This document shows positions 1 through 64,000 of a stretch of DNA of 64,000 nucleotides, piece after piece; within the stretch, counting starts at the first letter, position 1; every line of letters starts with the position of its first letter. The stretch is from positions 1 through 64,000 of the forward strand of contig NZ_JAKZFR010000004.1 in NCBI RefSeq assembly GCF_022808935.1. The letters run 5' to 3'. Made by a program: the position numbers and the translations under genes. Source of the DNA: Geothrix sp. SG200 (lineage in GTDB: Bacteria; Acidobacteriota; Holophagae; Holophagales; Holophagaceae). Below the pieces are notes generated by a model. The model made no database searches, was not told the origin of the DNA, and worked only from the letters and a program-made list of their open reading frames with translations.

Positions 1-468
1 CTCGCCAAGGTCAGCGGCCGCTTCACGAAGTTCGAAGGCACCATCCAGGTCGACACCGCCGACATCAGCAAGTCCAGCGTGGCCGTCACCATCGATGCCG
101 CCAGCCTGACCACGGACAACGAGGCCCGCGACAAGCACCTGAAGTCCCCGGACTTCTTCGACGTGGCGAAGTACCCCACCATCACCTTCAAGAGCACCTC
201 CGTGAAGGAAGTGGCCAAGGGCAAGCTGGAGATCACCGGCGACTTCACCCTGCATGGCGTGACCAAGCGCATCACCTTCCCCATCACCAACGCGGGGACC
301 CAGCCCGGCATGGCGCCCGGCAGCGTGGTGGCAGGCTTCATCGACGGGGCCCTCAGCCTCAACCGCAACGAGTACGGCATCAAGACCTTCCCCGGCGTCA
401 TCGGCGAGACCGTCGCCGTCAGCCTGAACGCCGAGGCCGGCAAGGTCGCCCAGACCGCCCAGAAGTAA
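1..468 (+). CDS. YceI-like domain protein, 3' part
   Basis: The open frame runs from the first base of the window, so the true start and any signal peptide lie outside. The visible 155 residues match the lipocalin-like YceI family, which binds polyisoprenoid-type lipids in a beta barrel and is usually periplasmic. The supporting features are the stretch SLTTDNEARDKHLKSPDFFD, the repeated pattern of the FDVAKYP type, the FTLHGVTK segment and the C-terminal LNRNEYGI, all typical of YceI. It ends about 95 nt before nuoE on the same strand but does not look functionally linked to it. Function beyond lipid binding cannot be inferred. Confidence 0.85.
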   Translation, partial: LAKVSGRFTKFEGTIQVDTADISKSSVAVTIDAASLTTDNEARDKHLKSPDFFDVAKYPTITFKSTSVKEVAKGKLEITGDFTLHGVTKRITFPITNAGTQPGMAPGSVVAGFIDGALSLNRNEYGIKTFPGVIGETVAVSLNAEAGKVAQTAQK

Positions 469-562
469 CCGGGCATCCCGTTTCGTGATGGGGGGCACAG
501 GGGTTTACCCCGGTGCCCCCCAGCGTCTTTGGGCTAAACTGGCCGTTCATGCGAGCGCGCCC

Positions 563-1138
563 ATGAACCATCCTCTGCCTCCCGAGACCTCGAACGAGCC
601 CCTGGCCCCGGGCCAGCGGCTGCCGGAATCCGAGCGAAAGGAATTCAGCCCGGAAGCCCTGGCGGAGATCCAGGCCCTCATGGTCAAGTTCCCGGACAAG
701 CTCGCGGCCACGCTGCCGGCCCTGCACATCGCCCAGCGCGAGTTCGGCTTCGTGAGCCTCTCGGCCATGAAGGCCGTGGCCAAGGCCATCGGCATCCCCG
801 AGGGCCATGTCTTCGGCGTCGCCACCTTCTACACGATGTACCAGAAGGCCCCGGTGGGTCAGTTCCACCTCCAGGTCTGCACCAACATCAGCTGCGCCCT
901 GCGCGGCGCCGCCCAGCTGCTGGAGAAGGTCTGCGAGAAGACCGGCGTGAAGCCCGGCCAGGGCCCCAGCGCCGACGGGATGTGGAGCGTGGAGGAGGTC
1001 GAGTGCCTCGCCGGCTGCGGCAGCGGCCCCTGCGTGCAGGTGAACCACGATGTCTACGACGAGTTCGTGGACGAGAAGAAGCTCATCGAGGTCATGGAAG
1101 CCTGCAAGCGGGGCGATTACCGGCCTTGGGCACATTGA
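563..1138 (+). CDS. nuoE: NuoE-type [2Fe-2S] subunit (24 kDa)
   Basis: This 191-residue protein is the thioredoxin-fold [2Fe-2S] subunit that pairs with NuoF in NADH dehydrogenase modules. The four cluster ligands are visible as C106-x4-C111 and C148-x3-C152. The region around GVATFYTMYQ (about 84-94) is highly typical of NuoE. ATG 563 was chosen because the longer in-frame start at 485 adds residues with no family likeness; no strong Shine-Dalgarno is seen. nuoF follows about 100 nt downstream, but no nuoG or membrane subunit is present here. The pair could therefore serve complex I encoded elsewhere, or act as a diaphorase for another dehydrogenase. Confidence 0.9.
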   Translation: MNHPLPPETSNEPLAPGQRLPESERKEFSPEALAEIQALMVKFPDKLAATLPALHIAQREFGFVSLSAMKAVAKAIGIPEGHVFGVATFYTMYQKAPVGQFHLQVCTNISCALRGAAQLLEKVCEKTGVKPGQGPSADGMWSVEEVECLAGCGSGPCVQVNHDVYDEFVDEKKLIEVMEACKRGDYRPWAH

Positions 1139-1240
1139 TGTTGTCAGGTGGAACTGCCTGCTCGCGCTGCTCGCGATGTTCCCCCTGGCCCCCGCTTCTC
1201 AGCCGGCAAAGCCGTCTTCGCAGCCAATCGAGGTAACCCA

Positions 1241-2611
1241 ATGGCCGCCATTCGCACCAAGCCCGATCCCCAGATCTACACCTTCCCCGGCTTCGGCACG
1301 GACAAGTACCCGAACCTGATGCTCCGCGGGGCGGGGGACCTGGACAACTGGCACCTCAAGGTCTACGAGCAGAAGCACGAGGGCTACGTGGCCCTGAAGG
1401 CCGCGTTGAAAATGGAGCCGGTGGCCGTGGTCGAGGAGATGAAGACCTCCGGCATCCGCGGCCGCGGCGGCGCGGGCTTCCCCTGCGGCCTGAAGTGGTC
1501 CTTCATGCCCAAGGACACGCCCGAGCGGAAGTTCACGCGCTACCTCGTCTGCAATGGCGACGAGGGCGAGCCCGGCACCTTCAAGGACCGCGCCATCCTC
1601 GAGTACAACCCGCACCAGCTCATCGAGGGCATGATCATCGGCGGCTGGGCCATGCAGTGCAAGCTGGGCTTCGTCTACATCCGCGGCGAGTTCCTCTGGC
1701 TCATCGAGAAGCTGGAGGCCGCCATCCAGCAGGCCCGCGACGCCGGCTACCTCGGCAAGAACATCCTGGGCACGGGCTGGGACTACGACATCCTCGTCTA
1801 CCGCGGCGCCGGCGCCTACATCTGCGGCGAGGAGACGGCCCTGCTGAACTCGCTGGAGGGCCGCCGGGGCGAGCCCCGCGTGAAGCCGCCCTTTCCGGCG
1901 GCCAAGGGCGCCTTCGGCCAGCCCACCACCGTGAACAACGTGGAGACGCTCGCGGCCGTGCCCCCCATCCTCCGCATGGGCGGCGCCGAGTACGCCAAGC
2001 TGGGCACGCCCAAGAACACGGGCACCCGCATCTTCGGCGTCAGCGGCCACGTGAAGCGCCCGGGCCTCTTCGAGCTGCCCCTGGGCACGCCCATGGACTT
2101 CGTCGTGAACGAGCTGGCGGGCGGCTCCAGCACCGGCAAGAAGATCAAGGCGATCATCCCCGGCGGCGCCAGCGCCCCCATGTTCGACGAGAAGGACTTC
2201 GACTGCCCGCTGGACTTCGACACCGTGAAGGCGCGGGGCTCCATGGCCGGCTCCGGCGGCCTCATCTGCATGGACGAGGACACCTGCATGGTGCAGGCCA
2301 CCCTGCGCCTGATCCGCTTCTACGCCCACGAGAGCTGCGGCCAGTGCACGCCCTGCCGCGAAGGCTGCAACTGGATGGAGATGGTGCTCTACCGCATCGA
2401 GCACGGCGAGGGCCGCATGGAGGACCTGGACCTGCTGGCCAGCCTCACGCCCCGCATCGGCCTGCGGACGCTGTGTCCCCTCGGCGACGCCGCCTGCGGC
2501 CCCATGGACTCGGCGCTCCAGAAGTTCCGCCACGAGTTCGAGCATCACATCACCCACAAGACCTGCTACGCCCAAGGCTCGCGGCTGCTGACCGCGGTGG
2601 GTGCGCACTAG
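1241..2611 (+). CDS. nuoF: NuoF-type NADH-binding flavoprotein subunit
   Basis: The 456-residue protein carries the NADH/FMN-binding 51 kDa fold: the glycine-rich GRGGAGFPCGLKW segment near residue 75, a second glycine-rich GAGAYICGEETALLNSLEG near 190, and the [4Fe-4S] motif ESCGQCTPCREGC near 364-375 with a fourth cysteine around residue 413. It would oxidise NADH and pass electrons through FMN to the iron-sulfur chain shared with NuoE. ATG 1241 follows a gaggtaa ribosome-binding site; the frame stays open upstream without family likeness. A strong hairpin terminator follows at 2633, so the nuoEF unit ends here, without nuoG. Unlike hydB in the same window it has no extra ferredoxin domains. 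Confidence 0.93.
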   Translation: MAAIRTKPDPQIYTFPGFGTDKYPNLMLRGAGDLDNWHLKVYEQKHEGYVALKAALKMEPVAVVEEMKTSGIRGRGGAGFPCGLKWSFMPKDTPERKFTRYLVCNGDEGEPGTFKDRAILEYNPHQLIEGMIIGGWAMQCKLGFVYIRGEFLWLIEKLEAAIQQARDAGYLGKNILGTGWDYDILVYRGAGAYICGEETALLNSLEGRRGEPRVKPPFPAAKGAFGQPTTVNNVETLAAVPPILRMGGAEYAKLGTPKNTGTRIFGVSGHVKRPGLFELPLGTPMDFVVNELAGGSSTGKKIKAIIPGGASAPMFDEKDFDCPLDFDTVKARGSMAGSGGLICMDEDTCMVQATLRLIRFYAHESCGQCTPCREGCNWMEMVLYRIEHGEGRMEDLDLLASLTPRIGLRTLCPLGDAACGPMDSALQKFRHEFEHHITHKTCYAQGSRLLTAVGAH

Positions 2612-2632
2612 CGGCCATCCTTCCGTTCCGCA

Positions 2633-2665
2633 GAACCGGGCGCCGACGGCGCCCGGTTCCTTGTT
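2633..2665 (+). terminator. intrinsic terminator of nuoEF
   Basis: A perfect 12-bp inverted repeat (arms 2633-2644 and 2648-2659, 3-nt loop) is followed by a short T-rich run. It lies 22 nt after the nuoF stop codon and before a convergent gene, so it may terminate in both directions. Confidence 0.85.
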
Positions 2666-2683
2666 CGGGAAAGGTCGCGCCAC

Positions 2684-3433
2684 TCAGGAGCCGACCAGGG
2701 TCGGGTGCGCGGGGCCGGCCTTGTAGCCGCCCTTCAGATCAGGCCAGCCGCATTCGACAAGCCGGAGGCACGCCTGGGCGACGCTTTCCACCCGCTGTCG
2801 TCCGTTGTTGAAGACGGCGTCGTACCAGTGGAAGGAGGTGATGTCCGTGTGCAGGCACTCGCTGATGAACTTCTCCCGCAGCTTGGACTGGACCCGGACC
2901 ACGTCCCCGGCGTCCTCCATGGGCATCTCGAGGCGACGCGCGATGGATCGTACGCGGAAATCGAAGCTGCCCACCAGGCGGAAATGGAAGCAGTTCTTCA
3001 TGTCCTGGCAGACGACAGCCCCGCCCCGGCCGACGATGATCGCGCCCCCGGCCATGGCGATGGGGACCAGGTGCTGCACCACCTTGGCGTAGGCGTCATC
3101 GTGGGTGAGGAAGCCGAAATGTGTCCGGAGGACATCCTGGGCGTGGCTTTCGTTCCCGAGGTGGGCCAGGAGCTCCCGGGAGAGCTTTTCGTCAGAGGCC
3201 ACCTGATCCACCAGCGCCTTGTCGAAGATGGTCCAGGGCAGGCCTGTCACCTCGTCGAGGAGGGTCTTCAGGTGGAGGGCCAGGGGATAGCCCTGGCAAC
3301 CGAACTCCCTGGAGATGGTGATGGTGGGCAGGATCCGCCTTTGATGGGAGCGCGCGAGCCGCTCCTGCAGCTCGGTCCACGTGCATTCCCGCTTCTCGAT
3401 GCTCGGGACGAGGGACGCCAGGGGCTTGGGCAT
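2684..3433 (-). CDS. cytidylate kinase-like family protein
   Basis: The 249-residue protein resembles the cytidylate kinase-like family (Cytidylate_kin2 type) of P-loop nucleotide-kinase relatives. The N-terminal third has ITISREFGCQGYPLALHL (about 37-54), where a P-loop-like turn is expected, and the middle has GRGGAVVCQDMKNCFHFRLV, the strand that follows the lid region in this family. ATG 3433 was preferred because the longer open frame upstream is antisense shadow of the next gene. The substrate is unknown; members are often annotated only as nucleotide kinase-like. It converges on nuoF. Confidence 0.75.
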   Translation of the reverse strand: MPKPLASLVPSIEKRECTWTELQERLARSHQRRILPTITISREFGCQGYPLALHLKTLLDEVTGLPWTIFDKALVDQVASDEKLSRELLAHLGNESHAQDVLRTHFGFLTHDDAYAKVVQHLVPIAMAGGAIIVGRGGAVVCQDMKNCFHFRLVGSFDFRVRSIARRLEMPMEDAGDVVRVQSKLREKFISECLHTDITSFHWYDAVFNNGRQRVESVAQACLRLVECGWPDLKGGYKAGPAHPTLVGS

Positions 3434-3556
3434 ACGACCTCCAGTGGCGGGACAGCCAGGCGAGGACGGCCGGCGCTTGGAGCATAAGGCCTTCCTGGGC
3501 ACAGGCAAGGCCCGGATCGTCTGGAGCCTCCAGGGAGGACCACCTACCCTGGAAGG

Positions 3557-4900
3557 ATGCGCCTGGCCATCCTCCTCCTCCTCCTTGCCTCGCTCCTCCG
3601 GGCCCAGGAGGTCTTCCTGGTGCAGCCCTACCTGCAGCTGGGTGATGCTCCGAAGGCGGCGGCTGTGGACCGGCTGGATCTGTTGTGGCAGACCGAGGAT
3701 CGCGACGCCGCCTGGCGCGTGGAGGTGAAGGCCGGCGGCCGCTGGAAGCCCCTGCCGCCCGCCTTCCGGCGGCTGGATGCGCCGCCCCTGCCGCCCCACC
3801 GCATCTACCGGGCCACCCTGAAGGACCTGCCGCCGGGGGCCCGCGTGCCCTACCGGGTGAAGCGGGATGGCGCGGTGGTGTTCGAGGCTCAGGCGCAAGT
3901 GCGCAAGCCTGACGCCCATCGGATGGTGGTGTTCGGGGATGCGGCGGACGGGTCGCGTGAACAGGCGGCCCTCGCGCAGGCCGTGGCGGGCGCGCATCCG
4001 GACGCAGTCCTCCTTGTCGGGGACCTGGTCTATGGCATGGGCCTGGCCTCCGAGTACCGCCAACGCTTCTTCCCGATCTACAACGGCGGCTCCCGCCCGC
4101 TCATGGCGCAGGTGCCGTTCCTGGGCCTGCCCGGCAATCACGACGTGCCGTTCCGCCGCGCACCGGATGCGGCCGCCTATTTCGCCTACTGGTCCCTGCC
4201 CCTGAACGGGCCCGCCCTGGAGCCCGGCGGGCCGAACGCCGCGCCCGTCGTGGCCGGCGTGCACGATGCCATGGTGGCTGCCGCGGGTCCGGCCTTTCCC
4301 CGCATGGCCAGCTACAGCTTCGACTACGGCAGGGTCCACTGGACCGTGCTGGATTCCAACGTCTACACGGATTGGACGAGCCCGGTCCTGAGGGCCTGGC
4401 TGGAAGCCGACCTGAAGGCCGCGAAGGCGGCCACCTGGCGCATCGTGGCCCTCCACCACCCCCTGTTCCAGAGCTCCCGCAGCCACATGGATGACCAGTG
4501 GATGCGCCCCATCAGCCCCGTCCTCGAGAAGTACGGCGTGGACCTGGTGCTGGCCGGCCATGTCCACAACTACCAGCGGACGGCTCCCCTCCGCTTCACG
4601 CCCACGAAGGTGGGGCCCCGGGGCAGGCCGGTGGAGGGCACCTTCACCGTCGACGAGGCCTTCGACGGCAAGACGATCACCCGGGCGAAGGGCGTCGTCC
4701 ACATCGTCACGGGCGCCGGCGGGGCCGAGCTCTACGACCGCTGGCAGACGGATGTCCGCGCCAGCTGGCAGCCCTGGACCCGCGCCTTCGTCTCCGACCG
4801 GCATTCCTTCACGGTGCTGGACGTGGACGGCCGCGAGTTGAGGCTGCGGCAACTGGATGCCGAAGGGCGGGAGCTGGACGCCCTGACGCTCACGAAGTGA
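3557..4900 (+). CDS. secreted calcineurin-like metallophosphoesterase
   Basis: The protein (447 aa) begins with a clear signal peptide (MRLAILLLLLASLLRAQ), so it is exported. After an N-terminal fibronectin-like region, as in purple acid phosphatases, it has the dinuclear metal motifs in order: VFGDAADGS near 125, VGDLVYGMG near 153, GNHDVPF near 192, ALHHPLFQSS near 297 and GHVHNYQRT near 333. These are the Asp, Asn and His ligands expected for phosphoesterase activity. The likely role is hydrolysis of a phosphate ester in the periplasm; the true substrate is not evident. It stands alone between two minus-strand genes. Confidence 0.87.
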   Translation: MRLAILLLLLASLLRAQEVFLVQPYLQLGDAPKAAAVDRLDLLWQTEDRDAAWRVEVKAGGRWKPLPPAFRRLDAPPLPPHRIYRATLKDLPPGARVPYRVKRDGAVVFEAQAQVRKPDAHRMVVFGDAADGSREQAALAQAVAGAHPDAVLLVGDLVYGMGLASEYRQRFFPIYNGGSRPLMAQVPFLGLPGNHDVPFRRAPDAAAYFAYWSLPLNGPALEPGGPNAAPVVAGVHDAMVAAAGPAFPRMASYSFDYGRVHWTVLDSNVYTDWTSPVLRAWLEADLKAAKAATWRIVALHHPLFQSSRSHMDDQWMRPISPVLEKYGVDLVLAGHVHNYQRTAPLRFTPTKVGPRGRPVEGTFTVDEAFDGKTITRAKGVVHIVTGAGGAELYDRWQTDVRASWQPWTRAFVSDRHSFTVLDVDGRELRLRQLDAEGRELDALTLTK

Positions 4901-4934
4901 GCTTGTCAGGGGCCGCTGGGACCGTGCGGGGAAC

Positions 4935-5348
4935 CTAGCGTTTCCCCGAGGCGAGCGAATAGGCGCGGATCTTGTGGTCCCGCATCTCGAAGATCCAGGT
5001 GTCAGACCAGATGGCGTCGGTTTGGACCTTGACCCGGGCCTGGATCGAGCCCTGGACCACCGTCAACGTCCCGACCTCCACGCGGAGGTCGGGGTGCTTG
5101 CGGAAGGTGGTCTGGAAGAAGGCCCGGATCTGCGGCTTCGAAAGGGTTCCGCCGGACCCCTGGAAGACGGCGTCCTCGGTCAGGCACCGCATCATCCCCT
5201 CGAGATCCCGGCGGCCGTAGGCGTTAAGGAAATCAAGGACGATCTTGGCGTTCGCGTCGCTGGGGAATGGTTGAGAGACAGGTGACGGGTGACACGAGGC
5301 CAGAAACACGGCCATGGAGAGTGCGAGGAACTCTACAGGGTGCTTCAT
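4935..5348 (-). CDS. SnoaL/NTF2-like lipoprotein
   Basis: This is a small 137-residue lipoprotein: a hydrophobic N-terminus ending in the lipobox FLASC (Cys19) and then an NTF2-like cone domain. The repeated FLNAYGRRDLEGMMRCLTEDAVF opening (about 39-61) is characteristic of SnoaL-type folds that bind small hydrophobic ligands or act as folded scaffolds. No catalytic residues can be assigned. Overlapping frames were rejected because only this one gives a signal peptide and the fold pattern. Confidence 0.75.
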   Translation of the reverse strand: MKHPVEFLALSMAVFLASCHPSPVSQPFPSDANAKIVLDFLNAYGRRDLEGMMRCLTEDAVFQGSGGTLSKPQIRAFFQTTFRKHPDLRVEVGTLTVVQGSIQARVKVQTDAIWSDTWIFEMRDHKIRAYSLASGKR

Positions 5349-5649
5349 GGGACTGCCTCCCAGAACTGTTGAGTCCCTGAACTGACCTGCCAGGTGGGAT
5401 TCTACCGCCTGAAATAGGATGGGTTGGTGGCTCGGGTGACCTGTAGCTATTCACGGCGCCGGCAAAGGAGAGTTGAGTGCCATCACGATGACGAGGTGAT
5501 CGAATGGTTGACGAACGAAGCGAATCCAACCCGCCCGTACTGATGCGCTGAACGGAATCAAGGAAGCGAAAAGTTGGGAGAGCGGAACGCAATGCTGAAC
5601 GGGCCCGAGTGGAGCGGAAGGCTAGGCGAGCTTAAGGCGAATAAAGGGT
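5349..5649. other. gene-free 300-bp stretch, lower GC
   Basis: No supported gene, RNA or strong hairpin is seen. Base composition is less GC-rich than the neighbouring kilobases and continues into the lipoprotein gene to its right. It may be a remnant of transferred DNA, but no recombinase or attachment site was recognised. Confidence 0.4.
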
Positions 5650-6087
5650 TTATTGGTCTGTTCTGAAAATATCGCATTTCCCATTTGCATCAATGGATAG
5701 CCGGTAGAACTTGGTTTCACCGGCCTTTATTACCGATTCTCGCTGTGTCCAATTATCGCTGCCGACCGCACAAAGGCCACGACCTAACGGATCTCTGCCG
5801 ACTCGGAACAGAATTTCTCCCGGAGGCACGAAAAGATCCACACGCTCCGCTACCGCCATTCGGGCAGCAAGCACCCCATTTATATGGACTGCATAGAAGC
5901 AACCACTGCCACCGAATCCTTCGTCTCGAATCACTACGATATGAGCTGATCGCTCTTCTGTGGGTGCCTTGAATTCCAAGATTCGATTTGCCTCGATCGG
6001 CCGAGCATTCGGAACTGCAACGGGCGTAGTCGCGCAACCCAAGAAGAGTCCGACGAAGATTACGGCATACGAAACACTTCGTTTCAT
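5650..6087 (-). CDS. hypothetical lipoprotein, lower-GC gene
   Basis: The 145-residue product has a lipoprotein signal (MKRSVSYAVIFVGLFLGCAT, lipid-attachment Cys18). The mature part contains VFVPPGE-like and FYRLSID segments reminiscent of DUF2846-type small lipoproteins that present a beta-sandwich, but I do not recognise it firmly. It contains cysteines at SGCFYAV and GLCAVG that could form a disulfide outside the cytoplasm. Codon use is clearly less GC-biased than in its neighbours, with frequent A/T third positions, so it looks recently acquired. Flanks are gene-poor. Confidence 0.65.
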   Translation of the reverse strand: MKRSVSYAVIFVGLFLGCATTPVAVPNARPIEANRILEFKAPTEERSAHIVVIRDEGFGGSGCFYAVHINGVLAARMAVAERVDLFVPPGEILFRVGRDPLGRGLCAVGSDNWTQRESVIKAGETKFYRLSIDANGKCDIFRTDQ

Positions 6088-6198
6088 GGTTACCCCTGAT
6101 GGGCGTTCTCAGGTTCGCTTCCGGAATTCTTCGTGTATTTTGTTGATCGACGTCCGTGGAGGGGCCCTAATAAGGGATTAACCGAAACTCACCGATGT

Positions 6199-6696
6199 CT
6201 ATCGCCCGAAGCTGATCGAGTACGTCAGAGGCTTCGGCAGCTGGGGGCTCTTCACTGTGGCGGTGAGGGTCAGCGCCTTGCCGTCGGGGCTCAGCTTGAA
6301 GAGGTTGGTGCGCTCGCCGTCCTCGTTCTTGAAGGTCTGGACGAGCTGGTCCTTGCCCACCTGGGCGGCCACCATGAACTTCTCGCCGTCCTCGCGGGTC
6401 CAGGGCGCGGCCTTGCCGCCGGCGGGCATGAGGATGGGGGCCCGGTCGTCCAGCTTCACGGCCACGCCCTTGTCGGTGATGGTGATGGTGACCTTCCGGT
6501 AGGCGGGGTTCAGCTTCCTGAGCCGCCCTCGGGCGATGGGTCGCTTGTAGAAGGCCATCTCCTTCACCGTGGCGTCGATGGCCGCGGCGATGTCATCGGC
6601 CTTGGTCTGGGTCCAGGCGCCGGAGAGGGGAGGCTCCTGGGCCGCTAGGGACAGGGCCGCGAGTACAGGTACGATGAACAGCCGGGCTGCGCGCAT
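6199..6696 (-). CDS. secreted hypothetical protein
   Basis: The 165-residue protein has a signal peptide (MRAARLFIVPVLAALSLAAQ), then a mature domain with alternating hydrophobic strands (KVTITITDKGVAVKLDD; KALTLTATV), suggesting a lipocalin or beta-barrel-like fold of about 145 residues. ATG 6696 is chosen over an upstream ATG because a GGAGG ribosome-binding site lies 6 nt before it and because the signal peptide starts there. No family was recognised. It is downstream of the intergenic inverted repeat near 6771-6823. Confidence 0.65.
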   Translation of the reverse strand: MRAARLFIVPVLAALSLAAQEPPLSGAWTQTKADDIAAAIDATVKEMAFYKRPIARGRLRKLNPAYRKVTITITDKGVAVKLDDRAPILMPAGGKAAPWTREDGEKFMVAAQVGKDQLVQTFKNEDGERTNLFKLSPDGKALTLTATVKSPQLPKPLTYSISFGR

Positions 6697-6770
6697 GGGG
6701 ACCTCCGTGGAATGGGTGGTCCCACCATAGCACCGGGTGGTCCGCGGCAACACCTTCAAACGCCAACCGG

Positions 6771-6823
6771 AGAGAACGCCGAGAACAAGGAGAAAAATAT
6801 CCTCTGCGCTCTCTGCGTTCTCT
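6771..6823. repeat. intergenic inverted repeat, CTCTGCG-type words
   Basis: Between two minus-strand genes there is a 9-bp inverted repeat (6771-6779 with 6815-6823, arms AGAGAACGC/GCGTTCTCT) embedded in reiterated words such as CTCTGCG and TCTGCGGTGAA. I recall similar words scattered in intergenic DNA of Acidobacteria and other high-GC genomes. It follows the argF stop codon and could work as a transcription end, but it lacks a T-tract. Confidence 0.5.
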
Positions 6824-6856
6824 GCGGTGAAACAACCGATGGGGCTGGGTCGTCCC

Positions 6857-7849
6857 CTACCCGATGGTCGCCACCATGACGGCCTTGATGGTGTGCATGC
6901 GATTCTCGGCTTCGTCGAAAACCACGCTGTGGCGGGACCGGAAGACCTCGTCCGTCACCTCGCGGATGTCGTGGCCGAGAGCCTTCTGCTCCTTGGCCAG
7001 CTTGGTCTCGAAGTCGTGGAAGGCGGGCAGGCAGTGGAGGAACTTCACGTCCGGGTTGCCGGTCTTCTGCACCATCTCCATCGTGACCTTGAAGGGCGTG
7101 AGCAGCTTCACGCGCTGGGGGATCTGGTCCTCCTCGCCCATGCTGGCCCAGACATCGGTGTAGAGCACATCGGCGTCCTTGACGGCGGCGGCGACGTCAT
7201 CGGTGACCTCGATGGTGGCGCCGGTCTCCTCGGCGGCCTTGCGGGCGGCGGCCAGCACGGCGGGATCGGGGGCGAGGTCGTTCGGCCCCAGGGCCACCAT
7301 GTGCATGCCGGTCTTGGCGGCGCCGTACATGAGGGCGTAGCTCATGTTGTTGCGGATGTCGCCGCAAAATACCAGCTTCACCTTGTTCAGGGGCTTGGCC
7401 ACGTGCTCTTCGATGGTGAGGAAGTCGGCGAGGATCTGCGTCGGGTGGTCGGTGTCCGTGAGGCCGTTCCACACGGGCACGCCGCTGTGCTGGGCCAGGG
7501 CCTCCACGACTTCCTGCTTGTAGCCGCGGTACTCGATGCCGTCGTAGAAGCGACCCAGCACCTTGGCGCTGTCCTCAATGGATTCCTTCTTGCCGACCTG
7601 GGAGCTGGCGCTGTCCAGGAAGGTCACGTGGGCGCCTTCCTCGAGCGCGCCGACCTCGAAGGCGCAGCGGGTGCGGGTACTGGTCTTCTCGAAGAGCAGC
7701 ACGATGTTCTTGCCCTTCAGGGCCTCGCCGTGGAGGCCCATGCGCTTCTTGGCCTTCAGGTCCCGGGAAAGGTCCAGGAGGTAGCGCACCTCCAGGGGGG
7801 TGAAGTCCATCAGCGTGAGAAAGCTGCGTCCCTTGAGGTTGACGGCCAT
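6857..7849 (-). CDS. argF: ornithine carbamoyltransferase
   Basis: The 330-residue enzyme joins carbamoyl phosphate and ornithine to give citrulline in arginine synthesis, or runs in reverse in the arginine deiminase path. Visible are the carbamoyl-phosphate motif STRTR (57-61), the TDTDHPTQ motif near 140 and the ornithine-site HCLPAFHD (272-279). The length fits both ArgF and catabolic ArcB. No arcA or arcC is nearby, which slightly favours the biosynthetic name, though the sequence alone does not settle it. It is cytoplasmic and normally trimeric. No other arginine gene is adjacent; carboxylase genes lie upstream on the same strand. Confidence 0.93.
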
Positions 7850-7934
7850 GGGGTCCTCCGAAGCGAATCCAGGCCCCAGGGTAGCCGCCCGCCGGGGTGA
7901 CGGCGGTCCGGAAGGGGCCGGCCCGAACCCCGGT

Positions 7935-8261
7935 TTACAGAGTGTCAGAGGCCGTCCGGAGGGTCACCAGCAGCTGCCCCTTGGCCACGGTCGCGCCGGG
8001 GGCCGCGGTCACGTCGAGCACGGTGCCGTCCGAGGGGGCCGCCACGTGATTCTGCATCTTCATGGCCTCGAGGACGAGAAGGCTCTGGCCGCGGCGCACG
8101 AGGTCCCCGGGCTTCACGAGGACTTCCAGGACGAGGCCGGGGATGAAGGCCGTGATCCGGCCCGGGTCCCTGGGTGTGTAGGCCTTCCGGAGGGTGTACT
8201 TCCGGGTGTGGGCCGTTTCGTAGACGGTGTCGTTCAGGGTGAGGGTCTGGCGCGTGGTCAT
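7935..8261 (-). CDS. biotin carboxyl carrier protein
   Basis: This 108-residue protein is a biotinyl domain with a short lead: the EAMKM motif (65-69) holds the lysine (K68) that carries biotin, and the paired half-repeats [15 protein letters not shown] and [10 protein letters not shown] give the barrel-sandwich fold. It lies 10 nt after the carboxyltransferase gene and is probably its partner, carrying CO2 for an acyl-CoA. ATG 8261 starts the protein; the longer frame upstream is shadow of the carboxyltransferase gene. Confidence 0.88.
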
Positions 8262-8271
8262 GGAGGCTCGC

Positions 8272-9813
<1,542 letters not shown>

Positions 9814-10018
9814 GGGCGATCCTTCGAGGCATTCCGCGGCCCTGAGCGCAGGTCCGGGCAGGCTTTCAAAAAGCTGACCCATGCATCATAAATGCGTTGT
9901 CCCGGGAAAATCCACGCCAAGGATCACGAATTCCCCGAACCGGAGGGTCCCACTGAGCCCCCCTTGGCCGTATAGTCAGGGCCATCCATTCCATCCAGTC
10001 CGGCGCCGGGAGGCACGC

Positions 10019-10447
10019 ATGCGACCACTCGCCCAGTTGATCCAAGGCAAGAAGGCCCTGGTGTCGGTAGGCCCCGACGACACGGTGTTCACCGCGCTGA
10101 CCCTGCTGGCCCAGCACGACATCGGCGCCCTGCTGGTGCTGGAAGGAGGTCGCCTGGTGGGGATCTTCTCGGAGCGGGACTACGCGCGGAAGATCATCCT
10201 CAAGGGCAAGTCCTCGAAGGACACCCTCGTGCGGGAGATCATGAGCGAGCGGGTGAGCTGCGTGACCCTGGGGGAGTCCGTGGAGGAGTGCATGGCCCTC
10301 ATGACGGGCAAGCACATCCGCCACCTGCCGGTCCTTTCGGAGGACAACGAGGTGCTGGGCATCCTCTCCATCGGCGACCTGGTGAAGGAAACCATCTCCG
10401 ACCAGCAGTTCACCATCGATCAGCTGGTGCACTACATCCAGAACTGA
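10019..10447 (+). CDS. CBS-domain pair protein
   Basis: The protein is 142 residues and consists almost entirely of a tandem CBS pair (Bateman module): the first repeat ends in GALLVLEGGRLVGIFSERDY (about 39-58) and the second in HIRHLPVLSEDNEVLGILSI (about 101-120). Such stand-alone modules bind adenosyl ligands such as AMP, ATP or SAM and act as sensors. No catalytic domain is attached. ATG 10019 is preceded by GGGAGG; upstream in-frame codons show no family likeness. It is divergent from the carboxyltransferase gene across a 205-bp gap. Confidence 0.88.
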   Translation: MRPLAQLIQGKKALVSVGPDDTVFTALTLLAQHDIGALLVLEGGRLVGIFSERDYARKIILKGKSSKDTLVREIMSERVSCVTLGESVEECMALMTGKHIRHLPVLSEDNEVLGILSIGDLVKETISDQQFTIDQLVHYIQN

Positions 10448-10463
10448 GCCGCTCGGCCGGCGT

Positions 10464-11030
10464 CTAGCCCCGGGTCTTCTCCGGGACCTTGTTGTGCCGG
10501 TAGGAGCCGAGCAGGAGGTTGGGCCCCTGCTGGGCCACGCCGTCCTCCAGGGGCTCGGCGCCGTAGTAGAACTGGTGCTGCATGTAGACCAGCGAATGCC
10601 CGGCGAGCTCCGGGAGGCTTCGCAGCACGGCGAAGGCCAGGTGGATGAGCGCATCCGTCGTCTGGTACTGGGTCATGGAGACGCGGTCGAGGAGCAGGTG
10701 GTCCTCGTACTTGTTCATGGGGCGGGAATAGAAGATGGTCTTCCCGTTGAACAGGATGTCCGTTCCATCCGTGGCGATGGTGTAGGTCTTGCCCTTGTCC
10801 GTGACCTCGAACTTGAAGGCCGTGCCCCGCTTGAAGGCGGTCATCAGGCTCTGGAACTTCGGGTGATCCAGGTAGGCCGCCCCGAAGTTGACCTTCTTCA
10901 CGGCGGGCTTCATCTCCTTCGCCGTGGGACCGTACATCATGCGGTTGTAGCGCATGAGCTCCTGGCGCTGCTCCGGCGTCTGCTTCTTCGGCTTGTCCTT
11001 CTTGGGCGCTTTATCGGGCTGGGAGGTCAT
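10464..11030 (-). CDS. conserved-looking hypothetical protein
   Basis: The 188-residue product starts with a lysine-rich, probably disordered tail (about 1-24) and continues into a folded region with several strand-like segments (FKFEVTDKGKTYTIATDG; ILFNGKTIFYSRPM). There is no signal peptide, membrane segment or known catalytic motif. I do not recognise the family. It has a good ribosome-binding site (AAGGAT) and normal codon bias, so it is very likely a real gene. It converges on the CBS protein gene with a 16-bp gap. Confidence 0.7.
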   Translation of the reverse strand: MTSQPDKAPKKDKPKKQTPEQRQELMRYNRMMYGPTAKEMKPAVKKVNFGAAYLDHPKFQSLMTAFKRGTAFKFEVTDKGKTYTIATDGTDILFNGKTIFYSRPMNKYEDHLLLDRVSMTQYQTTDALIHLAFAVLRSLPELAGHSLVYMQHQFYYGAEPLEDGVAQQGPNLLLGSYRHNKVPEKTRG

Positions 11031-11104
11031 GGGGATCCTTGTCGCTCGCCGTGGATGCAGGCCATTGTCGCATGGGGCCTGCGTCCACGGCGGGGCGGAT
11101 CCGG

Positions 11105-12244
11105 TCAGCCCTTGGCTTTAGAGGCCTCGCGCCAGGCTGCGATGAGCTTGGCCTCCTGCTCGGCGCTGGGACCGGCGAGACGGGTGCGGCCCTTCTCCAC
11201 CTTCTCCTGGGTCTTGTACCAGGCCAGGGTGTCCTTGACGGTCTCGAGGGCGGGGCGGAAGCGCAGGCCGGCCTTCACGGCCCGGTCGTTGCGCCAGGTG
11301 TGGAAGCCCTTGGTCTCGCCCGCGTAGGGGGCCCAGATGGGGAACTCGATGTCCTTCTGCTTGGCGAGGAAGTCCGTGGGGATCCACACGGGCTTGGCAT
11401 TCGCGTTCCCACCCTTCTGGAAGGCCTCCACCAGGCTGCCCCAGGCCAGGCGCTTCTCCGGGCCGCAGGCGTTGAAGGTGCCCACGGTGCCACGCTCGAC
11501 CAGGTGCACCAGCCAGGCGGCCAGGTCGCGCACGTCGATGATCTGCACCGGGTCCGAGGCGCCGCCGGGCACGGCGAGCTCGCCGCCCCTGTCGAAGCGC
11601 ACGGGCCAGTAGGTGAAGCGGCCGGAGGGGTCGTCGGGGCCCACGATGTAGCCGGGGCGGATGACCGCCGCGCGGCCGGGCAGGGCCTTCTGGGCCGCCT
11701 GCTCGCAGAGGGCCTTGAGCCCGCCGTAGTTCTGGAACTCCTTGCCCATCTCCTCCACGGCGGGATCAGCCAGGGTGGCCAGGGGCGCATCCTCGGTGCC
11801 GTTCTCGGGGTTGGGCTCCTTGTAGGCGCTGATGCTGGAGATGATCAGGTACTGCTTCACGCGCGGAGCCAGCAGGCCGGCGGAGGCGGCCACCATGCGC
11901 GGGTAGTAGGCGCTGTTGTCGATGACGGCGTCCCAGGTGCCCGTCTCCAGGGCCTTCAGGCCTTCGCCCTTCTTGGGGTCCCGGTCGCCGTGCAGCTTCT
12001 CCACGCCGGGGAAGAGGTCGGGGCGCGTCTTCCCGCGGTTGAACATGGTCACGTGGTGGCCGCGGCTCTGGGCGATCTCGATGGTGGCGGGGCCCAGGAA
12101 GCCCGTGCCGCCCAGGATGAGGATGCGCTTGGGGGCGGCCTTGGCCGCTCGATCAGCGGGGGCGGCGGACAGGTCCAGGCCGGTGGCGGCCAGGGCCGAG
12201 GCAGCGGCGGACCACTGGAGGAACTCGCGGCGGGAGACGGTCAT
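11105..12244 (-). CDS. Tat-exported NAD-dependent epimerase/dehydratase-like protein
   Basis: The 379-residue protein has a twin-arginine signal (SRREFLQW at 4-11, then a hydrophobic stretch and an AAPA region), so it should be exported folded with its cofactor. The Rossmann motif GGTGFLG (45-51) and a HHVTMFNRGK segment identify an atypical extended SDR of the NAD-epimerase group, like those annotated as isoflavone-reductase-like. The SAYKE and YGGLKALCEQ segments sit where the catalytic Ser and Tyr-x3-Lys lie. ATG 12244 follows GGAGG; the longer frame includes the divergent promoter. Substrate unknown; an exported SDR is somewhat unusual. Confidence 0.82.
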   Translation of the reverse strand: MTVSRREFLQWSAAASALAATGLDLSAAPADRAAKAAPKRILILGGTGFLGPATIEIAQSRGHHVTMFNRGKTRPDLFPGVEKLHGDRDPKKGEGLKALETGTWDAVIDNSAYYPRMVAASAGLLAPRVKQYLIISSISAYKEPNPENGTEDAPLATLADPAVEEMGKEFQNYGGLKALCEQAAQKALPGRAAVIRPGYIVGPDDPSGRFTYWPVRFDRGGELAVPGGASDPVQIIDVRDLAAWLVHLVERGTVGTFNACGPEKRLAWGSLVEAFQKGGNANAKPVWIPTDFLAKQKDIEFPIWAPYAGETKGFHTWRNDRAVKAGLRFRPALETVKDTLAWYKTQEKVEKGRTRLAGPSAEQEAKLIAAWREASKAKG

Positions 12245-12335
12245 GGGAACCTCCGGCGGACAGGATGAGATTGATGCATCGTGAATCGATATATACTCCT
12301 TCCGTTCGCACCCGCAACATCTTTTCCGGAGTCCC

Positions 12336-13610
12336 ATGACGCCCGCCCGCCTGCTCCGCCGCCTCGTGATGCTGGAGGAGGGCGAGGCCCCGGCTCTGGC
12401 CTGGTCCTCTCTGTATTTCTTCCTGCTGCTCTTCGGCTACTACCTGCTGCGGCCCGTGCGCGAGGCCATGGGCATCGCCCGGGGCGCGGACAAGCTGCCC
12501 TGGCTCATGACGGGCACCCTGCTGGCCATGGCCCTGGCGAACCCGGCCTTCGCGGCCCTGGTGTCGCGGCTGCCGCGCCGGCGCTTCATCCCCTGGGCCT
12601 ACCGCTTCTTCGCGCTGAACATGGCGGCCTTCTTCCTGGCCTTCCGCCTGCTGCCGGGCCACGGCGGCGCGGCGCTGGGCTACGCCTTCTACATCTGGCT
12701 CAGCGTCTTCAACCTCTTCGTCGTGTCCGTGTTCTGGGGCCTCATGTCCGACGTGTGGTCGGAGGGGCAAGGCAAGCGGCTCTTCGGGTTCATAGCCATG
12801 GGCGGGAGCCTGGGCGCCATCGCCGGCGCGGCGGTGACGGGGGCCCTGACGAAGGGCGCCGCCCTGGGCGGCCTCCAGGTGAAGGTGGATCCCCTCTCCC
12901 TCCTGCTGCTCTCCGCGCTGACGCTGGAACTGGCCGTGCAGTGCGTGAAGCGGCTGGCGGCGATCTTCGCCCTGGGCGATGTGGCCCACGGGGCGCGGGA
13001 GCCGGGGCCGGGCCTGCTGGCGGGCCTGCGCCTCATCGCCACCTCCCGCTACCTCCAGCTTATCTGCGCCTACATCCTGCTCTTCACCATCACGAGCACC
13101 TTCCTCTACCTCCAGCAGGGCGCCATCGTCGAGCGCACCTTCCACGGCACGGCGGCGCGCACGGCGGCCTTCGCCCGCATCGACCTCTGGGTGAACGTCC
13201 TCACCCTGGTCACCCAGGTGTTCTTCACGGGCCGCCTCATCACGGCCCTGGGCGTCCCCGTGGTGCTGTCCATCCTCCCGGTGCTGAGCCTGGCGGGCTT
13301 CGGCGCCCTGTGGGCCTGGCCCACCTTCGGGGTGATGGCGCTGTTCCAGGTGCTGCGCCGGGGCCTGCACTACGCCGTGGACCGTCCCGCCCGCGAGATC
13401 CTCTACATTCCGCTGGGCCCCGAGGAGCGCTACAAGTCGAAGCCCTTCATCGACACCTTCATCTACCGCGGCGGCGACCTCCTGGGCGTGTGGGCACCCA
13501 CGGCCTTCGCGGCTTTGGCGGTTCCGGTGGGCCTGGCCGCGGTGGGCTGCTCGGGTTTGTGGCTGGGCAGCAGCGTGGCGCTGGGTCGTCGTGTGAAGCA
13601 ATTTGATTGA
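12336..13610 (+). CDS. MFS / NTP-NDP exchanger-like membrane transporter
   Basis: This 424-residue integral membrane protein has about 11-12 hydrophobic helices. The opening ALAWSSLYFFLLLFGYYLLR followed by PVREAMG is typical of a bacterial branch related to ATP/ADP translocases (Tlc) found in free-living bacteria, where the transported substrate is not established. The conserved segment DRPAREILYIPLGPEERYKS near residue 348-367 is also family-specific. A GGAG ribosome-binding site precedes the ATG. The divergent spacer has a TATACT box at 12292-12297 that may serve as its -10 element. I do not claim nucleotide exchange. Confidence 0.8.
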   Translation: MTPARLLRRLVMLEEGEAPALAWSSLYFFLLLFGYYLLRPVREAMGIARGADKLPWLMTGTLLAMALANPAFAALVSRLPRRRFIPWAYRFFALNMAAFFLAFRLLPGHGGAALGYAFYIWLSVFNLFVVSVFWGLMSDVWSEGQGKRLFGFIAMGGSLGAIAGAAVTGALTKGAALGGLQVKVDPLSLLLLSALTLELAVQCVKRLAAIFALGDVAHGAREPGPGLLAGLRLIATSRYLQLICAYILLFTITSTFLYLQQGAIVERTFHGTAARTAAFARIDLWVNVLTLVTQVFFTGRLITALGVPVVLSILPVLSLAGFGALWAWPTFGVMALFQVLRRGLHYAVDRPAREILYIPLGPEERYKSKPFIDTFIYRGGDLLGVWAPTAFAALAVPVGLAAVGCSGLWLGSSVALGRRVKQFD

Positions 13611-13713
13611 CTTTCCGCCATCTTCCCAGATGATGTCGGACATGGTTCGAGTGTCTGGACAGTTCCCCGGTGCCTCGCGGGTCTCCGCGATGGGCGCGAA
13701 GGTGTCCAGCTTT

Positions 13714-13764
13714 ATGACCATCACCAACGGTACCATTACGCACCCGGACCACCGCGGCGCCTGA
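13714..13764 (+). CDS. thrL: putative thr operon leader peptide
   Basis: A 16-codon ORF begins Met-Thr-Ile-Thr-Asn-Gly-Thr-Ile-Thr and has 4 Thr and 2 Ile codons in its first nine, the composition of thr attenuation leaders such as E. coli thrL. A GAAGG ribosome-binding element sits 11 nt before the ATG. The same frame is open back to ATG 13630, so a longer 44-codon peptide is possible. It ends 22 nt before a terminator hairpin and 84 nt before thrA. Its last codons contain one side of a possible antiterminator helix (see the attenuator feature). Confidence 0.7.
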   Translation: MTITNGTITHPDHRGA

Positions 13765-13817
13765 CCTGACCCTTTCTTCAGATTCGGCCCCGCGCACCCC
13801 GCGGGGCTTTCTGTTTT
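13753..13817 (+). promoter_or_regulatory. thr attenuator: antiterminator and terminator
   Basis: The terminator is an 8-bp GC stem (13787-13794 with 13800-13807, 5-nt loop) followed by a T-rich run at 13808-13817. Its 5' arm can instead pair with 13753-13761 in the last leader codons: the segments 13753-13761 and 13786-13794 form 8 of 9 pairs with one mismatch. A ribosome stalled at the Thr/Ile codons (13717-13740) would leave 13753-13761 free and allow read-through; a ribosome reaching the stop codon would cover it and allow termination. Confidence 0.65.
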
Positions 13818-13848
13818 GATCCGACTGTATTGATCCGACGGAGCCCCC

Positions 13849-16332
13849 ATGCAGCCCACCCCCATCCGCGTCATGAAATTCGGCGGCACCAGCGTCGCCG
13901 GCGCCGCGCGGCTCCGCACCGTGGCGGACCTGGTGGGCGCCGCCCGGATCACCCACCGCGTCTGCGTCGTGGCCTCCGCCATGGCCGGAGTCACCAACCT
14001 CCTGGTGAATGAAGGCCGCGTGCCGGATCCCGCCGCCGCGGACCGGCTCATGGACAGCTTCCGGGCTCTCCACGCCGAGGTGGTGGAGGCCCTGACGGGA
14101 GAGCTGGGCCCGGGTGTCGCCGCGCTTCGCGCCGAACTGGACGAGCTGGAGGCCCTGGGCCGCCGCCTGCTCCACGGCATGGCCCTGCTGGAGGAGGGGC
14201 CGCCCTCGGTGCAGGCCCAGGTATCCAGCCTGGGCGAGCGGGCCTCCTGCGCCATTCTCGTGGCCCTCCTGGCGGCCCGCGGGCTGGAACCCATCTACCT
14301 CGATCCGGTGGCGCACGTGCGCGTGGAGGGCGATCCTCTCCAGGCCCGCCCCTGCCTGGCAGAGACGGAGGTGAGCTTCGCGGCCGTGAAGGCGGGGGAG
14401 GGCGGGCTCTGGGTGTTGCCGGGCTTCTTCGGCGGCGACGCGCAGGGACGCATCCTGTCCCTGGGCCGGGGCGGCTCGGACCACAGCGCGGCGCTGGCCT
14501 CCGCGGCCCTGGGGGCGGACCTGCTGGAGATCTGGACCGACGTGGTGGGCCTCTACAGCGCCGACCCCCGCCTGGTGCCCGAGGCCTTCCCCCTGCCGGA
14601 GGCCAGCTTCGAGGAGGCCATGGAGCTCTCCTTCTTCGGCGCCAAGGTGCTCCATCCCAAGACCATCCCCCCGGTGCGGGAGCAGGGCATCCCCGTGCGG
14701 GTGTGCAGCAGCTTCGATCCCGCCCACCCCGGCACCCTCATCCGGGCCTCGGTGCCGCCTCCGCCCAGCGGCGTGCGGGGCATCTCCTTCCTCCGCGGGC
14801 TGTCGGTGGTGAACCTCACGGGCCCGGGCATGCTGGGCGTGCCCGGCATCGCGGGCCGCGTGTTCGGCGCCCTGGCGCGCAAGGGCATCTCCGTGGTGCT
14901 CATCACCCAGAGTTCGTCCGAGCTGTCCATCTGCTTCGCCGTGCGCCAGGCGGACGGGCCCGGCGCCGTGGCGGCCATCCAGGAGGCCTTCCCCGCGGAG
15001 CTGGCGGCGGGCTTCCTGGACCCCCTGGACCTGCGCGACGGCCTCTCGGTCCTCAGCATCGTGGGCGACGGCATGCGCACCCGGGCCGGCGTGGCGGGCA
15101 CCTTCTTCGACGCCCTGGCGGAGGTGGGCTGCAACGTGGTGGCCATCGCCCAGGGTGCCAGCGAGCGCATCATCTCCGCGGTGGTGGAGGAGCGTGAGGC
15201 CGCCCGGGCCATGCCGCACATCCACCGGCGGTTCTTCCGGACCCAGGTGGTGGTGGACGTGCACCTCCTGGGGGCCGGCAACGTGGGGGGGAGCCTCCTG
15301 GGCCAGATCCAGCGGCAGCAGCGCAAGCTGGCGGAGCAGGGCCTGGACCTGCGGGTGGCGACCATCGCCACCAGCCGCCGCATGTGCCTGGACGCGAAGG
15401 GGCTCGACCTGTACCACTGGCGGGAGGACCTGGCCCAGGGCGAGCCCACGAACCTGGACCGCGTGATGTCCGTGGTCCGCAACGGACCGCCCTCCCTGTC
15501 CGTGCTGGTGGACTGCACCACCAGCGGCGACCTGGCGGCCCGGTATCCGGACCTCTTCGACGCGGGCTTCCATGTGGTGACCGCCAACAAGAAGGCCAAC
15601 AGCGCCTCCCAGGCGTTCTACCGCGAGCTGCGGGAGCGCTCGTCGCGGCGCGGCCTGCGCTTCCTCTACGAGGCCAACGTGGGCGCGGGCCTGCCCATCA
15701 TCGACACCGTGAAGAACCTGGTGCTCACGGGCGACCGCGTGCTGCGGGCCGAGGGCATCCTCTCGGGCTCCATGTCCTACATCCTGGGCCTCCTGGGGGA
15801 TGGCGTGCCGCTGTCCGAGGCCGTGCGCTCCGCCAAGGAGAGCGGCTTCACCGAGCCCGATCCCCGGGACGACCTCAGCGGCATGGACGTGGCGCGGAAG
15901 CTCCTCATCCTGGCCCGGGAGCTGGGCATGGAGCTGGAGCTGTCGGACGTGGTGGTGGAGGGTCTCCTGCCATCCTCCTTCGACGCCAGCGGCGACATCC
16001 CCACCTTCATGGCGCGGCTGCCAGAGCTGGACGCGCCCTTCCGGGACCGTCTGGCCGCTCTGAAGGCGGAGGGCAAGACCCTGCGCTACGTGGGTAGCCT
16101 TTCGGACAGCGGCTGTCGCGTCGGTCTCCTGCCGGTGGATGGCGAGCATCCCTTCATGGCCATCAAGGGCGGCGAGAACGCCCTGGCCCTGCTCACCGAG
16201 CGCTACCAGCCGCATCCCATGGTCATCCGGGGCTACGGCGCGGGCGCGGAAGTGACGGCCGCGGGCGTGCTGGCGGACGTGCTGCGCCTGGTGCCCGGCG
16301 GCGCCCGGCCCTCGCGACGGAGGCCCTCATGA
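13849..16332 (+). CDS. thrA: bifunctional aspartokinase / homoserine dehydrogenase
   Basis: The 827-residue fusion performs the first and third steps from aspartate to threonine. The N-terminal kinase starts with [15 protein letters not shown] and runs to about residue 300. Next come ACT-type regulatory repeats (about 310-460), where threonine would bind. The homoserine dehydrogenase part begins with the NAD(P) motif [15 protein letters not shown] near 472 and includes [28 protein letters not shown] and the [19 protein letters not shown] catalytic region. The length matches E. coli ThrA (about 820). It overlaps thrB by 4 nt. Expression probably depends on the upstream attenuator. Confidence 0.96.
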
Positions 16333-17342
16333 TGGATCTGGCCCCTTCCCGGGGCGGCATCACCGCCTTCGCGCCGGCCAGCATCGGCAACTTCGCCGCG
16401 GGCTTCGACCTGATGGGCGCGGCCCTCGCGCCCCTGGACGGCACCCTGCTGGGGGATCTGGTCCACGCCGCCCCCGCGGAGGCGTCCTCCTTTCAGCTGG
16501 AGGGCCCCTTCGCGGGCCTGCTGGCGGGGGAGGCCCGGCCGAACTTGGTCCAGCGGGCCGCGGAGCTCTTCCGCGAGGCCGCCGCGGCGAAGGGCCGGCC
16601 CGTGGGGCCCTTCGCCCTGCGCCTGGAGAAGCGCCTTCCCGTGGCCAGCGGCCTGGGGTCCAGCGCCAGCTCCATCGTGGCCACCCTGGCGGCCCTCCAG
16701 GCTCTCTGCGGCGATCCCCTCTCCGTGCCGGAACTGCTGGAGGTGGCGGGGCAGGCGGAGGGCTCCACCAGCGGCGGCGTCCACCTCGACAACGTCGCGC
16801 CCTCCCTGCTGGGTGGCCTCCAGCTGACCGTTCCGGGCCGGGACGGCGGGCCCGCGTCGCGGCGTCTGCCCTGGCCCACGGACCTGCTCCTCGTGGTGGC
16901 CCATCCCGACTACCAGCTGGCCACCGCCCGGAGCCGGGCCGCCCTGCCGGAGCGCCCGGCCTGGACCGACACCGTGGACTTCGCGGGCAACCTCGCGGGC
17001 TTCGTGCATGCCCTGCACACCGGCGACCGGGCCCTCCTGGCGCGCTGCCTCCGGGACCCGCTGGTGGAGACGCACCGCGCCCCCCTGGTGCCGGGCTTCC
17101 GGGCCGCCCAGGCGGGTGCCCTGGCCGCCGGGGCCCTGGGCTGTACCTTGTCGGGGTCGGGGCCCTCGATCTTCGCCGTGGTCGGGGACGACGCGGATGC
17201 CGACGTGGTCGCCGAGGCCCTCCAGCGGGGCTTCGCGCAGGCCGGCCTCGCCAGCCGGGCCTGGATCTGCGCCCTGGACCTGGAGGGCGCCCGCCTTCTC
17301 TCGCCCGTGCCCCGCCCCCTCTTCCTCGAGGCCCAGCCATGA
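16329..17342 (+). CDS. thrB: homoserine kinase
   Basis: The 337-residue protein is a GHMP-family kinase that phosphorylates homoserine before threonine synthase. It opens with [20 protein letters not shown], and the ATP-binding loop [12 protein letters not shown] is near residue 100; a glycine-rich [12 protein letters not shown] near 273 closes the site. It overlaps thrA by ATGA and thrC by 4 nt, so the three genes are translationally coupled. The ATG three bases later is an equally possible start. Confidence 0.96.
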
Positions 17343-18607
17343 AGCTCGCCAGCACCCGCAATGCTGCCATCCAAGCCACGTTCCTGGAGGCCGCCCACCA
17401 GGGCTTGGCCCCGGACGGCGGCCTCTTCGCCCCGGTCGGGATCCCCCGCTTCGCCGACGCGGCGGACCTGCTGAAGCTGGATTTCCAGGCGCGGTCCGTG
17501 GAGATCCTCCACCGCTTCCTGGGCGACGAGCTGTCCCGTCCCGAGGTGGAGGGCCTGGCCCGCGCCGCCTTCACCTTCCCCGCGCCCCTGGTGCCCGTGC
17601 GATCCGGCCTCTCGGCCCTGGAGCTCTTCCACGGGCCCACGCTGGCCTTCAAGGATTTCGGCGCCCGCTTCCTGGCCCGGGTGCTGGCCCTGGATACCGC
17701 CGCCAAGCCCCGCACGGTGCTCACGGCCACCTCCGGCGACACGGGCGCCGCCGTGGCCAGCGCCTTCCTCGGCGTGCCCGGCGTCCGCGCCGTGGTGCTC
17801 TACCCCGCGGGCCGCGTGTCGCCCCTGCAGGAGCGCCAGTTCGCCACCTGCGGCGGCAACGTGCTGGCCCTGGCGGTGGACGGCGCCTTCGACGACTGCC
17901 AGCGCCTGGTGAAGGGGGCCTTCGAGGATCCGGAGCTGGTGGCGGGGCTGGGGCTGACCTCGGCCAACAGCATCAACATCGCGCGCTTGCTGGCGCAGCT
18001 GCTGTACTACTACGAGGCCGCGGCCCAGGCGCAGGAGGGCGGACCCCTCGTGATAGCCGTCCCCAGCGGCAACTTCGGCAACCTCTACGCGGGGCTCCTG
18101 GCCCAGGCCACGGGCGCGCCCATCGCCCGCTTCGTGGTGGCCACCAACGCGAACCGGGTGGTGCCCGACTACCTCGACACGGGCGAGTACCGCCCACGGC
18201 CCTCCGTGGCCACGCTCTCCAACGCCATGGACGTGGGCGCCCCCAGCAACTGGGAGCGCATCCACGCGCTGTTCCGCGGCGATCACGGCGCCATGGCCGC
18301 TGCCCTGCGCTGGGGCAGCCGCACCGACGCGGAGACGCGGCAGACCGTCCTCGACCTCGACCGCGGCGGCTACCTGGCGGATCCTCACGGGGCCGTGGCC
18401 TGCGGCGTGCTCCAGGCCCAGCTGCGCGCGGGCGAGCAGGGCATCTTCCTGGCCACCGCGCACCCGGCGAAGTTCCGTGAGTCCCTGGAACCCACCCTGG
18501 GCCGGGAGATCCCGCTGCCGAAAGCCCTCGGCGACCTGCTGGACAAGCCCCTCCTTTGCGAGCCCCTGGCCGCGGACCAGGCGGCCCTCAAGCAGCGGCT
18601 GAGCTGA
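17339..18607 (+). CDS. thrC: threonine synthase
   Basis: This 422-residue PLP enzyme converts O-phosphohomoserine to threonine. The PLP lysine is K105 in HGPTLAFKDFGARF, followed by TATSGDTGAAVASAFLGV (phosphate and substrate loop) and the glycine-rich IAVPSGNFGNLYAG. The length is that of the shorter, E. coli-like class. It overlaps thrB by 4 nt and ends the thr operon; the following gene converges 18 nt later. Confidence 0.96.
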   Translation: MKLASTRNAAIQATFLEAAHQGLAPDGGLFAPVGIPRFADAADLLKLDFQARSVEILHRFLGDELSRPEVEGLARAAFTFPAPLVPVRSGLSALELFHGPTLAFKDFGARFLARVLALDTAAKPRTVLTATSGDTGAAVASAFLGVPGVRAVVLYPAGRVSPLQERQFATCGGNVLALAVDGAFDDCQRLVKGAFEDPELVAGLGLTSANSINIARLLAQLLYYYEAAAQAQEGGPLVIAVPSGNFGNLYAGLLAQATGAPIARFVVATNANRVVPDYLDTGEYRPRPSVATLSNAMDVGAPSNWERIHALFRGDHGAMAAALRWGSRTDAETRQTVLDLDRGGYLADPHGAVACGVLQAQLRAGEQGIFLATAHPAKFRESLEPTLGREIPLPKALGDLLDKPLLCEPLAADQAALKQRLS

Positions 18608-18625
18608 CCTCCGTTCGGCGCCGAA

Positions 18626-19048
18626 TCACTTGGCCTGGAGGCTTTCGATGTGCCGGGCCAGATTGGCCACGCGCATGCGGACGATCGGTTCCTGGCTGCT
18701 GTTCAGGCTGCGGAAGACGGGCCCCCACGCGGGCATGTCCTGGAGGCCGTGGGTCTCGGCGCTCGGTTCGCCACGGATCACCCGGGACACCTGCTCCTTG
18801 GGGAAGGCGTCCCTGTTCCGCTGGCTGAGGGTCGTCAGATTGGGGACAGGATGGTGGAGATGGGCCGCCACTGGTCCATTGCCCAGGCCCTTGGATCCGT
18901 GGCAGCTGGCGCAGTAGGCCAGGTACATCTCGGATCCCGAGGCGGGCGAGGTGTAGCGTGCGGGGACGCTCTTGATGGCAGGTTGCTGGGCCAGGACGGG
19001 CAGGGCGAGGGTGGCGGCGCAGAGGAACGGGACGGCGCGAGAGAACAT
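18626..19048 (-). CDS. small periplasmic monoheme cytochrome c
   Basis: The 140-residue protein has a signal peptide (about 1-21) and one heme site CASCH (46-50). A methionine in GLQDMPAWG (about residue 105) is the likely sixth ligand. It belongs to the class I cytochrome c fold used as a soluble electron carrier. No oxidase or reductase gene is next to it, so the partner is unknown. Its 5' region contains three successive hairpins (separate entry). Confidence 0.88.
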   Translation of the reverse strand: MFSRAVPFLCAATLALPVLAQQPAIKSVPARYTSPASGSEMYLAYCASCHGSKGLGNGPVAAHLHHPVPNLTTLSQRNRDAFPKEQVSRVIRGEPSAETHGLQDMPAWGPVFRSLNSSQEPIVRMRVANLARHIESLQAK

Positions 19049-19081
19049 GGACTTCTCCTGGGGGATGGAACGAAACCGCCC

Positions 19082-19180
19082 CCGCCCCTTCAGGGCGGAG
19101 GGAACGTTCGGCTGCAGCCACCTTTTGGCTCAGCTCAAGCCTGAAGATAGATCTGGGCTTGATTCAAACAAGATCTTCAG
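19082..19180 (-). other. hairpin-rich 5' leader of the cytochrome gene
   Basis: Within the 197-nt spacer upstream of the cytochrome start there are three nested or successive inverted repeats: 19082-19087 with 19093-19098, 19116-19119 with 19127-19130, and 19141-19148 with 19173-19180. No match to a riboswitch consensus I know (I looked for GEMM, TPP, cobalamin, glycine, fluoride) was found. It could be an untranslated regulatory leader. Confidence 0.35.
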
Positions 19181-19245
19181 ATCGTGTTCGACGAAAATGG
19201 AAGCCGATCCCTGGGTCGGGTTCACGAACCGTCAAGATCGGCGCC

Positions 19246-19728
19246 TCACCAGAGGGCGTAGGGGACTTCGCGGTGCCACTGGCCGCCGGGAAGGCCGTGG
19301 CGCGTGATCTCGTTGGAGGCCAGATCAAATGTGTAGGCCTGCCGGAAGGGCTTGAACCGGCTCGTGCAGTAGAGGCGCAGGTAGCGGGCCCGGGCCAGGG
19401 CGGCCCCGCGCATCAGGATCCAGGTCCCGTCGAAGCACGCAGCGTGGACCAGCACCTGCTCCCCCATGGCCGGGTCCTGATCCACCAGCCGGTACTGGGG
19501 GTCGTCGAGGATGGCCTGGAGCACCTGGGCGTAGGGCCGTGTGGCCTTCAGGGCCTCGTGGTCCTCGACCGCCTGCTTGACCTGGCTGCGGCCGGCCTCG
19601 GTGTCGGCCAGGGTGGAGAACCAGAGGTTTCCCAGCCAGCCGAAGAGCCAGAGATCCGCCAAGCTCCGCCAGAGCGAGCCGAGGCCCTGGCGGCCTTCGA
19701 CGATGTGGAAACCGGCTTCAGACCCCAT
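19246..19728 (-). CDS. hypothetical protein coupled to GDPD gene
   Basis: The 160-residue protein has no signal peptide; a tryptophan-rich stretch (LWRSLADLWLFGWLGNLWF, about 19-37) is amphipathic. No known motif is visible. It starts 11 nt inside the end of the phosphodiesterase gene, so it is probably translated by coupling. Codon bias agrees with its neighbours. Family not recognised. Confidence 0.6.
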   Translation of the reverse strand: MGSEAGFHIVEGRQGLGSLWRSLADLWLFGWLGNLWFSTLADTEAGRSQVKQAVEDHEALKATRPYAQVLQAILDDPQYRLVDQDPAMGEQVLVHAACFDGTWILMRGAALARARYLRLYCTSRFKPFRQAYTFDLASNEITRHGLPGGQWHREVPYALW

Positions 19729-20377
19729 CGGCGATGAGCACGGCTGGGGTGAACGGCAGGTCCTTCGCCTCAGCAGGTGCCTTCATTCCCCAGACCGCCA
19801 GTCGGTCCGCGTAGGGCTGCCAGAGGCGGGGCTGGGCCTTCACGGCCTTGAGGGGCGGATGCAGCCAGAGGGCCTCTGGCAGGTCGGCCAGTTCCTCGGG
19901 CGTGAGCTCCAGGGCCTCGTCCGCCTCCCACAGGAAGCCGCAGCGGGCGGTCTCGCAGGCGGCCCAGAGCTGGAGCACTTCGCTGTGCTCGAAGCTGCTG
20001 AAGAGCACGCGGTCCAGGGCCTCGGCGGCCTCCACCGTGGCCAGGGCCTGCTGCCAGCCGGGCTCGCCCTTCAGTTCCACATTGATGAGCTTGGCGGGCA
20101 GCTCCAGCGCGTCCGCCAAGCGGGGCACGGGCTCGCCGTTCTTCAGGGCGGGCAGCTCGGCGGCCTTCATCTTCCGCAGGATCCCCGAGCCGTTGGCCGT
20201 GCGGGTCAGGTCATCATCATGGAGGATGGCGCAGACGCCATCGCGGGTGGGCTGCACGTCCAGCTCGAAGCCGTCCATGCCCGCGGCCAGGGCCGCGCGG
20301 AAGGCCTCCATGGAATTCTCCAGGTGCTTCGAGGAGAGTCCGCGGTGACCGAGGATGAGGGAGCGGACGGCGGCCAT
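19718..20377 (-). CDS. glycerophosphodiester phosphodiesterase
   Basis: This 219-residue protein is a short GDPD-type TIM barrel: the start LILGHRGLSSKHLENSMEAF carries the HRG and EN metal/catalytic residues, followed by GFELDVQPTRDGVCAILHDD with the second Glu, Asp and His. It would hydrolyse glycerophosphodiesters to glycerol-3-phosphate and an alcohol. No signal peptide, hence cytoplasmic. The start at ATG 20377 gives the usual N-terminus; a longer frame upstream has no likeness. It overlaps the next gene by 11 nt and is divergent from an MFS transporter. Confidence 0.92.
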   Translation of the reverse strand: MAAVRSLILGHRGLSSKHLENSMEAFRAALAAGMDGFELDVQPTRDGVCAILHDDDLTRTANGSGILRKMKAAELPALKNGEPVPRLADALELPAKLINVELKGEPGWQQALATVEAAEALDRVLFSSFEHSEVLQLWAACETARCGFLWEADEALELTPEELADLPEALWLHPPLKAVKAQPRLWQPYADRLAVWGMKAPAEAKDLPFTPAVLIADGV

Positions 20378-20457
20378 GGCGACTCCAGGGGACGGACCCA
20401 GCATAGCGGAGCCGCGCAAGCCCGCGGCCTGCCGAGCGGGGAAGCTATGCTGAAAGG

Positions 20458-21618
20458 ATGGCCCGCGACCCACTCTCCAGGCTCCAGTGGCTGGTCTTCG
20501 CCCTGGTCAGCGCGGTGTTCACCACGGTCTACATCCCCCAGCCGGTGCTGCCGGTGCTGCGCCAGACCTTCGGCGTGGGGGAGGGCGCGGCTTCCCTCAC
20601 GGTGTCGGCCGTGGTGCTGGGCATCGCCCTGGCGAACCTGCCTTTCGGGGCCCTGGCGGACCGCATGGCCATCCGGCCCATCCTGCTCACGGGGGGCCTG
20701 GTGGTGACCGCCGCCGGAGTGGCATCGGCCTTGGCGCCGACGTTGCCCCTGCTCGTGGCCGCCCGGTTCGTCCAGGGGCTCTTCGTGCCGGCCCTCACCA
20801 CCTGCCTGGCCGCCTACCTGGCCCGGGAGATGCCTGCGGAGCGGCTCAACGTGGTGATGGGGTCGTACGTCTCCGCCACCGTGGTGGGTGGGTTATCGGG
20901 TCGCCTGCTGGGCGGGTTCGTGCTGCCGCCCGCTCATTGGCGCTGGGCCTTCATCGTGGCGGCGATCCTGCTGCTGGGCGCCACCCTGGCAGCCCATGGA
21001 GGCCTGCCGCGGGAGGATCGCGGGGCGGCCCATGGCGCGGAGACCGTGCGCTTCCGGGACGTGCTCTTCCGGCACGACCTGTTCCGCATCTACTGCGTGA
21101 GCGGCGGCGGCTTCTTCGTGTTCTCCTCCATCTTCAACTACATGCCCTTCTACCTCCACGGAGCGCCCTTCCGCTGGTCCACGCGCGCCGTGACGCTGCT
21201 CTACCTCTCCTACATCGTGGGTGTGGTGGTGGGCCCGCTGGCGGGCCGCCTCAGCAACCGCATCGGCAACGGCACGGCCATGGTGATGGGGTCGCTGGTC
21301 TTCGGGGCGGGGCTGGCGGTCACGCTCATCCCGCAGGGGTGGGCCATGGCCCTGGCGCTGGCCCTGGTCTGCGCGGGCTTCTTCACCATCCACGCCTCGG
21401 CGGCGGGGGCCCTGAACCGCAAGCTGGCCGCCGGCCGGGGGCGCGCCAACGCCTTCTACGTGCTCTTCTACTACCTGGGCGGCGCCGCGGGAATCACCCT
21501 CAGCGGCCACGCCTACCACCTGGCGGGATGGAACGGCGTGGTGGGCCTGGCGGTGGGCGTGCTGCTGGTGCCGCTGAGCACCGGCCTCGTGGAGATGCGA
21601 GCCTCGGGGAGGCCGTGA
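20458..21618 (+). CDS. MFS transporter
   Basis: The 386-residue membrane protein has 12 predicted helices in two halves and the short A-loop between helices 2 and 3 (NLPFGALADRMAIRPILLTGG), which contains the G-x3-DR motif of the major facilitator family. The sequence is near the YnfM/drug-exporter branch. The substrate is unknown. The gene lies 80 bp from the divergent GDPD gene and its stop codon is only a few bases from the end of the convergent hydC. Confidence 0.88.
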   Translation: MARDPLSRLQWLVFALVSAVFTTVYIPQPVLPVLRQTFGVGEGAASLTVSAVVLGIALANLPFGALADRMAIRPILLTGGLVVTAAGVASALAPTLPLLVAARFVQGLFVPALTTCLAAYLAREMPAERLNVVMGSYVSATVVGGLSGRLLGGFVLPPAHWRWAFIVAAILLLGATLAAHGGLPREDRGAAHGAETVRFRDVLFRHDLFRIYCVSGGGFFVFSSIFNYMPFYLHGAPFRWSTRAVTLLYLSYIVGVVVGPLAGRLSNRIGNGTAMVMGSLVFGAGLAVTLIPQGWAMALALALVCAGFFTIHASAAGALNRKLAAGRGRANAFYVLFYYLGGAAGITLSGHAYHLAGWNGVVGLAVGVLLVPLSTGLVEMRASGRP

Positions 21619-21622
21619 CCTT

Positions 21623-22177
21623 TCAGACCTTCGCCATCTCTTCGGCGGCCCGGGCGAGGTAGCTCTCCAGCAGGGCGGGTACCTGGCCGGGCGCGAGCGG
21701 ACCGTGCACTTCCTCGCCGATCATCACCACGGGCGCCAGGCCGCAGGTGCCCACGCAGCGGGTGCTCTCCAGGCTGAAGACGCCGTCCTTGCTGGTCTCG
21801 CCGAAGTGGATGCCCAGTTCGTCCATGAGCTTCTGGGCCACCTTCTCCGCCCCCTTCACGTAGCAGGCGGTGCCGAGGCAGACGTTGATGAGGAACCGGC
21901 CCCGGGGCTGGAGGCGGAAGTAGTGGTAGAAGGTGGCCACGCCCGTGACCTTGGCCAGGGGGATCTGCATGAGCTGGGCCACGGCCTCGAGGTGGCCGGG
22001 GCCCAGGTGGCCGAAATGGTCCTGGACCATGTGGAGCGTGGCGATGAGCAGGCTTTCGCTGTGCTCGCGATCCCGGTTCCCGTCGATGAAGGCGAGGACA
22101 TCCTCGGGGAGCATGGCGCGGTAGCCCCGCTCCAGCTCGGGCCAGTTGTCGGTGGGGCAGTGCGGGCAGGTGGTCAT
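21623..22177 (-). CDS. hydC: [FeFe]-hydrogenase subunit, NuoE-like (HydC/HndA)
   Basis: The 184-residue protein is a thioredoxin-fold [2Fe-2S] subunit with VCLGTACYVKGA (C-x4-C) and STRCVGTCGLAPV (C-x3-C) as cluster ligands, and the GVATFYHYFRL segment of NuoE relatives. An N-terminal CPHC pair (residues 4-7) is an extra feature that could bind metal. It starts in a 4-nt overlap with hydA. With HydA and HydB it would form the trimer that passes electrons between H2, NAD(P) and ferredoxin. Confidence 0.92.
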   Translation of the reverse strand: MTTCPHCPTDNWPELERGYRAMLPEDVLAFIDGNRDREHSESLLIATLHMVQDHFGHLGPGHLEAVAQLMQIPLAKVTGVATFYHYFRLQPRGRFLINVCLGTACYVKGAEKVAQKLMDELGIHFGETSKDGVFSLESTRCVGTCGLAPVVMIGEEVHGPLAPGQVPALLESYLARAAEEMAKV

Positions 22178-23937
22178 CGGATCCCCCGGGGGGTGCGGGC
22201 CGTGTAGTGCGTGTGGAGGAGGGCGTGCGCGGTCGGGCTGAGCGGCTCGCCCAGGAAGGCCTCGTAGAGCTTCTGCACGTCGGGATTGTCGTGGCTGCAG
22301 CGGAGGGTCTTGCCCGAGTCGATGCCGTAGAGGGCCCGGGCGCGGCCCTTCGCCAGGTCCCGGTTCATGGTGTAGCTGCCGATCGGGGGATAGGGCTGTC
22401 CGCCGCCGCAGATGCAGCCCCCGGGGCAGGCCATGATCTCGATGAGGTGGTACTCCTTTTCGCCCCGCTTCACCGCGTCCAGCAGGACCTTGGCGTTCTG
22501 GAGGCCGTTGGCCACGGCCACGTTGAGCGTCTTCCCCGCCAGGGTCACGGAGGTCTCGCGGATCTCGCCCGCGGCGCCGCGCACCTCGGTCAGCTCCAGG
22601 TTTCCGAGGTTCCGGCCGGTGAGCTTGAAGGCCGCCGTGCGCAGGGCCGCCTCCATGACGCCGCCCGTGGCCCCGAAGATGTCCGCCGCTCCGGAGGAGG
22701 TGCCCAGGGGATGGTCGAACTCGCCGTCCGGCAGCCGCGTGAAATCGATGCCGTAGGACTTGATCATCTGGGCCAGCTCGCGGGTGGTGACGACGGCGTC
22801 GGTGGTGGGCCGGCCGTCCAGGGTGTGCTCGGGCCGGGCCGCCTCGAACTTCTTGGCCACGCAGGGCATGACCGAGACCACGTAGATGTCCTTGGGGTCG
22901 AGGCCCTTCTGCTGGGCGTAGTAGCTCTTGATGAGGGTGGACTGCATCTGCATCGGGCTCTTGCAGCTCGACATGTGCGGGATCAGCTCGGGGTAGAACT
23001 TCTCCAGGAAGCTGACCCAGCCCGGGCTGCAGGAGGTGAGCAGGGGCAGGGGACCGCCGCCCTCCATCCGCCTCAGCAGCTCGTGGGCCTCCTCCATGAC
23101 GGTGAGGTCTGCGCTGAAGTTGACGTCGAAGACGGCATCGAAGCCCATGCGGCGGAGGGCCGTCACCATCTTTCCCGTGACCGGGGTGCCGACCGGAAGG
23201 CCGAAGGCCTCGCCCAGGGCGGCGCGGATGGCGGGCGCGGTGGTGGCCACCACGTGCTTCTCGGTGCGGGGATGGCCCAGGGCCTCCCAGACCCGCTCGG
23301 TGTGGTCCTGCTCCAGGAAGGCGGCCGTGGGGCAGACACTCACGCACTGGCCGCACTGGATGCAGGCGCTCTCGTCCATGGGGGCGAGGTTCGCCGGGCC
23401 CACCACGGTGGTGAAGCCGCGGCCGTGCTGGCTGAGGTTGGCCACGCCCTGGATCTCGTCGCAGACCCGGATGCAGCGGCCGCAGAGGATGCACTTCTCA
23501 GCGTTGCGCACCACGGAGGCGCCGCTGTCGTCCACGGGGAACTGCTTGCGCCGGCCCTCGAAGTGGCGCTCCCGCACGCCCAGCCGGTAGGCGAGGTTCT
23601 GCAGCTCGCAGACGCCGTCGCGGTCGCAGGTCTGGCAGTCCTTCGGGTGGTTGTCCAGCAGCAGCTCCACGATGTCGCGCCGGGCCTGCCGGATGACGGG
23701 GCTGTTGGTCTGGACCTCCATGCCCTCCCAGGCCGTGGTGGCGCAGGAGGCCAGGCAGTGGTCGAAGCCCTCCACCTGCACCACGCACACGCGGCAGCTG
23801 CCTTCGAGGCTGAGGTTCGGGTGGTAGCAGAGGCGCGGGATGTGGATGCCGAGCCGTTCTGCCGCATCCATGACTGTGGTGCCGGCGGGGACCAGGATGG
23901 TCTCGCCGTCGATCGTGAGGTTGATCATCTCGGACAT
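22174..23937 (-). CDS. hydA: [FeFe]-hydrogenase catalytic subunit
   Basis: The 587-residue subunit has, in order, a plant-type [2Fe-2S] domain (C37, C48, C51, C65), a His-Cys3 [4Fe-4S] site (H97, C101, C104, C110), two [4Fe-4S] sites (C148/151/154/158 and C191/194/197/201) and the H-cluster domain. Its motifs are L1 TSCSPGW (300-306), L2 MPCVAKKFE (356-364) and L3 MACPGGC (501-507). The C-terminus has the small-subunit tail. It makes or uses H2 in the cytoplasm. L1 has Ser303 where the common TSCCPxW has its second Cys. It is 9 nt after hydB and overlaps hydC by 4 nt. Confidence 0.96.
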   Translation of the reverse strand: MSEMINLTIDGETILVPAGTTVMDAAERLGIHIPRLCYHPNLSLEGSCRVCVVQVEGFDHCLASCATTAWEGMEVQTNSPVIRQARRDIVELLLDNHPKDCQTCDRDGVCELQNLAYRLGVRERHFEGRRKQFPVDDSGASVVRNAEKCILCGRCIRVCDEIQGVANLSQHGRGFTTVVGPANLAPMDESACIQCGQCVSVCPTAAFLEQDHTERVWEALGHPRTEKHVVATTAPAIRAALGEAFGLPVGTPVTGKMVTALRRMGFDAVFDVNFSADLTVMEEAHELLRRMEGGGPLPLLTSCSPGWVSFLEKFYPELIPHMSSCKSPMQMQSTLIKSYYAQQKGLDPKDIYVVSVMPCVAKKFEAARPEHTLDGRPTTDAVVTTRELAQMIKSYGIDFTRLPDGEFDHPLGTSSGAADIFGATGGVMEAALRTAAFKLTGRNLGNLELTEVRGAAGEIRETSVTLAGKTLNVAVANGLQNAKVLLDAVKRGEKEYHLIEIMACPGGCICGGGQPYPPIGSYTMNRDLAKGRARALYGIDSGKTLRCSHDNPDVQKLYEAFLGEPLSPTAHALLHTHYTARTPRGIR

Positions 23938-23946
23938 GGCGCGCTC

Positions 23947-26142
23947 CTACACCCGATCAACCGCGGTGAACTTGCAGACGTCGAAGCAGTTTCCGCACTT
24001 CACGCAGGCGGCCTGGTCGATGACGTGGGCCTCTTTCCGGGCGCCGGCGATGCACGCGGCCGGACAGTTCCGGGCGCAGATCGTGCACCCGACGCACTTC
24101 TCCGGGTTGATCTCGTAGTGGATCAGGGCCACGCACTTCTTCGCCGGGCAGTGCCGGTCCACGATGTGGGCCAGGAACTCCCCGCGGAAGTGCTTGAGGC
24201 TGGACAGCACGGGGTTCGGCGCGGCGCGGCCCAGGCCGCAGAGGCTGGTGCGCTGGCAGAGGCGGGCCAGGCGCTCGAGCTTGTCCAGGTCGGCGAGCTC
24301 CCCCTTGCCCTGGGTGATGCGCTCCAGGATCTCCAGGAGGCGCGTGGTGCCCTCGCGGCAGGGCGTGCACTTGCCGCAGCTCTCGTCCTGGCTGAAGGCG
24401 ATGTAGAACTTGGCGATGTCGACCATGCAGTCGTCCTCGCTCAGCACGATCATCCCGCCAGAACCCATGATGGAGCCGGCCTTCTGCAGGGGCTCGAAGT
24501 CCACTTCCATGTGCTGCAGGGAAGCCGGGATGAACCCGCCCGCCGGGCCGCCGGTCTGGATGGCCTTGAGCTCCCTTCCTCCGGTGACGCCGCCGCCGAT
24601 GTCGTTCACCACCCGCGCGAGGGGCGTCCCGAGGGGCACTTCCACCAGACCCGTGTGCCGCACCTTCCCGGCCAGGGCGAAGACCTTGGTCCCGCCGCTC
24701 TTCTCCGTTCCGAGGCGGGCGTACCAGTCGCCGCTGTAGCGGAGGATGGCGGAGATGTTGGCGAAGGTCTCCACGTTGTTGATGACGGTGGGGTGCCCCC
24801 ACAGGCCGCGGTCCGTGGGGTAGGGCGGGCGCACCCGGGGCTGTCCGCGCTCGCCCTCGATGGACCGGATGAGGGCGGTCTCCTCGCCGCAGACGAAGGC
24901 GCCCGCGCCGAGCCGGATCTCCAGGTCGAAGTCCCACCCGGAACCCATGATGTTCCGCCCCAGGAGGCCCTGGCCCCGGCAGGTGTCGAGGGCCTGCTGG
25001 ATGCGCCGGATGGCCAGCGGATACTCAGCGCGGATGTAGAAGAAGCCCTTCTGCGCCCCGATGGCGAAGCCGCCGATGATCATGCCCTCGACGATGTTGA
25101 AGGGATCGCTCTCCAGCATGGAGCGGTCCATGAAGGCCCCGGGATCGCCCTCGTCGCCGTTGCAGATGATGAAGCGGGTGGCATCGGCCTGCTTTCGCGC
25201 CATCGTCCACTTGGCCGCGGTGGAGTAGCCGCCGCCGCCCCGGCCGCGCAGCCGGGCCTTGGCCAGCTCTCCGATCACCCAGTCGGGGTCGCGGCGCTCG
25301 AGCACGTCGGCCAGGGCCTTGAAGCCGTCCATGTCCACGTACTCGTCGAGGCTCTCCGGATCCACCACACCGGCGTTGCGCAGCGCGACGCGGCTCTGGC
25401 GGTTGAAGAAGGCCACGTCGCCGTAGCGCTCCATGAAGGCCAGGGCGATGGGTTCCTCCTGGGCCCGCAGGCGCTCGACCACCTGCCCGCCCACCAGGTG
25501 GCCGTCGAGGATGGCGGCGAGGTCCTCCTCCCCGGAAACCCGGTAGAGCACCTTCTCGGGGCGTGCCAGCACGTAGGTGGCCGGGCCGCCGGAGGCCGGA
25601 TGATCGGAGGCCAGGCCGCAGGCGCCGAAGCAGCTCGCCGCGCCGATCCTGACGGACTCGCGGGAGACGCCCCGTTCCGCGAGCATGGCCGCGAAGCGCT
25701 CCCGCAGGCCGGGGCCGGAGCCGTGGCAGCGGGAACCCTCGCAGAACAGCAACTCGCGCTCGGGCAGGGGCCCCGCCTCGTGGTCGAGCACATGCTGCGC
25801 CACGGGGGTGCCGCCTTGGATGTGCTCGGTGAAGATGCGGTGGACCAGGTCGCGGTTCACCCGCTCGTACTTCACGGGGAGCCGTCCGGGGAGCCGCACG
25901 CCGAGGATGGGCTCGCGGGAGCAGCGGCCCGTGCAGCCGGTGCGGTGCAGGAGGATGTCCTTCCGGCCCGAGGCCCGGATGTGGCGGACCAGCTCGTCCG
26001 CCACGGCCTGCGAGCCGGCGGCGTGCTCGCAGGTGGCGGATCCGACCTGGATCACGATCTGGCGTTCGGCGCCCCGGTCGGCGAGGCTCCGGCCGACACG
26101 GTCGGCCATGGCCTGATAGAAGTCATGCACGGGCTGCGGCAT
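23947..26142 (-). CDS. hydB: [FeFe]-hydrogenase flavoprotein subunit (HydB/HndC)
   Basis: The 731-residue NuoF-like subunit binds NAD(P)H and FMN. Before the flavin domain there are two thioredoxin-like [2Fe-2S]-type regions in a row: one with three visible cysteines (C38, C70, C74) and one complete C-x4-C/C-x3-C (C134, C139, C171, C175). Then come the nucleotide/FMN motifs GRGGGGYSTAAKW and GAGAFVCGEETALIRSIEG, the [4Fe-4S] motif ESCGKCTPCREG, and a C-terminal 2[4Fe-4S] ferredoxin with CVGCTICARNCP and CVKCGNCFDVC. Such arrangements are found in bifurcating trimeric hydrogenases. ATG 26142 has a GGAG site; a longer frame upstream was rejected. Confidence 0.94.
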   Translation of the reverse strand: MPQPVHDFYQAMADRVGRSLADRGAERQIVIQVGSATCEHAAGSQAVADELVRHIRASGRKDILLHRTGCTGRCSREPILGVRLPGRLPVKYERVNRDLVHRIFTEHIQGGTPVAQHVLDHEAGPLPERELLFCEGSRCHGSGPGLRERFAAMLAERGVSRESVRIGAASCFGACGLASDHPASGGPATYVLARPEKVLYRVSGEEDLAAILDGHLVGGQVVERLRAQEEPIALAFMERYGDVAFFNRQSRVALRNAGVVDPESLDEYVDMDGFKALADVLERRDPDWVIGELAKARLRGRGGGGYSTAAKWTMARKQADATRFIICNGDEGDPGAFMDRSMLESDPFNIVEGMIIGGFAIGAQKGFFYIRAEYPLAIRRIQQALDTCRGQGLLGRNIMGSGWDFDLEIRLGAGAFVCGEETALIRSIEGERGQPRVRPPYPTDRGLWGHPTVINNVETFANISAILRYSGDWYARLGTEKSGGTKVFALAGKVRHTGLVEVPLGTPLARVVNDIGGGVTGGRELKAIQTGGPAGGFIPASLQHMEVDFEPLQKAGSIMGSGGMIVLSEDDCMVDIAKFYIAFSQDESCGKCTPCREGTTRLLEILERITQGKGELADLDKLERLARLCQRTSLCGLGRAAPNPVLSSLKHFRGEFLAHIVDRHCPAKKCVALIHYEINPEKCVGCTICARNCPAACIAGARKEAHVIDQAACVKCGNCFDVCKFTAVDRV

Positions 26143-26242
26143 GGAATCTCCTACCCCCGGCTGCGGGGCCGGGGCGGATGTCAAAGGCGCGGGCGGATCA
26201 GGCTTGGGATCCCGGAGGCGCCGGCTGCAGGGAGTCTGGCCA

Positions 26243-26261
26243 TTGACAACCTTCGTGTCAA
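26243..26261 (-). promoter_or_regulatory. 19-bp palindrome upstream of hydB
   Basis: TTGACA-N7-TGTCAA, a perfect 6+6 inverted repeat, overlaps the hydE stop codon and lies about 100 nt before the hydB start. It has the size and symmetry of a dimeric regulator operator, perhaps allowing hydBAC to be controlled separately from hydGFE. It resembles neither a FNR nor a Rex site closely. Only the symmetry is seen; binding is inference. Confidence 0.4.
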
Positions 26262-27358
26262 CGATGAGGTGCAGACAACGACATTTCTTGACGGAGTGTG
26301 CTAAGGCGCCCTCCGGGTCCCTTGGCGACCGAGCGTCCGAGGGTGCGGAGACGACCCGCAAGGCAGTCCCGGCAGGCCTCCGCCGTCTCGCCCACGCACG
26401 CCTTGCCCGGATAGATCTCGTAGCGCGCGCGGAAGGCCGGGGGCGTCACGTTGGGCATCACCACGTTGGCGCCGCGCTGGAGGGCCAGCTCCCGTCCCTG
26501 ATCGCGGTCCAGCGTGGCCAGGGCGGTGGTGGCGGGGATGTTCGCGTCGGGGCAGAGCAGCCGGCTCAGGGCTACGACCTTGAGCGTGGTGGGCTCGTCG
26601 TTGGGCACCTGCAGCGCCGGGGGCGCGAGGAAGGCCAGGGCGCCGGGGCCGCCGAGGGGCGTGCGGGGGCTGGGCAGGAAGGGGCCCACGCCGACCATGT
26701 CCAGGTCCAGCTCCCTGAACCGCCGGAGATCGGTGGCCAGCGTATCCCAGGTCTGCCCTGGAAGGCCGATCATCACGCCGGAACCGATCTCATAGCCCAT
26801 GTCCCGCAGGCGGCGGAGCTGGCCGAGGCGGTCGCTGAGGCGGCCCGGCAGGCTGGGGTGGACCCGCCGGTACAGCGCGCGGTCCGCCGTCTCGAAGCGC
26901 AGCAGGTAGCGGTCGGCCCCGGCCTCGCGCCAGGCGAGCAGGTCCTCGTCGTCGCGCTCGCCCAGGGACAGGGTGACCGCCAGCCGCGTCTGCCGCTTGA
27001 TGGCGCCGATGACCTCCGCGATGAAGTCCCGCGTGAGGCCGGGATCCTCGCCGCCCTGGAGCACCACGGTGCCGTAGCCCAGGGCCGCGGCCGAGCAGGC
27101 GCAGGCGAGGATCTCCTCCGCCTCCAGCCGGTAGCGGTCCAGGTCCTCCTCCGGGGCCCGAAGCCCGCAGTAGAGGCAGCTCCGGACGCAGTGGCTGGAC
27201 ACCTCGACGAGCCCGCGGAGGTGCACCGCGTCGCCCACATGCTCGCGCCGGACCCGGTCCGCCTCGGCCCCCAGGCGCGCCAGGGCCCCGGGGTCCTCCT
27301 CCCGGAGCCAGGCCACCAGGCCCGCGTGGTCGAGCTGGAACTCAGGGCTGCAAGGCAT
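26258..27358 (-). CDS. hydE: [FeFe]-hydrogenase maturase HydE, radical SAM
   Basis: The 366-residue radical-SAM enzyme has the CX3CX2C cluster motif (C57, C61, C64 in HCVRSCLYCGLR) and a C-terminal C-x7-C-x2-C (CVGETAEACRDC) matching the secondary cluster site of Thermotoga HydE. It acts in assembly of the H-cluster diiron subsite. It starts 17 nt inside hydF and the reading direction continues to hydB, so all six genes may be one transcript. ATG 27358 was chosen since the long upstream frame is hydF shadow. Confidence 0.94.
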   Translation of the reverse strand: MPCSPEFQLDHAGLVAWLREEDPGALARLGAEADRVRREHVGDAVHLRGLVEVSSHCVRSCLYCGLRAPEEDLDRYRLEAEEILACACSAAALGYGTVVLQGGEDPGLTRDFIAEVIGAIKRQTRLAVTLSLGERDDEDLLAWREAGADRYLLRFETADRALYRRVHPSLPGRLSDRLGQLRRLRDMGYEIGSGVMIGLPGQTWDTLATDLRRFRELDLDMVGVGPFLPSPRTPLGGPGALAFLAPPALQVPNDEPTTLKVVALSRLLCPDANIPATTALATLDRDQGRELALQRGANVVMPNVTPPAFRARYEIYPGKACVGETAEACRDCLAGRLRTLGRSVAKGPGGRLSTLRQEMSLSAPHR

Positions 27359-28574
27359 GGGTCGCCTCCAGGATCCCGGGGAAGGGCCGCAGGGCGCGCG
27401 GGAGGATGCCGAGGCTGTGCGCGATGGCCAGGCCGTAGTTGGTGATGGGGACGCGGGCATCCTCGCAGCGGCGGATCCGGGCGAGCATCTCCCGCCGGTT
27501 GCCCATGCAGTTCCCGCAGTGCACCACGAGGCGGTAGGGCGACAGGTCGCCGGGGAAGTCCCGGCCCTGGACCGTGTCGAGGCGCAAGGGCCCACCGGCC
27601 TTCTGCGCGAGCCAGCGGGGCAGCTTCACGCGGCCGATGTCCTCTTCCGTGGGATGGTGGGTGCAGCCCTCGGCCACCAGCACGCGGTCGCCCGGGCGCA
27701 GCGCGTCGAGCGCCAGGGCGCCCCGGGCCTGGGCCGCGAGGTCCCCCTGGAGCCGGCTCATGAGGATGCTGAAGGAGGTCATGGGGACGGCCTCCGGCAC
27801 AGCCTCGGCCACGGCGCGGAAGGCCTGAGAGTCGGTGACCACCAGGGCCGGCGGCCGGCGCAGGCCGGCGAGCGCGGCGGGCAGCTCCCGGGCCTGCACC
27901 ACCAGTGCGAGGCACGCGCCGTCCAGGAGGTCGCGGATGGCCATGACCTGGGGCAGGATCAGGCGCCCCTTGGGGGCCGAGGCGTCGATGGGCATGACGA
28001 GCACGGCCACCTCGCCGGGAGGCACCAGGTCCGCGATGAGGCGCTGGCTGGCTGCGTGATCGCCTGGCGCGGCCGCGAACAGGGCGGAGCGAAGCGCCTC
28101 CAGGCCCTCGCCGGTCACCGCCGAGACCGCCACGGCCGGCACTCCGCCCAGATCGGGAGGCGCGCCACCCGGCGCGAGGTCGGCCTTGTTCAGGGCCACC
28201 ACCACGGGGATGTCCCGGGCCCGCAGCTCGGCCAGCAGGCCGCGCTCGAAGGCGCCCCAGGCGCCCTGCTCGGCCACCAGGATGCCCAGGTCCACGCGGT
28301 CCAGGACGGCGCGGGAGCGGGCGGTGCGCGCGGCGCCCAGGTCGCCCGTGTCGTCCAGTCCGGCGGTGTCCACGAAGAGCACGGGCCCCAGCGGGAGCAG
28401 CTCCATGGGCTTCTCCACGGGGTCGGTGGTGGTGCCGGCCCGGGGCGAGACGAGGGCCACCTGCTGGCGGGTGAGGGCGTTCAGCAGCGAGGACTTGCCG
28501 ACGTTGCGCCGGCCGAAGAGCCCGATGTGAAGGCGGAGTCCGCGGGGGGCGGGCGGCAGCTCAGCAGAACACAT
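27342..28574 (-). CDS. hydF: [FeFe]-hydrogenase maturation GTPase HydF
   Basis: The 410-residue protein begins with a GTPase domain (P-loop GRRNVGKSS at 21-29, G3 DTAG near 76, G4 NKAD near 138) and ends with the scaffold domain, where a GCTHHP segment and HCGNCMG provide the Cys/His ligands of the [4Fe-4S] site. HydF holds the diiron precursor made by HydG/HydE and hands it to HydA. It overlaps hydG by 14 nt and hydE by 17 nt. Confidence 0.94.
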   Translation of the reverse strand: MCSAELPPAPRGLRLHIGLFGRRNVGKSSLLNALTRQQVALVSPRAGTTTDPVEKPMELLPLGPVLFVDTAGLDDTGDLGAARTARSRAVLDRVDLGILVAEQGAWGAFERGLLAELRARDIPVVVALNKADLAPGGAPPDLGGVPAVAVSAVTGEGLEALRSALFAAAPGDHAASQRLIADLVPPGEVAVLVMPIDASAPKGRLILPQVMAIRDLLDGACLALVVQARELPAALAGLRRPPALVVTDSQAFRAVAEAVPEAVPMTSFSILMSRLQGDLAAQARGALALDALRPGDRVLVAEGCTHHPTEEDIGRVKLPRWLAQKAGGPLRLDTVQGRDFPGDLSPYRLVVHCGNCMGNRREMLARIRRCEDARVPITNYGLAIAHSLGILPRALRPFPGILEATHALQP

Positions 28575-29958
28575 CGCGTTCCCCCTTCCGGACGAGTTCC
28601 ACCAGGCCCTCGGCCCGGCGCCGGGGCAGGCCCTCCAGGCCCCCGAGGGTCTCTGTCAGCAATCGTTCCGCCGCCTTCCGGGTGGCTGGGCTGGCGTGGT
28701 CCTCCGCGTACTCCTGCAGGGTGGCCAGGGCGTTGGGCAGGCAGTGGGCCTTGATCTGGCCGGGCTTGGCAAGGTCCATGAAGTCCGCGCCCGTGCGGCC
28801 CAGGCGGTAGCAGGCGGTGCAGAAGCTCGGGAGGAATCCGCTCCCGGCCAGCTCGCGGACCACCTCGTCGAGGCTCCGGTGGTCGCCGAGGGAGAACTGG
28901 GCCCCCGAGTCGGGCGCATCCTCCTCGTAGCCGCCGGGGTTGGTGCGGCTGCCGGCGCTGATCTGGCTGATGCCCAGCTCCAGGGCCTCGCGCCGGATGC
29001 CCGGCCGCTCCCGGGTGCTGAGGATGAGCCCGGTGTAGGGCACGGCCAGGCGCAGGATGGCGACGATCTTGCGGAAGGCCGCGTCGCTGACGGCGTGGGG
29101 CGGGGCCTCGCTGGTGGCCGAGCCCTCGGCGGGCTCGATGCGGGGCACGCTGAGGGTGTGCGGGCCGCAGCCGAAGCGGTCCTCCAGGTGCCGGGCGTGG
29201 CGCAGCAGCGCCAGCACCTCGAAGCGCCAGTCGTGGAGGCCGAACAGGGCGCCGAGGCCCACGTCGTCGATGCCCGCCTGCATGGCCCGGTCCATGCAGC
29301 CCAGGCGCCAGTCGAAGTCGGCCTTCTGTCCCAGGGGGTGCATCCGGGCGTAGGTGCCGCGGTGGTAGGTCTCCTGGAACAGCTGGTAGGTGCCGAGGCC
29401 CTCCTCCTTCAGGCGGCGGAAGTCCGCCACCTCCAGGGGCGCGATGTTCACGTTCACCCGGCGGATGGCATCGCCCCCGTGGCGGGTGGCGTACACGGTG
29501 CGGATGGCCTTCAGGATGTAGTCGAGCCCTTCGTCGGGGTAGGCCTCGCCGGCCACCAGGAGCACCCGCTTGTGGCCCTGGGCGAGCAGCTGGCCCACCT
29601 CGGCGGCGATCTCCCCCTGGCCCAGGGCCCGCCGGGGCAGGCTGCGGTTCGAGGCGCGGAAGGCGCAGTACAGGCACTCGTTCCCGCAGAGGTTCGAGAC
29701 GTAGAGTGGGGCGAACAGCACGATGCGGCTGCCGTAGATCTGCTCCTTCACCCAGCGGGCCGTGCTGAAGAGCTCCTGCGTCAGCTCCGGGTCCTCCAGG
29801 GCCATGAGCGTTGGGAGATCGGCTTCGTCCAGGCCCTTCAGCTCCCGCGCCTTGGCGAGCAGCTCGCGGATGCGCGGGGCGTCCGGCGCGGGGGCGCCCT
29901 CCAGGGCCGCGAGGAGGGACGCCTCGTCCAGGGGGAAAGCTTCGGACGGACCGCGCAT
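28561..29958 (-). CDS. hydG: [FeFe]-hydrogenase maturase HydG, tyrosine lyase
   Basis: The 465-residue radical-SAM enzyme cleaves tyrosine to supply CO and cyanide for the H-cluster. The radical-SAM motif is CGNECLYC (C91, C95, C98). Near the C-terminus, FCTACYRLGRTGADFMDLAK gives the two cysteines of the auxiliary cluster; the third is in KAHCLP about 22 residues later. A GGAGG site precedes the ATG. It heads the hydrogenase unit (hydG-hydF-hydE-hydB-hydA-hydC), all on the minus strand with overlaps or short gaps. Confidence 0.95.
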   Translation of the reverse strand: MRGPSEAFPLDEASLLAALEGAPAPDAPRIRELLAKARELKGLDEADLPTLMALEDPELTQELFSTARWVKEQIYGSRIVLFAPLYVSNLCGNECLYCAFRASNRSLPRRALGQGEIAAEVGQLLAQGHKRVLLVAGEAYPDEGLDYILKAIRTVYATRHGGDAIRRVNVNIAPLEVADFRRLKEEGLGTYQLFQETYHRGTYARMHPLGQKADFDWRLGCMDRAMQAGIDDVGLGALFGLHDWRFEVLALLRHARHLEDRFGCGPHTLSVPRIEPAEGSATSEAPPHAVSDAAFRKIVAILRLAVPYTGLILSTRERPGIRREALELGISQISAGSRTNPGGYEEDAPDSGAQFSLGDHRSLDEVVRELAGSGFLPSFCTACYRLGRTGADFMDLAKPGQIKAHCLPNALATLQEYAEDHASPATRKAAERLLTETLGGLEGLPRRRAEGLVELVRKGERDVFC

Positions 29959-30048
29959 GGAAAGAACCTCCGCAGGGGAGACCGCGGACCGAAGATAACC
30001 CTTAAGTCATCTTTATTCCACCCCCCGGAGCCGATTCCCGGTCCGGGG

Positions 30049-30921
30049 TCAGGCCCGGGCGGGCCGACGCCTCGGCGGCAGGCTGTACCAGGCGATGGTG
30101 CCGAGGATGAGTCCGCCGCCCAGGAGGGCCCAGGCCGTGGGCCGTTCTCCGATCCCCAGGAACACCCAGATGGGGTTGAGGACGGCCTCCAGCGTGCCGG
30201 TGACCACCGCGGCGGTGGCGCTGAGGTGCCGCATGCCGGCGTTGAAGAAGAGGTAGGCCACGCCGATCTGGAAGACGCCGAGGTAGAGCAGGATGCCCGC
30301 GTGGGCCGGGGACGGGCGGAAGTCCCGCAGGGCCGGGACCGCGCAGAGGGCCGCCACCAGGAGGTTCCCCAGGATGATGGAGCTGATGGGGTCCGCCTCC
30401 GGCCGGCGCTCCCGCTGCACCTTGAGGGTGAGGGAGAAGAGGGCCAGACAGATGCCGGAGAGCACGCCCAGGAGGTTGCCGGAGAGGGTGCCCGCCCCCA
30501 GCCGCCCCACGAAGAAGAGGGCCATGGCCCCCAGGCAGACGGCGACGGCCGTCAGATCCCGCGCGGCGACGCGGCGCCCGGCGAGGCGGGGCTCCAGGAA
30601 CACCAGGTAGATGGGAGCCGAGAACTGGAGGAAGATCGCGTTCGCCGCGGTGGTGAGCTTGGTGGCGGCCACGAAGCAGACCAGCACCCCGGCGTAGGCG
30701 GCGGCGCAGGCCAGCGCCAGCGCGTCGGGCCGGGGGAAGGGCCGCCCGCCCCGGAGCTTCACCACCAGGGCGATGGTGAGGGCCGCCACCAGGCTCCGGG
30801 CGAAGGCGATCTGGAGGGCGCCCAGGGGCAGCACCTTGATGAAGAGGCCGCTGGAACTCCACAGCAGCGCCGCCAGGGCCACCAGGGCCGCGCCTTTGGT
30901 TCGATCCACCGGTCCGGTCAT
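30049..30921 (-). CDS. EamA/DMT-family transporter
   Basis: The 290-residue membrane protein has ten hydrophobic helices arranged as two EamA repeats; the first begins GAALVALAALLWSSSGLFIK. It belongs to the drug/metabolite transporter family, whose substrates range from amino acids to nucleotide sugars, and no substrate can be read from the sequence. It stands between the hydrogenase block and a 320-bp gene-free stretch. Confidence 0.88.
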   Translation of the reverse strand: MTGPVDRTKGAALVALAALLWSSSGLFIKVLPLGALQIAFARSLVAALTIALVVKLRGGRPFPRPDALALACAAAYAGVLVCFVAATKLTTAANAIFLQFSAPIYLVFLEPRLAGRRVAARDLTAVAVCLGAMALFFVGRLGAGTLSGNLLGVLSGICLALFSLTLKVQRERRPEADPISSIILGNLLVAALCAVPALRDFRPSPAHAGILLYLGVFQIGVAYLFFNAGMRHLSATAAVVTGTLEAVLNPIWVFLGIGERPTAWALLGGGLILGTIAWYSLPPRRRPARA

Positions 30922-31244
30922 GGGCCCATTGGATCATGTCCGGAACCAGCGGCCCATCCCGGCCCTTAAAGACCGCCACGAAGGGTCATTCCTGCGCAGA
31001 ATCTTCGTGCCCTTCGTGGGAAATTTTAACTCCAGCTAATCGGCGAGCCTCGGACGGAAAAGCAGGAACACGGAAGGCACAGAAGCACCCGGTCCGTTTT
31101 CTTTTTCTCCGCTTTCCTCGGTTCCTCCGCAAACCTCCGCTTGTCGACGCCTGTTCTGCGCCCATATGCGGCCTCTGCACTCTCAGAGTTTCAGGCTGGG
31201 GCTCGCGGATAAGCAGGTGTTGGCTTTACGAAATGGGAATCACC
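30922..31244. repeat. gene-free stretch with short degenerate repeats
   Basis: No gene is supported. The stretch contains words such as CTTCGTGCCCTTCGTGGG (30996-31020) with a partial inverted counterpart near 30975, and T-rich and C-rich runs at 31098-31140 (CGTTTTCTTTTTCTCCGC). These low-complexity intergenic words resemble those at 6771-6823 and are less GC-biased than coding DNA. Confidence 0.4.
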
Positions 31245-32036
31245 TCAGCCCACGGTCCCCAGGACGCGCCGCCAGCCCGTGAAGCGGATGCCGCCCTCGA
31301 TGCGGAGGAGGGCCCAGCATTCAAGGCCCGGCTCGGTGCTTGGGCCGTGCTGCTGGCCGGCCCCGCAGGCCAGCCAGTCGCCGGGGCGGAGGTGGGCGGG
31401 ACCGTCCTGCATGGCGCCGGACAGGACCAGGGACAGCTCGGCCCCTCCATGGCTATGGCGGGGCATGCTCATGCCGCCGGGCATGCGGGCCAGGTTCAGC
31501 GTGGCGCCGGTGGCCGGATCCTTCAGAAGCCGGGCCACCTGGGCGCCGCCGAGGCCCAGCCGGGTCCATCGCCAGCCATCCTCGGCGGGCAAGTGGGGCC
31601 GGAGGAGGCTGAGGGCGTCCCGGCCGGAAGGGCCCGCAGCGGGGATGGCTTCGCTGGCGGGATGCTGGCTTCGGCAGCTGTCGCAGTGTCCCAGGTGCAC
31701 TTTCAGCAGCAGGGCCGTGAGGGGGTCGCCACCGGGCTCCAATGCCTGCCAGGCCCCCTCCTCCGGGTGATGCACGGGACCACGGGGCACCCGGCCCTGC
31801 CGAAGGGCTGTCAGGGCGCCATCCAGGGCGCGCTCGGCGGAGGGGGCAGGGGGCTCGGGCCAGAGGCGCCGGAGCAGGGCTGGGGTGCGCTCGAAGCTGT
31901 CCAGGAAGGCCCGGCAGGGGGGGCAGAGACTCAAGTGCAGCTTGACCCCCAGCCAATTGAAGGGCCCCAGGGCCCCCTCTTCGTAGTCCGTGAGCAGGTC
32001 GACGACTTCGGCGCAGGTGGGCATGAGCAGCGTCAT
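31245..32036 (-). CDS. ChrR-like anti-sigma factor with two zinc-finger motifs
   Basis: The 263-residue protein has a ZAS-type site (C8, then H34-x3-C38-x2-C41) and a second one (H90, then H114-x3-C118-x2-C121), followed by a cupin domain with PRHSHGGAELSLVLSG near 190. Anti-sigma factors of the ChrR group bind zinc in their ZAS domain, and a cupin senses the signal (singlet oxygen in Rhodobacter). Here the ZAS region is doubled. It starts 4 nt inside the sigma-factor gene. Cytoplasmic, no membrane segment. The signal is unknown. Confidence 0.85.
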   Translation of the reverse strand: MTLLMPTCAEVVDLLTDYEEGALGPFNWLGVKLHLSLCPPCRAFLDSFERTPALLRRLWPEPPAPSAERALDGALTALRQGRVPRGPVHHPEEGAWQALEPGGDPLTALLLKVHLGHCDSCRSQHPASEAIPAAGPSGRDALSLLRPHLPAEDGWRWTRLGLGGAQVARLLKDPATGATLNLARMPGGMSMPRHSHGGAELSLVLSGAMQDGPAHLRPGDWLACGAGQQHGPSTEPGLECWALLRIEGGIRFTGWRRVLGTVG

Positions 32037-32653
32037 CGGTCCTCCGCCAGACGGGGGGCGAATTCCGGCAGCAGGGCCCGCAGGGCCAGGCGGGCCCGGT
32101 GGACCCGCTGGCGCACCAGCTCGCGCGTGATGCCCAGGTGCCGGCTGATCTCGTCCGTGTCCCAGCCCTCGAGGTCCCGCAGGACGAAGACGGCGCGCTG
32201 GTCGTCGGACAGCCGGTCCAGGCCCATCCGGACCCTGGCCTTCAGCTCATCCCGCTCGACCTTCATCAATGCCTCCGCGTCCTCGCTCCATTCGAGGAGC
32301 AGGTCCACGTCCTTGTGATGCCCGTCGTCGGCGAAACGTGGCATCAGATCCTCGATGGCATCCTCCCGGCGCCGGATCCGCTTCCTCCGGGCCATGAGGG
32401 CCTGGTTCACGCAGATGCGGTAGGCCCAGGTGCTGAACTTGCTGGCGCCCTGGAAGCCCGGCAGCTCCCGGAGGATGGTGAGGAGGGCGTCCTGGAGGGC
32501 ATCCTGGCTCTCGGCCTCGTTGCCCAGGATGCGGTCGATGACCCGGAAAAGCATGCCCAGGTGGGGGCGGACGAGGGCCTCGAAGGCCTCGGGATCCCCT
32601 CCGGCCGCGGCCTGGACCAGGGCCGCCTCGGAGGGGGCGGGGGCTAGGGTCAT
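32033..32653 (-). CDS. ECF sigma factor
   Basis: The 206-residue protein is a sigma-70 family ECF factor: region 2 has the ALQDALLTILRELPGFQGAS and STWAYRICVNQALMARRK segments (core binding and -10 recognition), and region 4 ends in LEGWDTDEISRHLGITRELV, a helix-turn-helix for the -35 element. The next gene, overlapping by 4 nt, is its ChrR-like anti-sigma factor. A kinase gene precedes it with another 4-nt overlap. Confidence 0.93.
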   Translation of the reverse strand: MTLAPAPSEAALVQAAAGGDPEAFEALVRPHLGMLFRVIDRILGNEAESQDALQDALLTILRELPGFQGASKFSTWAYRICVNQALMARRKRIRRREDAIEDLMPRFADDGHHKDVDLLLEWSEDAEALMKVERDELKARVRMGLDRLSDDQRAVFVLRDLEGWDTDEISRHLGITRELVRQRVHRARLALRALLPEFAPRLAEDR

Positions 32654-33873
32654 GGGGCCTCCGGGAGGGTCCTGCGGGGCAGGCGGATGGTGAAGGCCGA
32701 GCCGAAGCCGGGCCCGCGGCTGGCCACGCGCACCTCGCCCCCGTGGCGGGTCACGATCTCCTTCACCAGGAAGAGGCCCAGGCCCGTGCCCGCCACCTGC
32801 CGGGTCATCTCGTCGCCCACCCGGAAGAACCGGTGGAAGACCCGGGGGAGGTCCTTGGCGGCGATGCCGTGGCCCTGGTCGCTCACGACGATGAGGGCGT
32901 CCTCGCCGTCGCCGTCGAGGGTGACGGTGGTCTTCCGGGGCTCGGCCGAGTACTTGTAGGCGTTGGACAGCAGGTTCTCCACCACAGTGCCGAGCGCCTT
33001 GGGATCAGCCTCCACCCACAGGGCCTCGGGGGTGCATTCCAGCGTCAAGCCGAGGGCGCCGGGGCCCAGGCGATGGTCCATCCCCTCGCAGACCGCCCGC
33101 AGCCAGGGTCCCAGCTCCAGGGGGCCCATGTGGAGGACCAGGCTGCCCGATTCGGCCCGCGCCACATCCAGCAGGTTGCCCACCAGCTCGTTCAGCCGCT
33201 CGAGGTCCTTTTCCATGAGCTCGCGGATCCGCTGCCGCTGGTCGGAGCCCAGCTCGCGGGTGAAGAGGGTCTCCGTCCACACCCGCAGGGAGGCGATGGG
33301 CGTCTTCAGCTCGTGGGTGACGGCGGAGGTGAAGTTCCGCTGGCGCAGCTTGAGATCCAGTTCCTCCGCGAGTTTCCGGTAGAGGAGGACGAAGCCGAAC
33401 AGCACCGCGAACACCATGAAGGCGCCTTCGGTGCTCGCCCGGAAGACGGCGTGCCAGCGCTGGTCCTTCAGCTCCTGGAAGGGGCCGGGGCGCACCGTGA
33501 GGTAGGCGGTCCCGTCCAGCAGGAGGGGGTCGTCCGGGGCCATGGGGCGCGGGACCAGCTCTACCTGGGGGTAGGCCTCCTGGATGGCCTGCCGGCGCTC
33601 GGCCAGGCTGGGCATGACCGGAAGCTCTCCCACCACTGCGCCGCCAGGGGAGGCGGGATCACGCTGGGCGTGGAGCACGTCGAGCATCTTCTGGGTGTCC
33701 ATCTGCCAGGCCTGGGCCCGTGCCGCCAGCAGGTTCTGTGTGCGAACCTCCAGCAGCCGGCCCGAATCCCGGATCTGCAGGCGGATCCACCAGCCCACCT
33801 GGAGGCACAGGACCACGGACACGGACAGGAAGATGATCCGCTGCAGGGGGAAGGTCTGGGCACGAGGGGCCAT
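32650..33873 (-). CDS. membrane sensor histidine kinase
   Basis: The 407-residue kinase has two membrane helices (about 13-30 and 151-165) with a periplasmic sensor region of about 120 residues between them, then HisKA with phospho-acceptor H187 in FTSAVTHELKTPIAS and a HATPase domain with NLLSNAYKYS, DQGHGIAAKD and GTGLGLFLVKEIV. No response regulator gene is nearby; instead it overlaps an ECF sigma factor gene by 4 nt. ATG 33873 has a GGAGG site 3-4 nt upstream. A second kinase gene diverges 46 bp away. Confidence 0.88.
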   Translation of the reverse strand: MAPRAQTFPLQRIIFLSVSVVLCLQVGWWIRLQIRDSGRLLEVRTQNLLAARAQAWQMDTQKMLDVLHAQRDPASPGGAVVGELPVMPSLAERRQAIQEAYPQVELVPRPMAPDDPLLLDGTAYLTVRPGPFQELKDQRWHAVFRASTEGAFMVFAVLFGFVLLYRKLAEELDLKLRQRNFTSAVTHELKTPIASLRVWTETLFTRELGSDQRQRIRELMEKDLERLNELVGNLLDVARAESGSLVLHMGPLELGPWLRAVCEGMDHRLGPGALGLTLECTPEALWVEADPKALGTVVENLLSNAYKYSAEPRKTTVTLDGDGEDALIVVSDQGHGIAAKDLPRVFHRFFRVGDEMTRQVAGTGLGLFLVKEIVTRHGGEVRVASRGPGFGSAFTIRLPRRTLPEAP

Positions 33874-33919
33874 GCCTCCATCTTGGCAGTGTCGCCCCAT
33901 GAGGCCATCCTGGAGTCCG

Positions 33920-35401
33920 ATGCCCTCCTCATCCCCGCCCTCCGGCCCCAAGCCGACCCCGCCCCCTTCGAGGACGGACTCCGGGGGCAAGTCCGCGCCC
34001 CCCGGCCCGGCCACGGGCTCCGGGCCCAAGCATGCCCCCGCGAGCCAGGCCCCGCGGCCTCAGGGCGCGGAGCTGCTGGCGGAGCTGATGCAGGCCCAGC
34101 GGCAGTTCACCGTCGCCATGCACGAGGTGCGGGAGCTGCGCGCCAAGCTGAACCGCCGGTCGCATCAGATGCAGGTCCTCCAGCACGTGTCCGAGATCCT
34201 GGCCGCCACCTCCAAGGGGGGACAGGTGGTCAGCGTGGTCCTCGATGTGCTGGTGCAGGAATTCCGTTGCCCCCGCGCCGTGGTGTGGACGCTGGAGGAC
34301 GGGGGCTCCAGCTACCTGCCCAAGGAGGCGGCCGGGCTCACCCGCACCGAATGGTCGGAGATGCGGCTTCCCGCCCCGAACCCCTTCCCGGAGATGCCCC
34401 TGGTTCTGTTCCAGAGCCAGTGGCTGGACAAGCCCTGCGGCGGGGCCACCCTGGCGCCGCTCCGCGGGCCCGATGGCGCCCTCCTCTACTTCGTCCCCTT
34501 CGAGCACCAGCTCCTCCTCATGGGCTTCGTGATCCTGGCGGTGCCGGCGGACCGGCGGGTGGAGGAGGAGGAGCTGGATTCCATCTCCATCCTCCAGCGG
34601 CAGACGGCCATCTCCCTCTACAACGCCTGGCTTTTCCGGGATCTGTCCGAGCAGCGGGACGCGCTTCAGAGCCAGACCCTCGAACTGGAGCGCGTCAATG
34701 ACGCGCTGCGCGAGGCGGACCAGCTCAAGAGCGAGTTCCTGGCCCTCACCAGCCACGAGCTGCGCACGCCGCTCACGGGCATCCTGGGCTTCACGCGCCT
34801 GGTCATGGACGGCCTCTACGACGACGCCGAGGAGATGCGGTCCATGCTCCAGGACAGCTACAGCTCCGGGCAGCACCTCCTGGCCCTGCTGAACGACATC
34901 CTCGACCTCGCCAAGATCGAATCGGGACGCCTGGAGGTCCACCCGGAACCCTTCGGTCTCGACCGGCTGCTGGACGAGGTGAAGCCCATCGCGGAGGCGT
35001 ACCCCCGCAAGCCCGGGGTGGAGCTGGTCTGGCCCGACGCCACCAGCCTGCCCGAAGTGATGGTGGATCCGAGCCGCCTGAAGCAGGTGCTCCTCAACCT
35101 GCTCTCGAACGCCCTGAAGTTCACCAAGGAGGGCAGCGTCGCCGTCCAGGTGGAGCGGCGCCCGGGCGTCATCGTCCTCATGGTGGTGGACACGGGCATC
35201 GGTGTGAGTCCCGAAGGCCAGGCGCGCCTCTTCCAGAAGTTCGCCCAGGCCGAAGGAGGCCACGCCCGCGAGTACGGCGGCACCGGGCTCGGCCTCGTCA
35301 TCTGCAAGCACCTCATGGGCATGATGGGCGGCACCATCCACCTCCACAGCGAGGGCCTCGGCAAGGGCAGCACCCTGACGATCACGATGCCGATCGCGTA
35401 G
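33920..35401 (+). CDS. soluble GAF-type sensor histidine kinase
   Basis: About 493 residues: a Pro/Ser-rich N-terminal tail (about 1-55), a coiled coil, a GAF-like sensor region (about 95-235), HisKA with H279 in FLALTSHELRTPLTGILGF, and HATPase with NLLSNALKFT, DTGIGVSPEGQARLFQKFAQ and GGTGLGLVICKHL. No membrane helix is visible. ATG 33899 is an alternative start; 33920 was taken because of a TGGAG nearby. No response regulator is adjacent. Confidence 0.85.
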   Translation: MPSSSPPSGPKPTPPPSRTDSGGKSAPPGPATGSGPKHAPASQAPRPQGAELLAELMQAQRQFTVAMHEVRELRAKLNRRSHQMQVLQHVSEILAATSKGGQVVSVVLDVLVQEFRCPRAVVWTLEDGGSSYLPKEAAGLTRTEWSEMRLPAPNPFPEMPLVLFQSQWLDKPCGGATLAPLRGPDGALLYFVPFEHQLLLMGFVILAVPADRRVEEEELDSISILQRQTAISLYNAWLFRDLSEQRDALQSQTLELERVNDALREADQLKSEFLALTSHELRTPLTGILGFTRLVMDGLYDDAEEMRSMLQDSYSSGQHLLALLNDILDLAKIESGRLEVHPEPFGLDRLLDEVKPIAEAYPRKPGVELVWPDATSLPEVMVDPSRLKQVLLNLLSNALKFTKEGSVAVQVERRPGVIVLMVVDTGIGVSPEGQARLFQKFAQAEGGHAREYGGTGLGLVICKHLMGMMGGTIHLHSEGLGKGSTLTITMPIA

Positions 35402-35485
35402 GACTTGGCGAGCTGGTGGTCTGTGGTCGATCGCGGAGCTTCACTCCGCGATGTGTGAAAATGATCGCTCGTGTACGGAGCCTCC

Positions 35486-36700
35486 ATGTCCTACGTCCGC
35501 CGCCTGCACTTCCTCCCCTTCACCCGCCCCATGGTCGGCGAGGAGGAGATCGCGGAGATGATCGACACCATCCACAGCGGATGGATCACCACGGGGCCGA
35601 AATCGGCGGCCTTCGAGGAGAAGCTGAAGGCCTACAACGGCGTGCCCCACTGCCTGACGATGAACAGCGCCACCACTGCGCAGGAGATCACCATGCAGGT
35701 GCTGAACCTGCAGCCGGGCGACGAGGTCATCACCACCTCGCTCACCTGGGTGAGCACGCTGAGCACGGTGGTGTTGCAGGGCGGCGTGCCGGTGCTGGTG
35801 GACATCGACCCGAAAACGCTCAACATCGACCCGGCGAAGCTGGAGGCGGCCATCACGCCCCGCACCAAGGGCATCATCCCCGTGCACCTCACGGGCCTGC
35901 CGTGCCCCATGGACGAGATCTGGCGCATCGCGGAAAAGCACGACCTCTGGGTCATCGAGGACGCGGCCCAGGCCATGGGCGCCCACTACAAGGGCACCAA
36001 GATCGGCGGGAACCCCCGCTCGATCATGAGCGTCTACAGCTTCCACCCGAACAAGAACATGACCACGGGCGAGGGCGGCGCCATCGCCTTCTTCAACGAC
36101 GAGTACGAGAGCCGCATCAAGCGCCTGCGCTTCCACGGCATCGACCGGGACGCCTGGAAGCGCTTCGCCAAGGAGGGCAGCCCCCACACGGAGGTCTACG
36201 AGCCCGCCCGCAAGGCCAACTTCATGGACCTCCAGGCGGCCATGGGCCTGCACCAGATCGACAAGCTGGACGGCTTCAACGAGCGGCGCGGCGTGCTGTT
36301 CCACCGCTACCTCGAGCTGATGAAGGACATGGACGAGGTGATGCTGCCCTGGCCCGGCGACGCCGACCACGGCCACTGCTTCCACCTCTTCGTGCTGCGC
36401 ATCCACCCCGAGAAGATTGGCCTCGACCGCGACGCCTTCGTGGCGGCCTTGAAGGAGGAGAACATCGGCACGGGCATCCACTACCGCCCGGCCCACATCC
36501 ACCCCTGGTACCGGGACTTCTACGCCGCGCACCCCCAGCACCTGCCCCAGGACGGCCTTCCCCACACCGAGTGGAGCGGCGAGCGCCTCATGAGCCTGCC
36601 CCTGTGGCCGGGCCTCAGCGAGGCCGACCAGGACCAGACCGTGGGCGCCATCAAGCATGTGATCGCCCAGGCCAAGGCCCGGAGCCGCGTCACTCGCTGA
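35486..36700 (+). CDS. DegT/DnrJ/EryC1 aminotransferase
   Basis: The 404-residue PLP enzyme is a sugar aminotransferase-type protein: the PLP lysine is K190 in SFHPNKNMTTGEGGAI, and the upstream EDAAQAMGAHYKG segment binds the phosphate. Such enzymes transfer an amino group from glutamate to a keto sugar nucleotide (ArnB, PglE or perosamine type). No sugar gene neighbours it, so the sugar is unknown. ATG 35486 has GGAG 5 nt upstream; an upstream ATG is not preferred. Confidence 0.9.
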   Translation: MSYVRRLHFLPFTRPMVGEEEIAEMIDTIHSGWITTGPKSAAFEEKLKAYNGVPHCLTMNSATTAQEITMQVLNLQPGDEVITTSLTWVSTLSTVVLQGGVPVLVDIDPKTLNIDPAKLEAAITPRTKGIIPVHLTGLPCPMDEIWRIAEKHDLWVIEDAAQAMGAHYKGTKIGGNPRSIMSVYSFHPNKNMTTGEGGAIAFFNDEYESRIKRLRFHGIDRDAWKRFAKEGSPHTEVYEPARKANFMDLQAAMGLHQIDKLDGFNERRGVLFHRYLELMKDMDEVMLPWPGDADHGHCFHLFVLRIHPEKIGLDRDAFVAALKEENIGTGIHYRPAHIHPWYRDFYAAHPQHLPQDGLPHTEWSGERLMSLPLWPGLSEADQDQTVGAIKHVIAQAKARSRVTR

Positions 36701-36749
36701 GCCCGGTCTGCCGGGATATTGTGGGGGGGGGAAAGGAAAAATCATTTTC

Positions 36750-36956
36750 GCCACCGATTTCAGTGATTTCGGTGATGAAAAGATGGACCCGGCCCGGCGC
36801 AGCATGGGCTCCATGGGAGGTGGCAGGGTCGCGCCCTTTTGAGGGTGCGCGACCCCCCCACCACCCCAGGCGTGCGGCGCCGACCGCCACGGCCTCCGGC
36901 CGGCCCATGCGGGAATCATCCGAGGCCCCATCACCGCAATCGGCGGAATCGGTGGC
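36750..36956. repeat. imperfect inverted repeat flanking a 150-bp spacer
   Basis: Positions 36750-36777 and 36929-36956 are reverse complements at 23 of 28 bases, and each arm is itself partly palindromic (CACCGA...TCGGTG). The area between is GC-rich and has no gene. It sits between a DegT aminotransferase gene and the convergent HAD nucleotidase gene. It may be an intergenic repeat unit. Confidence 0.55.
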
Positions 36957-36994
36957 AAAACCGCTTTTCTCCCTACTTCCGGGCCAAAGCCGCC

Positions 36995-38464
36995 TCACCC
37001 CACCCGCTCGTGGGGCAGGGTGGGCACCGGGGCGTACACGGTCATGTGCGGGTCGTACATGTAGAGGTTGGCCACGCGGCCGGTGTAGGCGCAGGCGAAC
37101 TGCTGGAGCTGGTCGGCGAAGCGGGTCGGCTCGTCCCGGTCCCGGAACATGGGGCCCCAGGTGGGGTTGAAGGCGGCCTCCACGGACTTCGTGAGGGCGT
37201 CCAGCTCGAGGCTATGGATCTCGGCCCGCCGCTGGAGCGCCTCTGCGCTGCTGGCCAGGTGGGCGGCCTCATGGTCCAGGGCGACGGTGGCCTCGGCGCT
37301 GAGGCGGGGGCCCAGCACGTGCCGCCGCACCCGGTTGCGCTTCCACTGGTCCATGAGCACGGAGGCCCGGCGGAGTGTGCGGCGGCGGATGGTCTCCAGG
37401 CGGAGCATGTCCCGCATGTCGTGGTTCTTCGCCTCCAGCAGCTGGATCTCGTGCTCCAGCTCCGGCACCAGCAGCAGGGTCCGCCAGGAGGCGTTCTTCT
37501 TGGATCGGAGCACGTCGCCGTAGATGTGGTCGCCCACGTAGAGGATCTGCTCGCCCTCGGCCCCCAGTTGGGCCTCCAGCCAGGCGGCATGGCCACCGGT
37601 GTAGCACCGGGGCTGCCCTTCGATGGCCGCGGGAGGCGGCGTGTCGAGGAAGAAATCCGGCTTCCGGCTGCTCACCACGATCAGGTCGAAGTAGTCGGTC
37701 CAGCGGGGCCGGGCTTCGTCCTGGCCGTCCAGCAGGTGGCCCAGGACGCCCGCGGTGAAGCTCCACTCACTGTTGGTCAGGAGGAAGAGCTTCTTTCCCT
37801 CCCGCTTGAGCCGGTCCAGGGCCAGGGCCAGCTGGGGATCCCTTGGGATGAAGAAGTCGCGGTGCTCGAGGATCTCCCCTTTCATCTCCCCGTTGCGGTG
37901 GGCGGTGTCGATGGCCCAGCGCACGTCATGGAAGATCTGGAGGTAGTTCCCGGCCTGAAGGATGCCCTGGTCGAAGCCGTCCACCATCCGGGCGTAGAGG
38001 TAGCCCTCGGGGATCTCGAACAGGGTGTCGAGGTTGCGGAAGCCCTTGGCGGAGGTGGACAGCCGGCGGCGGCCATAGACGGCGTCCAGCTCCGGCCGGG
38101 GCAGGATCCGGGTGCCGTGGCAGGCGCGGACCACCTGGCGCTCGCGGTTGAGCTTGAGCACGTTGCCGCGGAGTCCGTCCAGCAGCAGGCCGCGCACGGC
38201 GAAGGCCGGGTCGTAGCCGATCTCCAGGAGCCACGGCGAGTAGCCGCGGTCCCGCGCCAGCAGGCGCACCGCTTTCTTGAAGGCCAGCTCGTCGATCTCC
38301 GGCGCCCGGTAGCGCGCCAGGGTGTGGTCCATGTCGAAGCCGATGGCCCTGATCTCGCCCAGAGGCAGGGTGCGCAGGGCGAAGAGCTTGTGCTCCGGCG
38401 GCAGCCGGTCCTCTCCGTCCAGCAGGGGCGGCGCGGCCAGCAGGTCGGGGTCCCAGGCGGTCAT
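36995..38464 (-). CDS. HAD-family 5'-nucleotidase (cN-II-like)
   Basis: The 489-residue protein belongs to the HAD-IG 5'-nucleotidase group: motif I is AIGFDMDHTLARY (near residue 40) with the catalytic Asp pair; motif II is FLLTNSEWSF; and motif III/IV is YVGDHIYGDVLRSKK. These enzymes dephosphorylate nucleoside monophosphates. The length is usual for the group, and the enzyme is cytoplasmic. It is 29 nt downstream of the FAD oxidase gene on the same strand. Confidence 0.9.
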   Translation of the reverse strand: MTAWDPDLLAAPPLLDGEDRLPPEHKLFALRTLPLGEIRAIGFDMDHTLARYRAPEIDELAFKKAVRLLARDRGYSPWLLEIGYDPAFAVRGLLLDGLRGNVLKLNRERQVVRACHGTRILPRPELDAVYGRRRLSTSAKGFRNLDTLFEIPEGYLYARMVDGFDQGILQAGNYLQIFHDVRWAIDTAHRNGEMKGEILEHRDFFIPRDPQLALALDRLKREGKKLFLLTNSEWSFTAGVLGHLLDGQDEARPRWTDYFDLIVVSSRKPDFFLDTPPPAAIEGQPRCYTGGHAAWLEAQLGAEGEQILYVGDHIYGDVLRSKKNASWRTLLLVPELEHEIQLLEAKNHDMRDMLRLETIRRRTLRRASVLMDQWKRNRVRRHVLGPRLSAEATVALDHEAAHLASSAEALQRRAEIHSLELDALTKSVEAAFNPTWGPMFRDRDEPTRFADQLQQFACAYTGRVANLYMYDPHMTVYAPVPTLPHERVG

Positions 38465-38493
38465 GGAGCGAGTCTACTCCCGGGACATGCTGA

Positions 38494-39834
38494 TCAGATG
38501 ACCTTGCCCGGATTGAAGAGGCCGCTGGGATCCAGGGCCTGCTTGAGGGCGCGGAGGGCCCGGATCTGGCCGGGGTCGGACAGGGCCAGGAAGGCGTCCC
38601 GCTTGGCGAGGCCGATGCCGTGCTCGCCGCTGAGGGTGCCGCCCAGGCTGAGGGCGAGGCGGAAGAGGTCCAGGAGCTGGCGCTCCAGCTGGGCAGGATC
38701 GGCCTCGCCGGCGCCCAGCAGGTTCACGTGCAGGTTGCCGTCGCCCAGGTGGCCGTAGGTCACGCTGGGGATGGCCAGGCGCTCCAGCCCTGCGAAGAAC
38801 TCGCGCAGGCGGCTGCGGGGCACGACGATGTCCTCGCTGACCTTCTTCGGGTGGCGCTCCTTCAGGAAGGCGCTGGTCATGCGGCGCACGGCCCAGATGC
38901 CCGCCCGCTGGCGCGCGTCTGAGGCGATCTCCAGGTTCTCCGCCACGGGGCCCAGCAGGTCCATGAGGCCTTCGAGAAAGGCCTCCGAGGTGCAGCCGCG
39001 GTCGTCGAACTCCAGGATGGCCAGGGCCTCGCCGGGCAGGCGGCGGGCTTCCTCGGGGCCGTGGGCGCGCAGCTCGGCCAGGACAGCGGGGTCGAAGAAC
39101 TCGAAGGCGCTGGGCAGGTAGCCCGCGCCCACCAGGCGGCCCGGCAGGTCCAGCAGGTCCTCCCAGCGCTTCACGGGCAGCAGCAGGGTGGCGTGCTCCC
39201 GGGGCAGGGGGGTGAGGCGCAGGGTGGCGCCCACGATGAACCCGAAGATGCCCTCGCTGCCGATGAGGAGCTGGCCCAGGGCCGGGCCCGCGTTGGCCTT
39301 CACGCTGTGGATGCCGAAGGTGTGCACTTCGCCGTCCTCCAGCAGCGCGTCCACGGACAGCACCCAGTGGCGGGTCATGCCGTACTTGCAGGCGTTGGGG
39401 CCGCCAGCGTTGGTGGCCAGGGTGCCGCCCAGGGCGCAGCTCTCCCAGGAGTTGGGGTCCGGCGGGTAGAAGAGGCCCCCGGCGGCGGCCGCGGCCTTCA
39501 CGTCCCGCAGGGGGGCGCTGGCGGGGGCGCTGAGGCAGAGGTCCTGGGGCGACAGCCGCAGCTCGCCGCGCCAGGTCGAGAAGTCGACGACCACGGCCCG
39601 TTCCCCCGCGGGCACGCAGCCGCCCGCCTTGCCCGTGCCCGCGCCCCGGGGCACCAGGCCGAAGCCCTCGGCCTTGGCGAGGCGCACCAGCTCCTTGAGG
39701 GCCGCGGGACCCCTGGGCAGCACCACGGCCAGGGGCAGGCTTCCCTGCACGTGGGATTCGTCGCGACGATAGGGTTCCAGGACCTCCGGGTCAGAGAGGA
39801 CCGTGGCGTCGGGGAGGGCCGGGAACCGGGCCAT
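38494..39834 (-). CDS. FAD-binding oxidase, GlcD/D-lactate dehydrogenase type
   Basis: At 446 residues this FAD enzyme shows the PCMH-type FAD domain with VPRGAGTGKAGGCVP near 65, the ATNAGGPNACKYG motif near 140, and a C-terminal HLGDGNLHVNLL plus GEHGIGLAKRD signature of the GlcD/D-2-hydroxyacid dehydrogenase family. It would oxidise a D-2-hydroxy acid such as lactate or glycolate and pass electrons onward. No partner GlcE/GlcF is nearby. The substrate is uncertain. Confidence 0.88.
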   Translation of the reverse strand: MARFPALPDATVLSDPEVLEPYRRDESHVQGSLPLAVVLPRGPAALKELVRLAKAEGFGLVPRGAGTGKAGGCVPAGERAVVVDFSTWRGELRLSPQDLCLSAPASAPLRDVKAAAAAGGLFYPPDPNSWESCALGGTLATNAGGPNACKYGMTRHWVLSVDALLEDGEVHTFGIHSVKANAGPALGQLLIGSEGIFGFIVGATLRLTPLPREHATLLLPVKRWEDLLDLPGRLVGAGYLPSAFEFFDPAVLAELRAHGPEEARRLPGEALAILEFDDRGCTSEAFLEGLMDLLGPVAENLEIASDARQRAGIWAVRRMTSAFLKERHPKKVSEDIVVPRSRLREFFAGLERLAIPSVTYGHLGDGNLHVNLLGAGEADPAQLERQLLDLFRLALSLGGTLSGEHGIGLAKRDAFLALSDPGQIRALRALKQALDPSGLFNPGKVI

Positions 39835-39846
39835 GTCTTCGGGCGG

Positions 39847-40551
39847 TCAGGAGACCAGCGTGCCCACGGGCTCGCCCTGCACGGCGGCCACGAGGTTGCC
39901 GGGCTTGTTCATGTCGAAGACGAGGATGGGGAGCTTGTTTTCCATGCACAGGGCGATGGCGGAGGCGTCCATGACCCGCAGGCCCTTCTCCAGCACGTCC
40001 TGGAAACAGATCCGGTCGAAGCGGGTGGCGGTGGGGTCCTGCTTGGGGTCGGCGGTGTAGATGCCGTCCACGTTGGTGGCCTTCATCACCACCTCGGCGG
40101 CGATCTCGTTGCCACGCAGGGCGGCGGCGGTGTCCGTGCTGAAGTACGGATTGCCGGTGCCCGCGCCGAAGATCACCACGCGGCCCTTCTCCAGGTGGCG
40201 GGTGGCCCGGCGGCGGATGTAGCTTTCGGCCACCTTGGGCATCTCCAGGCCGGACAGGGTGCGGGTGTGGACGCCCTTGTGCTCCAGAGCGTCCTGGAGG
40301 GCCAGGGCGTTGATCATGGTGGCCAGCATGCCCATGTGATCGGCGGTGGTGCGGTCCATGCCCTTGGTGGCGCCCGCGACGCCGCGGAAGATGTTGCCGC
40401 CCCCGATGACGAGGCCCACCTCCACGCCCAGCTCCCGGATGGCCTTGACCTGGTCGGCGATCATGTTGACCACCGCGGGATCGATGCCGTACTTCTGCTC
40501 GCCCATGAGGGCTTCGCCGGAGAGTTTGAGGAGGATGCGCTTGAACTTCAT
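39847..40551 (-). CDS. pyrH: UMP kinase
   Basis: The 234-residue hexameric kinase phosphorylates UMP to UDP. It starts [17 protein letters not shown] and has the glycine-rich [12 protein letters not shown] and the [16 protein letters not shown] signature. Upstream is tsf, with a strong terminator hairpin between them, the usual rpsB-tsf-pyrH order. ATG 40551 follows GGAG. It is probably inhibited by UTP, as in the family. Confidence 0.97.
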
Positions 40552-40579
40552 GGGGACTCCGATCCGGGTGGGGGCGTAC

Positions 40580-40618
40580 CTACAAAAGGGGCGGCCGGAA
40601 CGGCCGCCCCTTTTGTAG
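40580..40618 (-). terminator. intrinsic terminator/attenuator between tsf and pyrH
   Basis: An 18-bp perfect inverted repeat (40580-40597 with 40601-40618, 3-nt loop) has a GC core and an A/T-rich outer part. It lies 14 nt after the tsf stop codon and 29 nt before the pyrH start. It could limit read-through so that pyrH is made at a lower level than the translation genes. Confidence 0.85.
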
Positions 40619-40631
40619 CAGGAAAAGGAAC

Positions 40632-41282
40632 CTACTTGGCGGCGGCGACTTCGGCGGCGAAGTTCTCGCTGCGCTTCTCGAGGCCCTCGCCCATGATGTA
40701 CTTCGTGAAGCGGCGGACGCTGAGCTTCTCGCCGATCTCGGCGGTCTTCTGGGACAGGTACTGCTGCACCGTGAGGTCGGGGTTCATGATGAAGGGCTGC
40801 TCGAGGAGGCAGACCTCCTTGAAGATGCTGTTCATCTTGCCCTCGACGATCTTCTCGACGATGTTCTGGGGCTTGCCGGTGGCCAGGGCCTGCTCGGTGG
40901 CGATGCGCTTCTCGGTGTCGAGGAAGTCCTGGGTGACCTCGTCCTTGGTGACGAAGCGGGGCGCGGGGTCGGCGGCCGCGATGTGCATCGCGATCTCCTT
41001 CACCAGGCGCTGGAAGGCCTCGTTGCGGGCCACGAAGTCGGTCTCGGAGTTCACTTCCACCAGCACGCCCACGCGGCCGCCGGGGTGGATGTAGGCCTCC
41101 ACGATGCCTTCGGCGGCGATGCGGTCGGCCTTCTTGGCGGAGGCGGCGAGGCCCTTCTTGCGCAGCCACTCGACGGCCTGCTCCATGTCGCCGTTGTTCT
41201 CCTCCAGCGCCTTCTTGCAGTCCATCATGCCGAGGCCGGTTTTCTCGCGAAGGTTCTTCACGTCATTGGCGGTGAATGCCAT
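40632..41282 (-). CDS. tsf: translation elongation factor Ts
   Basis: The 216-residue protein is the nucleotide exchange factor for EF-Tu. It starts with the [20 protein letters not shown] motif and contains [14 protein letters not shown], both strongly conserved in EF-Ts. The length is at the shorter end of the family (about 200-290). It is downstream of rpsB with an 88-bp gap containing a hairpin. Confidence 0.97.
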
Positions 41283-41318
41283 GTCATCTCCTGGAATCGG
41301 GTGGGGTCTTCAGACCAT

Positions 41319-41350
41319 CAGCCATCAGCGGGCGGGCCCTCTGATGGCTG
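41319..41350 (-). terminator. hairpin between rpsB and tsf
   Basis: Inverted repeat of 10 bp (CAGCCATCAG at 41319-41328, CTGATGGCTG at 41341-41350, 12-nt loop) lies between the rpsB stop and the tsf start. No clear T-tract follows, so it may be a transcript-stabilising or processing hairpin rather than a full terminator. Confidence 0.5.
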
Positions 41351-41370
41351 ACGAATGGGGCGGAGAGGGA

Positions 41371-42123
41371 CTAGCCCTCGACTTCCATTTTTTCGGCCAT
41401 CATCTTCTTCATCTCGTCGCTGTCACCCTTGTCGCGGAAGGACTGGCGGCCCTCGAGGATGGAGTCGGCCACGCGCTCGGAGAAGAGCAGGATGGAGCGG
41501 ATGGCGTCGTCATTGGCGGGGATCACGTAGTCGACCATGTCGGGGTCGCAGTTGGTGTCCACGATGCCCACCACCTTGATGCCCAGCTTCTTGGCCTCGG
41601 TGACGGCGATGTCCTCGCGATGGGGATCGATGACGAAGAGCACGTCGGGCAGCGAGCGCATGTCGCGGATGCCGTGGAACGCGGTCTCCAGCTTGAGGCG
41701 CTGGCGGTCGAGGTTCAGCAGCTCCTTCTTGGAGAGCATGGCCGTGCGGGCGGGATCCGCCAGGGTGGCTTCGATCTCGCGGAACTTCTCGAGGCTCTTC
41801 TTGATGGTGGCGAAGTTGGTCAGCATGCCGCCCAGCCAGCGGTTGTTGACGTAGAAGGCGCCGCAGCGGCCGGCCTGCTCGGCGATGAGCTCCTGGGCCT
41901 GGGGCTTGGTGGCCACGAAGAGGAAGTTCTTTCCCTCACTGGCGGCCTTGGTCAGGAAGTTCGCGGCGGAGTTCCAGAGGCGCAGGGTCTTCTGGAGGTC
42001 GATGATGTAGATGCTGTTGCGGGCCCCAAAGATATACTTCTTCATCTTGGGGTTCCAGCGCTTGGTCTGGTGCCCGAAGTGGGCACCGGCCTCGAGGAGT
42101 TCCTTCATCTGGATGGCAGCCAT
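41371..42123 (-). CDS. rpsB: 30S ribosomal protein S2
   Basis: The 250-residue protein shows the S2 signature at its start ([20 protein letters not shown]) and the [16 protein letters not shown] and [12 protein letters not shown] segments. ATG 42123 follows GGGAGG. It is the first gene of the rpsB-tsf-pyrH group. Located on the small subunit head. Confidence 0.98.
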
Positions 42124-42241
42124 GCTGGCCTCCCTGGTCAAGCGGCGGTTTCAAGAAGGACGCCGCGGTGGGATGGAAGGCGGTTTCCCGCCTCGATTCG
42201 ACCGCCCTTCCTGCAGATGCCGGGGGCGGCCCGGTGTAGCT

Positions 42242-42261
42242 CGGGGGGCCGAAGCCCCCCG
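42242..42261. terminator. GC hairpin with CGAA loop
   Basis: An 8-bp stem (42242-42249 with 42254-42261) with a 4-nt loop (TTCG on the minus strand) lies about 40 nt after the rpsI stop codon. An adjacent 10-bp repeat, 42278-42287 with 42291-42300, touches the rpsI stop codon. Either may end the rplM-rpsI transcript. Confidence 0.5.
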
Positions 42262-42300
42262 CAAAGCTTTTCCAATGCTTTTTCGGCGCAGCCGAAAAAG

Positions 42301-42693
42301 TTAGCGCTTGCTGAACTGGAAGCGGCGACGGGCGGCCTTGCGACCGGGCTTCTTGCGCTCCTTCATGCGGGGGTCGCGGGTCAGGAGACCGGCGCCGCGC
42401 AGGAGGGACTTCAGCTGCTCGTTGTAGCCCAGCAGGGCGCGGGAGATGCCCATGCGGATGGCCGAGGCCTGGCCGGCGGGGCCGCCGCCGACGACGCTGA
42501 TGACCATGTCGAACTTGCCGTCGAGGTCGGCCAGCACCAGGGGCTGGTGGACCATCATGCGGAGCACGGCGTTCGGGAAGTAGTTCTCGAGGCTGCGGCC
42601 GTTGACGGTGATCTTGCCGGTGCCGGGACGGAGGAAGGCGCGGGCGGCCGCGCTCTTGCGGCGACCGGTTCCGTAGTTCTGGGAAATGGCCAT
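42301..42693 (-). CDS. rpsI: 30S ribosomal protein S9
   Basis: The 130-residue protein shows the [20 protein letters not shown] start and the C-terminal FQFSKR, the tail that contacts tRNA in the P site. It follows rplM after 13 nt, the common L13-S9 pair. Confidence 0.98.
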
Positions 42694-42706
42694 GGGGTCC
42701 TCGCCT

Positions 42707-43141
42707 CTACTTCTGGATGGTCAGGATCTGGGGCTGCTGGGCGGCCTGCTCGTGCTCGGGGCCGGCATAGACCTTCAGCTTGCGGTACATCGCCCGTCCG
42801 AGGGGGCCCTTGGGCAGCATGCCCTTGACCGCGCTCTCGATGATGCGCTCGGGGTAGGTGGCCTTCATCACCTCGGCCTTGACTTCCTTCATGGAGCCAG
42901 GCTGGGTGGTGGTGCGGCGGTAGAACTTCTGCACGCCCTTCTTGCCGGTCAGGACGGCCTTCTCGGCGTTGATGACGACGACATGGTCGCCGGTGTCGAG
43001 GAAGGGGGTCCAGGTCGGCTTGTTCTTGCCGGAGAGGACATCCGCCACGGCGGTGCTCAGGCGGCCCACGGGAATGCCGGTGGCATCCACCAGGAACCAC
43101 TGGCGCTTCAGATCATCGGCTTTCGGGAAGTACGTGCTCAT
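42707..43141 (-). CDS. rplM: 50S ribosomal protein L13
   Basis: The 144-residue protein shows the [20 protein letters not shown] start and the [20 protein letters not shown] signature of L13. ATG 43141 follows a GGAG site; the longer frame begins in the upstream leader. Together with rpsI it is a two-gene ribosomal unit. Confidence 0.97.
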
Positions 43142-43247
43142 GGCCTGCTCCGGGATCACATCAGGCTGCGAAGACACCACCCTACGGGCGGCGAGTCCAC
43201 AGAAGGGAAAGCTTATCGTTGGAGGCCGGTGGGGTCAAGCCGGGATT

Positions 43248-44327
43248 TCAGCCCTGGGGCGCGGCCAACCGCCACAGCTCCTGCGCGATGCGCGAGGCGC
43301 CCAGTCCGTCCACCAGGGCCATGCCGTCGCGCACCTGCTCCTGGCGGTTGTCCTGGCCCTCGGGACCCAGCCATTGCGTCAGCGCCTCCCGCACGATGCC
43401 GAGGTCGGCCTCGGGCCCCACGCCCAGGTCGAAGCAGCCGTTCGCCATGGCCAGGTCCGCCAGGATGCCGTGCTGCCGGTCGTTCTGGCCCCAAACCGTG
43501 GCGGGGACGCCCATGCAGAGGGCTTCGGCCAGGGTCACGCCGGCCGAACACCAGATGGCGTCGTGGTCCTGGATGCGCCGGGTGAGGGCCGGCAGGCTCC
43601 TGGCCACGGTGCAGCCCGGGAAGGGATCGCCCTGGATGCCGTTGGGGGCCAGCAGCGTGCAGGCGCCGTGCCAGCGGTCCTCGGAGGCCAGCCTGGCCAG
43701 GGTGTCGAAGGCCTTCTGCGCCAGGTTGGGACCGTCGCTGCCGCCGAAGGTGACCAGCAGCTTGTGGACGGCCAGGGGCTGGAGGGGCACCCGCTTGGGA
43801 CGCAGCTCCAGCGCGGCCTTGTCCACCACGATGAAGTTGGCGCCACGCACCACGCGGCAGGCGCCGGAGGTGGTCTCGTAGGGCCGGATCTTGCGCCCAT
43901 CCACCACCTTCACGGGATGGTCCGCCCAGCGGACACCCTCCAGGAAAGGCTGGAAGAGCAGGTCCGCCACCTCATGGGCGTCCGTGTCGTCCTCCATGAC
44001 GGCCACCCTCAGGGGGCGCAGGGCCTGGAGGAACTCGGTGCTGGTGTCCCACTGGTCCACGAGCGCCACGGCGGCGCGGGCCTTCAGTTCCGTCGGCAAG
44101 GGCGCGTGGATCGCCTCGCCCAGGTAGGTCGCCTCGCAGGGCAGGGCCTGGTCCAGGAAGGGGTGCCGGCCACCGCCCACCCGGCGGGCGCGGTCATCCC
44201 CCGAGGCGGCGATGCAGGCGGTGCCCCCGAGGGCGCGCCAGGCCTCCTGCAGGGCGATGGCGCGGGCCACGTGCCCCAGCCCGAGGCGCAGATCGGCGTG
44301 GACGCGGAGGATCAGCAGGGGGGACAT
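43248..44327 (-). CDS. PseG-like UDP-sugar hydrolase / glycosyltransferase-fold protein
   Basis: The 359-residue protein has the GT-B-like PseG/SpsG layout: an N-terminal LILRVHADLRLGLGHVARAI glycine-rich loop and a central LLVTFGGSDGPNLAQKAFDT and later SAGVTLAEALCMGVPATVWG nucleotide-binding segment. PseG removes UDP in pseudaminic acid synthesis. The other pse genes are not nearby (the DegT aminotransferase at 35.5 kb is far away), so a role in flagellin or surface glycan is only possible. It stands alone downstream of nothing on its strand. Confidence 0.75.
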   Translation of the reverse strand: MSPLLILRVHADLRLGLGHVARAIALQEAWRALGGTACIAASGDDRARRVGGGRHPFLDQALPCEATYLGEAIHAPLPTELKARAAVALVDQWDTSTEFLQALRPLRVAVMEDDTDAHEVADLLFQPFLEGVRWADHPVKVVDGRKIRPYETTSGACRVVRGANFIVVDKAALELRPKRVPLQPLAVHKLLVTFGGSDGPNLAQKAFDTLARLASEDRWHGACTLLAPNGIQGDPFPGCTVARSLPALTRRIQDHDAIWCSAGVTLAEALCMGVPATVWGQNDRQHGILADLAMANGCFDLGVGPEADLGIVREALTQWLGPEGQDNRQEQVRDGMALVDGLGASRIAQELWRLAAPQG

Positions 44328-44423
44328 GATCCCGAGAGTCTAGCCCAGCCTGTCAAGCGACGGGAGGGACGATCTTTCCCGGAGGGCGCGGTTCTGGAAT
44401 GCTGGTTCAGACCCCCATCGGAG

Positions 44424-45116
44424 ATGACCGTGTCCGCTTCCAACCTGCCCCAGGCTCCCGGCGCGAGCACCGCCAAGACCACCGGGATCCTTTCCATCGT
44501 GCTCGGCGTGCTGTGTCTGCCCGTGGGGCTGGTGCTGGCCATCGTGGCCCTGGTCCAGCACAACAAGGCGAAGAGCGCCTTCGCCGCGGCGCCGGGCGCC
44601 TACGAACCCGTGGGCAACGTGGGGCTCGTGACGGCCATCATCGGCCTGGTGCTGCCGGTGCTCCTCGCCATCATCGGGATCATCGCGGCCATCGCCATTC
44701 CCGCCCTGCTGGGCCAGCGGGGCCGGGCCCGGGACAAGGCCGCGATGGCGGCCCTGACCGGGACCCTCTGGAATCTGACGGCCGAGTACGACCGCCAGGT
44801 CGAGGCGCACGCGCCCCCGTCCGCGATTCCAGGGGCGCTCGAAGCCAAGCTGAAGGATCTCGGCCGCGAGGCCCGGAATCCCTGGAATCCGGCAGCGCCG
44901 CCCTTCGTCTACACCATCGGCGTGGTGGAGGGGGCCGATCCCGAGACCCTCGCCTCACTCGTCCGAGCCCGGGCCACGGAGAAGGGGACGCCCGTCTTCC
45001 TCCTGGCCCCACCAGATCCCGCTCAGGCCCGCCAGGGGTGGTTGGCCGGGGCCGTGCGCCTCCAGCAGCCGATCAACGGCGAGTCCGTGTACACCAAGAC
45101 CGCTCCCCTGGACTGA
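44424..45116 (+). CDS. DUF4190-like membrane-anchored protein, copy 1
   Basis: About 230 residues with two hydrophobic helices near the N-terminus: ILSIVLGVLCLPVGLVLAIV (about 22-41) and a second around 70-95, linked by a short polar loop (VQHNKAKSAFAAAP). The helix pair has the DUF4190-type layout, and the tail (about 100 to the end) is polar. GTG at 44430 is a good alternative start since GGAG lies 6 nt before it. It sits 3 nt before the paralogous second copy. Function unknown. Confidence 0.75.
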   Translation: MTVSASNLPQAPGASTAKTTGILSIVLGVLCLPVGLVLAIVALVQHNKAKSAFAAAPGAYEPVGNVGLVTAIIGLVLPVLLAIIGIIAAIAIPALLGQRGRARDKAAMAALTGTLWNLTAEYDRQVEAHAPPSAIPGALEAKLKDLGREARNPWNPAAPPFVYTIGVVEGADPETLASLVRARATEKGTPVFLLAPPDPAQARQGWLAGAVRLQQPINGESVYTKTAPLD

Positions 45117-45119
45117 CCG

Positions 45120-45833
45120 ATGAGCGATCTCTCCCTGCTTCCCGCCCCCGGCGCCAAGGCCGCCAAGGTCTGCGGCATCCTCTCCATCGTCTTCGCCCTC
45201 ACCTGCGTGGGCCTCCCTGTGGCGCTCATCCTGGGCATCGTGGCCCTGGTCCAGCAGGCCAAGGCGAAGCGCCTGGCCAAGGCAGACCCCGAGGGCTACG
45301 CACCGGTCCCATCCACGGGCCTGGTCACGGGCATCATCGGCCTCGTGCTGGCGGCGCTGATGCTGCCCGTCATGGGCATGGCAGCCGCCTTCGCCGTTCC
45401 CAGCGTGATGCTCTACCGGGAGCAGGTCCGGAATACGGCCGTCCAGCACCACCTCGACCGGGCGAAGGCCAAGGCTGAAGCCGCCGTCCTGGAATGGCAG
45501 GCCCGGAATCCTGGCCAACCCGTGCCCCAGGAAGCCCTCATTCGGGATCTCCTCCGGGATCCGGAGCTGGCGGCCCTGAGGAACCCCTTCGATCCCCAGA
45601 GCCCGGCCTTCCTGGGCGGCGAGACCGGCCCCGGCGGCGCGGTGATGATCCATCCGGACCGCAGCGAGGAAGGGGGCGTCACCACCTGGTCCGTGAAGTT
45701 CCGGGCCGAGATTCCTCGGCGGAACGAGCAGCGCGTGCTGACGGCCGAGGTCATCACCCACACCCAGGAGCAGGTGCAGGGTCGCACCGAGGACGGCTGG
45801 GAGGTGGTGAACCCGCCGGCAGCCCAGAACTGA
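45120..45833 (+). CDS. DUF4190-like membrane-anchored protein, copy 2
   Basis: The 237-residue paralogue of the preceding gene: same helix pair (VCGILSIVFALTCVGLPVAL near 16-35 and VTGIIGLVLAALMLPVMGMA near 68-87) separated by VQQAKAKRLAKADPEGYAPV. The C-terminal polar domain differs more than the membrane part, suggesting divergence after a tandem duplication. The tail after helix 2 resembles the stalk of pilin-like proteins but no prepilin peptidase site is clear. Role unknown. Confidence 0.75.
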   Translation: MSDLSLLPAPGAKAAKVCGILSIVFALTCVGLPVALILGIVALVQQAKAKRLAKADPEGYAPVPSTGLVTGIIGLVLAALMLPVMGMAAAFAVPSVMLYREQVRNTAVQHHLDRAKAKAEAAVLEWQARNPGQPVPQEALIRDLLRDPELAALRNPFDPQSPAFLGGETGPGGAVMIHPDRSEEGGVTTWSVKFRAEIPRRNEQRVLTAEVITHTQEQVQGRTEDGWEVVNPPAAQN

Positions 45834-45836
45834 GGG

Positions 45837-46418
45837 TCAAGGAAAGGGGTGGCCCTCGGCGAAACCGGGTTGTGGGGCGTCGATCGACGGCGCCTGCGCC
45901 ACGGGCCAGCCGTCGGCGAAGTAGGCCTCCTTGTACCGCACGTAGCGGGTCCAGACGCTGGCCACGAGCTCGCGCTGCTGCTCGCTGAGGGGGCCCTTCA
46001 CCCTGGCGGGCCAGCCGGCCACCAGGCTGTGGGGGGGCGCCTGGAGGCCCTCGCGCACGAGGCTGCCCGCGGCCACGAGGCAGCCTTCGCCGATCTCGGC
46101 GCCGTCCATGATCGTCGTGCTCATGCCGATGAGGGCGCCCTTCCGGATGGTGCAGCCGTGCAGCATCACGTTGTGGGCGATGCTGACCTCCTCCTCGATG
46201 AGCAGGGGCCACTTGCCATTGGTGACGTGGAGGCAGCAGGCGTCCTGGATGTTGGTGCGAGCGCCGATGCGGATCCAGTTCACGTCGCCGCGGATGGCGC
46301 AGTTGAACCAGATGCTGGCGTCGTCGCCGATGGCCACATCGCCCAGCACCAGCGCGCTGTCCGCCAGGAACACGCGCGAGCCGAGCTTGGGAACCATGCC
46401 TTGGAAGGGGCGGATCAT
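45837..46418 (-). CDS. gamma-carbonic anhydrase family protein
   Basis: The 193-residue left-handed beta-helix protein has the three metal-binding histidines in the right pattern (H64 in CCLHVT, H82 and H87 in AHNVMLHGC), plus RGDVNWIRIG and NIQDA motifs. Trimeric gamma-class enzymes hydrate CO2, though many such proteins are inactive. ATG 46418 with GAGG is preferred; the longer frame includes the structured repeat upstream. Convergent with the DUF4190-like pair. Confidence 0.9.
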   Translation of the reverse strand: MIRPFQGMVPKLGSRVFLADSALVLGDVAIGDDASIWFNCAIRGDVNWIRIGARTNIQDACCLHVTNGKWPLLIEEEVSIAHNVMLHGCTIRKGALIGMSTTIMDGAEIGEGCLVAAGSLVREGLQAPPHSLVAGWPARVKGPLSEQQRELVASVWTRYVRYKEAYFADGWPVAQAPSIDAPQPGFAEGHPFP

Positions 46419-46781
46419 GGACACCTCGATATGCCGAAACCCCATTATCAGGGCCGCGTGAAACCCCGGATACTGCGAACGGCGTGAGGCCCATCGAAGC
46501 GCGATGAAAGAAGAACGCGAAGGAGGCGAAGGCGCCCTGCGGGCGGGCGAAGACCGCGAACAGCGCCGACCCATCCTGGGCCATCCCTTTGCAGACGGCG
46601 GCCATGGCGGTTTTCTGGGATCCGCCTGGGCCGCCGTCTGCAAAGCCGAGTCTCGCTGCGCGAGACCCGGGGGCCGAAGGCCCGGATGACCTGGGACTGA
46701 AGCCATCGGAACGGGCTTCGCGTGCTTCGCCGGGAGCAAAGCCCCCCTTCGCGGTCTTCGCGTTCCGCTTTTTTTTGGGCT
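46419..46781. repeat. structured intergenic repeat element
   Basis: No gene is supported in this 363-bp stretch. It contains nested inverted repeats: an outer 10-bp pair at 46513-46522 and 46756-46765, and an inner 17-bp perfect pair at 46587-46603 and 46629-46645 with a 25-nt loop, plus a small GTCTCGC/GCGAGAC hairpin between them. The T8 run at 46770-46777 lies next to the outer arm. The layout resembles a mobile or extragenic palindromic element without a transposase. A signature of transfer is not visible. Confidence 0.6.
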
Positions 46782-47735
46782 TTATCCCACCGTCAGCCAC
46801 CCCAGCTTCACCGCCCCCAGGCCCAGCGATCCCACGATGAGCCAGAGCACCAGCCCCTGGAGGAAGGGGCGGAGGCCCACGCTGCGCAGGGCCTCGCGGC
46901 CGAGGCCGGCGCCGATGAGGAAGAGGGTGAGCACCAGGACGCGCCGGGCGGCGGCGGCCACCAGGTGCCCCGGCACCTGGAGGGCGGGCACGAAGGTGAC
47001 GAGGGCCGCCATGGCCAGGAAGCCGGCGATGAACCAGGGCTTCTTCACCGGCGGGGCGTCGGCGGAGGCGGGTTCGCGGCGGGCCATGACCCAGCCGATG
47101 CCGAAGGTGAGCGGCACGATCCACAGGGCCCGGGCCAGCTTCACGGTGGTGGCCACCTCCAGGGCCCGGGGGCCGTACGCGAGCCCCGCGCCCACCACGG
47201 AGCTGGTGTCGTGGATGGCCAGGGCCGACCAGAGGCCGAAGGCGTCCTGGCCCAGCCCGGCCGCGTGGCCCAGGGGCGGGAAGATGACGAGGGCGGCGGC
47301 GTTGAGCAGGAAGACCGTGGCCAGGGCCACGGAGATGCCGTGGTCCCTGGCGCGGATCACCGGGGCCACCGCCGCGATGGCGCTGCCGCCGCAGATGGCG
47401 GTGCCCACGGAGATCAGCAGGCCGGTCTCGCTGTCCACCTTCAGCGTCCGCGCCAGCCAGAGGCCCAGGGCGAGCACCAGGAGCAGACTCAGGGCCGTGT
47501 AGCCGAGGCCGTGCAGGCCCGCCCTGGCCACCGCCCGCAGGTTCATGTCCGCGCCCAGGCCGATGACAGCCAGGGGCAGCAGCCGGTGGGTCCACCTGCG
47601 GGTGAGGCTGGCCGCAGGATTGCCCAGGGTGAGGGCCAGCGCGGCGCCCCCCACCAGGGCCGCCGCGGCGGGGGTGAAGGGGGCCAGGGCCAAGAGGGCG
47701 CCGAGGGGAAGGAGGAGGGATGCGAGGTGCTTCAT
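46782..47735 (-). CDS. yeiH: YeiH-family putative sulfate exporter
   Basis: The 317-residue membrane protein has about ten hydrophobic helices and the conserved GTAICGGSAIAAVAPVIRA segment typical of the YeiH/UPF0324 family. Family members are annotated as putative sulfate exporters on limited evidence, so the function is tentative. ATG 47735 is the usual start. A LysR-type gene diverges from it, matching the common yeiH-yeiE arrangement. Confidence 0.88.
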   Translation of the reverse strand: MKHLASLLLPLGALLALAPFTPAAAALVGGAALALTLGNPAASLTRRWTHRLLPLAVIGLGADMNLRAVARAGLHGLGYTALSLLLVLALGLWLARTLKVDSETGLLISVGTAICGGSAIAAVAPVIRARDHGISVALATVFLLNAAALVIFPPLGHAAGLGQDAFGLWSALAIHDTSSVVGAGLAYGPRALEVATTVKLARALWIVPLTFGIGWVMARREPASADAPPVKKPWFIAGFLAMAALVTFVPALQVPGHLVAAAARRVLVLTLFLIGAGLGREALRSVGLRPFLQGLVLWLIVGSLGLGAVKLGWLTVG

Positions 47736-47774
47736 GGGGACTGAAGGTAGGCCCATTCGATTCAAAAAAATAAT

Positions 47775-47791
47775 AGTCATAATGGATGACT
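47775..47791. promoter_or_regulatory. palindrome between yeiH and lysR
   Basis: AGTCAT-N5-ATGACT is a perfect 6+6 inverted repeat in a short, AT-rich divergent spacer of about 80 bp. The position suits a LysR-type regulator binding site, though the spacing is shorter than a T-N11-A box. Seen only as symmetry. Confidence 0.4.
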
Positions 47792-47815
47792 CATCAGAAA
47801 AACGGATGGAACCCG

Positions 47816-48739
47816 ATGCGTGATGACCTCGACCCCCGCCGCCTGGAGACCTTCCGAGTGGTGGCCCAGGCGGGCCGGATCTCCGCGGCCGCCAGCCTCC
47901 TGAACCTGTCCCAGCCGGCCGTGACAGCCCAGATCCGGCAGCTGGAGGCGGACCTGGGCCGCTCCCTCTTCACCCGCCACGCCTCCGGGGTTCAGCTCAC
48001 CGAGACCGGTCGCCTCCTGGCGGACTACGCCCGGCGGGTCCATCGCCTGCTGGAGGAGGCGGTGGAGCGGCTTCAGGCCGAAGAGCAGCCCGCCGGGGAA
48101 TTGCGTCTGGGCGCGAGCACCACCGCCGCCGCCTACATCCTTCCCCCGGTGCTCCAGGCCTTTGCCGCCAGCCACCGGCCTGCTCCGCTGGTCCTGGAGG
48201 TGGGCAACACGGATGAGGTGCTGGCCTGGGTGCGGGAGGGGCGTGTCCCCCTGGCCCTGGTGGAGGGGCTCACGCGGGCTCCCGGGCTGTCCATGCAGCC
48301 CTACCTGAAGGACGAGCTGGTGGCCGTCCGGGCGGCCCGGGCGCCGGAGCCGCTGAGGGCCGTGCGCACCGCGGCGGACCTGGCCGGGGTTCCGCTCATC
48401 TGGCGCGAGCCGGGCTCGGGCACGCGGGTGGTGGTGGAGCGCTCCCTGAGGAGGACGCGGCGGATCCAGGGCCCCCGGGCCACGGACCTGGTGGTGGGAG
48501 ATACCGAGGCCATCAAGTCCTGCGTCCTGCTGGGCCTCGGCATCGGCTTCCTTTCGCGCTGGAGCATCCAGCGGGAGCTGCAGCGGGGGACCCTCGAGCT
48601 CATATCCCTCCCGGACCTGAGCATCCCCCGGACTTTTTCATGGGCCCAGGTAGGCGGGGGGCTCGCGGGCCAGGCCGCGGCCTTCCTGCGCCATGCCCTG
48701 GCGCATCCTCCCGCGCCGTCCGGGGGGACGGGACGGTAG
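47816..48739 (+). CDS. LysR-type transcriptional regulator
   Basis: The 307-residue protein has the N-terminal winged helix-turn-helix (RLETFRVVAQAGRISAAASL, LSQPAVTAQIRQLEADLG) and the LysR substrate-binding domain. ATG 47816 gives a family-sized N-terminus; ATG 47786 is upstream in frame. It diverges from the yeiH gene and probably regulates it, as yeiE does for yeiH in enteric bacteria. Confidence 0.9.
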   Translation: MRDDLDPRRLETFRVVAQAGRISAAASLLNLSQPAVTAQIRQLEADLGRSLFTRHASGVQLTETGRLLADYARRVHRLLEEAVERLQAEEQPAGELRLGASTTAAAYILPPVLQAFAASHRPAPLVLEVGNTDEVLAWVREGRVPLALVEGLTRAPGLSMQPYLKDELVAVRAARAPEPLRAVRTAADLAGVPLIWREPGSGTRVVVERSLRRTRRIQGPRATDLVVGDTEAIKSCVLLGLGIGFLSRWSIQRELQRGTLELISLPDLSIPRTFSWAQVGGGLAGQAAAFLRHALAHPPAPSGGTGR

Positions 48740-48747
48740 GCTAGAGC

Positions 48748-49962
48748 ATGACCGAGCAGCTCATCCCCACCCGGCGCGACTTTCCCGCAGACGATCCCAT
48801 CTTCGCCCTGAACACCGAGGCCCAGACCCGGAAGGCGGCGGGCGAATCCATCCTCAACGCCACCGTGGGCGTCCTGCTGGACGAGGCCGGGCAGCTGGTG
48901 GTGCATGAGACGGTGATGGACCTGTGGCGGGGCCTGGGGGCCATGGACGTGGCTCCCTACGCGCCCATCGCCGGGGATCCCGCCTTCCTGAAGGCTCTGG
49001 TCCAGCGGTACTGGCCCGCCCTCGACGGCGCGGGCGCGGCCTGCGCCACCCCGGGTGGCAGCGGCGCCCTCTCCCTCTCCCTGCGGAACTTCCTGGAGCC
49101 GGGCCAGGCGCTCCTCACCACCGCGCCCTACTGGGGCCCCTACGCCACCATGGCGGGCGAGAACGGCATGCGGGTGGAGACGGCCCCCTGGCCGGCCGTG
49201 GGACAGGCGCTGGACGCGGCAGCCTGGGACCAGGCCCTGCGGACCCAGATGAAGACCCAGGGCCGGGTCATGGTCTGGCTCAACGACCCCTGCCACAACC
49301 CCTCCGGGCGCAGCCTGTCCGCCCCCGACCGCGCGGCGCTGGCGGGGCTTCTCCGGGGCGTGTCAGCTCTGGGGCCGGTCACCCTGATCCTGGACCTGGC
49401 CTACCTGGACTACACCTGCGAGCCCGAAGCGGTGGCGGCGGCCCTGAAGGACTACGCGGCCCTGGGTTCCGAGGGCCGGGTGCTGGTGGGGGCCGCCATG
49501 TCCCTCTCCAAGGCCATGACCCTCTACGGCGGCCGCGGCGGCGCCCTGGCCTTCCCCTGGTGCGACGATCCGGCCCTGCAGGCTGCGCTGACTCAGTCCA
49601 GCCGGGGCACCTGGTCCAACTGCCCCCGGGCCCCCCAGTCCCTGCTCCTGCGCCTGGCGCGGGACGGCAAGGCCCAGGCGCGGCTGGCGGCGGAGCATCG
49701 CCACTGGTCCGAGGTGATGGCCGCCCGCGCCCAGGCCCTGGATGCGGCCCTGGAGGCCGAAGGCATGGCGCCCTTCCGCTGGACCGGAGGGTTCTTCGTC
49801 ACGGCCCCCGCGGCCGATCCGGAGGCGGCCTGCGAGGGCCTGAAGGCCGAGGGCGTGTTCACGGTGCCGCTGCCGGAGGGACTGCGCGTGGGCCTGTGCT
49901 CCATGCGGAGGGACGAGGCCCCCCGGCTCGCCCAGGCGCTGCGGAAGGTCACCGCCTGCTGA
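48748..49962 (+). CDS. aspartate/aromatic aminotransferase, class I
   Basis: The 404-residue PLP aminotransferase has the pyridoxal lysine K255 in SLSKAMTLYGGRGG, the NDPCHNPSGRSL loop (about 172-183) and the C-terminal GLCSMRR arginine region that binds the substrate carboxylate. The sequence suits an aspartate or aromatic amino acid aminotransferase of the AspC/TyrB branch. It starts 8 nt after the LysR gene, so it may be co-transcribed, but no pathway is indicated. Confidence 0.9.
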   Translation: MTEQLIPTRRDFPADDPIFALNTEAQTRKAAGESILNATVGVLLDEAGQLVVHETVMDLWRGLGAMDVAPYAPIAGDPAFLKALVQRYWPALDGAGAACATPGGSGALSLSLRNFLEPGQALLTTAPYWGPYATMAGENGMRVETAPWPAVGQALDAAAWDQALRTQMKTQGRVMVWLNDPCHNPSGRSLSAPDRAALAGLLRGVSALGPVTLILDLAYLDYTCEPEAVAAALKDYAALGSEGRVLVGAAMSLSKAMTLYGGRGGALAFPWCDDPALQAALTQSSRGTWSNCPRAPQSLLLRLARDGKAQARLAAEHRHWSEVMAARAQALDAALEAEGMAPFRWTGGFFVTAPAADPEAACEGLKAEGVFTVPLPEGLRVGLCSMRRDEAPRLAQALRKVTAC

Positions 49963-49969
49963 TCTGGGC

Positions 49970-49998
49970 TTGGAAACGGACGGATCCTGGGTTATTCT
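49970..49998 (+). promoter_or_regulatory. likely promoter of tRNA-Val
   Basis: A TTGGAA (49970-49975) and a TATTCT (49993-49998) separated by 17 nt match the -35 and -10 consensus at 4 of 6 each, and the expected start falls just before the tRNA 5' end at 50009. Confidence 0.6.
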
Positions 49999-50008
49999 GG
50001 TCGACCGC

Positions 50009-50083
50009 GGGCGTATAACTCAGCGGTAGAGTGCTACCTTCACACGGTAGAAGTCCCAGGTTCGAATCCTGGTACGCCCACCA
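50009..50083 (+). tRNA. tRNA-Val (anticodon CAC)
   Basis: The acceptor stem pairs GGGCGTA with TACGCCC; the anticodon arm CTACC-TTCACAC-GGTAG places CAC at positions 34-36, which reads GTG (Val); the T arm TTCGAAT follows; CCA is encoded at 50081-50083. Length is 75 with CCA. A terminator-like branched hairpin begins at the last base. Confidence 0.97.
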
Positions 50084-50154
50084 AAAACCCCCGCCGGGTG
50101 GCGAAGAAGGCTCCCCAGGGAGCCTTCGAAGCCGGGACCCGGCGAGGGGTTTTT
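50083..50154 (+). terminator. large branched terminator after tRNA-Val
   Basis: The outer stem pairs AAAAACCCC with GGGGTTTTT, extended by GCCGGGT with ACCCGGC, and encloses a second GAAGGCTCCC/GGGAGCCTTC hairpin at about 50106-50127. The T-run at the end and the position right after the tRNA indicate a transcription terminator of unusual size. Confidence 0.75.
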
Positions 50155-50225
50155 AAACTCAGCATCCGCCAGGTCCGATCCCTTCGTCGCGTTCCTTCCG
50201 ATCCCCTCCGTTCCGGGAGCCTCCC

Positions 50226-50792
50226 ATGCCCTTCATCAACGCCACCCAGGTCCGCGCCGGGATGATCGTCAACTTCGAGAACGAGCTCTGCCGCGTCATC
50301 AGCGTCGAGCACCAGACGCCCGGCAACCTGCCGGCCCGCGTGGTGGTGAAGATGAAGCGCCTGAAGGACGGCATCAACCGCGAGAACCGCTTCGGCAGCG
50401 CCGACAAGGTGGACAAGGCCAGCCTCGAGCAGCACATGCTCGAGTACCTCTACGAGGACGGCGACCACCTCGTGTTCATGAACAACGAGACCTACGAGCA
50501 GATGGACGTGAGCAAGGAGCTCCTGGGCGATGACCTGGTCTTCCTCGAGCCCAACATGCAGGTGGAGATCGAGTTCTACGAAGGCCAGCCCATGGGCGCC
50601 ACCCTGCCCGCCAGCGTGGTGCTGGAGATCGTCGAGACCGATCCCGTCATGAAGAACGCCAACGCCACCGGCTCCTACAAGCCCGCCAAGCTGAACAACG
50701 GCATCACCGTGGGCGTGCCGCCCTACATGGAAGCCGGACAGAAGATCCGCGTGAACACGGTGGACCGCACCTTCATGGAGCGGGTGAAGTAG
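50226..50792 (+). CDS. efp: elongation factor P, Asn34 type
   Basis: The 188-residue EF-P rescues ribosomes stalled at polyproline. The three-domain fold is evident from VRAGMIVNFENELCRVI and the C-terminal YMEAGQKIRVNTVDRTFMERV. The loop tip that normally has a modified Lys or Arg (position 34) reads TPGNLPAR here, with Asn34. No epmA/epmB or earP gene is nearby. It therefore may act unmodified, or use another residue. Stand-alone gene with its own terminator. Confidence 0.95.
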   Translation: MPFINATQVRAGMIVNFENELCRVISVEHQTPGNLPARVVVKMKRLKDGINRENRFGSADKVDKASLEQHMLEYLYEDGDHLVFMNNETYEQMDVSKELLGDDLVFLEPNMQVEIEFYEGQPMGATLPASVVLEIVETDPVMKNANATGSYKPAKLNNGITVGVPPYMEAGQKIRVNTVDRTFMERVK

Positions 50793-50811
50793 ACGCAATC
50801 ACATCTTGCGA

Positions 50812-50847
50812 GGCCCCGGTAGGCAGATGCCGCCGGGGCCTTGTTCT
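50812..50847 (+). terminator. terminator of efp
   Basis: An 8-bp stem (50812-50819 with 50833-50840) is followed by TTGTTCT. It sits about 20 nt after the efp stop codon. Confidence 0.8.
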
Positions 50848-50912
50848 ATGTGATTTTCGCCAGACGAAATTCCAACCTCGCGGTAAAGTACTGGTCGCTT
50901 GGTACCCGTTTG

Positions 50913-50928
50913 CGTGACCAGGATCACA
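50913..50928 (+). promoter_or_regulatory. CRP/FNR-type palindrome upstream of its regulator gene
   Basis: GTGA-CCAGGA-TCAC (50914-50927) is a classical N6-spaced half-site pair of CRP/FNR dimers, about 50 nt before the CRP/FNR-type gene. A possible -10 (GATAAC at 50946-50951) lies at a distance suited to a class II activator. The same palindrome occurs at 56014-56027. Confidence 0.6.
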
Positions 50929-50976
50929 ATCCGATGGAAATGTGCGATAACTGACTTAGTGCCTCGGTGGAGCCCC

Positions 50977-51651
50977 ATGCCTCAAGCAGTCCTCAACCTG
51001 AGAAGGATCGAGTTCCTGGCTGGGCTGCCGATGAACGCTGCCGAAGAGCTGGCCAGCATCGCGGAGATGCGGCGGTTCCCTGACGGCGCCCGGGTCTACA
51101 CCCAGGGCGACCAGGTGCCGGGCGTCTACGTGGTGGTGAAGGGCGGCCTCAAGGTGTTCCGCACGGACGGCCGCGGCCGGGTCCAGGTGCTTCAGTTCCT
51201 CAAAGTCGGGGACTGCGTGGGCGAAGTGGCCGTGTTCGACGGCGCCTCCATCGCCTCCAGCGCCGAATCCCATGGCGAGACCGAGTGCTGGCTCATCCCC
51301 TCCGCGCCCTTGCGTCAGATCGTCCACCGCCACCCCGAAGTGGCCGAGATGCTCATCCACCACTTCGCCGCCAAGGTGCGCCACCTGGTGACCCTGGTGG
51401 AGACCCTCAGCCTGCACAGCGTGCCCGAGCGCGTGGCCCAGCTCCTGCTGGAGGCCCACGAGTCCCATCCCATGCGGTCCCTGGTGGAATTCCAGGAGAC
51501 CCAGGAGGACCTGGCCCAGTGCATCGGCGCCAGCCGCGAGGCCTTCAGCCGAGCCCTGCGTCTCCTGACCGACCTGGGCCTCATCCAGAGCACCTTCCCG
51601 GTGGTGCGGATCCTGGACCTGGGGAAGCTGCAGCGGTACGCGAAGGGCTGA
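50977..51651 (+). CDS. CRP/FNR-family transcriptional regulator
   Basis: The 224-residue protein has an N-terminal cyclic-nucleotide-type domain (GARVYTQGDQVPGVYVVVKG, VGEVAVFDG) and a C-terminal winged helix (ETQEDLAQCIGASREAFSRA). There is no N-terminal cysteine cluster, so it is not an FNR-like oxygen sensor; it may bind cAMP, nitrogen oxide via heme or another ligand. ATG 50977 follows GGAG. A GTGA-N6-TCAC palindrome sits upstream of it and of narK, so it probably regulates both. Confidence 0.9.
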   Translation: MPQAVLNLRRIEFLAGLPMNAAEELASIAEMRRFPDGARVYTQGDQVPGVYVVVKGGLKVFRTDGRGRVQVLQFLKVGDCVGEVAVFDGASIASSAESHGETECWLIPSAPLRQIVHRHPEVAEMLIHHFAAKVRHLVTLVETLSLHSVPERVAQLLLEAHESHPMRSLVEFQETQEDLAQCIGASREAFSRALRLLTDLGLIQSTFPVVRILDLGKLQRYAKG

Positions 51652-51687
51652 GCCGCGCTCCCAAACGATCCAGGTCTTGGAGCGGGG

Positions 51688-52827
51688 CTACACCACCGTG
51701 AGGTAGCGCACCTTGGTCCCGGCCTCTTCGCCGGGGGCCTCAACCCACGCGAAGGCGTCGGCCTGGGCGAGGGTGACGAGATCGGCGGAGCCCTTGCCGG
51801 GCAGGGGGTGGAGCTGGCCGTTCGCGAGGCGGCAGGGATGCAGCAGGGGGCGGTCCCCCTTGTGGCGCACCGCGCCGGCCAGGCGGCCGCGGCGCCAGGG
51901 ATCCGGCAGGGCGCGGCCCTCCAGTTTCGCCAGCGCCACGGGCAGGAAGAGCAGCGCGTTGAGGTAGGCGGACACGGGATTGCCCGGCAGGCCCAGCACC
52001 AGCAGGTCCCCGAGCTGGGCCGCCAGCATGGGCTTGCCGGGCTTGAGGCGGATCTTGTGGAAGAGGATCGTCGCGCCCAGGTCCCTCAGCACCGCGGGCA
52101 GGTGGTCGTGCTCGCCCATGCTCACGCCGCCGGAGGTCAGCAGGATGCGGGCGCCGCCGGGGCTCCGCAGGGCGGCGGCCAGGGCCTCGGGATTGTCCGG
52201 GAGGGCGGGGCGCCGCTCGACCTCCGCCCCCAGGGCATGGGCCAGGGCGGCCAGCATGGGCCCGTTGGAATCCCGGATCTGGTGCGGCCGGGGATCGGCC
52301 ACCAGCTCGTCGCCGGTGGAGGCTACGGCCACGCGGATCCGCGTGGGTGCCGGCAGGGGCTGGCCCACCCACGCGCGGAGGGCCGTCCGGGCCACGTTGA
52401 GAGGCTGGTCCGCGGCCAGCAGCAGGTCGCCGGACCGGGCCTGGCCGCCGCGGGGCCGGACATGGTCGCCGGCCTCGGGATCGGTCAGGGGATGGATGAG
52501 GCCGGCCTCCTCCCGCAGCTGCTCCACGGGCAGGATGGCGTCCGCCCCGGCGGGCAGGGCCGCCCCAGTCATGATGCGCACGGCGGTGCCCGCCGTGACG
52601 GTGAAGGCTGCGGGGTCGTCTCCGGCGAAGAGGGTGCCCAGCAGGCGGCGCGGAGCCGGGCCATCCCCGGAGCGTAGGGCCACGCCGTCCATGGCCGCCA
52701 GGTCCGTGGCGGGATCGTCCCGGTCCGCCCGCACTTCGGGGAAGGCGGGCGCGGGGAGGGCCGTCCAGAGTCGGGCCAGGGCCTCGTCCAGGGGCAGCAG
52801 GTCGGGATGATCGCAGGTCATGGCCAT
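51688..52827 (-). CDS. moeA: molybdopterin molybdenumtransferase MoeA
   Basis: The 379-residue enzyme inserts molybdate into adenylylated molybdopterin to form Mo-cofactor. Visible signatures include VASTGDELV and RDSNGPMLAALAHALGAEV (the MoeA Mo-site region), LTSGGVSMGEHDHLPAVL and the KPGKPMLAAQ segment of the MoCF domain. The nearby narG needs this cofactor. ATG 52821 is an alternative start. Convergent with the CRP/FNR gene. Confidence 0.93.
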   Translation of the reverse strand: MAMTCDHPDLLPLDEALARLWTALPAPAFPEVRADRDDPATDLAAMDGVALRSGDGPAPRRLLGTLFAGDDPAAFTVTAGTAVRIMTGAALPAGADAILPVEQLREEAGLIHPLTDPEAGDHVRPRGGQARSGDLLLAADQPLNVARTALRAWVGQPLPAPTRIRVAVASTGDELVADPRPHQIRDSNGPMLAALAHALGAEVERRPALPDNPEALAAALRSPGGARILLTSGGVSMGEHDHLPAVLRDLGATILFHKIRLKPGKPMLAAQLGDLLVLGLPGNPVSAYLNALLFLPVALAKLEGRALPDPWRRGRLAGAVRHKGDRPLLHPCRLANGQLHPLPGKGSADLVTLAQADAFAWVEAPGEEAGTKVRYLTVV

Positions 52828-52864
52828 GGGCGAAGGATACCGCCACGGGCCAGGCAGCGAGCTG

Positions 52865-54394
52865 TCAGCACTTCACCTCGGCGTTCTTCCGCGCGTAGTA
52901 CCACCAGTTGAGGACGAGGCACAGCACGTAGAAGGCCGCGAAGCCGTAGAGGGCGACCTCGACCTTCCCGGCATCCACCTGGATCTTGAAGATGGCGGGG
53001 ATGATGAACGCCCCGTAGGCGGCGGCGGCGGAGGTCCAGCCCAGCACGGGGCCCGCGAGCCTGGGCTCGAAGATGAAGGGAACCATCTGGAAGGTGGACC
53101 CGTTGCCCAGGCCCGAGGCCACGAACAGCAGCAGGAAGAGGATGAGGAAGGGGAGGAAGTGGGTGGCCGGATCCGGCGCGGCCTGGGCCAGCTTGACGAA
53201 GTGGGCCACGCCCAGGGCGCCGAGGATCATCAGCACCGTCGCCCACTGAGTGACCTGGGAGCCGCGGAACTTGTCCGAGAGCAGGCCGCCGATGGGCCGC
53301 ACGAGGGAGCCCACCAGCGGGCCCAGGAAGGCGTAGGCCAGCGGGTTGGGGCTGTGGGGATTCAGCACGCCCACGGGGTAGCGGCCGAACACGACCTTGA
53401 TGAGCAGGGGCAGGGCGGAGCTGAAGCCGATGAAGCTCCCGAAGGTCATGAGGTAGAGGATCGTCATGATCCAGGTGTGCTTCTTGGGGAAGATGGCGAA
53501 CTGCGCGACCAGCCCCGCCTTGATCCTCCCGGGAAGGAGCTTCATGAGGCCCAGGCACAGCAGGATGGTGAGCACCAGCACGCCCATCTGGGTCATCAGG
53601 CCCAGCTTGAAATTCAGCAGCAGGAGCACGCCCACGGCCGTGGCGGCGAACCCGATGACATGGAGGCCCAGGATCTTCAGGAGGGCGAGGGCCGCAGGTT
53701 CGCAGTCCTGGCCTTCGCGGTTGTCCATGAGGAACCAGGCGAGGAGGGCGAGCACCGCCAGGAAGGGAACCCACACCAGGGCGCCGTTCTGCACCCACAG
53801 CTGGCGGCCCGCGGCGTTCAGGTGCGGCGCGCCGGCCAGGGCGCCGAACATGGAGGCGCCCATGACGGCGGGCACCAGCACCTGCATGATGCTCACGCCC
53901 AGGTTCCCGATTCCGGCGTTGAGACCCAGGGCCAGGCCCGCCAGGCGCTTGGGGAAGAATCCGTTGATGTTGGCCATGGAAGAGGCGAAGTTGCCGCCGC
54001 CGATGCCGCTGAGGGCCGCCAGCACCGCGAAGGTGGCGAAGGGTGTGGCCTTGTCCTGGAGGGCGATGCCCGCGCCCAGGGCTGGGGCCACCAGGAGGGC
54101 GGTGGTGAGGGCGATGGTGTTGCGGCCTCCCGCCAGGCCCACCAGGAAGGCGCTGGGGATGCGCAGCGTGGCGCCGCTCAGGCCCGCGATGCTGATGAGC
54201 GTGAAGAGCTGCGCGGGCGTGAAGGGGAAGCCCACCTCCTTCATGCGCACCGTGAGCACGCTCCAGAACATCCACACGCAGAAGGCGGAAAGCAGGGCGG
54301 GAACGGAGACCGAGAGGTTCCGCCAGGCCGTGCGGCTGCCCCCCGAGGCCCAGGCCTGCGGGTCTTCGGGGTTCCAGTGGGTGAGCTTGGACAT
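52865..54394 (-). CDS. narK2: NarK-type nitrate/nitrite transporter (NarK2)
   Basis: The 509-residue MFS protein has 12 helices and the NarK signatures GGGNFASSMANINGFFPKR and the FGSFIGFSSALPLLIK region. It resembles E. coli NarK, a nitrate/nitrite antiporter. It is followed 38 nt later by moeA and preceded by a second NarK (21-nt gap), forming a two-gene uptake unit with the GTGA-N6-TCAC site upstream of the first. Confidence 0.9.
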   Translation of the reverse strand: MSKLTHWNPEDPQAWASGGSRTAWRNLSVSVPALLSAFCVWMFWSVLTVRMKEVGFPFTPAQLFTLISIAGLSGATLRIPSAFLVGLAGGRNTIALTTALLVAPALGAGIALQDKATPFATFAVLAALSGIGGGNFASSMANINGFFPKRLAGLALGLNAGIGNLGVSIMQVLVPAVMGASMFGALAGAPHLNAAGRQLWVQNGALVWVPFLAVLALLAWFLMDNREGQDCEPAALALLKILGLHVIGFAATAVGVLLLLNFKLGLMTQMGVLVLTILLCLGLMKLLPGRIKAGLVAQFAIFPKKHTWIMTILYLMTFGSFIGFSSALPLLIKVVFGRYPVGVLNPHSPNPLAYAFLGPLVGSLVRPIGGLLSDKFRGSQVTQWATVLMILGALGVAHFVKLAQAAPDPATHFLPFLILFLLLFVASGLGNGSTFQMVPFIFEPRLAGPVLGWTSAAAAYGAFIIPAIFKIQVDAGKVEVALYGFAAFYVLCLVLNWWYYARKNAEVKC

Positions 54395-54415
54395 GGGGTT
54401 CTCCAGGAGTGGGGG

Positions 54416-55942
54416 TCAGGCCGGTTCAGGGGCGCCGGTTTCGGCGAGGGCGGACGCCGGGCGTTCGAAGCGGGTGAAGAGGGTCTCATTCTGCTCGCGG
54501 GTGAGGCGCCGCACCACCGTGTGGAGCCAGACCAGGCAGACGACGGAGAGAACGGCAAGGAACAGCCACATGGTGGTCCACAGGCCCGTGGCCTTGAGCA
54601 GGTAACCGAAGAGGATGGGCCCCACGAAGCCGCCCAGGCCGCCGATGACGCCCACGATGCCGCCCACCACGCCCACCTCGTCGGGGAAGTAGTCGGGGAT
54701 GTAGCGGTAGACGGCGGCCTTGCCGATGCCCCACACGATGCCCACCACGAAGACCAGGAAGGTGAAGATCCAGACGTTGGCCTGGAAGAACACATGGGTG
54801 GTGCCCGAGGCCAGCAGCTGCTTCTTCTTCACGCGGTCGCCCACCTTCACCACGGGCGTCTGCCAGAAGCGGCTCTGGGGCAGCACGAGCATCCCCCCGT
54901 CCTGGGCGTCCGGCGCCGCTTCCTTGGTGCGGAAGGCATAGGGCGTGTCCCCCACCAGGATGCGGCCGGGGGCCACCTCCGTGACCACGCCGCCCACCTG
55001 GGCCAGCACGGAGGGCCCGGGGCTTTCGATGGACATGCGGGGCACCATGAGGGCCGCGCAGGCCACGATGCTCAGGCCGAATGTCCAGTACATGACGGCG
55101 CGGGCGCCGAAGCGATCGGACATCCAGCCCCCCGCCGCGCGGATGAGGCCGGAAGGCAGGCTGAAGAGGGAGGCCAGGAGGCCCGCCATGGCCAGGCTCA
55201 TGCCGTAGACGCCCACGTAGTAGGGGATCAGCCACTGGGCCAGGGCCACGAAGCAGCCGAAGACCAGGAAGTAGTAGAGGCCGAAGCGCCACACGCGCAG
55301 GTGGCGTAGGGGCGCGAGCATCTGGACGAAGGTCTTGCCCTTCGCGCCCTCCGCCTTCTTCTCGTGGGTGAGCAGGAAGAAGGCCGCGGCCATGATCAGC
55401 AAGGCGATCGCATAGAGCTTCGGCAGCATGCGCCAGGCTTCCAGGTTCGCTCCGCCCGCCGTGAGTTTCTTCAGCAGGAAAGGGGCGCCCATGCTGGTGA
55501 GGGCCGAGCCCGCGTTGCCCGCGCCGAAGATGCCCAGGGCCGTGCCCTGGCGTTCCTTGCTGAACCAGACACTGGAATAGGCGATGCCCACGGCGAAGGC
55601 CGCCCCCGACAGGCCGAAGCCGAGCGATGCCAGGAGGAATCCCTGGTAGCTCTGGACGCTGCCCAGCAACCAGGTGGGCAGGGCGGCCAGCAGGAGGAGG
55701 ATGGCGTAGACCTTCCGCCCGCCGAAGCGGTCCGTGAGCAGGCCCACGGGCAGGCGCATCACCGAGCCCGTGAGCACGGGGATGCCGATGAGCCACCCGA
55801 TCTGGGCCGTGTCCCAGCGGAAGAGGCCATTCTCCACCAGGAAGGTGACGAGGACGCCGTTCAGCGTCCACACGGCGAAGCAGAGGGTGAAGGCCAGGGT
55901 GCTCATGGCCAGGGCGGTGGCGGCTCGGGATCGTTCCGACAT
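54416..55942 (-). CDS. narK1: NarK-type transporter with inserted soluble domain (NarK1)
   Basis: This 508-residue MFS transporter is first of the narK pair. Helices 1-8 or so and the last four show NarK layout. Between them, residues about 297-380 form a hydrophilic insert with VTEVAPGRILVGDTPYAF and VVKVGDRVKKKQLLASG, a pattern like a small barrel-sandwich domain. Its role is unknown. ATG 55942 is used; a GGAG is 9 nt upstream. Paired transporters NarK1/NarK2 often combine proton symport and nitrate/nitrite antiport. Confidence 0.88.
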   Translation of the reverse strand: MSERSRAATALAMSTLAFTLCFAVWTLNGVLVTFLVENGLFRWDTAQIGWLIGIPVLTGSVMRLPVGLLTDRFGGRKVYAILLLLAALPTWLLGSVQSYQGFLLASLGFGLSGAAFAVGIAYSSVWFSKERQGTALGIFGAGNAGSALTSMGAPFLLKKLTAGGANLEAWRMLPKLYAIALLIMAAAFFLLTHEKKAEGAKGKTFVQMLAPLRHLRVWRFGLYYFLVFGCFVALAQWLIPYYVGVYGMSLAMAGLLASLFSLPSGLIRAAGGWMSDRFGARAVMYWTFGLSIVACAALMVPRMSIESPGPSVLAQVGGVVTEVAPGRILVGDTPYAFRTKEAAPDAQDGGMLVLPQSRFWQTPVVKVGDRVKKKQLLASGTTHVFFQANVWIFTFLVFVVGIVWGIGKAAVYRYIPDYFPDEVGVVGGIVGVIGGLGGFVGPILFGYLLKATGLWTTMWLFLAVLSVVCLVWLHTVVRRLTREQNETLFTRFERPASALAETGAPEPA

Positions 55943-56012
55943 GGACGGCTCCGGGTTTGGAGGAAAAGCGGATTTAAATATCCTAAAATAATTCATGAAC
56001 TCGATTTGAGAT

Positions 56013-56028
56013 CGTGATGGGGATCACG
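56013..56028 (-). promoter_or_regulatory. CRP/FNR-type palindrome upstream of narK pair
   Basis: GTGA-TGGGGA-TCAC (56014-56027) is about 72 nt before the narK1 ATG. On the minus strand a TATTTT element (55985-55990) falls at the distance expected for the -10 if the site is centred near -41.5. The spacer shares GGA with the site at 50914-50927. Confidence 0.65.
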
Positions 56029-56041
56029 CGCTCTCGAATAT

Positions 56042-56527
56042 CTATACGGGGGCGGCCACCGCGAGATCCGGGTCCTCGGGCGGCCTGGGGGCGGACCGGG
56101 CCGCCTGGAGATCACGCAGCGAGGTCTGGGCCAGGACCCGGGTGAGGAGGGTCTGGAGGACGTCCCAGGCGGGTCGGATGGGGCAATGGCAGTCCTCGCC
56201 CACCGCGGCGCGGCCCAGCAGGCAGTCCTCGAAGGGCTCCGGCCCCTCCATGGCCAGCACCACCTCCCGCAGGGTGATGTGCTCCGGGGCGCGGGTCAGG
56301 CGGAAGCCCCCCGTGGGACCCCGGAGGGACTCCAGGAGGCCCGCGTGGCAGAGGGTCTGGAGGATCTTGGCCAGGAAGGGGCCGGGCAGGTCCAGCTCCG
56401 TAGCCAGGTTCCGGGCCAGCCGGTAGGTGCCGTCCCCGGGCATCCGCACGAGGGCCTGCAGGGCGTAGCGCGTGGGGGCATGGAAGAGGCTGCGCGGGTG
56501 GGGACAGCCGGGCTGGGGATGGTTCAT
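56042..56527 (-). CDS. Rrf2-family transcriptional regulator
   Basis: The 161-residue protein has the Rrf2 winged-helix start (FHAPTRYALQALVRM, ATELDLPGPFLAKILQTL, LRGPTGGFRL) and, in the loop where IscR/NsrR bind a cluster, cysteines C102, C113 and C115 (DCLLGRAAVGEDCHCP). Such regulators sense nitric oxide or iron-sulfur status. Placed between narK1 and narC in the nitrate island, it may control the nar genes. ATG 56527 is taken; GGAA is upstream. Confidence 0.9.
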   Translation of the reverse strand: MNHPQPGCPHPRSLFHAPTRYALQALVRMPGDGTYRLARNLATELDLPGPFLAKILQTLCHAGLLESLRGPTGGFRLTRAPEHITLREVVLAMEGPEPFEDCLLGRAAVGEDCHCPIRPAWDVLQTLLTRVLAQTSLRDLQAARSAPRPPEDPDLAVAAPV

Positions 56528-56868
56528 GGACCTTCCGGAAGTGAAATAAAAAGAATTTGTAGTCTGAATATAGACCACTCATAAACCGGCGCCATGCCTG
56601 AATTTTGCGAATTGGCAATCACGCAGGCGGGGAGCGCCCTCGCCTCGGGATCTCGAGTAAGACGGAGTCTCAAGATTGCGACAAATGTCGATATTCATAT
56701 TTAATTGCTAATAATAATTATTTTGTTTAAATTTCTGATTTCCACAACTTCTGAGTGAACCCCCCTTGCGCGGTCAGGGGAGGTGGAGCCATACTTGGCC
56801 GAATTTCAGAACAATCATTCCTAAAACTGCCGCGCCCCTCGCGCCGGCTGCTCCCTCGAGGAGGTGTT
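56528..56868. promoter_or_regulatory. AT-rich promoter region of the nar operon
   Basis: This 341-bp divergent spacer holds no gene. It has an AT-rich core (about 56680-56745), unlike the rest of the window, and a 12-bp perfect palindrome CGACAAATGTCG at 56679-56690 that may be an operator for the adjacent Rrf2 protein. No convincing GTGA-N6-TCAC site was seen here. Confidence 0.5.
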
Positions 56869-57690
56869 GTGTTCCCCAGGATCACGCCAAGGCAGGTGCT
56901 CGCCTGGATCCTCCTCGCCGTCCTGGCTCCGACCTTGGCCCCGGCCCTGGCCGCCCAGGACGCGGAGGCCCAGTTCCGCAAGAGCTGCATGAGCTGCCAC
57001 ACCATCGGAGCGGGCCGGAAGGTGGGTCCCGACCTCAAGGGCCTGGGCCAGCGCCGGCCCCACGAGTGGGCGGCCAAGTTCATCCAGATGCCCTCCGCCC
57101 AGCTGGACGGCGGGGATCCCACGGCTGCGGCCCTCCTCCGGGAGTTCAACGGCACGCGCATGCCGGACCTGGGGGTGACCGCCGCCGAGGCCCTGGCCCT
57201 CCTCAAGCTCATCGACGACTACACGGCCGCCGGAAGGACTCTCGGCAGCGCGGCCATCGCCCGGGCCGCCACGCCCGCCGACATCCGGAATGGCCAGCAG
57301 CTCTTCATGGGCTTCACGCGGTTCGCCTCGGGCGCGCCCGCCTGCATGTCCTGCCACAACGCCCAGGGGCTGGGCGGCTTCGGGGGTGGGCGCCTGGGGC
57401 CTGACCTCACCGGGGCGTCCGGGAGGCTGGGCGTGGGTCTCGTGCCCGCCATCGAGAACCCGGCCTTCCCCACCATGCAGGGCGTGTTCCAGAAGACGCC
57501 GCTCACAGCGGATGAGGCCTTCCAGGTGGGCAGCTTCATCAAGAGCCTCGCGGCCCAGCCTCCGGCCCGCACGGACATGGCCTTCCCCGTCCTGGGCATC
57601 GTGGGCCTCGTCTCCGGGATGCTGCTGGCCGGCCGCCTGGGCCGCCGGCGCTTCCGCGGCCTGCGCCGCAACCTCAAGCCACGCGCCTGA
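56869..57690 (+). CDS. narC: membrane-anchored diheme cytochrome c (NarC-like)
   Basis: The 273-residue protein has a signal segment (about 10-29), two heme sites (C40-M-S-C43-H44 and C159-x2-C162-H163) and a C-terminal membrane helix (PVLGIVGLVSGMLLAGRLG) with a positive tail. A diheme cytochrome at the head of narGHJI resembles NarC of Thermus, which links the reductase to the electron chain. GTG 56869 was chosen after GAGGAGG; an ATG at 56755 would give an odd N-terminus. Confidence 0.88.
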   Translation: MFPRITPRQVLAWILLAVLAPTLAPALAAQDAEAQFRKSCMSCHTIGAGRKVGPDLKGLGQRRPHEWAAKFIQMPSAQLDGGDPTAAALLREFNGTRMPDLGVTAAEALALLKLIDDYTAAGRTLGSAAIARAATPADIRNGQQLFMGFTRFASGAPACMSCHNAQGLGGFGGGRLGPDLTGASGRLGVGLVPAIENPAFPTMQGVFQKTPLTADEAFQVGSFIKSLAAQPPARTDMAFPVLGIVGLVSGMLLAGRLGRRRFRGLRRNLKPRA

Positions 57691-57708
57691 TCCGGAAGGA
57701 ACCGAGAC

Positions 57709-60700
57709 ATGACCGAGCGCAAGCAGAGCCACTGGATCACCGACATCGTCGATCCCGAAACCCGCTCCTGGGAGGAGTTCTATCGGAACCGCTGGGCCCA
57801 CGACAAGGTCGTGCGCAGCACCCACGGCGTGAACTGCACGGGGAGCTGTGGCTGGAACATCTACGTGAAGGAGGGGATCGTCACCTGGGAGATGCAGGTG
57901 GTGGACTACCCCCTGCTGGACGAGAAGGTGCCGCCCTACGAGCCCCGTGGCTGCCAGCGCGGCATCAGCTTCAGCTGGTACCTCTACAGCCCCCTGCGGG
58001 TGAAGTTCCCCTACATGAGGGGCGCCCTCATGGACCTCTGGGAGGAGGCCAAGGGCAGGCACCAGGATCCCGTGGCCGCCTGGGCCAGCATCCAGGCCGA
58101 CCCCGAGAAGCGCTCGCGGTACCAGCGCGCCCGGGGCAAGGGCGGCTTCCGCCGGGCCTCCTGGGACCAGGTGGGTGAGCTCATCGCCGCCGCCAACATC
58201 CACACCATCAAGACCCACGGGCCCGATCGCATCGCGGGCTTCAGCCCCATCCCCGCCATGTCCATGCTGAGCTACGCCGCGGGCTCGCGCTTCCTCCAGC
58301 TCATGGGCGGCACCAACCTCAGCTTCTACGACTGGTACTGCGACCTGCCGCCCAGCAGCCCCGAGATGTGGGGCGAGCAGACGGACGTGCAGGAGAGCGC
58401 CGACTGGTACAACGCCAAGTTCCTGGCGGTCATGGGCTCGAACCTGAACATGACCCGCACGCCGGACTGCCACTTCGCCGCCGAGAGCCGCCACAACGGC
58501 ACGAAGATGGTGGTGTTCAGCCCCGACTTCAACCAGGTGGCCAAGTACGCAGACGAGTGGATGCCCGTCCACCAGGGCCAGGACGGCGCCTTCTGGATGG
58601 CGGTGAACCACGTGATCCTCACGGAGTTCCACCACCAGAAGCAGGTGCCCTTCTTCCTGGACTACCAGAAGACCTACACGGACGGGCCCTTCCTGGTGGA
58701 GCTGGTGGAGGCCGAAGGCGGGCTCCGTCCCGGCCAGCTCCTGCGGGCCGGGCGCCTCGCGAAGTACGCGGACGAGGAGCACGGCGAGTGGAAGTTCCTC
58801 ATGTGGGACGAGGCCAGCGGCGTCCCCAAGATGCCCAAGGGCGCCGTGGGCCATCGCTGGGGCACCAAGCAGGGCCAGTGGAATCTCCTGCTCCAGGACG
58901 GCAAGGACGACAGCCCCATCGCACCATCTTTGACCTTCCTGGGCGGCGAAGCCGCACAGGTCCAGTTCGACGACTTCGCGGGCGGGAGCACCTGCCTGCG
59001 CGGCGTGCCCGTGCGGCGCGTAAAGCTGGCGGACGGCACGGATGCCACGGTCACCACGGTCTACGACCTGCTCATGGCCCAGTTCGGCGTGGCGCGTGGC
59101 CTGGGGGGCGCCTATCCCACGGACTACGACGATGCGAACGGCGTCTACACGCCCGCCTGGCAGGAGCGCATCACAGGCCTCTCGCGGCAGAACGTCCTGC
59201 GCTTCGCCCGGGAGTGGGCCCGCACGGCGGAGCTGACCCGGGGCAAGTGCACGGTCATCATCGGCGCGGGCATCAACCACTGGTACCACAACAACCTCAT
59301 CTACCGCGCCGCCCAGCATGCGCTGGTCTTCTGCGGCTGCATCGGCACCAACGGCGGCGGCCTCGCCCACTATGTCGGCCAGGAGAAGCTGGCGCCCGTG
59401 GCCTCCTGGTCCGCCATCGCCATGGCCCGGGACTGGGTGCCCGTGAACCGCCTCCAGAACGGCCCGAGCTGGCACTACGTCAACTCGGACCAGTGGCGCT
59501 ACGAGCGCGAGTTCAAGGCCTACAACACCGTGCCCGACGGCAGCTCATTGGTGGAAGGCCACTGCATGAACATGCAGACTCGCGCCGTGCGCAGCGGCTG
59601 GCTGCCCTTCTATCCCCAGTACAACGAAAGTCCGGTGGCCGTGGTGGCCGAGGCCCGCAAGGCCGGGGCCAAGGACGAGGCCGCCATCATCGCCAGCACC
59701 GTGGACCGGCTGAAGAAGAAGGACCTCCGCTTCTCTGTGGAGGACCCTGATGCCCAGGAGAACTGGCCCCGGGTCTGGTTCATCTGGCGCGGCAACGCCA
59801 TCGGTACCAGCGCCAAGGGCCACGAGTTCTTCCTCAAGCACTACCTCGGCACCCACAGCAACACCATCGCCGAGGAGGTGGCCGAGGGCACGCTGAAGGA
59901 CGTGACCTGGCGGCCCACCGTGACCGGGAAGATGGACCTGGTGGTGGACATCAACTTCCGCATGGACACCTCGGCTCTCTACAGCGACATCGTGCTGCCC
60001 ACGGCCACCTGGTACGAGAAGACCGACCTCAACTCCACGGACATGCACAGCTTCATCAATCCGCTGTCCGCGGCAGTCCCGCCCTGCTGGGAGTCCCGGA
60101 GCGACTGGGACATCTTCAAGGACATGGCCAAGCGGGTGAGCGAGCTGGCCGCCAAGCACCTGCCCGAGCCCATCGAAGACCTCGTCTCCTCGCCCCTAAC
60201 CCACGACAGCCCAGCCGAGATCGCCCAGCCCCACATCCGCGACTGGATGGCGGGCGAGTGCGAGGCCATTCCCGGCAAGACCATGCCGGGTCTCAAGGTG
60301 GTGACGCGGGACTACAAAGCCATCTACGAGAAGTTCATCGCCCTGGGCCCCCTGGTGCGCGAGCAGGGCCTGGGCGCCCACGGCGTCAAGTATCCCATCG
60401 AAGACGTCTACGACCGCATGCTGGAGACCCACCCCACCGTGGAGGTCGGCGGCCAGAAACGGCCCAGCCTGGCGGAGGACGTCCACGCCGCCAACGCGCT
60501 GTTGCACCTGGCGCCAGAGACCAACGGCGAGCTGGCCTACCGAGCCTACCAATACATGGAAGGGCGCACGGGCCTGCCCCTGAAGGATCTGGCCGAGCCC
60601 TACCGGGGTGTGCGGCGCAGCTTCAAGGACCTGCTGTCCCAGCCCCGCCGCGTCATCAACAGCCCCTGCTGGTCCGGGCTGGTGGACGACAAGCGACCCT

Positions 60701-61335
60701 ACTCCGCCTTCACCTACAACGTGGAGCGCATGGTGCCGTGGCGCACGCTCACGGGCCGCCAGCACTGCTACCTGGACCACGAGGGCTACCTGGCCTTCGG
60801 CGAGCACCTGCCCACCTACAAGCCCACGCCGCCGGCCCAGGTGCTCGGCGACCTGCGCTGCTCCAAGCGCGAGGGGAACACCCTGGCGCTGAACTTCCTC
60901 ACGCCCCACGGGAAGTGGCACATCCACTCCACCTACGGCGACACCGAGCGCATGACCACCCTGTCGCGGGGCCAGGATCCCCTCTGGCTCAGCGAGGAGG
61001 ATGCGGCCTCCATCGGCCTCAAGGACAACGACTGGGTGGAGATCCACAACGACAACGGCGTGGTGGTGGTGCGCTGCTGCGTCAGCGCACGCATCCCGCG
61101 CGGCGCCTGCATCCAGTACCACGCCACGGAGCGCACCTACAGCGTGCCCAAGTCGCCCCTGCGCGGCATGAAGCGGGCGGGCATGAACAACAGCCTCACC
61201 CGCGCCCGTCTGAAGCCGAACCTCATGGTGGGCGGCTACGGGCAGTTCACCTACCACTTCAACTACTGGGGACCCACCGGCGTGAACCGCGAAACGGTGG
61301 TCTACGTCCGCAAGCTCGGCCAGCTGGTCTGGTAG
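57709..61335 (+). CDS. narG: respiratory nitrate reductase alpha subunit
   Basis: The 1208-residue molybdoenzyme reduces nitrate to nitrite. The FS0 cluster ligands are H39, C43, C47 and C82, with the same spacing as E. coli NarG; the Mo ligand region is [20 protein letters not shown] with D212. No Tat signal is present, which agrees with a cytoplasm-facing subunit. GGAAGGA precedes the ATG. It lies 18 nt after narC and 11 nt before narH. Confidence 0.97.
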
Positions 61336-61346
61336 GAGGACCCGAC

Positions 61347-62843
<1,497 letters not shown>

Positions 62844-62845
62844 TC

Positions 62846-63472
62846 ATGCGCATTCCGACGCACCTCATCCCCGGCATCGCCGCCCTGCTGCGCTATCCCG
62901 ACGAACGCACCCAGGCCCTCGCGGCCTCCCTGGCGGACGCGGCCATGGCCACGGGCCATCCCTGCCAGGAACACCTGGAGGCTTTCGCCCTCACGGCCCG
63001 CGGCCTGGACCTGCGCGAGCTCCAGGAGCTCTACACCCGCGCCTTCGACCTCACCCCCGAGGGCACGCTGGACATCGGCTGGCACCTCTTCGGCGAGACC
63101 TACCAGCGTGGCCAGTTCATGGCCATGATGCGGCACCACCTGCAGCTCCACGGCCTCGAGGAGGGGGGGAACCTGCCGGACCACCTTCCGAACCTGCTGG
63201 ACCTGGGCATGCGGCTGGAGCGCCAGGACGCCATGGACCTGGTGGACGACTGCCTCCTACCGGCCCTGGAGAAGGTGATCCCGGCCCTCCGGGAGAGCCC
63301 CTACCACCACGTGCTCCAGGCCCTCTTCCTCATCTTCACCGTCGATCGAATGCCATCCGAGGGGGACCGCCCGGGCCGTGCGGCCCTCTGCGTCCCCCCC
63401 AGCTCCCCCCACGCCCGGCCCGGGCAAAGCCCGGACCAGTCGTCACCTGCGGAGGCGGCCTGTGCTGACTAA
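62846..63472 (+). CDS. narJ: nitrate reductase assembly chaperone
   Basis: The 208-residue protein resembles NarJ, which inserts the Mo-cofactor into NarG and is not part of the final enzyme. The core (IAALLRYPDERTQALAASLA, LDIGWHLFGETYQRGQFM) is conserved; the last 40 residues are Pro/Ser-rich and probably disordered. It starts 2 nt after narH and overlaps narI by 11 nt. Confidence 0.93.
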   Translation: MRIPTHLIPGIAALLRYPDERTQALAASLADAAMATGHPCQEHLEAFALTARGLDLRELQELYTRAFDLTPEGTLDIGWHLFGETYQRGQFMAMMRHHLQLHGLEEGGNLPDHLPNLLDLGMRLERQDAMDLVDDCLLPALEKVIPALRESPYHHVLQALFLIFTVDRMPSEGDRPGRAALCVPPSSPHARPGQSPDQSSPAEAACAD

Positions 63473-64000
63473 CTTCCTCTTCGTGGGCTTCCCCTACGTG
63501 GCCCTGGTGCTGGCCATCGTGGTCAGCATCCTGCGCTTCACCTGGCGGCCCTTCAGCTACTCCAGCCTCTCCAGCCAGTTCCTGGAGTCCGAATCGCTCT
63601 TCTGGGGCTCGGGTCTCTGGCACTGGGGCATCCTCTGGGTGCTGTCCGGGCACCTCTTCGCCTTCTTCCTGCCCGAGGCCATCCTGGCCTGGAATGCCCG
63701 TCCCCTGCGGCTCTACCTGCTGGAGATCACCGGGCTCTCCATGGCCCTCCTGGCCCTGGTGGGCGTGGTGGCCCTCCTCGTCCGCCGCTTCACGGACCGG
63801 CGCGTGAAGGTGGTGACGAGTCCCCTTGACCTCGTGCTGCTCGTGGTGCTGCTCTACCAGGTGGCCAGCGGCATCGACGTGGCCATCCGCTACCGCTGGG
63901 GCAGCGCCTGGTTCTCCACCAACGCGGCGCCCTACCTCTGGAGCCTGATCAAGCTCGCGCCCCGTCCCGAGCTCATCGCGCCCCTGCCCTGGATGGTGAA
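63462..64000 (+). CDS. narI: nitrate reductase gamma subunit (cut by window end)
   Basis: GTG 63462 (GGAGG 6 nt upstream) starts a membrane protein with about five hydrophobic helices; about 180 residues are visible. H54 and H64 (WHWGILWVLSGHLF) have the 10-residue spacing of two heme b ligands in E. coli NarI (H56, H66). It oxidises quinol and passes electrons to NarH. The C-terminus, with the other two heme histidines, lies beyond the window. Confidence 0.93.
   Translation, partial: MLTNFLFVGFPYVALVLAIVVSILRFTWRPFSYSSLSSQFLESESLFWGSGLWHWGILWVLSGHLFAFFLPEAILAWNARPLRLYLLEITGLSMALLALVGVVALLVRRFTDRRVKVVTSPLDLVLLVVLLYQVASGIDVAIRYRWGSAWFSTNAAPYLWSLIKLAPRPELIAPLPWMV

What the first reader, a model, noticed from the sequence alone, without database searches (positions are those of the whole stretch)
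13630..13850. Threonine/isoleucine attenuator with a short leader peptide before a fused thrA
Seen: an ORF at 13714-13764 begins Met-Thr-Ile-Thr-Asn-Gly-Thr-Ile-Thr; an 8-bp terminator with T-run lies at 13787-13817; and 13753-13761 can pair with 13786-13794 (8 of 9), excluding the terminator's 5' arm. Established: E. coli thr operon is attenuated by a Thr/Ile-rich leader peptide. Inference: Thr-tRNA or Ile-tRNA shortage stalls the ribosome and allows thrABC transcription. I am not aware of such a leader described in this kind of bacterium.
Basis: partly seen in the sequence, partly recalled or inferred. Interest (0 to 1): 0.75.

Follow-up and report, generated by a model that had tools for sequence, protein, structure and literature searches.

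The report
Threonine attenuator with leaderless leader peptide
Just before its threonine-making genes this soil bacterium carries a short threonine-rich reading frame and an RNA on/off switch that should let the genes be read only when threonine runs short; the same layout is kept in about fifty related species, but in a phylum where such switches have hardly been described.

Summary
The window is Geothrix (Acidobacteriota, Holophagaceae); the operon is thrA(fused)-thrB-thrC. All 53 Holophagaceae loci with this fused thrA (36 Geothrix, 17 in other genera) have a Thr-rich short ORF and an intrinsic terminator just before thrA. In the 51 analysed in full, the leader end pairs with the terminator's 5' arm (mean z -3.0), and pairing is kept between genera while sequence changes (partner-swap permutation about 8e-4). 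The U-tract lies so close to thrA that no second promoter fits. In 51/51 loci TTGAC lies exactly 35 or 36 nt before an ATG opening a 34-48-codon frame, which puts the transcription start at or within 2 nt of the AUG (leaderless leader mRNA). Thr codons are universal; Ile is absent in 7. A Trp leader (WWW) with leaderless geometry precedes trpE in the same genome and 25 other Geothrix. Known kind (ribosome-mediated attenuation), new member in a phylum with almost no annotated examples. No expression data were available; the mechanism is inferred.

The parts
13607..13612 (+). -35 element TTGACT; overlaps the stop codon of the upstream gene (12336-13610)
   Evidence: promoter-like, 9 of 12; shuffles mean 0.0; TTGAC present in 51/51 analysed loci at 35-36 nt before the leader ATG
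13629..13634 (+). -10 element GATGAT (16-nt spacer), 7 nt before the leader ATG
   Evidence: in Geothrix G -13, A -12 and A -9 are invariant in 36/36 and T -8 is kept in 34/36
13642..13764 (+). leader ORF, 40 codons + TGA: MVRVSGQFPGASRVSAMGAKVSSFMTITNGTITHPDHRGA; predicted leaderless or within 2 nt of the 5' end
   Evidence: ATG at fixed promoter spacing, in-frame and open in 51/51, 13 distinct lengths all multiples of 3
13714..13740 (+). control codons M-T-I-T-N-G-T-I-T; Thr codons at 13717, 13723, 13732, 13738, Ile at 13720, 13735
   Evidence: Thr OR 11.6 against ThrA, p 2e-129 (sequences related, so p is only indicative)
13753..13769 (+). antiterminator 5' strand (CGCGG, GCC, GA, CTGA), overlapping the last leader codons and the stop
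   Evidence: dG -18.6, z -3.2; MFE hairpin pairing these regions in all 51 loci
13778..13794 (+). antiterminator 3' strand (TCAG, TT, GGC, CCGCG), shares the terminator 5' arm
13786..13808 (+). intrinsic terminator hairpin (5' arm 13786-13794, loop 13795-13799, 3' arm 13800-13808)
   Evidence: (dG -18.7, z -3.3; mean z -4.1 over 51 loci)
13808..13817 (+). U-tract of the terminator (TTTCTGTTTT)
13840..13843 (+). likely Shine-Dalgarno GGAG of thrA
   Evidence: read from the sequence
13849..16332 (+). thrA: bifunctional aspartate kinase / homoserine dehydrogenase I
   Evidence: NF006959, 964 bits, over cut-off
16329..17342 (+). thrB: homoserine kinase
   Evidence: TIGR00191, over cut-off
17339..18607 (+). 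thrC: threonine synthase
   Evidence: TIGR00260, over cut-off

Best explanation
A ribosome-mediated transcription attenuator of the thrABC operon, read from a leaderless leader mRNA. Transcription starts at or within about 2 nt of AUG 13642 (inferred from promoter spacing). A ribosome loads on the 5' AUG and follows RNA polymerase along the 40-codon leader (inferred). With enough charged tRNA-Thr it reaches the stop at 13762 and covers the leader end (13753-13761), so the terminator 13786-13808 forms and transcription ends near 13817. When charged tRNA-Thr (and to a lesser degree tRNA-Ile) is short, the ribosome stalls at the codons 13714-13740; the leader end and stop region are then free to pair with the terminator's 5' arm, and polymerase reads on into thrABC. 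Shown by sequence: the elements, their conservation, spacing and mutually exclusive pairing. Not shown: transcription start, translation, and the response to Thr.
For: Thr-rich ORF + terminator ahead of fused thrA in 36/36 Geothrix and 17/17 other Holophagaceae loci. -35 to ATG distance is 35 nt (42 loci) or 36 nt (9), all in frame and open. Frame kept despite 13 different lengths although the peptide itself evolves almost neutrally, dN/dS about 0.83-0.90, as expected for a leader acting in cis. Thr codons lie in frame 0 (256/918), not in frames 1/2 (60/867, 5/867). Stop-to-terminator spacing is 19-27 nt in all but the two g3 loci (34, 39), and the antiterminator segment starts 11-18 nt before the stop's end. 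Antiterminator hairpin is the MFE in 51/51, 50/51 with z < -1. Partner-swap permutation across eight groups of seven genera about 8e-4. With the ribosome placed on Thr codons the nascent RNA folds into the antiterminator; with it on the stop only the terminator forms. Stem to thrA ATG is only 20-23 nt in the shortest relatives, no room for a promoter.
Against: No RNA, ribosome-profiling or genetic data. Within Geothrix the antiterminator helix barely varies, so a column-by-column count gives no covariation, and RNAalifold on a family-wide MAFFT alignment found no consensus structure. At equilibrium, stalling on the first two Thr codons still predicts the terminator once the whole RNA is present, so the switch needs the antiterminator to form first, during transcription. 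Leaderless starts are not clearly common in 460 kb of this genome. An internal start at 13714 cannot be excluded in the window's own clade. Two g7 loci have little Thr (2-3) and weak pairing.
Confidence: 0.85

Rival explanations
1. Same attenuation mechanism, but the leader is translated from the internal ATG 13714, with an ordinary 5' UTR of about 70 nt.
For: ATG precedes the Thr run in the window and close relatives; a weak AAGG lies 11-14 nt upstream.
Against: No ATG at the corresponding place in L010-L012 (ATT) and several others. The ATG 35-36 nt from -35 is the only one shared by all 51 loci, and the frame between it and the Thr run is open with lengths in multiples of three.
Confidence: 0.08
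2. The hairpin 13786-13808 is only the terminator of the upstream transporter gene and thrABC has its own promoter.
For: The upstream gene ends at 13610 on the same strand and many intergenic terminators are of this kind.
Against: Only about 31 nt separate the U-tract from thrA, and as little as 20 nt from stem to ATG in relatives. The only promoter-like site lies upstream of the leader. The structure follows fused thrA into genera and Geothrix species whose upstream gene differs.
Confidence: 0.03
3. The short ORF acts mainly on translation of thrA (coupling or reinitiation) or encodes a functional micropeptide.
For: Leader genes in Acidobacteria show a distance peak attributed to reinitiation (PMC4833913); some leader peptides act in trans (PMC7298713).
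Against: Leader stop to thrA is about 60-130 nt with a strong terminator between; the peptide evolves near-neutrally apart from Thr richness and frame.
Confidence: 0.04

Closest known systems
E. coli thrLABC attenuator (thrL leader peptide; Rfam Thr_leader)
   Same: Thr/Ile-rich leader ORF, alternative antiterminator/terminator, before thrA (fused AK-HSD I) thrB thrC.
   Different: Different phylum; no Rfam Thr_leader match even at E 10; control run has fewer Thr and sits after a 20-30-codon unconserved N-terminal part; predicted leaderless start.
Sinorhizobium meliloti trpL attenuator (leaderless leader ORF; PMC7298713)
   Same: Leader transcript starts at the AUG; ribosome-dependent attenuation of an amino acid operon.
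   Different: Trp, 14-aa peptide, Alphaproteobacteria. Closer in kind to the Trp leader noticed here upstream of Geothrix trpE.
Mycobacterial leaderless polycysteine short ORFs (Canestrari et al. 2020, cited in PMC9094748)
   Same: Leaderless short ORF rich in the sensed amino acid, regulating a downstream operon.
   Different: Cys, Actinomycetota; I did not read that paper itself.
Predicted but unassigned attenuators of Acidobacteria (Naville and Gautheret 2010, PMC2965389)
   Same: Premature terminators upstream of genes in this phylum.
   Different: That survey states almost none in Acidobacteria had an assigned function; the words threonine and thrA do not occur in its main text.

Membership tests
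Ribosome-mediated (leader-peptide) transcription attenuators of amino acid operons | Short ORF with repeated codons for the operon's end product just before an amino acid operon | tested here: met
Ribosome-mediated (leader-peptide) transcription attenuators of amino acid operons | Intrinsic terminator between leader ORF and first structural gene | tested here: met
Ribosome-mediated (leader-peptide) transcription attenuators of amino acid operons | Antiterminator that excludes the terminator and is masked by a ribosome at the leader stop | tested here: met
   (by folding and partner swap; within-genus column covariation uninformative)
Ribosome-mediated (leader-peptide) transcription attenuators of amino acid operons | Leader translated, and read-through rises on starvation for the amino acid | not testable with these tools
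   no expression data
Rfam Thr_leader (gammaproteobacterial thrL) | Match to the covariance model | tested here: not met
   no match even at E <= 10
Leaderless attenuator leaders (trpL of S. meliloti, mycobacterial Cys sORFs) | Transcript 5' end at the leader AUG | tested here: inconclusive
   -35 to AUG 35-36 nt in 51/51, -10 ends 7 nt before AUG in Geothrix, SD-like motif near AUG in only 8 of 51; start not mapped
T-box / riboswitch | Match to a known aptamer or T-box family | tested here: not met

The most novel reading that the evidence does not exclude
Acidobacteriota use leaderless leader-peptide attenuators as a general way to control amino acid operons (Thr and Trp seen here by sequence), with the 5'-AUG start kept at fixed promoter spacing because it loads a ribosome as soon as the RNA emerges and so couples it tightly to the polymerase.
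Probability: 0.4. Interest if true: 0.65.

Novelty: new member of a known kind. Interest (0 to 1): 0.5.

Why it matters
Leader-peptide attenuation was long documented mainly in Proteobacteria and Actinobacteria, and a 2010 survey found almost no attenuator in Acidobacteria with an assigned function (PMC2965389). A Thr attenuator kept through Holophagaceae, with a probable leaderless start and a Trp counterpart, extends the mechanism to this phylum and gives a simple natural test of whether leaderless initiation supports tight coupling of ribosome and polymerase.

Tried and rejected
Rfam search of the whole window (only tRNA-Val) and of 13580-13870 at E 10 (weak chance-level matches, mostly on the terminator). 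Column covariation within Geothrix (no signal because helices are nearly invariant) and RNAalifold on a cross-genus MAFFT alignment (no structure); replaced by per-locus folding and a partner-swap test. dN/dS of the leader: near neutral, so it does not itself prove coding; frame and length evidence was used instead. Enrichment of TTGAC 35-36 nt before other genes in 460 kb: no clear peak. Mechanical scan of 460 kb for other amino acid attenuators: nothing convincing, and it also missed the thr leader, so it is insensitive. Upstream of leuA, ilvB and hisG: no leader immediately before those genes; the starts of the his and ilv operons were not followed. A conserved protector hairpin (1:2) was not tested. 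The order-level search gave the same genomes as the family search.

Full report
WHAT IS THERE. The downstream genes are thrA (fused aspartate kinase/homoserine dehydrogenase I, NF006959, 964 bits), thrB and thrC, all above curated cut-offs. The closest ThrA orthologues with named records are Geothrix (G. fermentans, G. campi, G. paludis and others), so the window is Geothrix, Acidobacteriota.

CONSERVATION IN THE GENUS AND FAMILY. 36 of 47 Geothrix genomes have the fused thrA, and all 36 have a Thr-rich ORF ending in R-[G/S]-[A/T/V]-TGA, a near-identical terminator, and thrA shortly after. All 17 loci from six further genera of Holophagaceae also have a Thr-rich short ORF and a terminator, although the DNA is otherwise largely diverged. 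Outside the family, three loci of another Acidobacteriota family (f82: L085, L111, L112) have Thr-rich leaders (for example ...MTSTTTTPRASGGTGLA) with a TTGAC 36-39 nt before an ATG, whereas L086 and four loci of family f87 do not.

In 51 loci (36 Geothrix and 15 others; L082 is cut by a contig end, L084 lacks TTGAC) the -35 sequence TTGAC lies 35 nt (42 loci) or 36 nt (9 loci) before an ATG. In all 51 that ATG opens an uninterrupted frame of 34-48 codons that ends at the Thr-rich run and stop. The 13 different lengths are all multiples of three. In Geothrix the -10 element (GA[T/A][G/A]AT) ends 7 nt before the ATG, and SD-like motifs near it occur in only 8 of 51 loci. By ordinary sigma-70 geometry (established knowledge) the transcript starts at or within about 2 nt of the AUG, so the leader mRNA is probably leaderless. 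In the window this is ATG 13642, 40 codons. The transcription start itself was not measured. In 460 kb of this genome the same spacing is not clearly enriched before ordinary genes, so it looks like a feature of this element rather than of all genes.

THE SIGNAL. In codons -22 to -5 of 50 distinct leaders Thr makes up 27.9%, against 5.0% in the first part of the leader and 3.2% in ThrA. Asn, Met and Ile are also raised. Thr codons are in frame 0 (256 of 918) and scarce in the other frames (60 and 5 of 867). Every leader has Thr (2-8 in the last 22); Ile is absent from 7. Ile is mostly the rare codon ATT (46 ATT: 23 ATC, against 29: 314 in thrA). The peptide sequence itself evolves almost neutrally, as expected if only translation in cis matters. 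The p-values treat related sequences as independent and are indicative only.

THE SWITCH. The terminator is strong in all 51 loci (mean z -4.1), and a hairpin joining the leader end and stop region to the terminator's 5' arm is the minimum-energy fold of the pre-terminator RNA in all 51 (mean z -3.0; 50 below -1). In the window it comprises 13753-13757, 13759-13761, 13763-13764, 13766-13769 with 13778-13781, 13783-13784, 13786-13788, 13790-13794, at -18.6 kcal/mol against -18.7 for the terminator. It explains the conserved TGACCTGA...TTCAG around the stop. The inner stem changes between genera (CTGA/TCAG, GATC/GATC, TAGC/GCTA, GTCG/CGAC) with pairing kept (read). Swapping 3' partners between groups of genera weakens the fold, about 8 in 10,000 permutations doing as well. 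Inside Geothrix the helix is nearly invariant and says nothing by covariation. Placement fits stalling: in the window Thr codons begin 36, 30, 21 and 15 nt before the antiterminator segment, which itself runs up to the stop. With a ribosome on any Thr codon the nascent RNA made before the 3' arm folds as antiterminator, and with it on the stop as terminator. For the first two Thr codons equilibrium folding of the complete RNA still prefers the terminator, so the order of synthesis must matter.

ALTERNATIVES. A simple terminator of the upstream gene plus a private thrA promoter is unlikely: only 20-23 nt separate the stem from the thrA ATG in the shortest relatives, the only promoter-like site is before the leader, and no homologue of the upstream transporter-like gene was found beside the leader in the other genera or in several Geothrix loci (only 0.2-0.8 kb of upstream DNA was held for the other genera). 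An internal start at 13714 remains possible only for the window's close relatives. No Rfam family, including the gammaproteobacterial Thr leader, matches.

A SECOND LEADER. Upstream of trpE in the same genome is MTLSSLSLRQGSLHGAWWWRAGSDGSLCEA* with TTGACA 37 nt before the ATG and a terminator GCCCGACCATCCGGTCGGGCTTTTT. 26 of 30 Geothrix loci inspected, this one included, show the same Trp-rich leader and spacing (36-37 nt); in the other four my automatic pattern did not match, though TGGTGG is present. This makes a general use of leaderless leader-peptide attenuators in Geothrix plausible.

LITERATURE AND NOVELTY. Naville and Gautheret (PMC2965389) report that almost none of the attenuators predicted in Acidobacteria had associated functions and that leader peptides were then known from Proteobacteria and Actinobacteria, adding a His leader in bacilli. 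Leaderless attenuator leaders have precedents in S. meliloti trpL (PMC7298713) and mycobacterial Cys short ORFs (cited in PMC9094748). I found no paper describing a Thr leader in Acidobacteriota in the held library; subscription papers are not held, so this is not proof of novelty. It is a new member of a known kind, with an unusual leaderless design.

Noticed in passing
L119/L128 (G000 contig C1, about 1123.5 kb) and L129-L156 in other Geothrix: Trp-rich leader (..AWWWRAGSDGSLCEA) with TTGACA 36-37 nt before its ATG and a strong terminator, just upstream of a trpE-like gene; found in 26 of 30 Geothrix loci inspected. A second probable leaderless attenuator.
   Followed up: partly
L085, L111, L112 (genomes G365, G398, G401, another Acidobacteriota family): Thr-rich leaders and terminators before a fused thrA outside Holophagaceae, absent from family f87 and from L086; vertical descent or joint transfer with thrA not resolved.
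   Followed up: partly
Geothrix genomes G010, G020, G029, G032 and others: 11 of 47 Geothrix genomes, some of them near-complete or complete, lack the close fused thrA orthologue altogether; how they make threonine was not examined.
   Followed up: no
window 12336-13610: Gene upstream of the leader is a weak match to ATP/ADP (NTP/NDP) exchange transporters (Pfam TLC over its cut-off, TIGR00769 below cut-off), not expected in a free-living bacterium.
   Followed up: no
L121 about 1400-1500 (upstream of leuA): Inverted repeat GGGAGGATC..GATCCCTCC between an AT-rich stretch and leuA; no amino acid leader seen.
   Followed up: no
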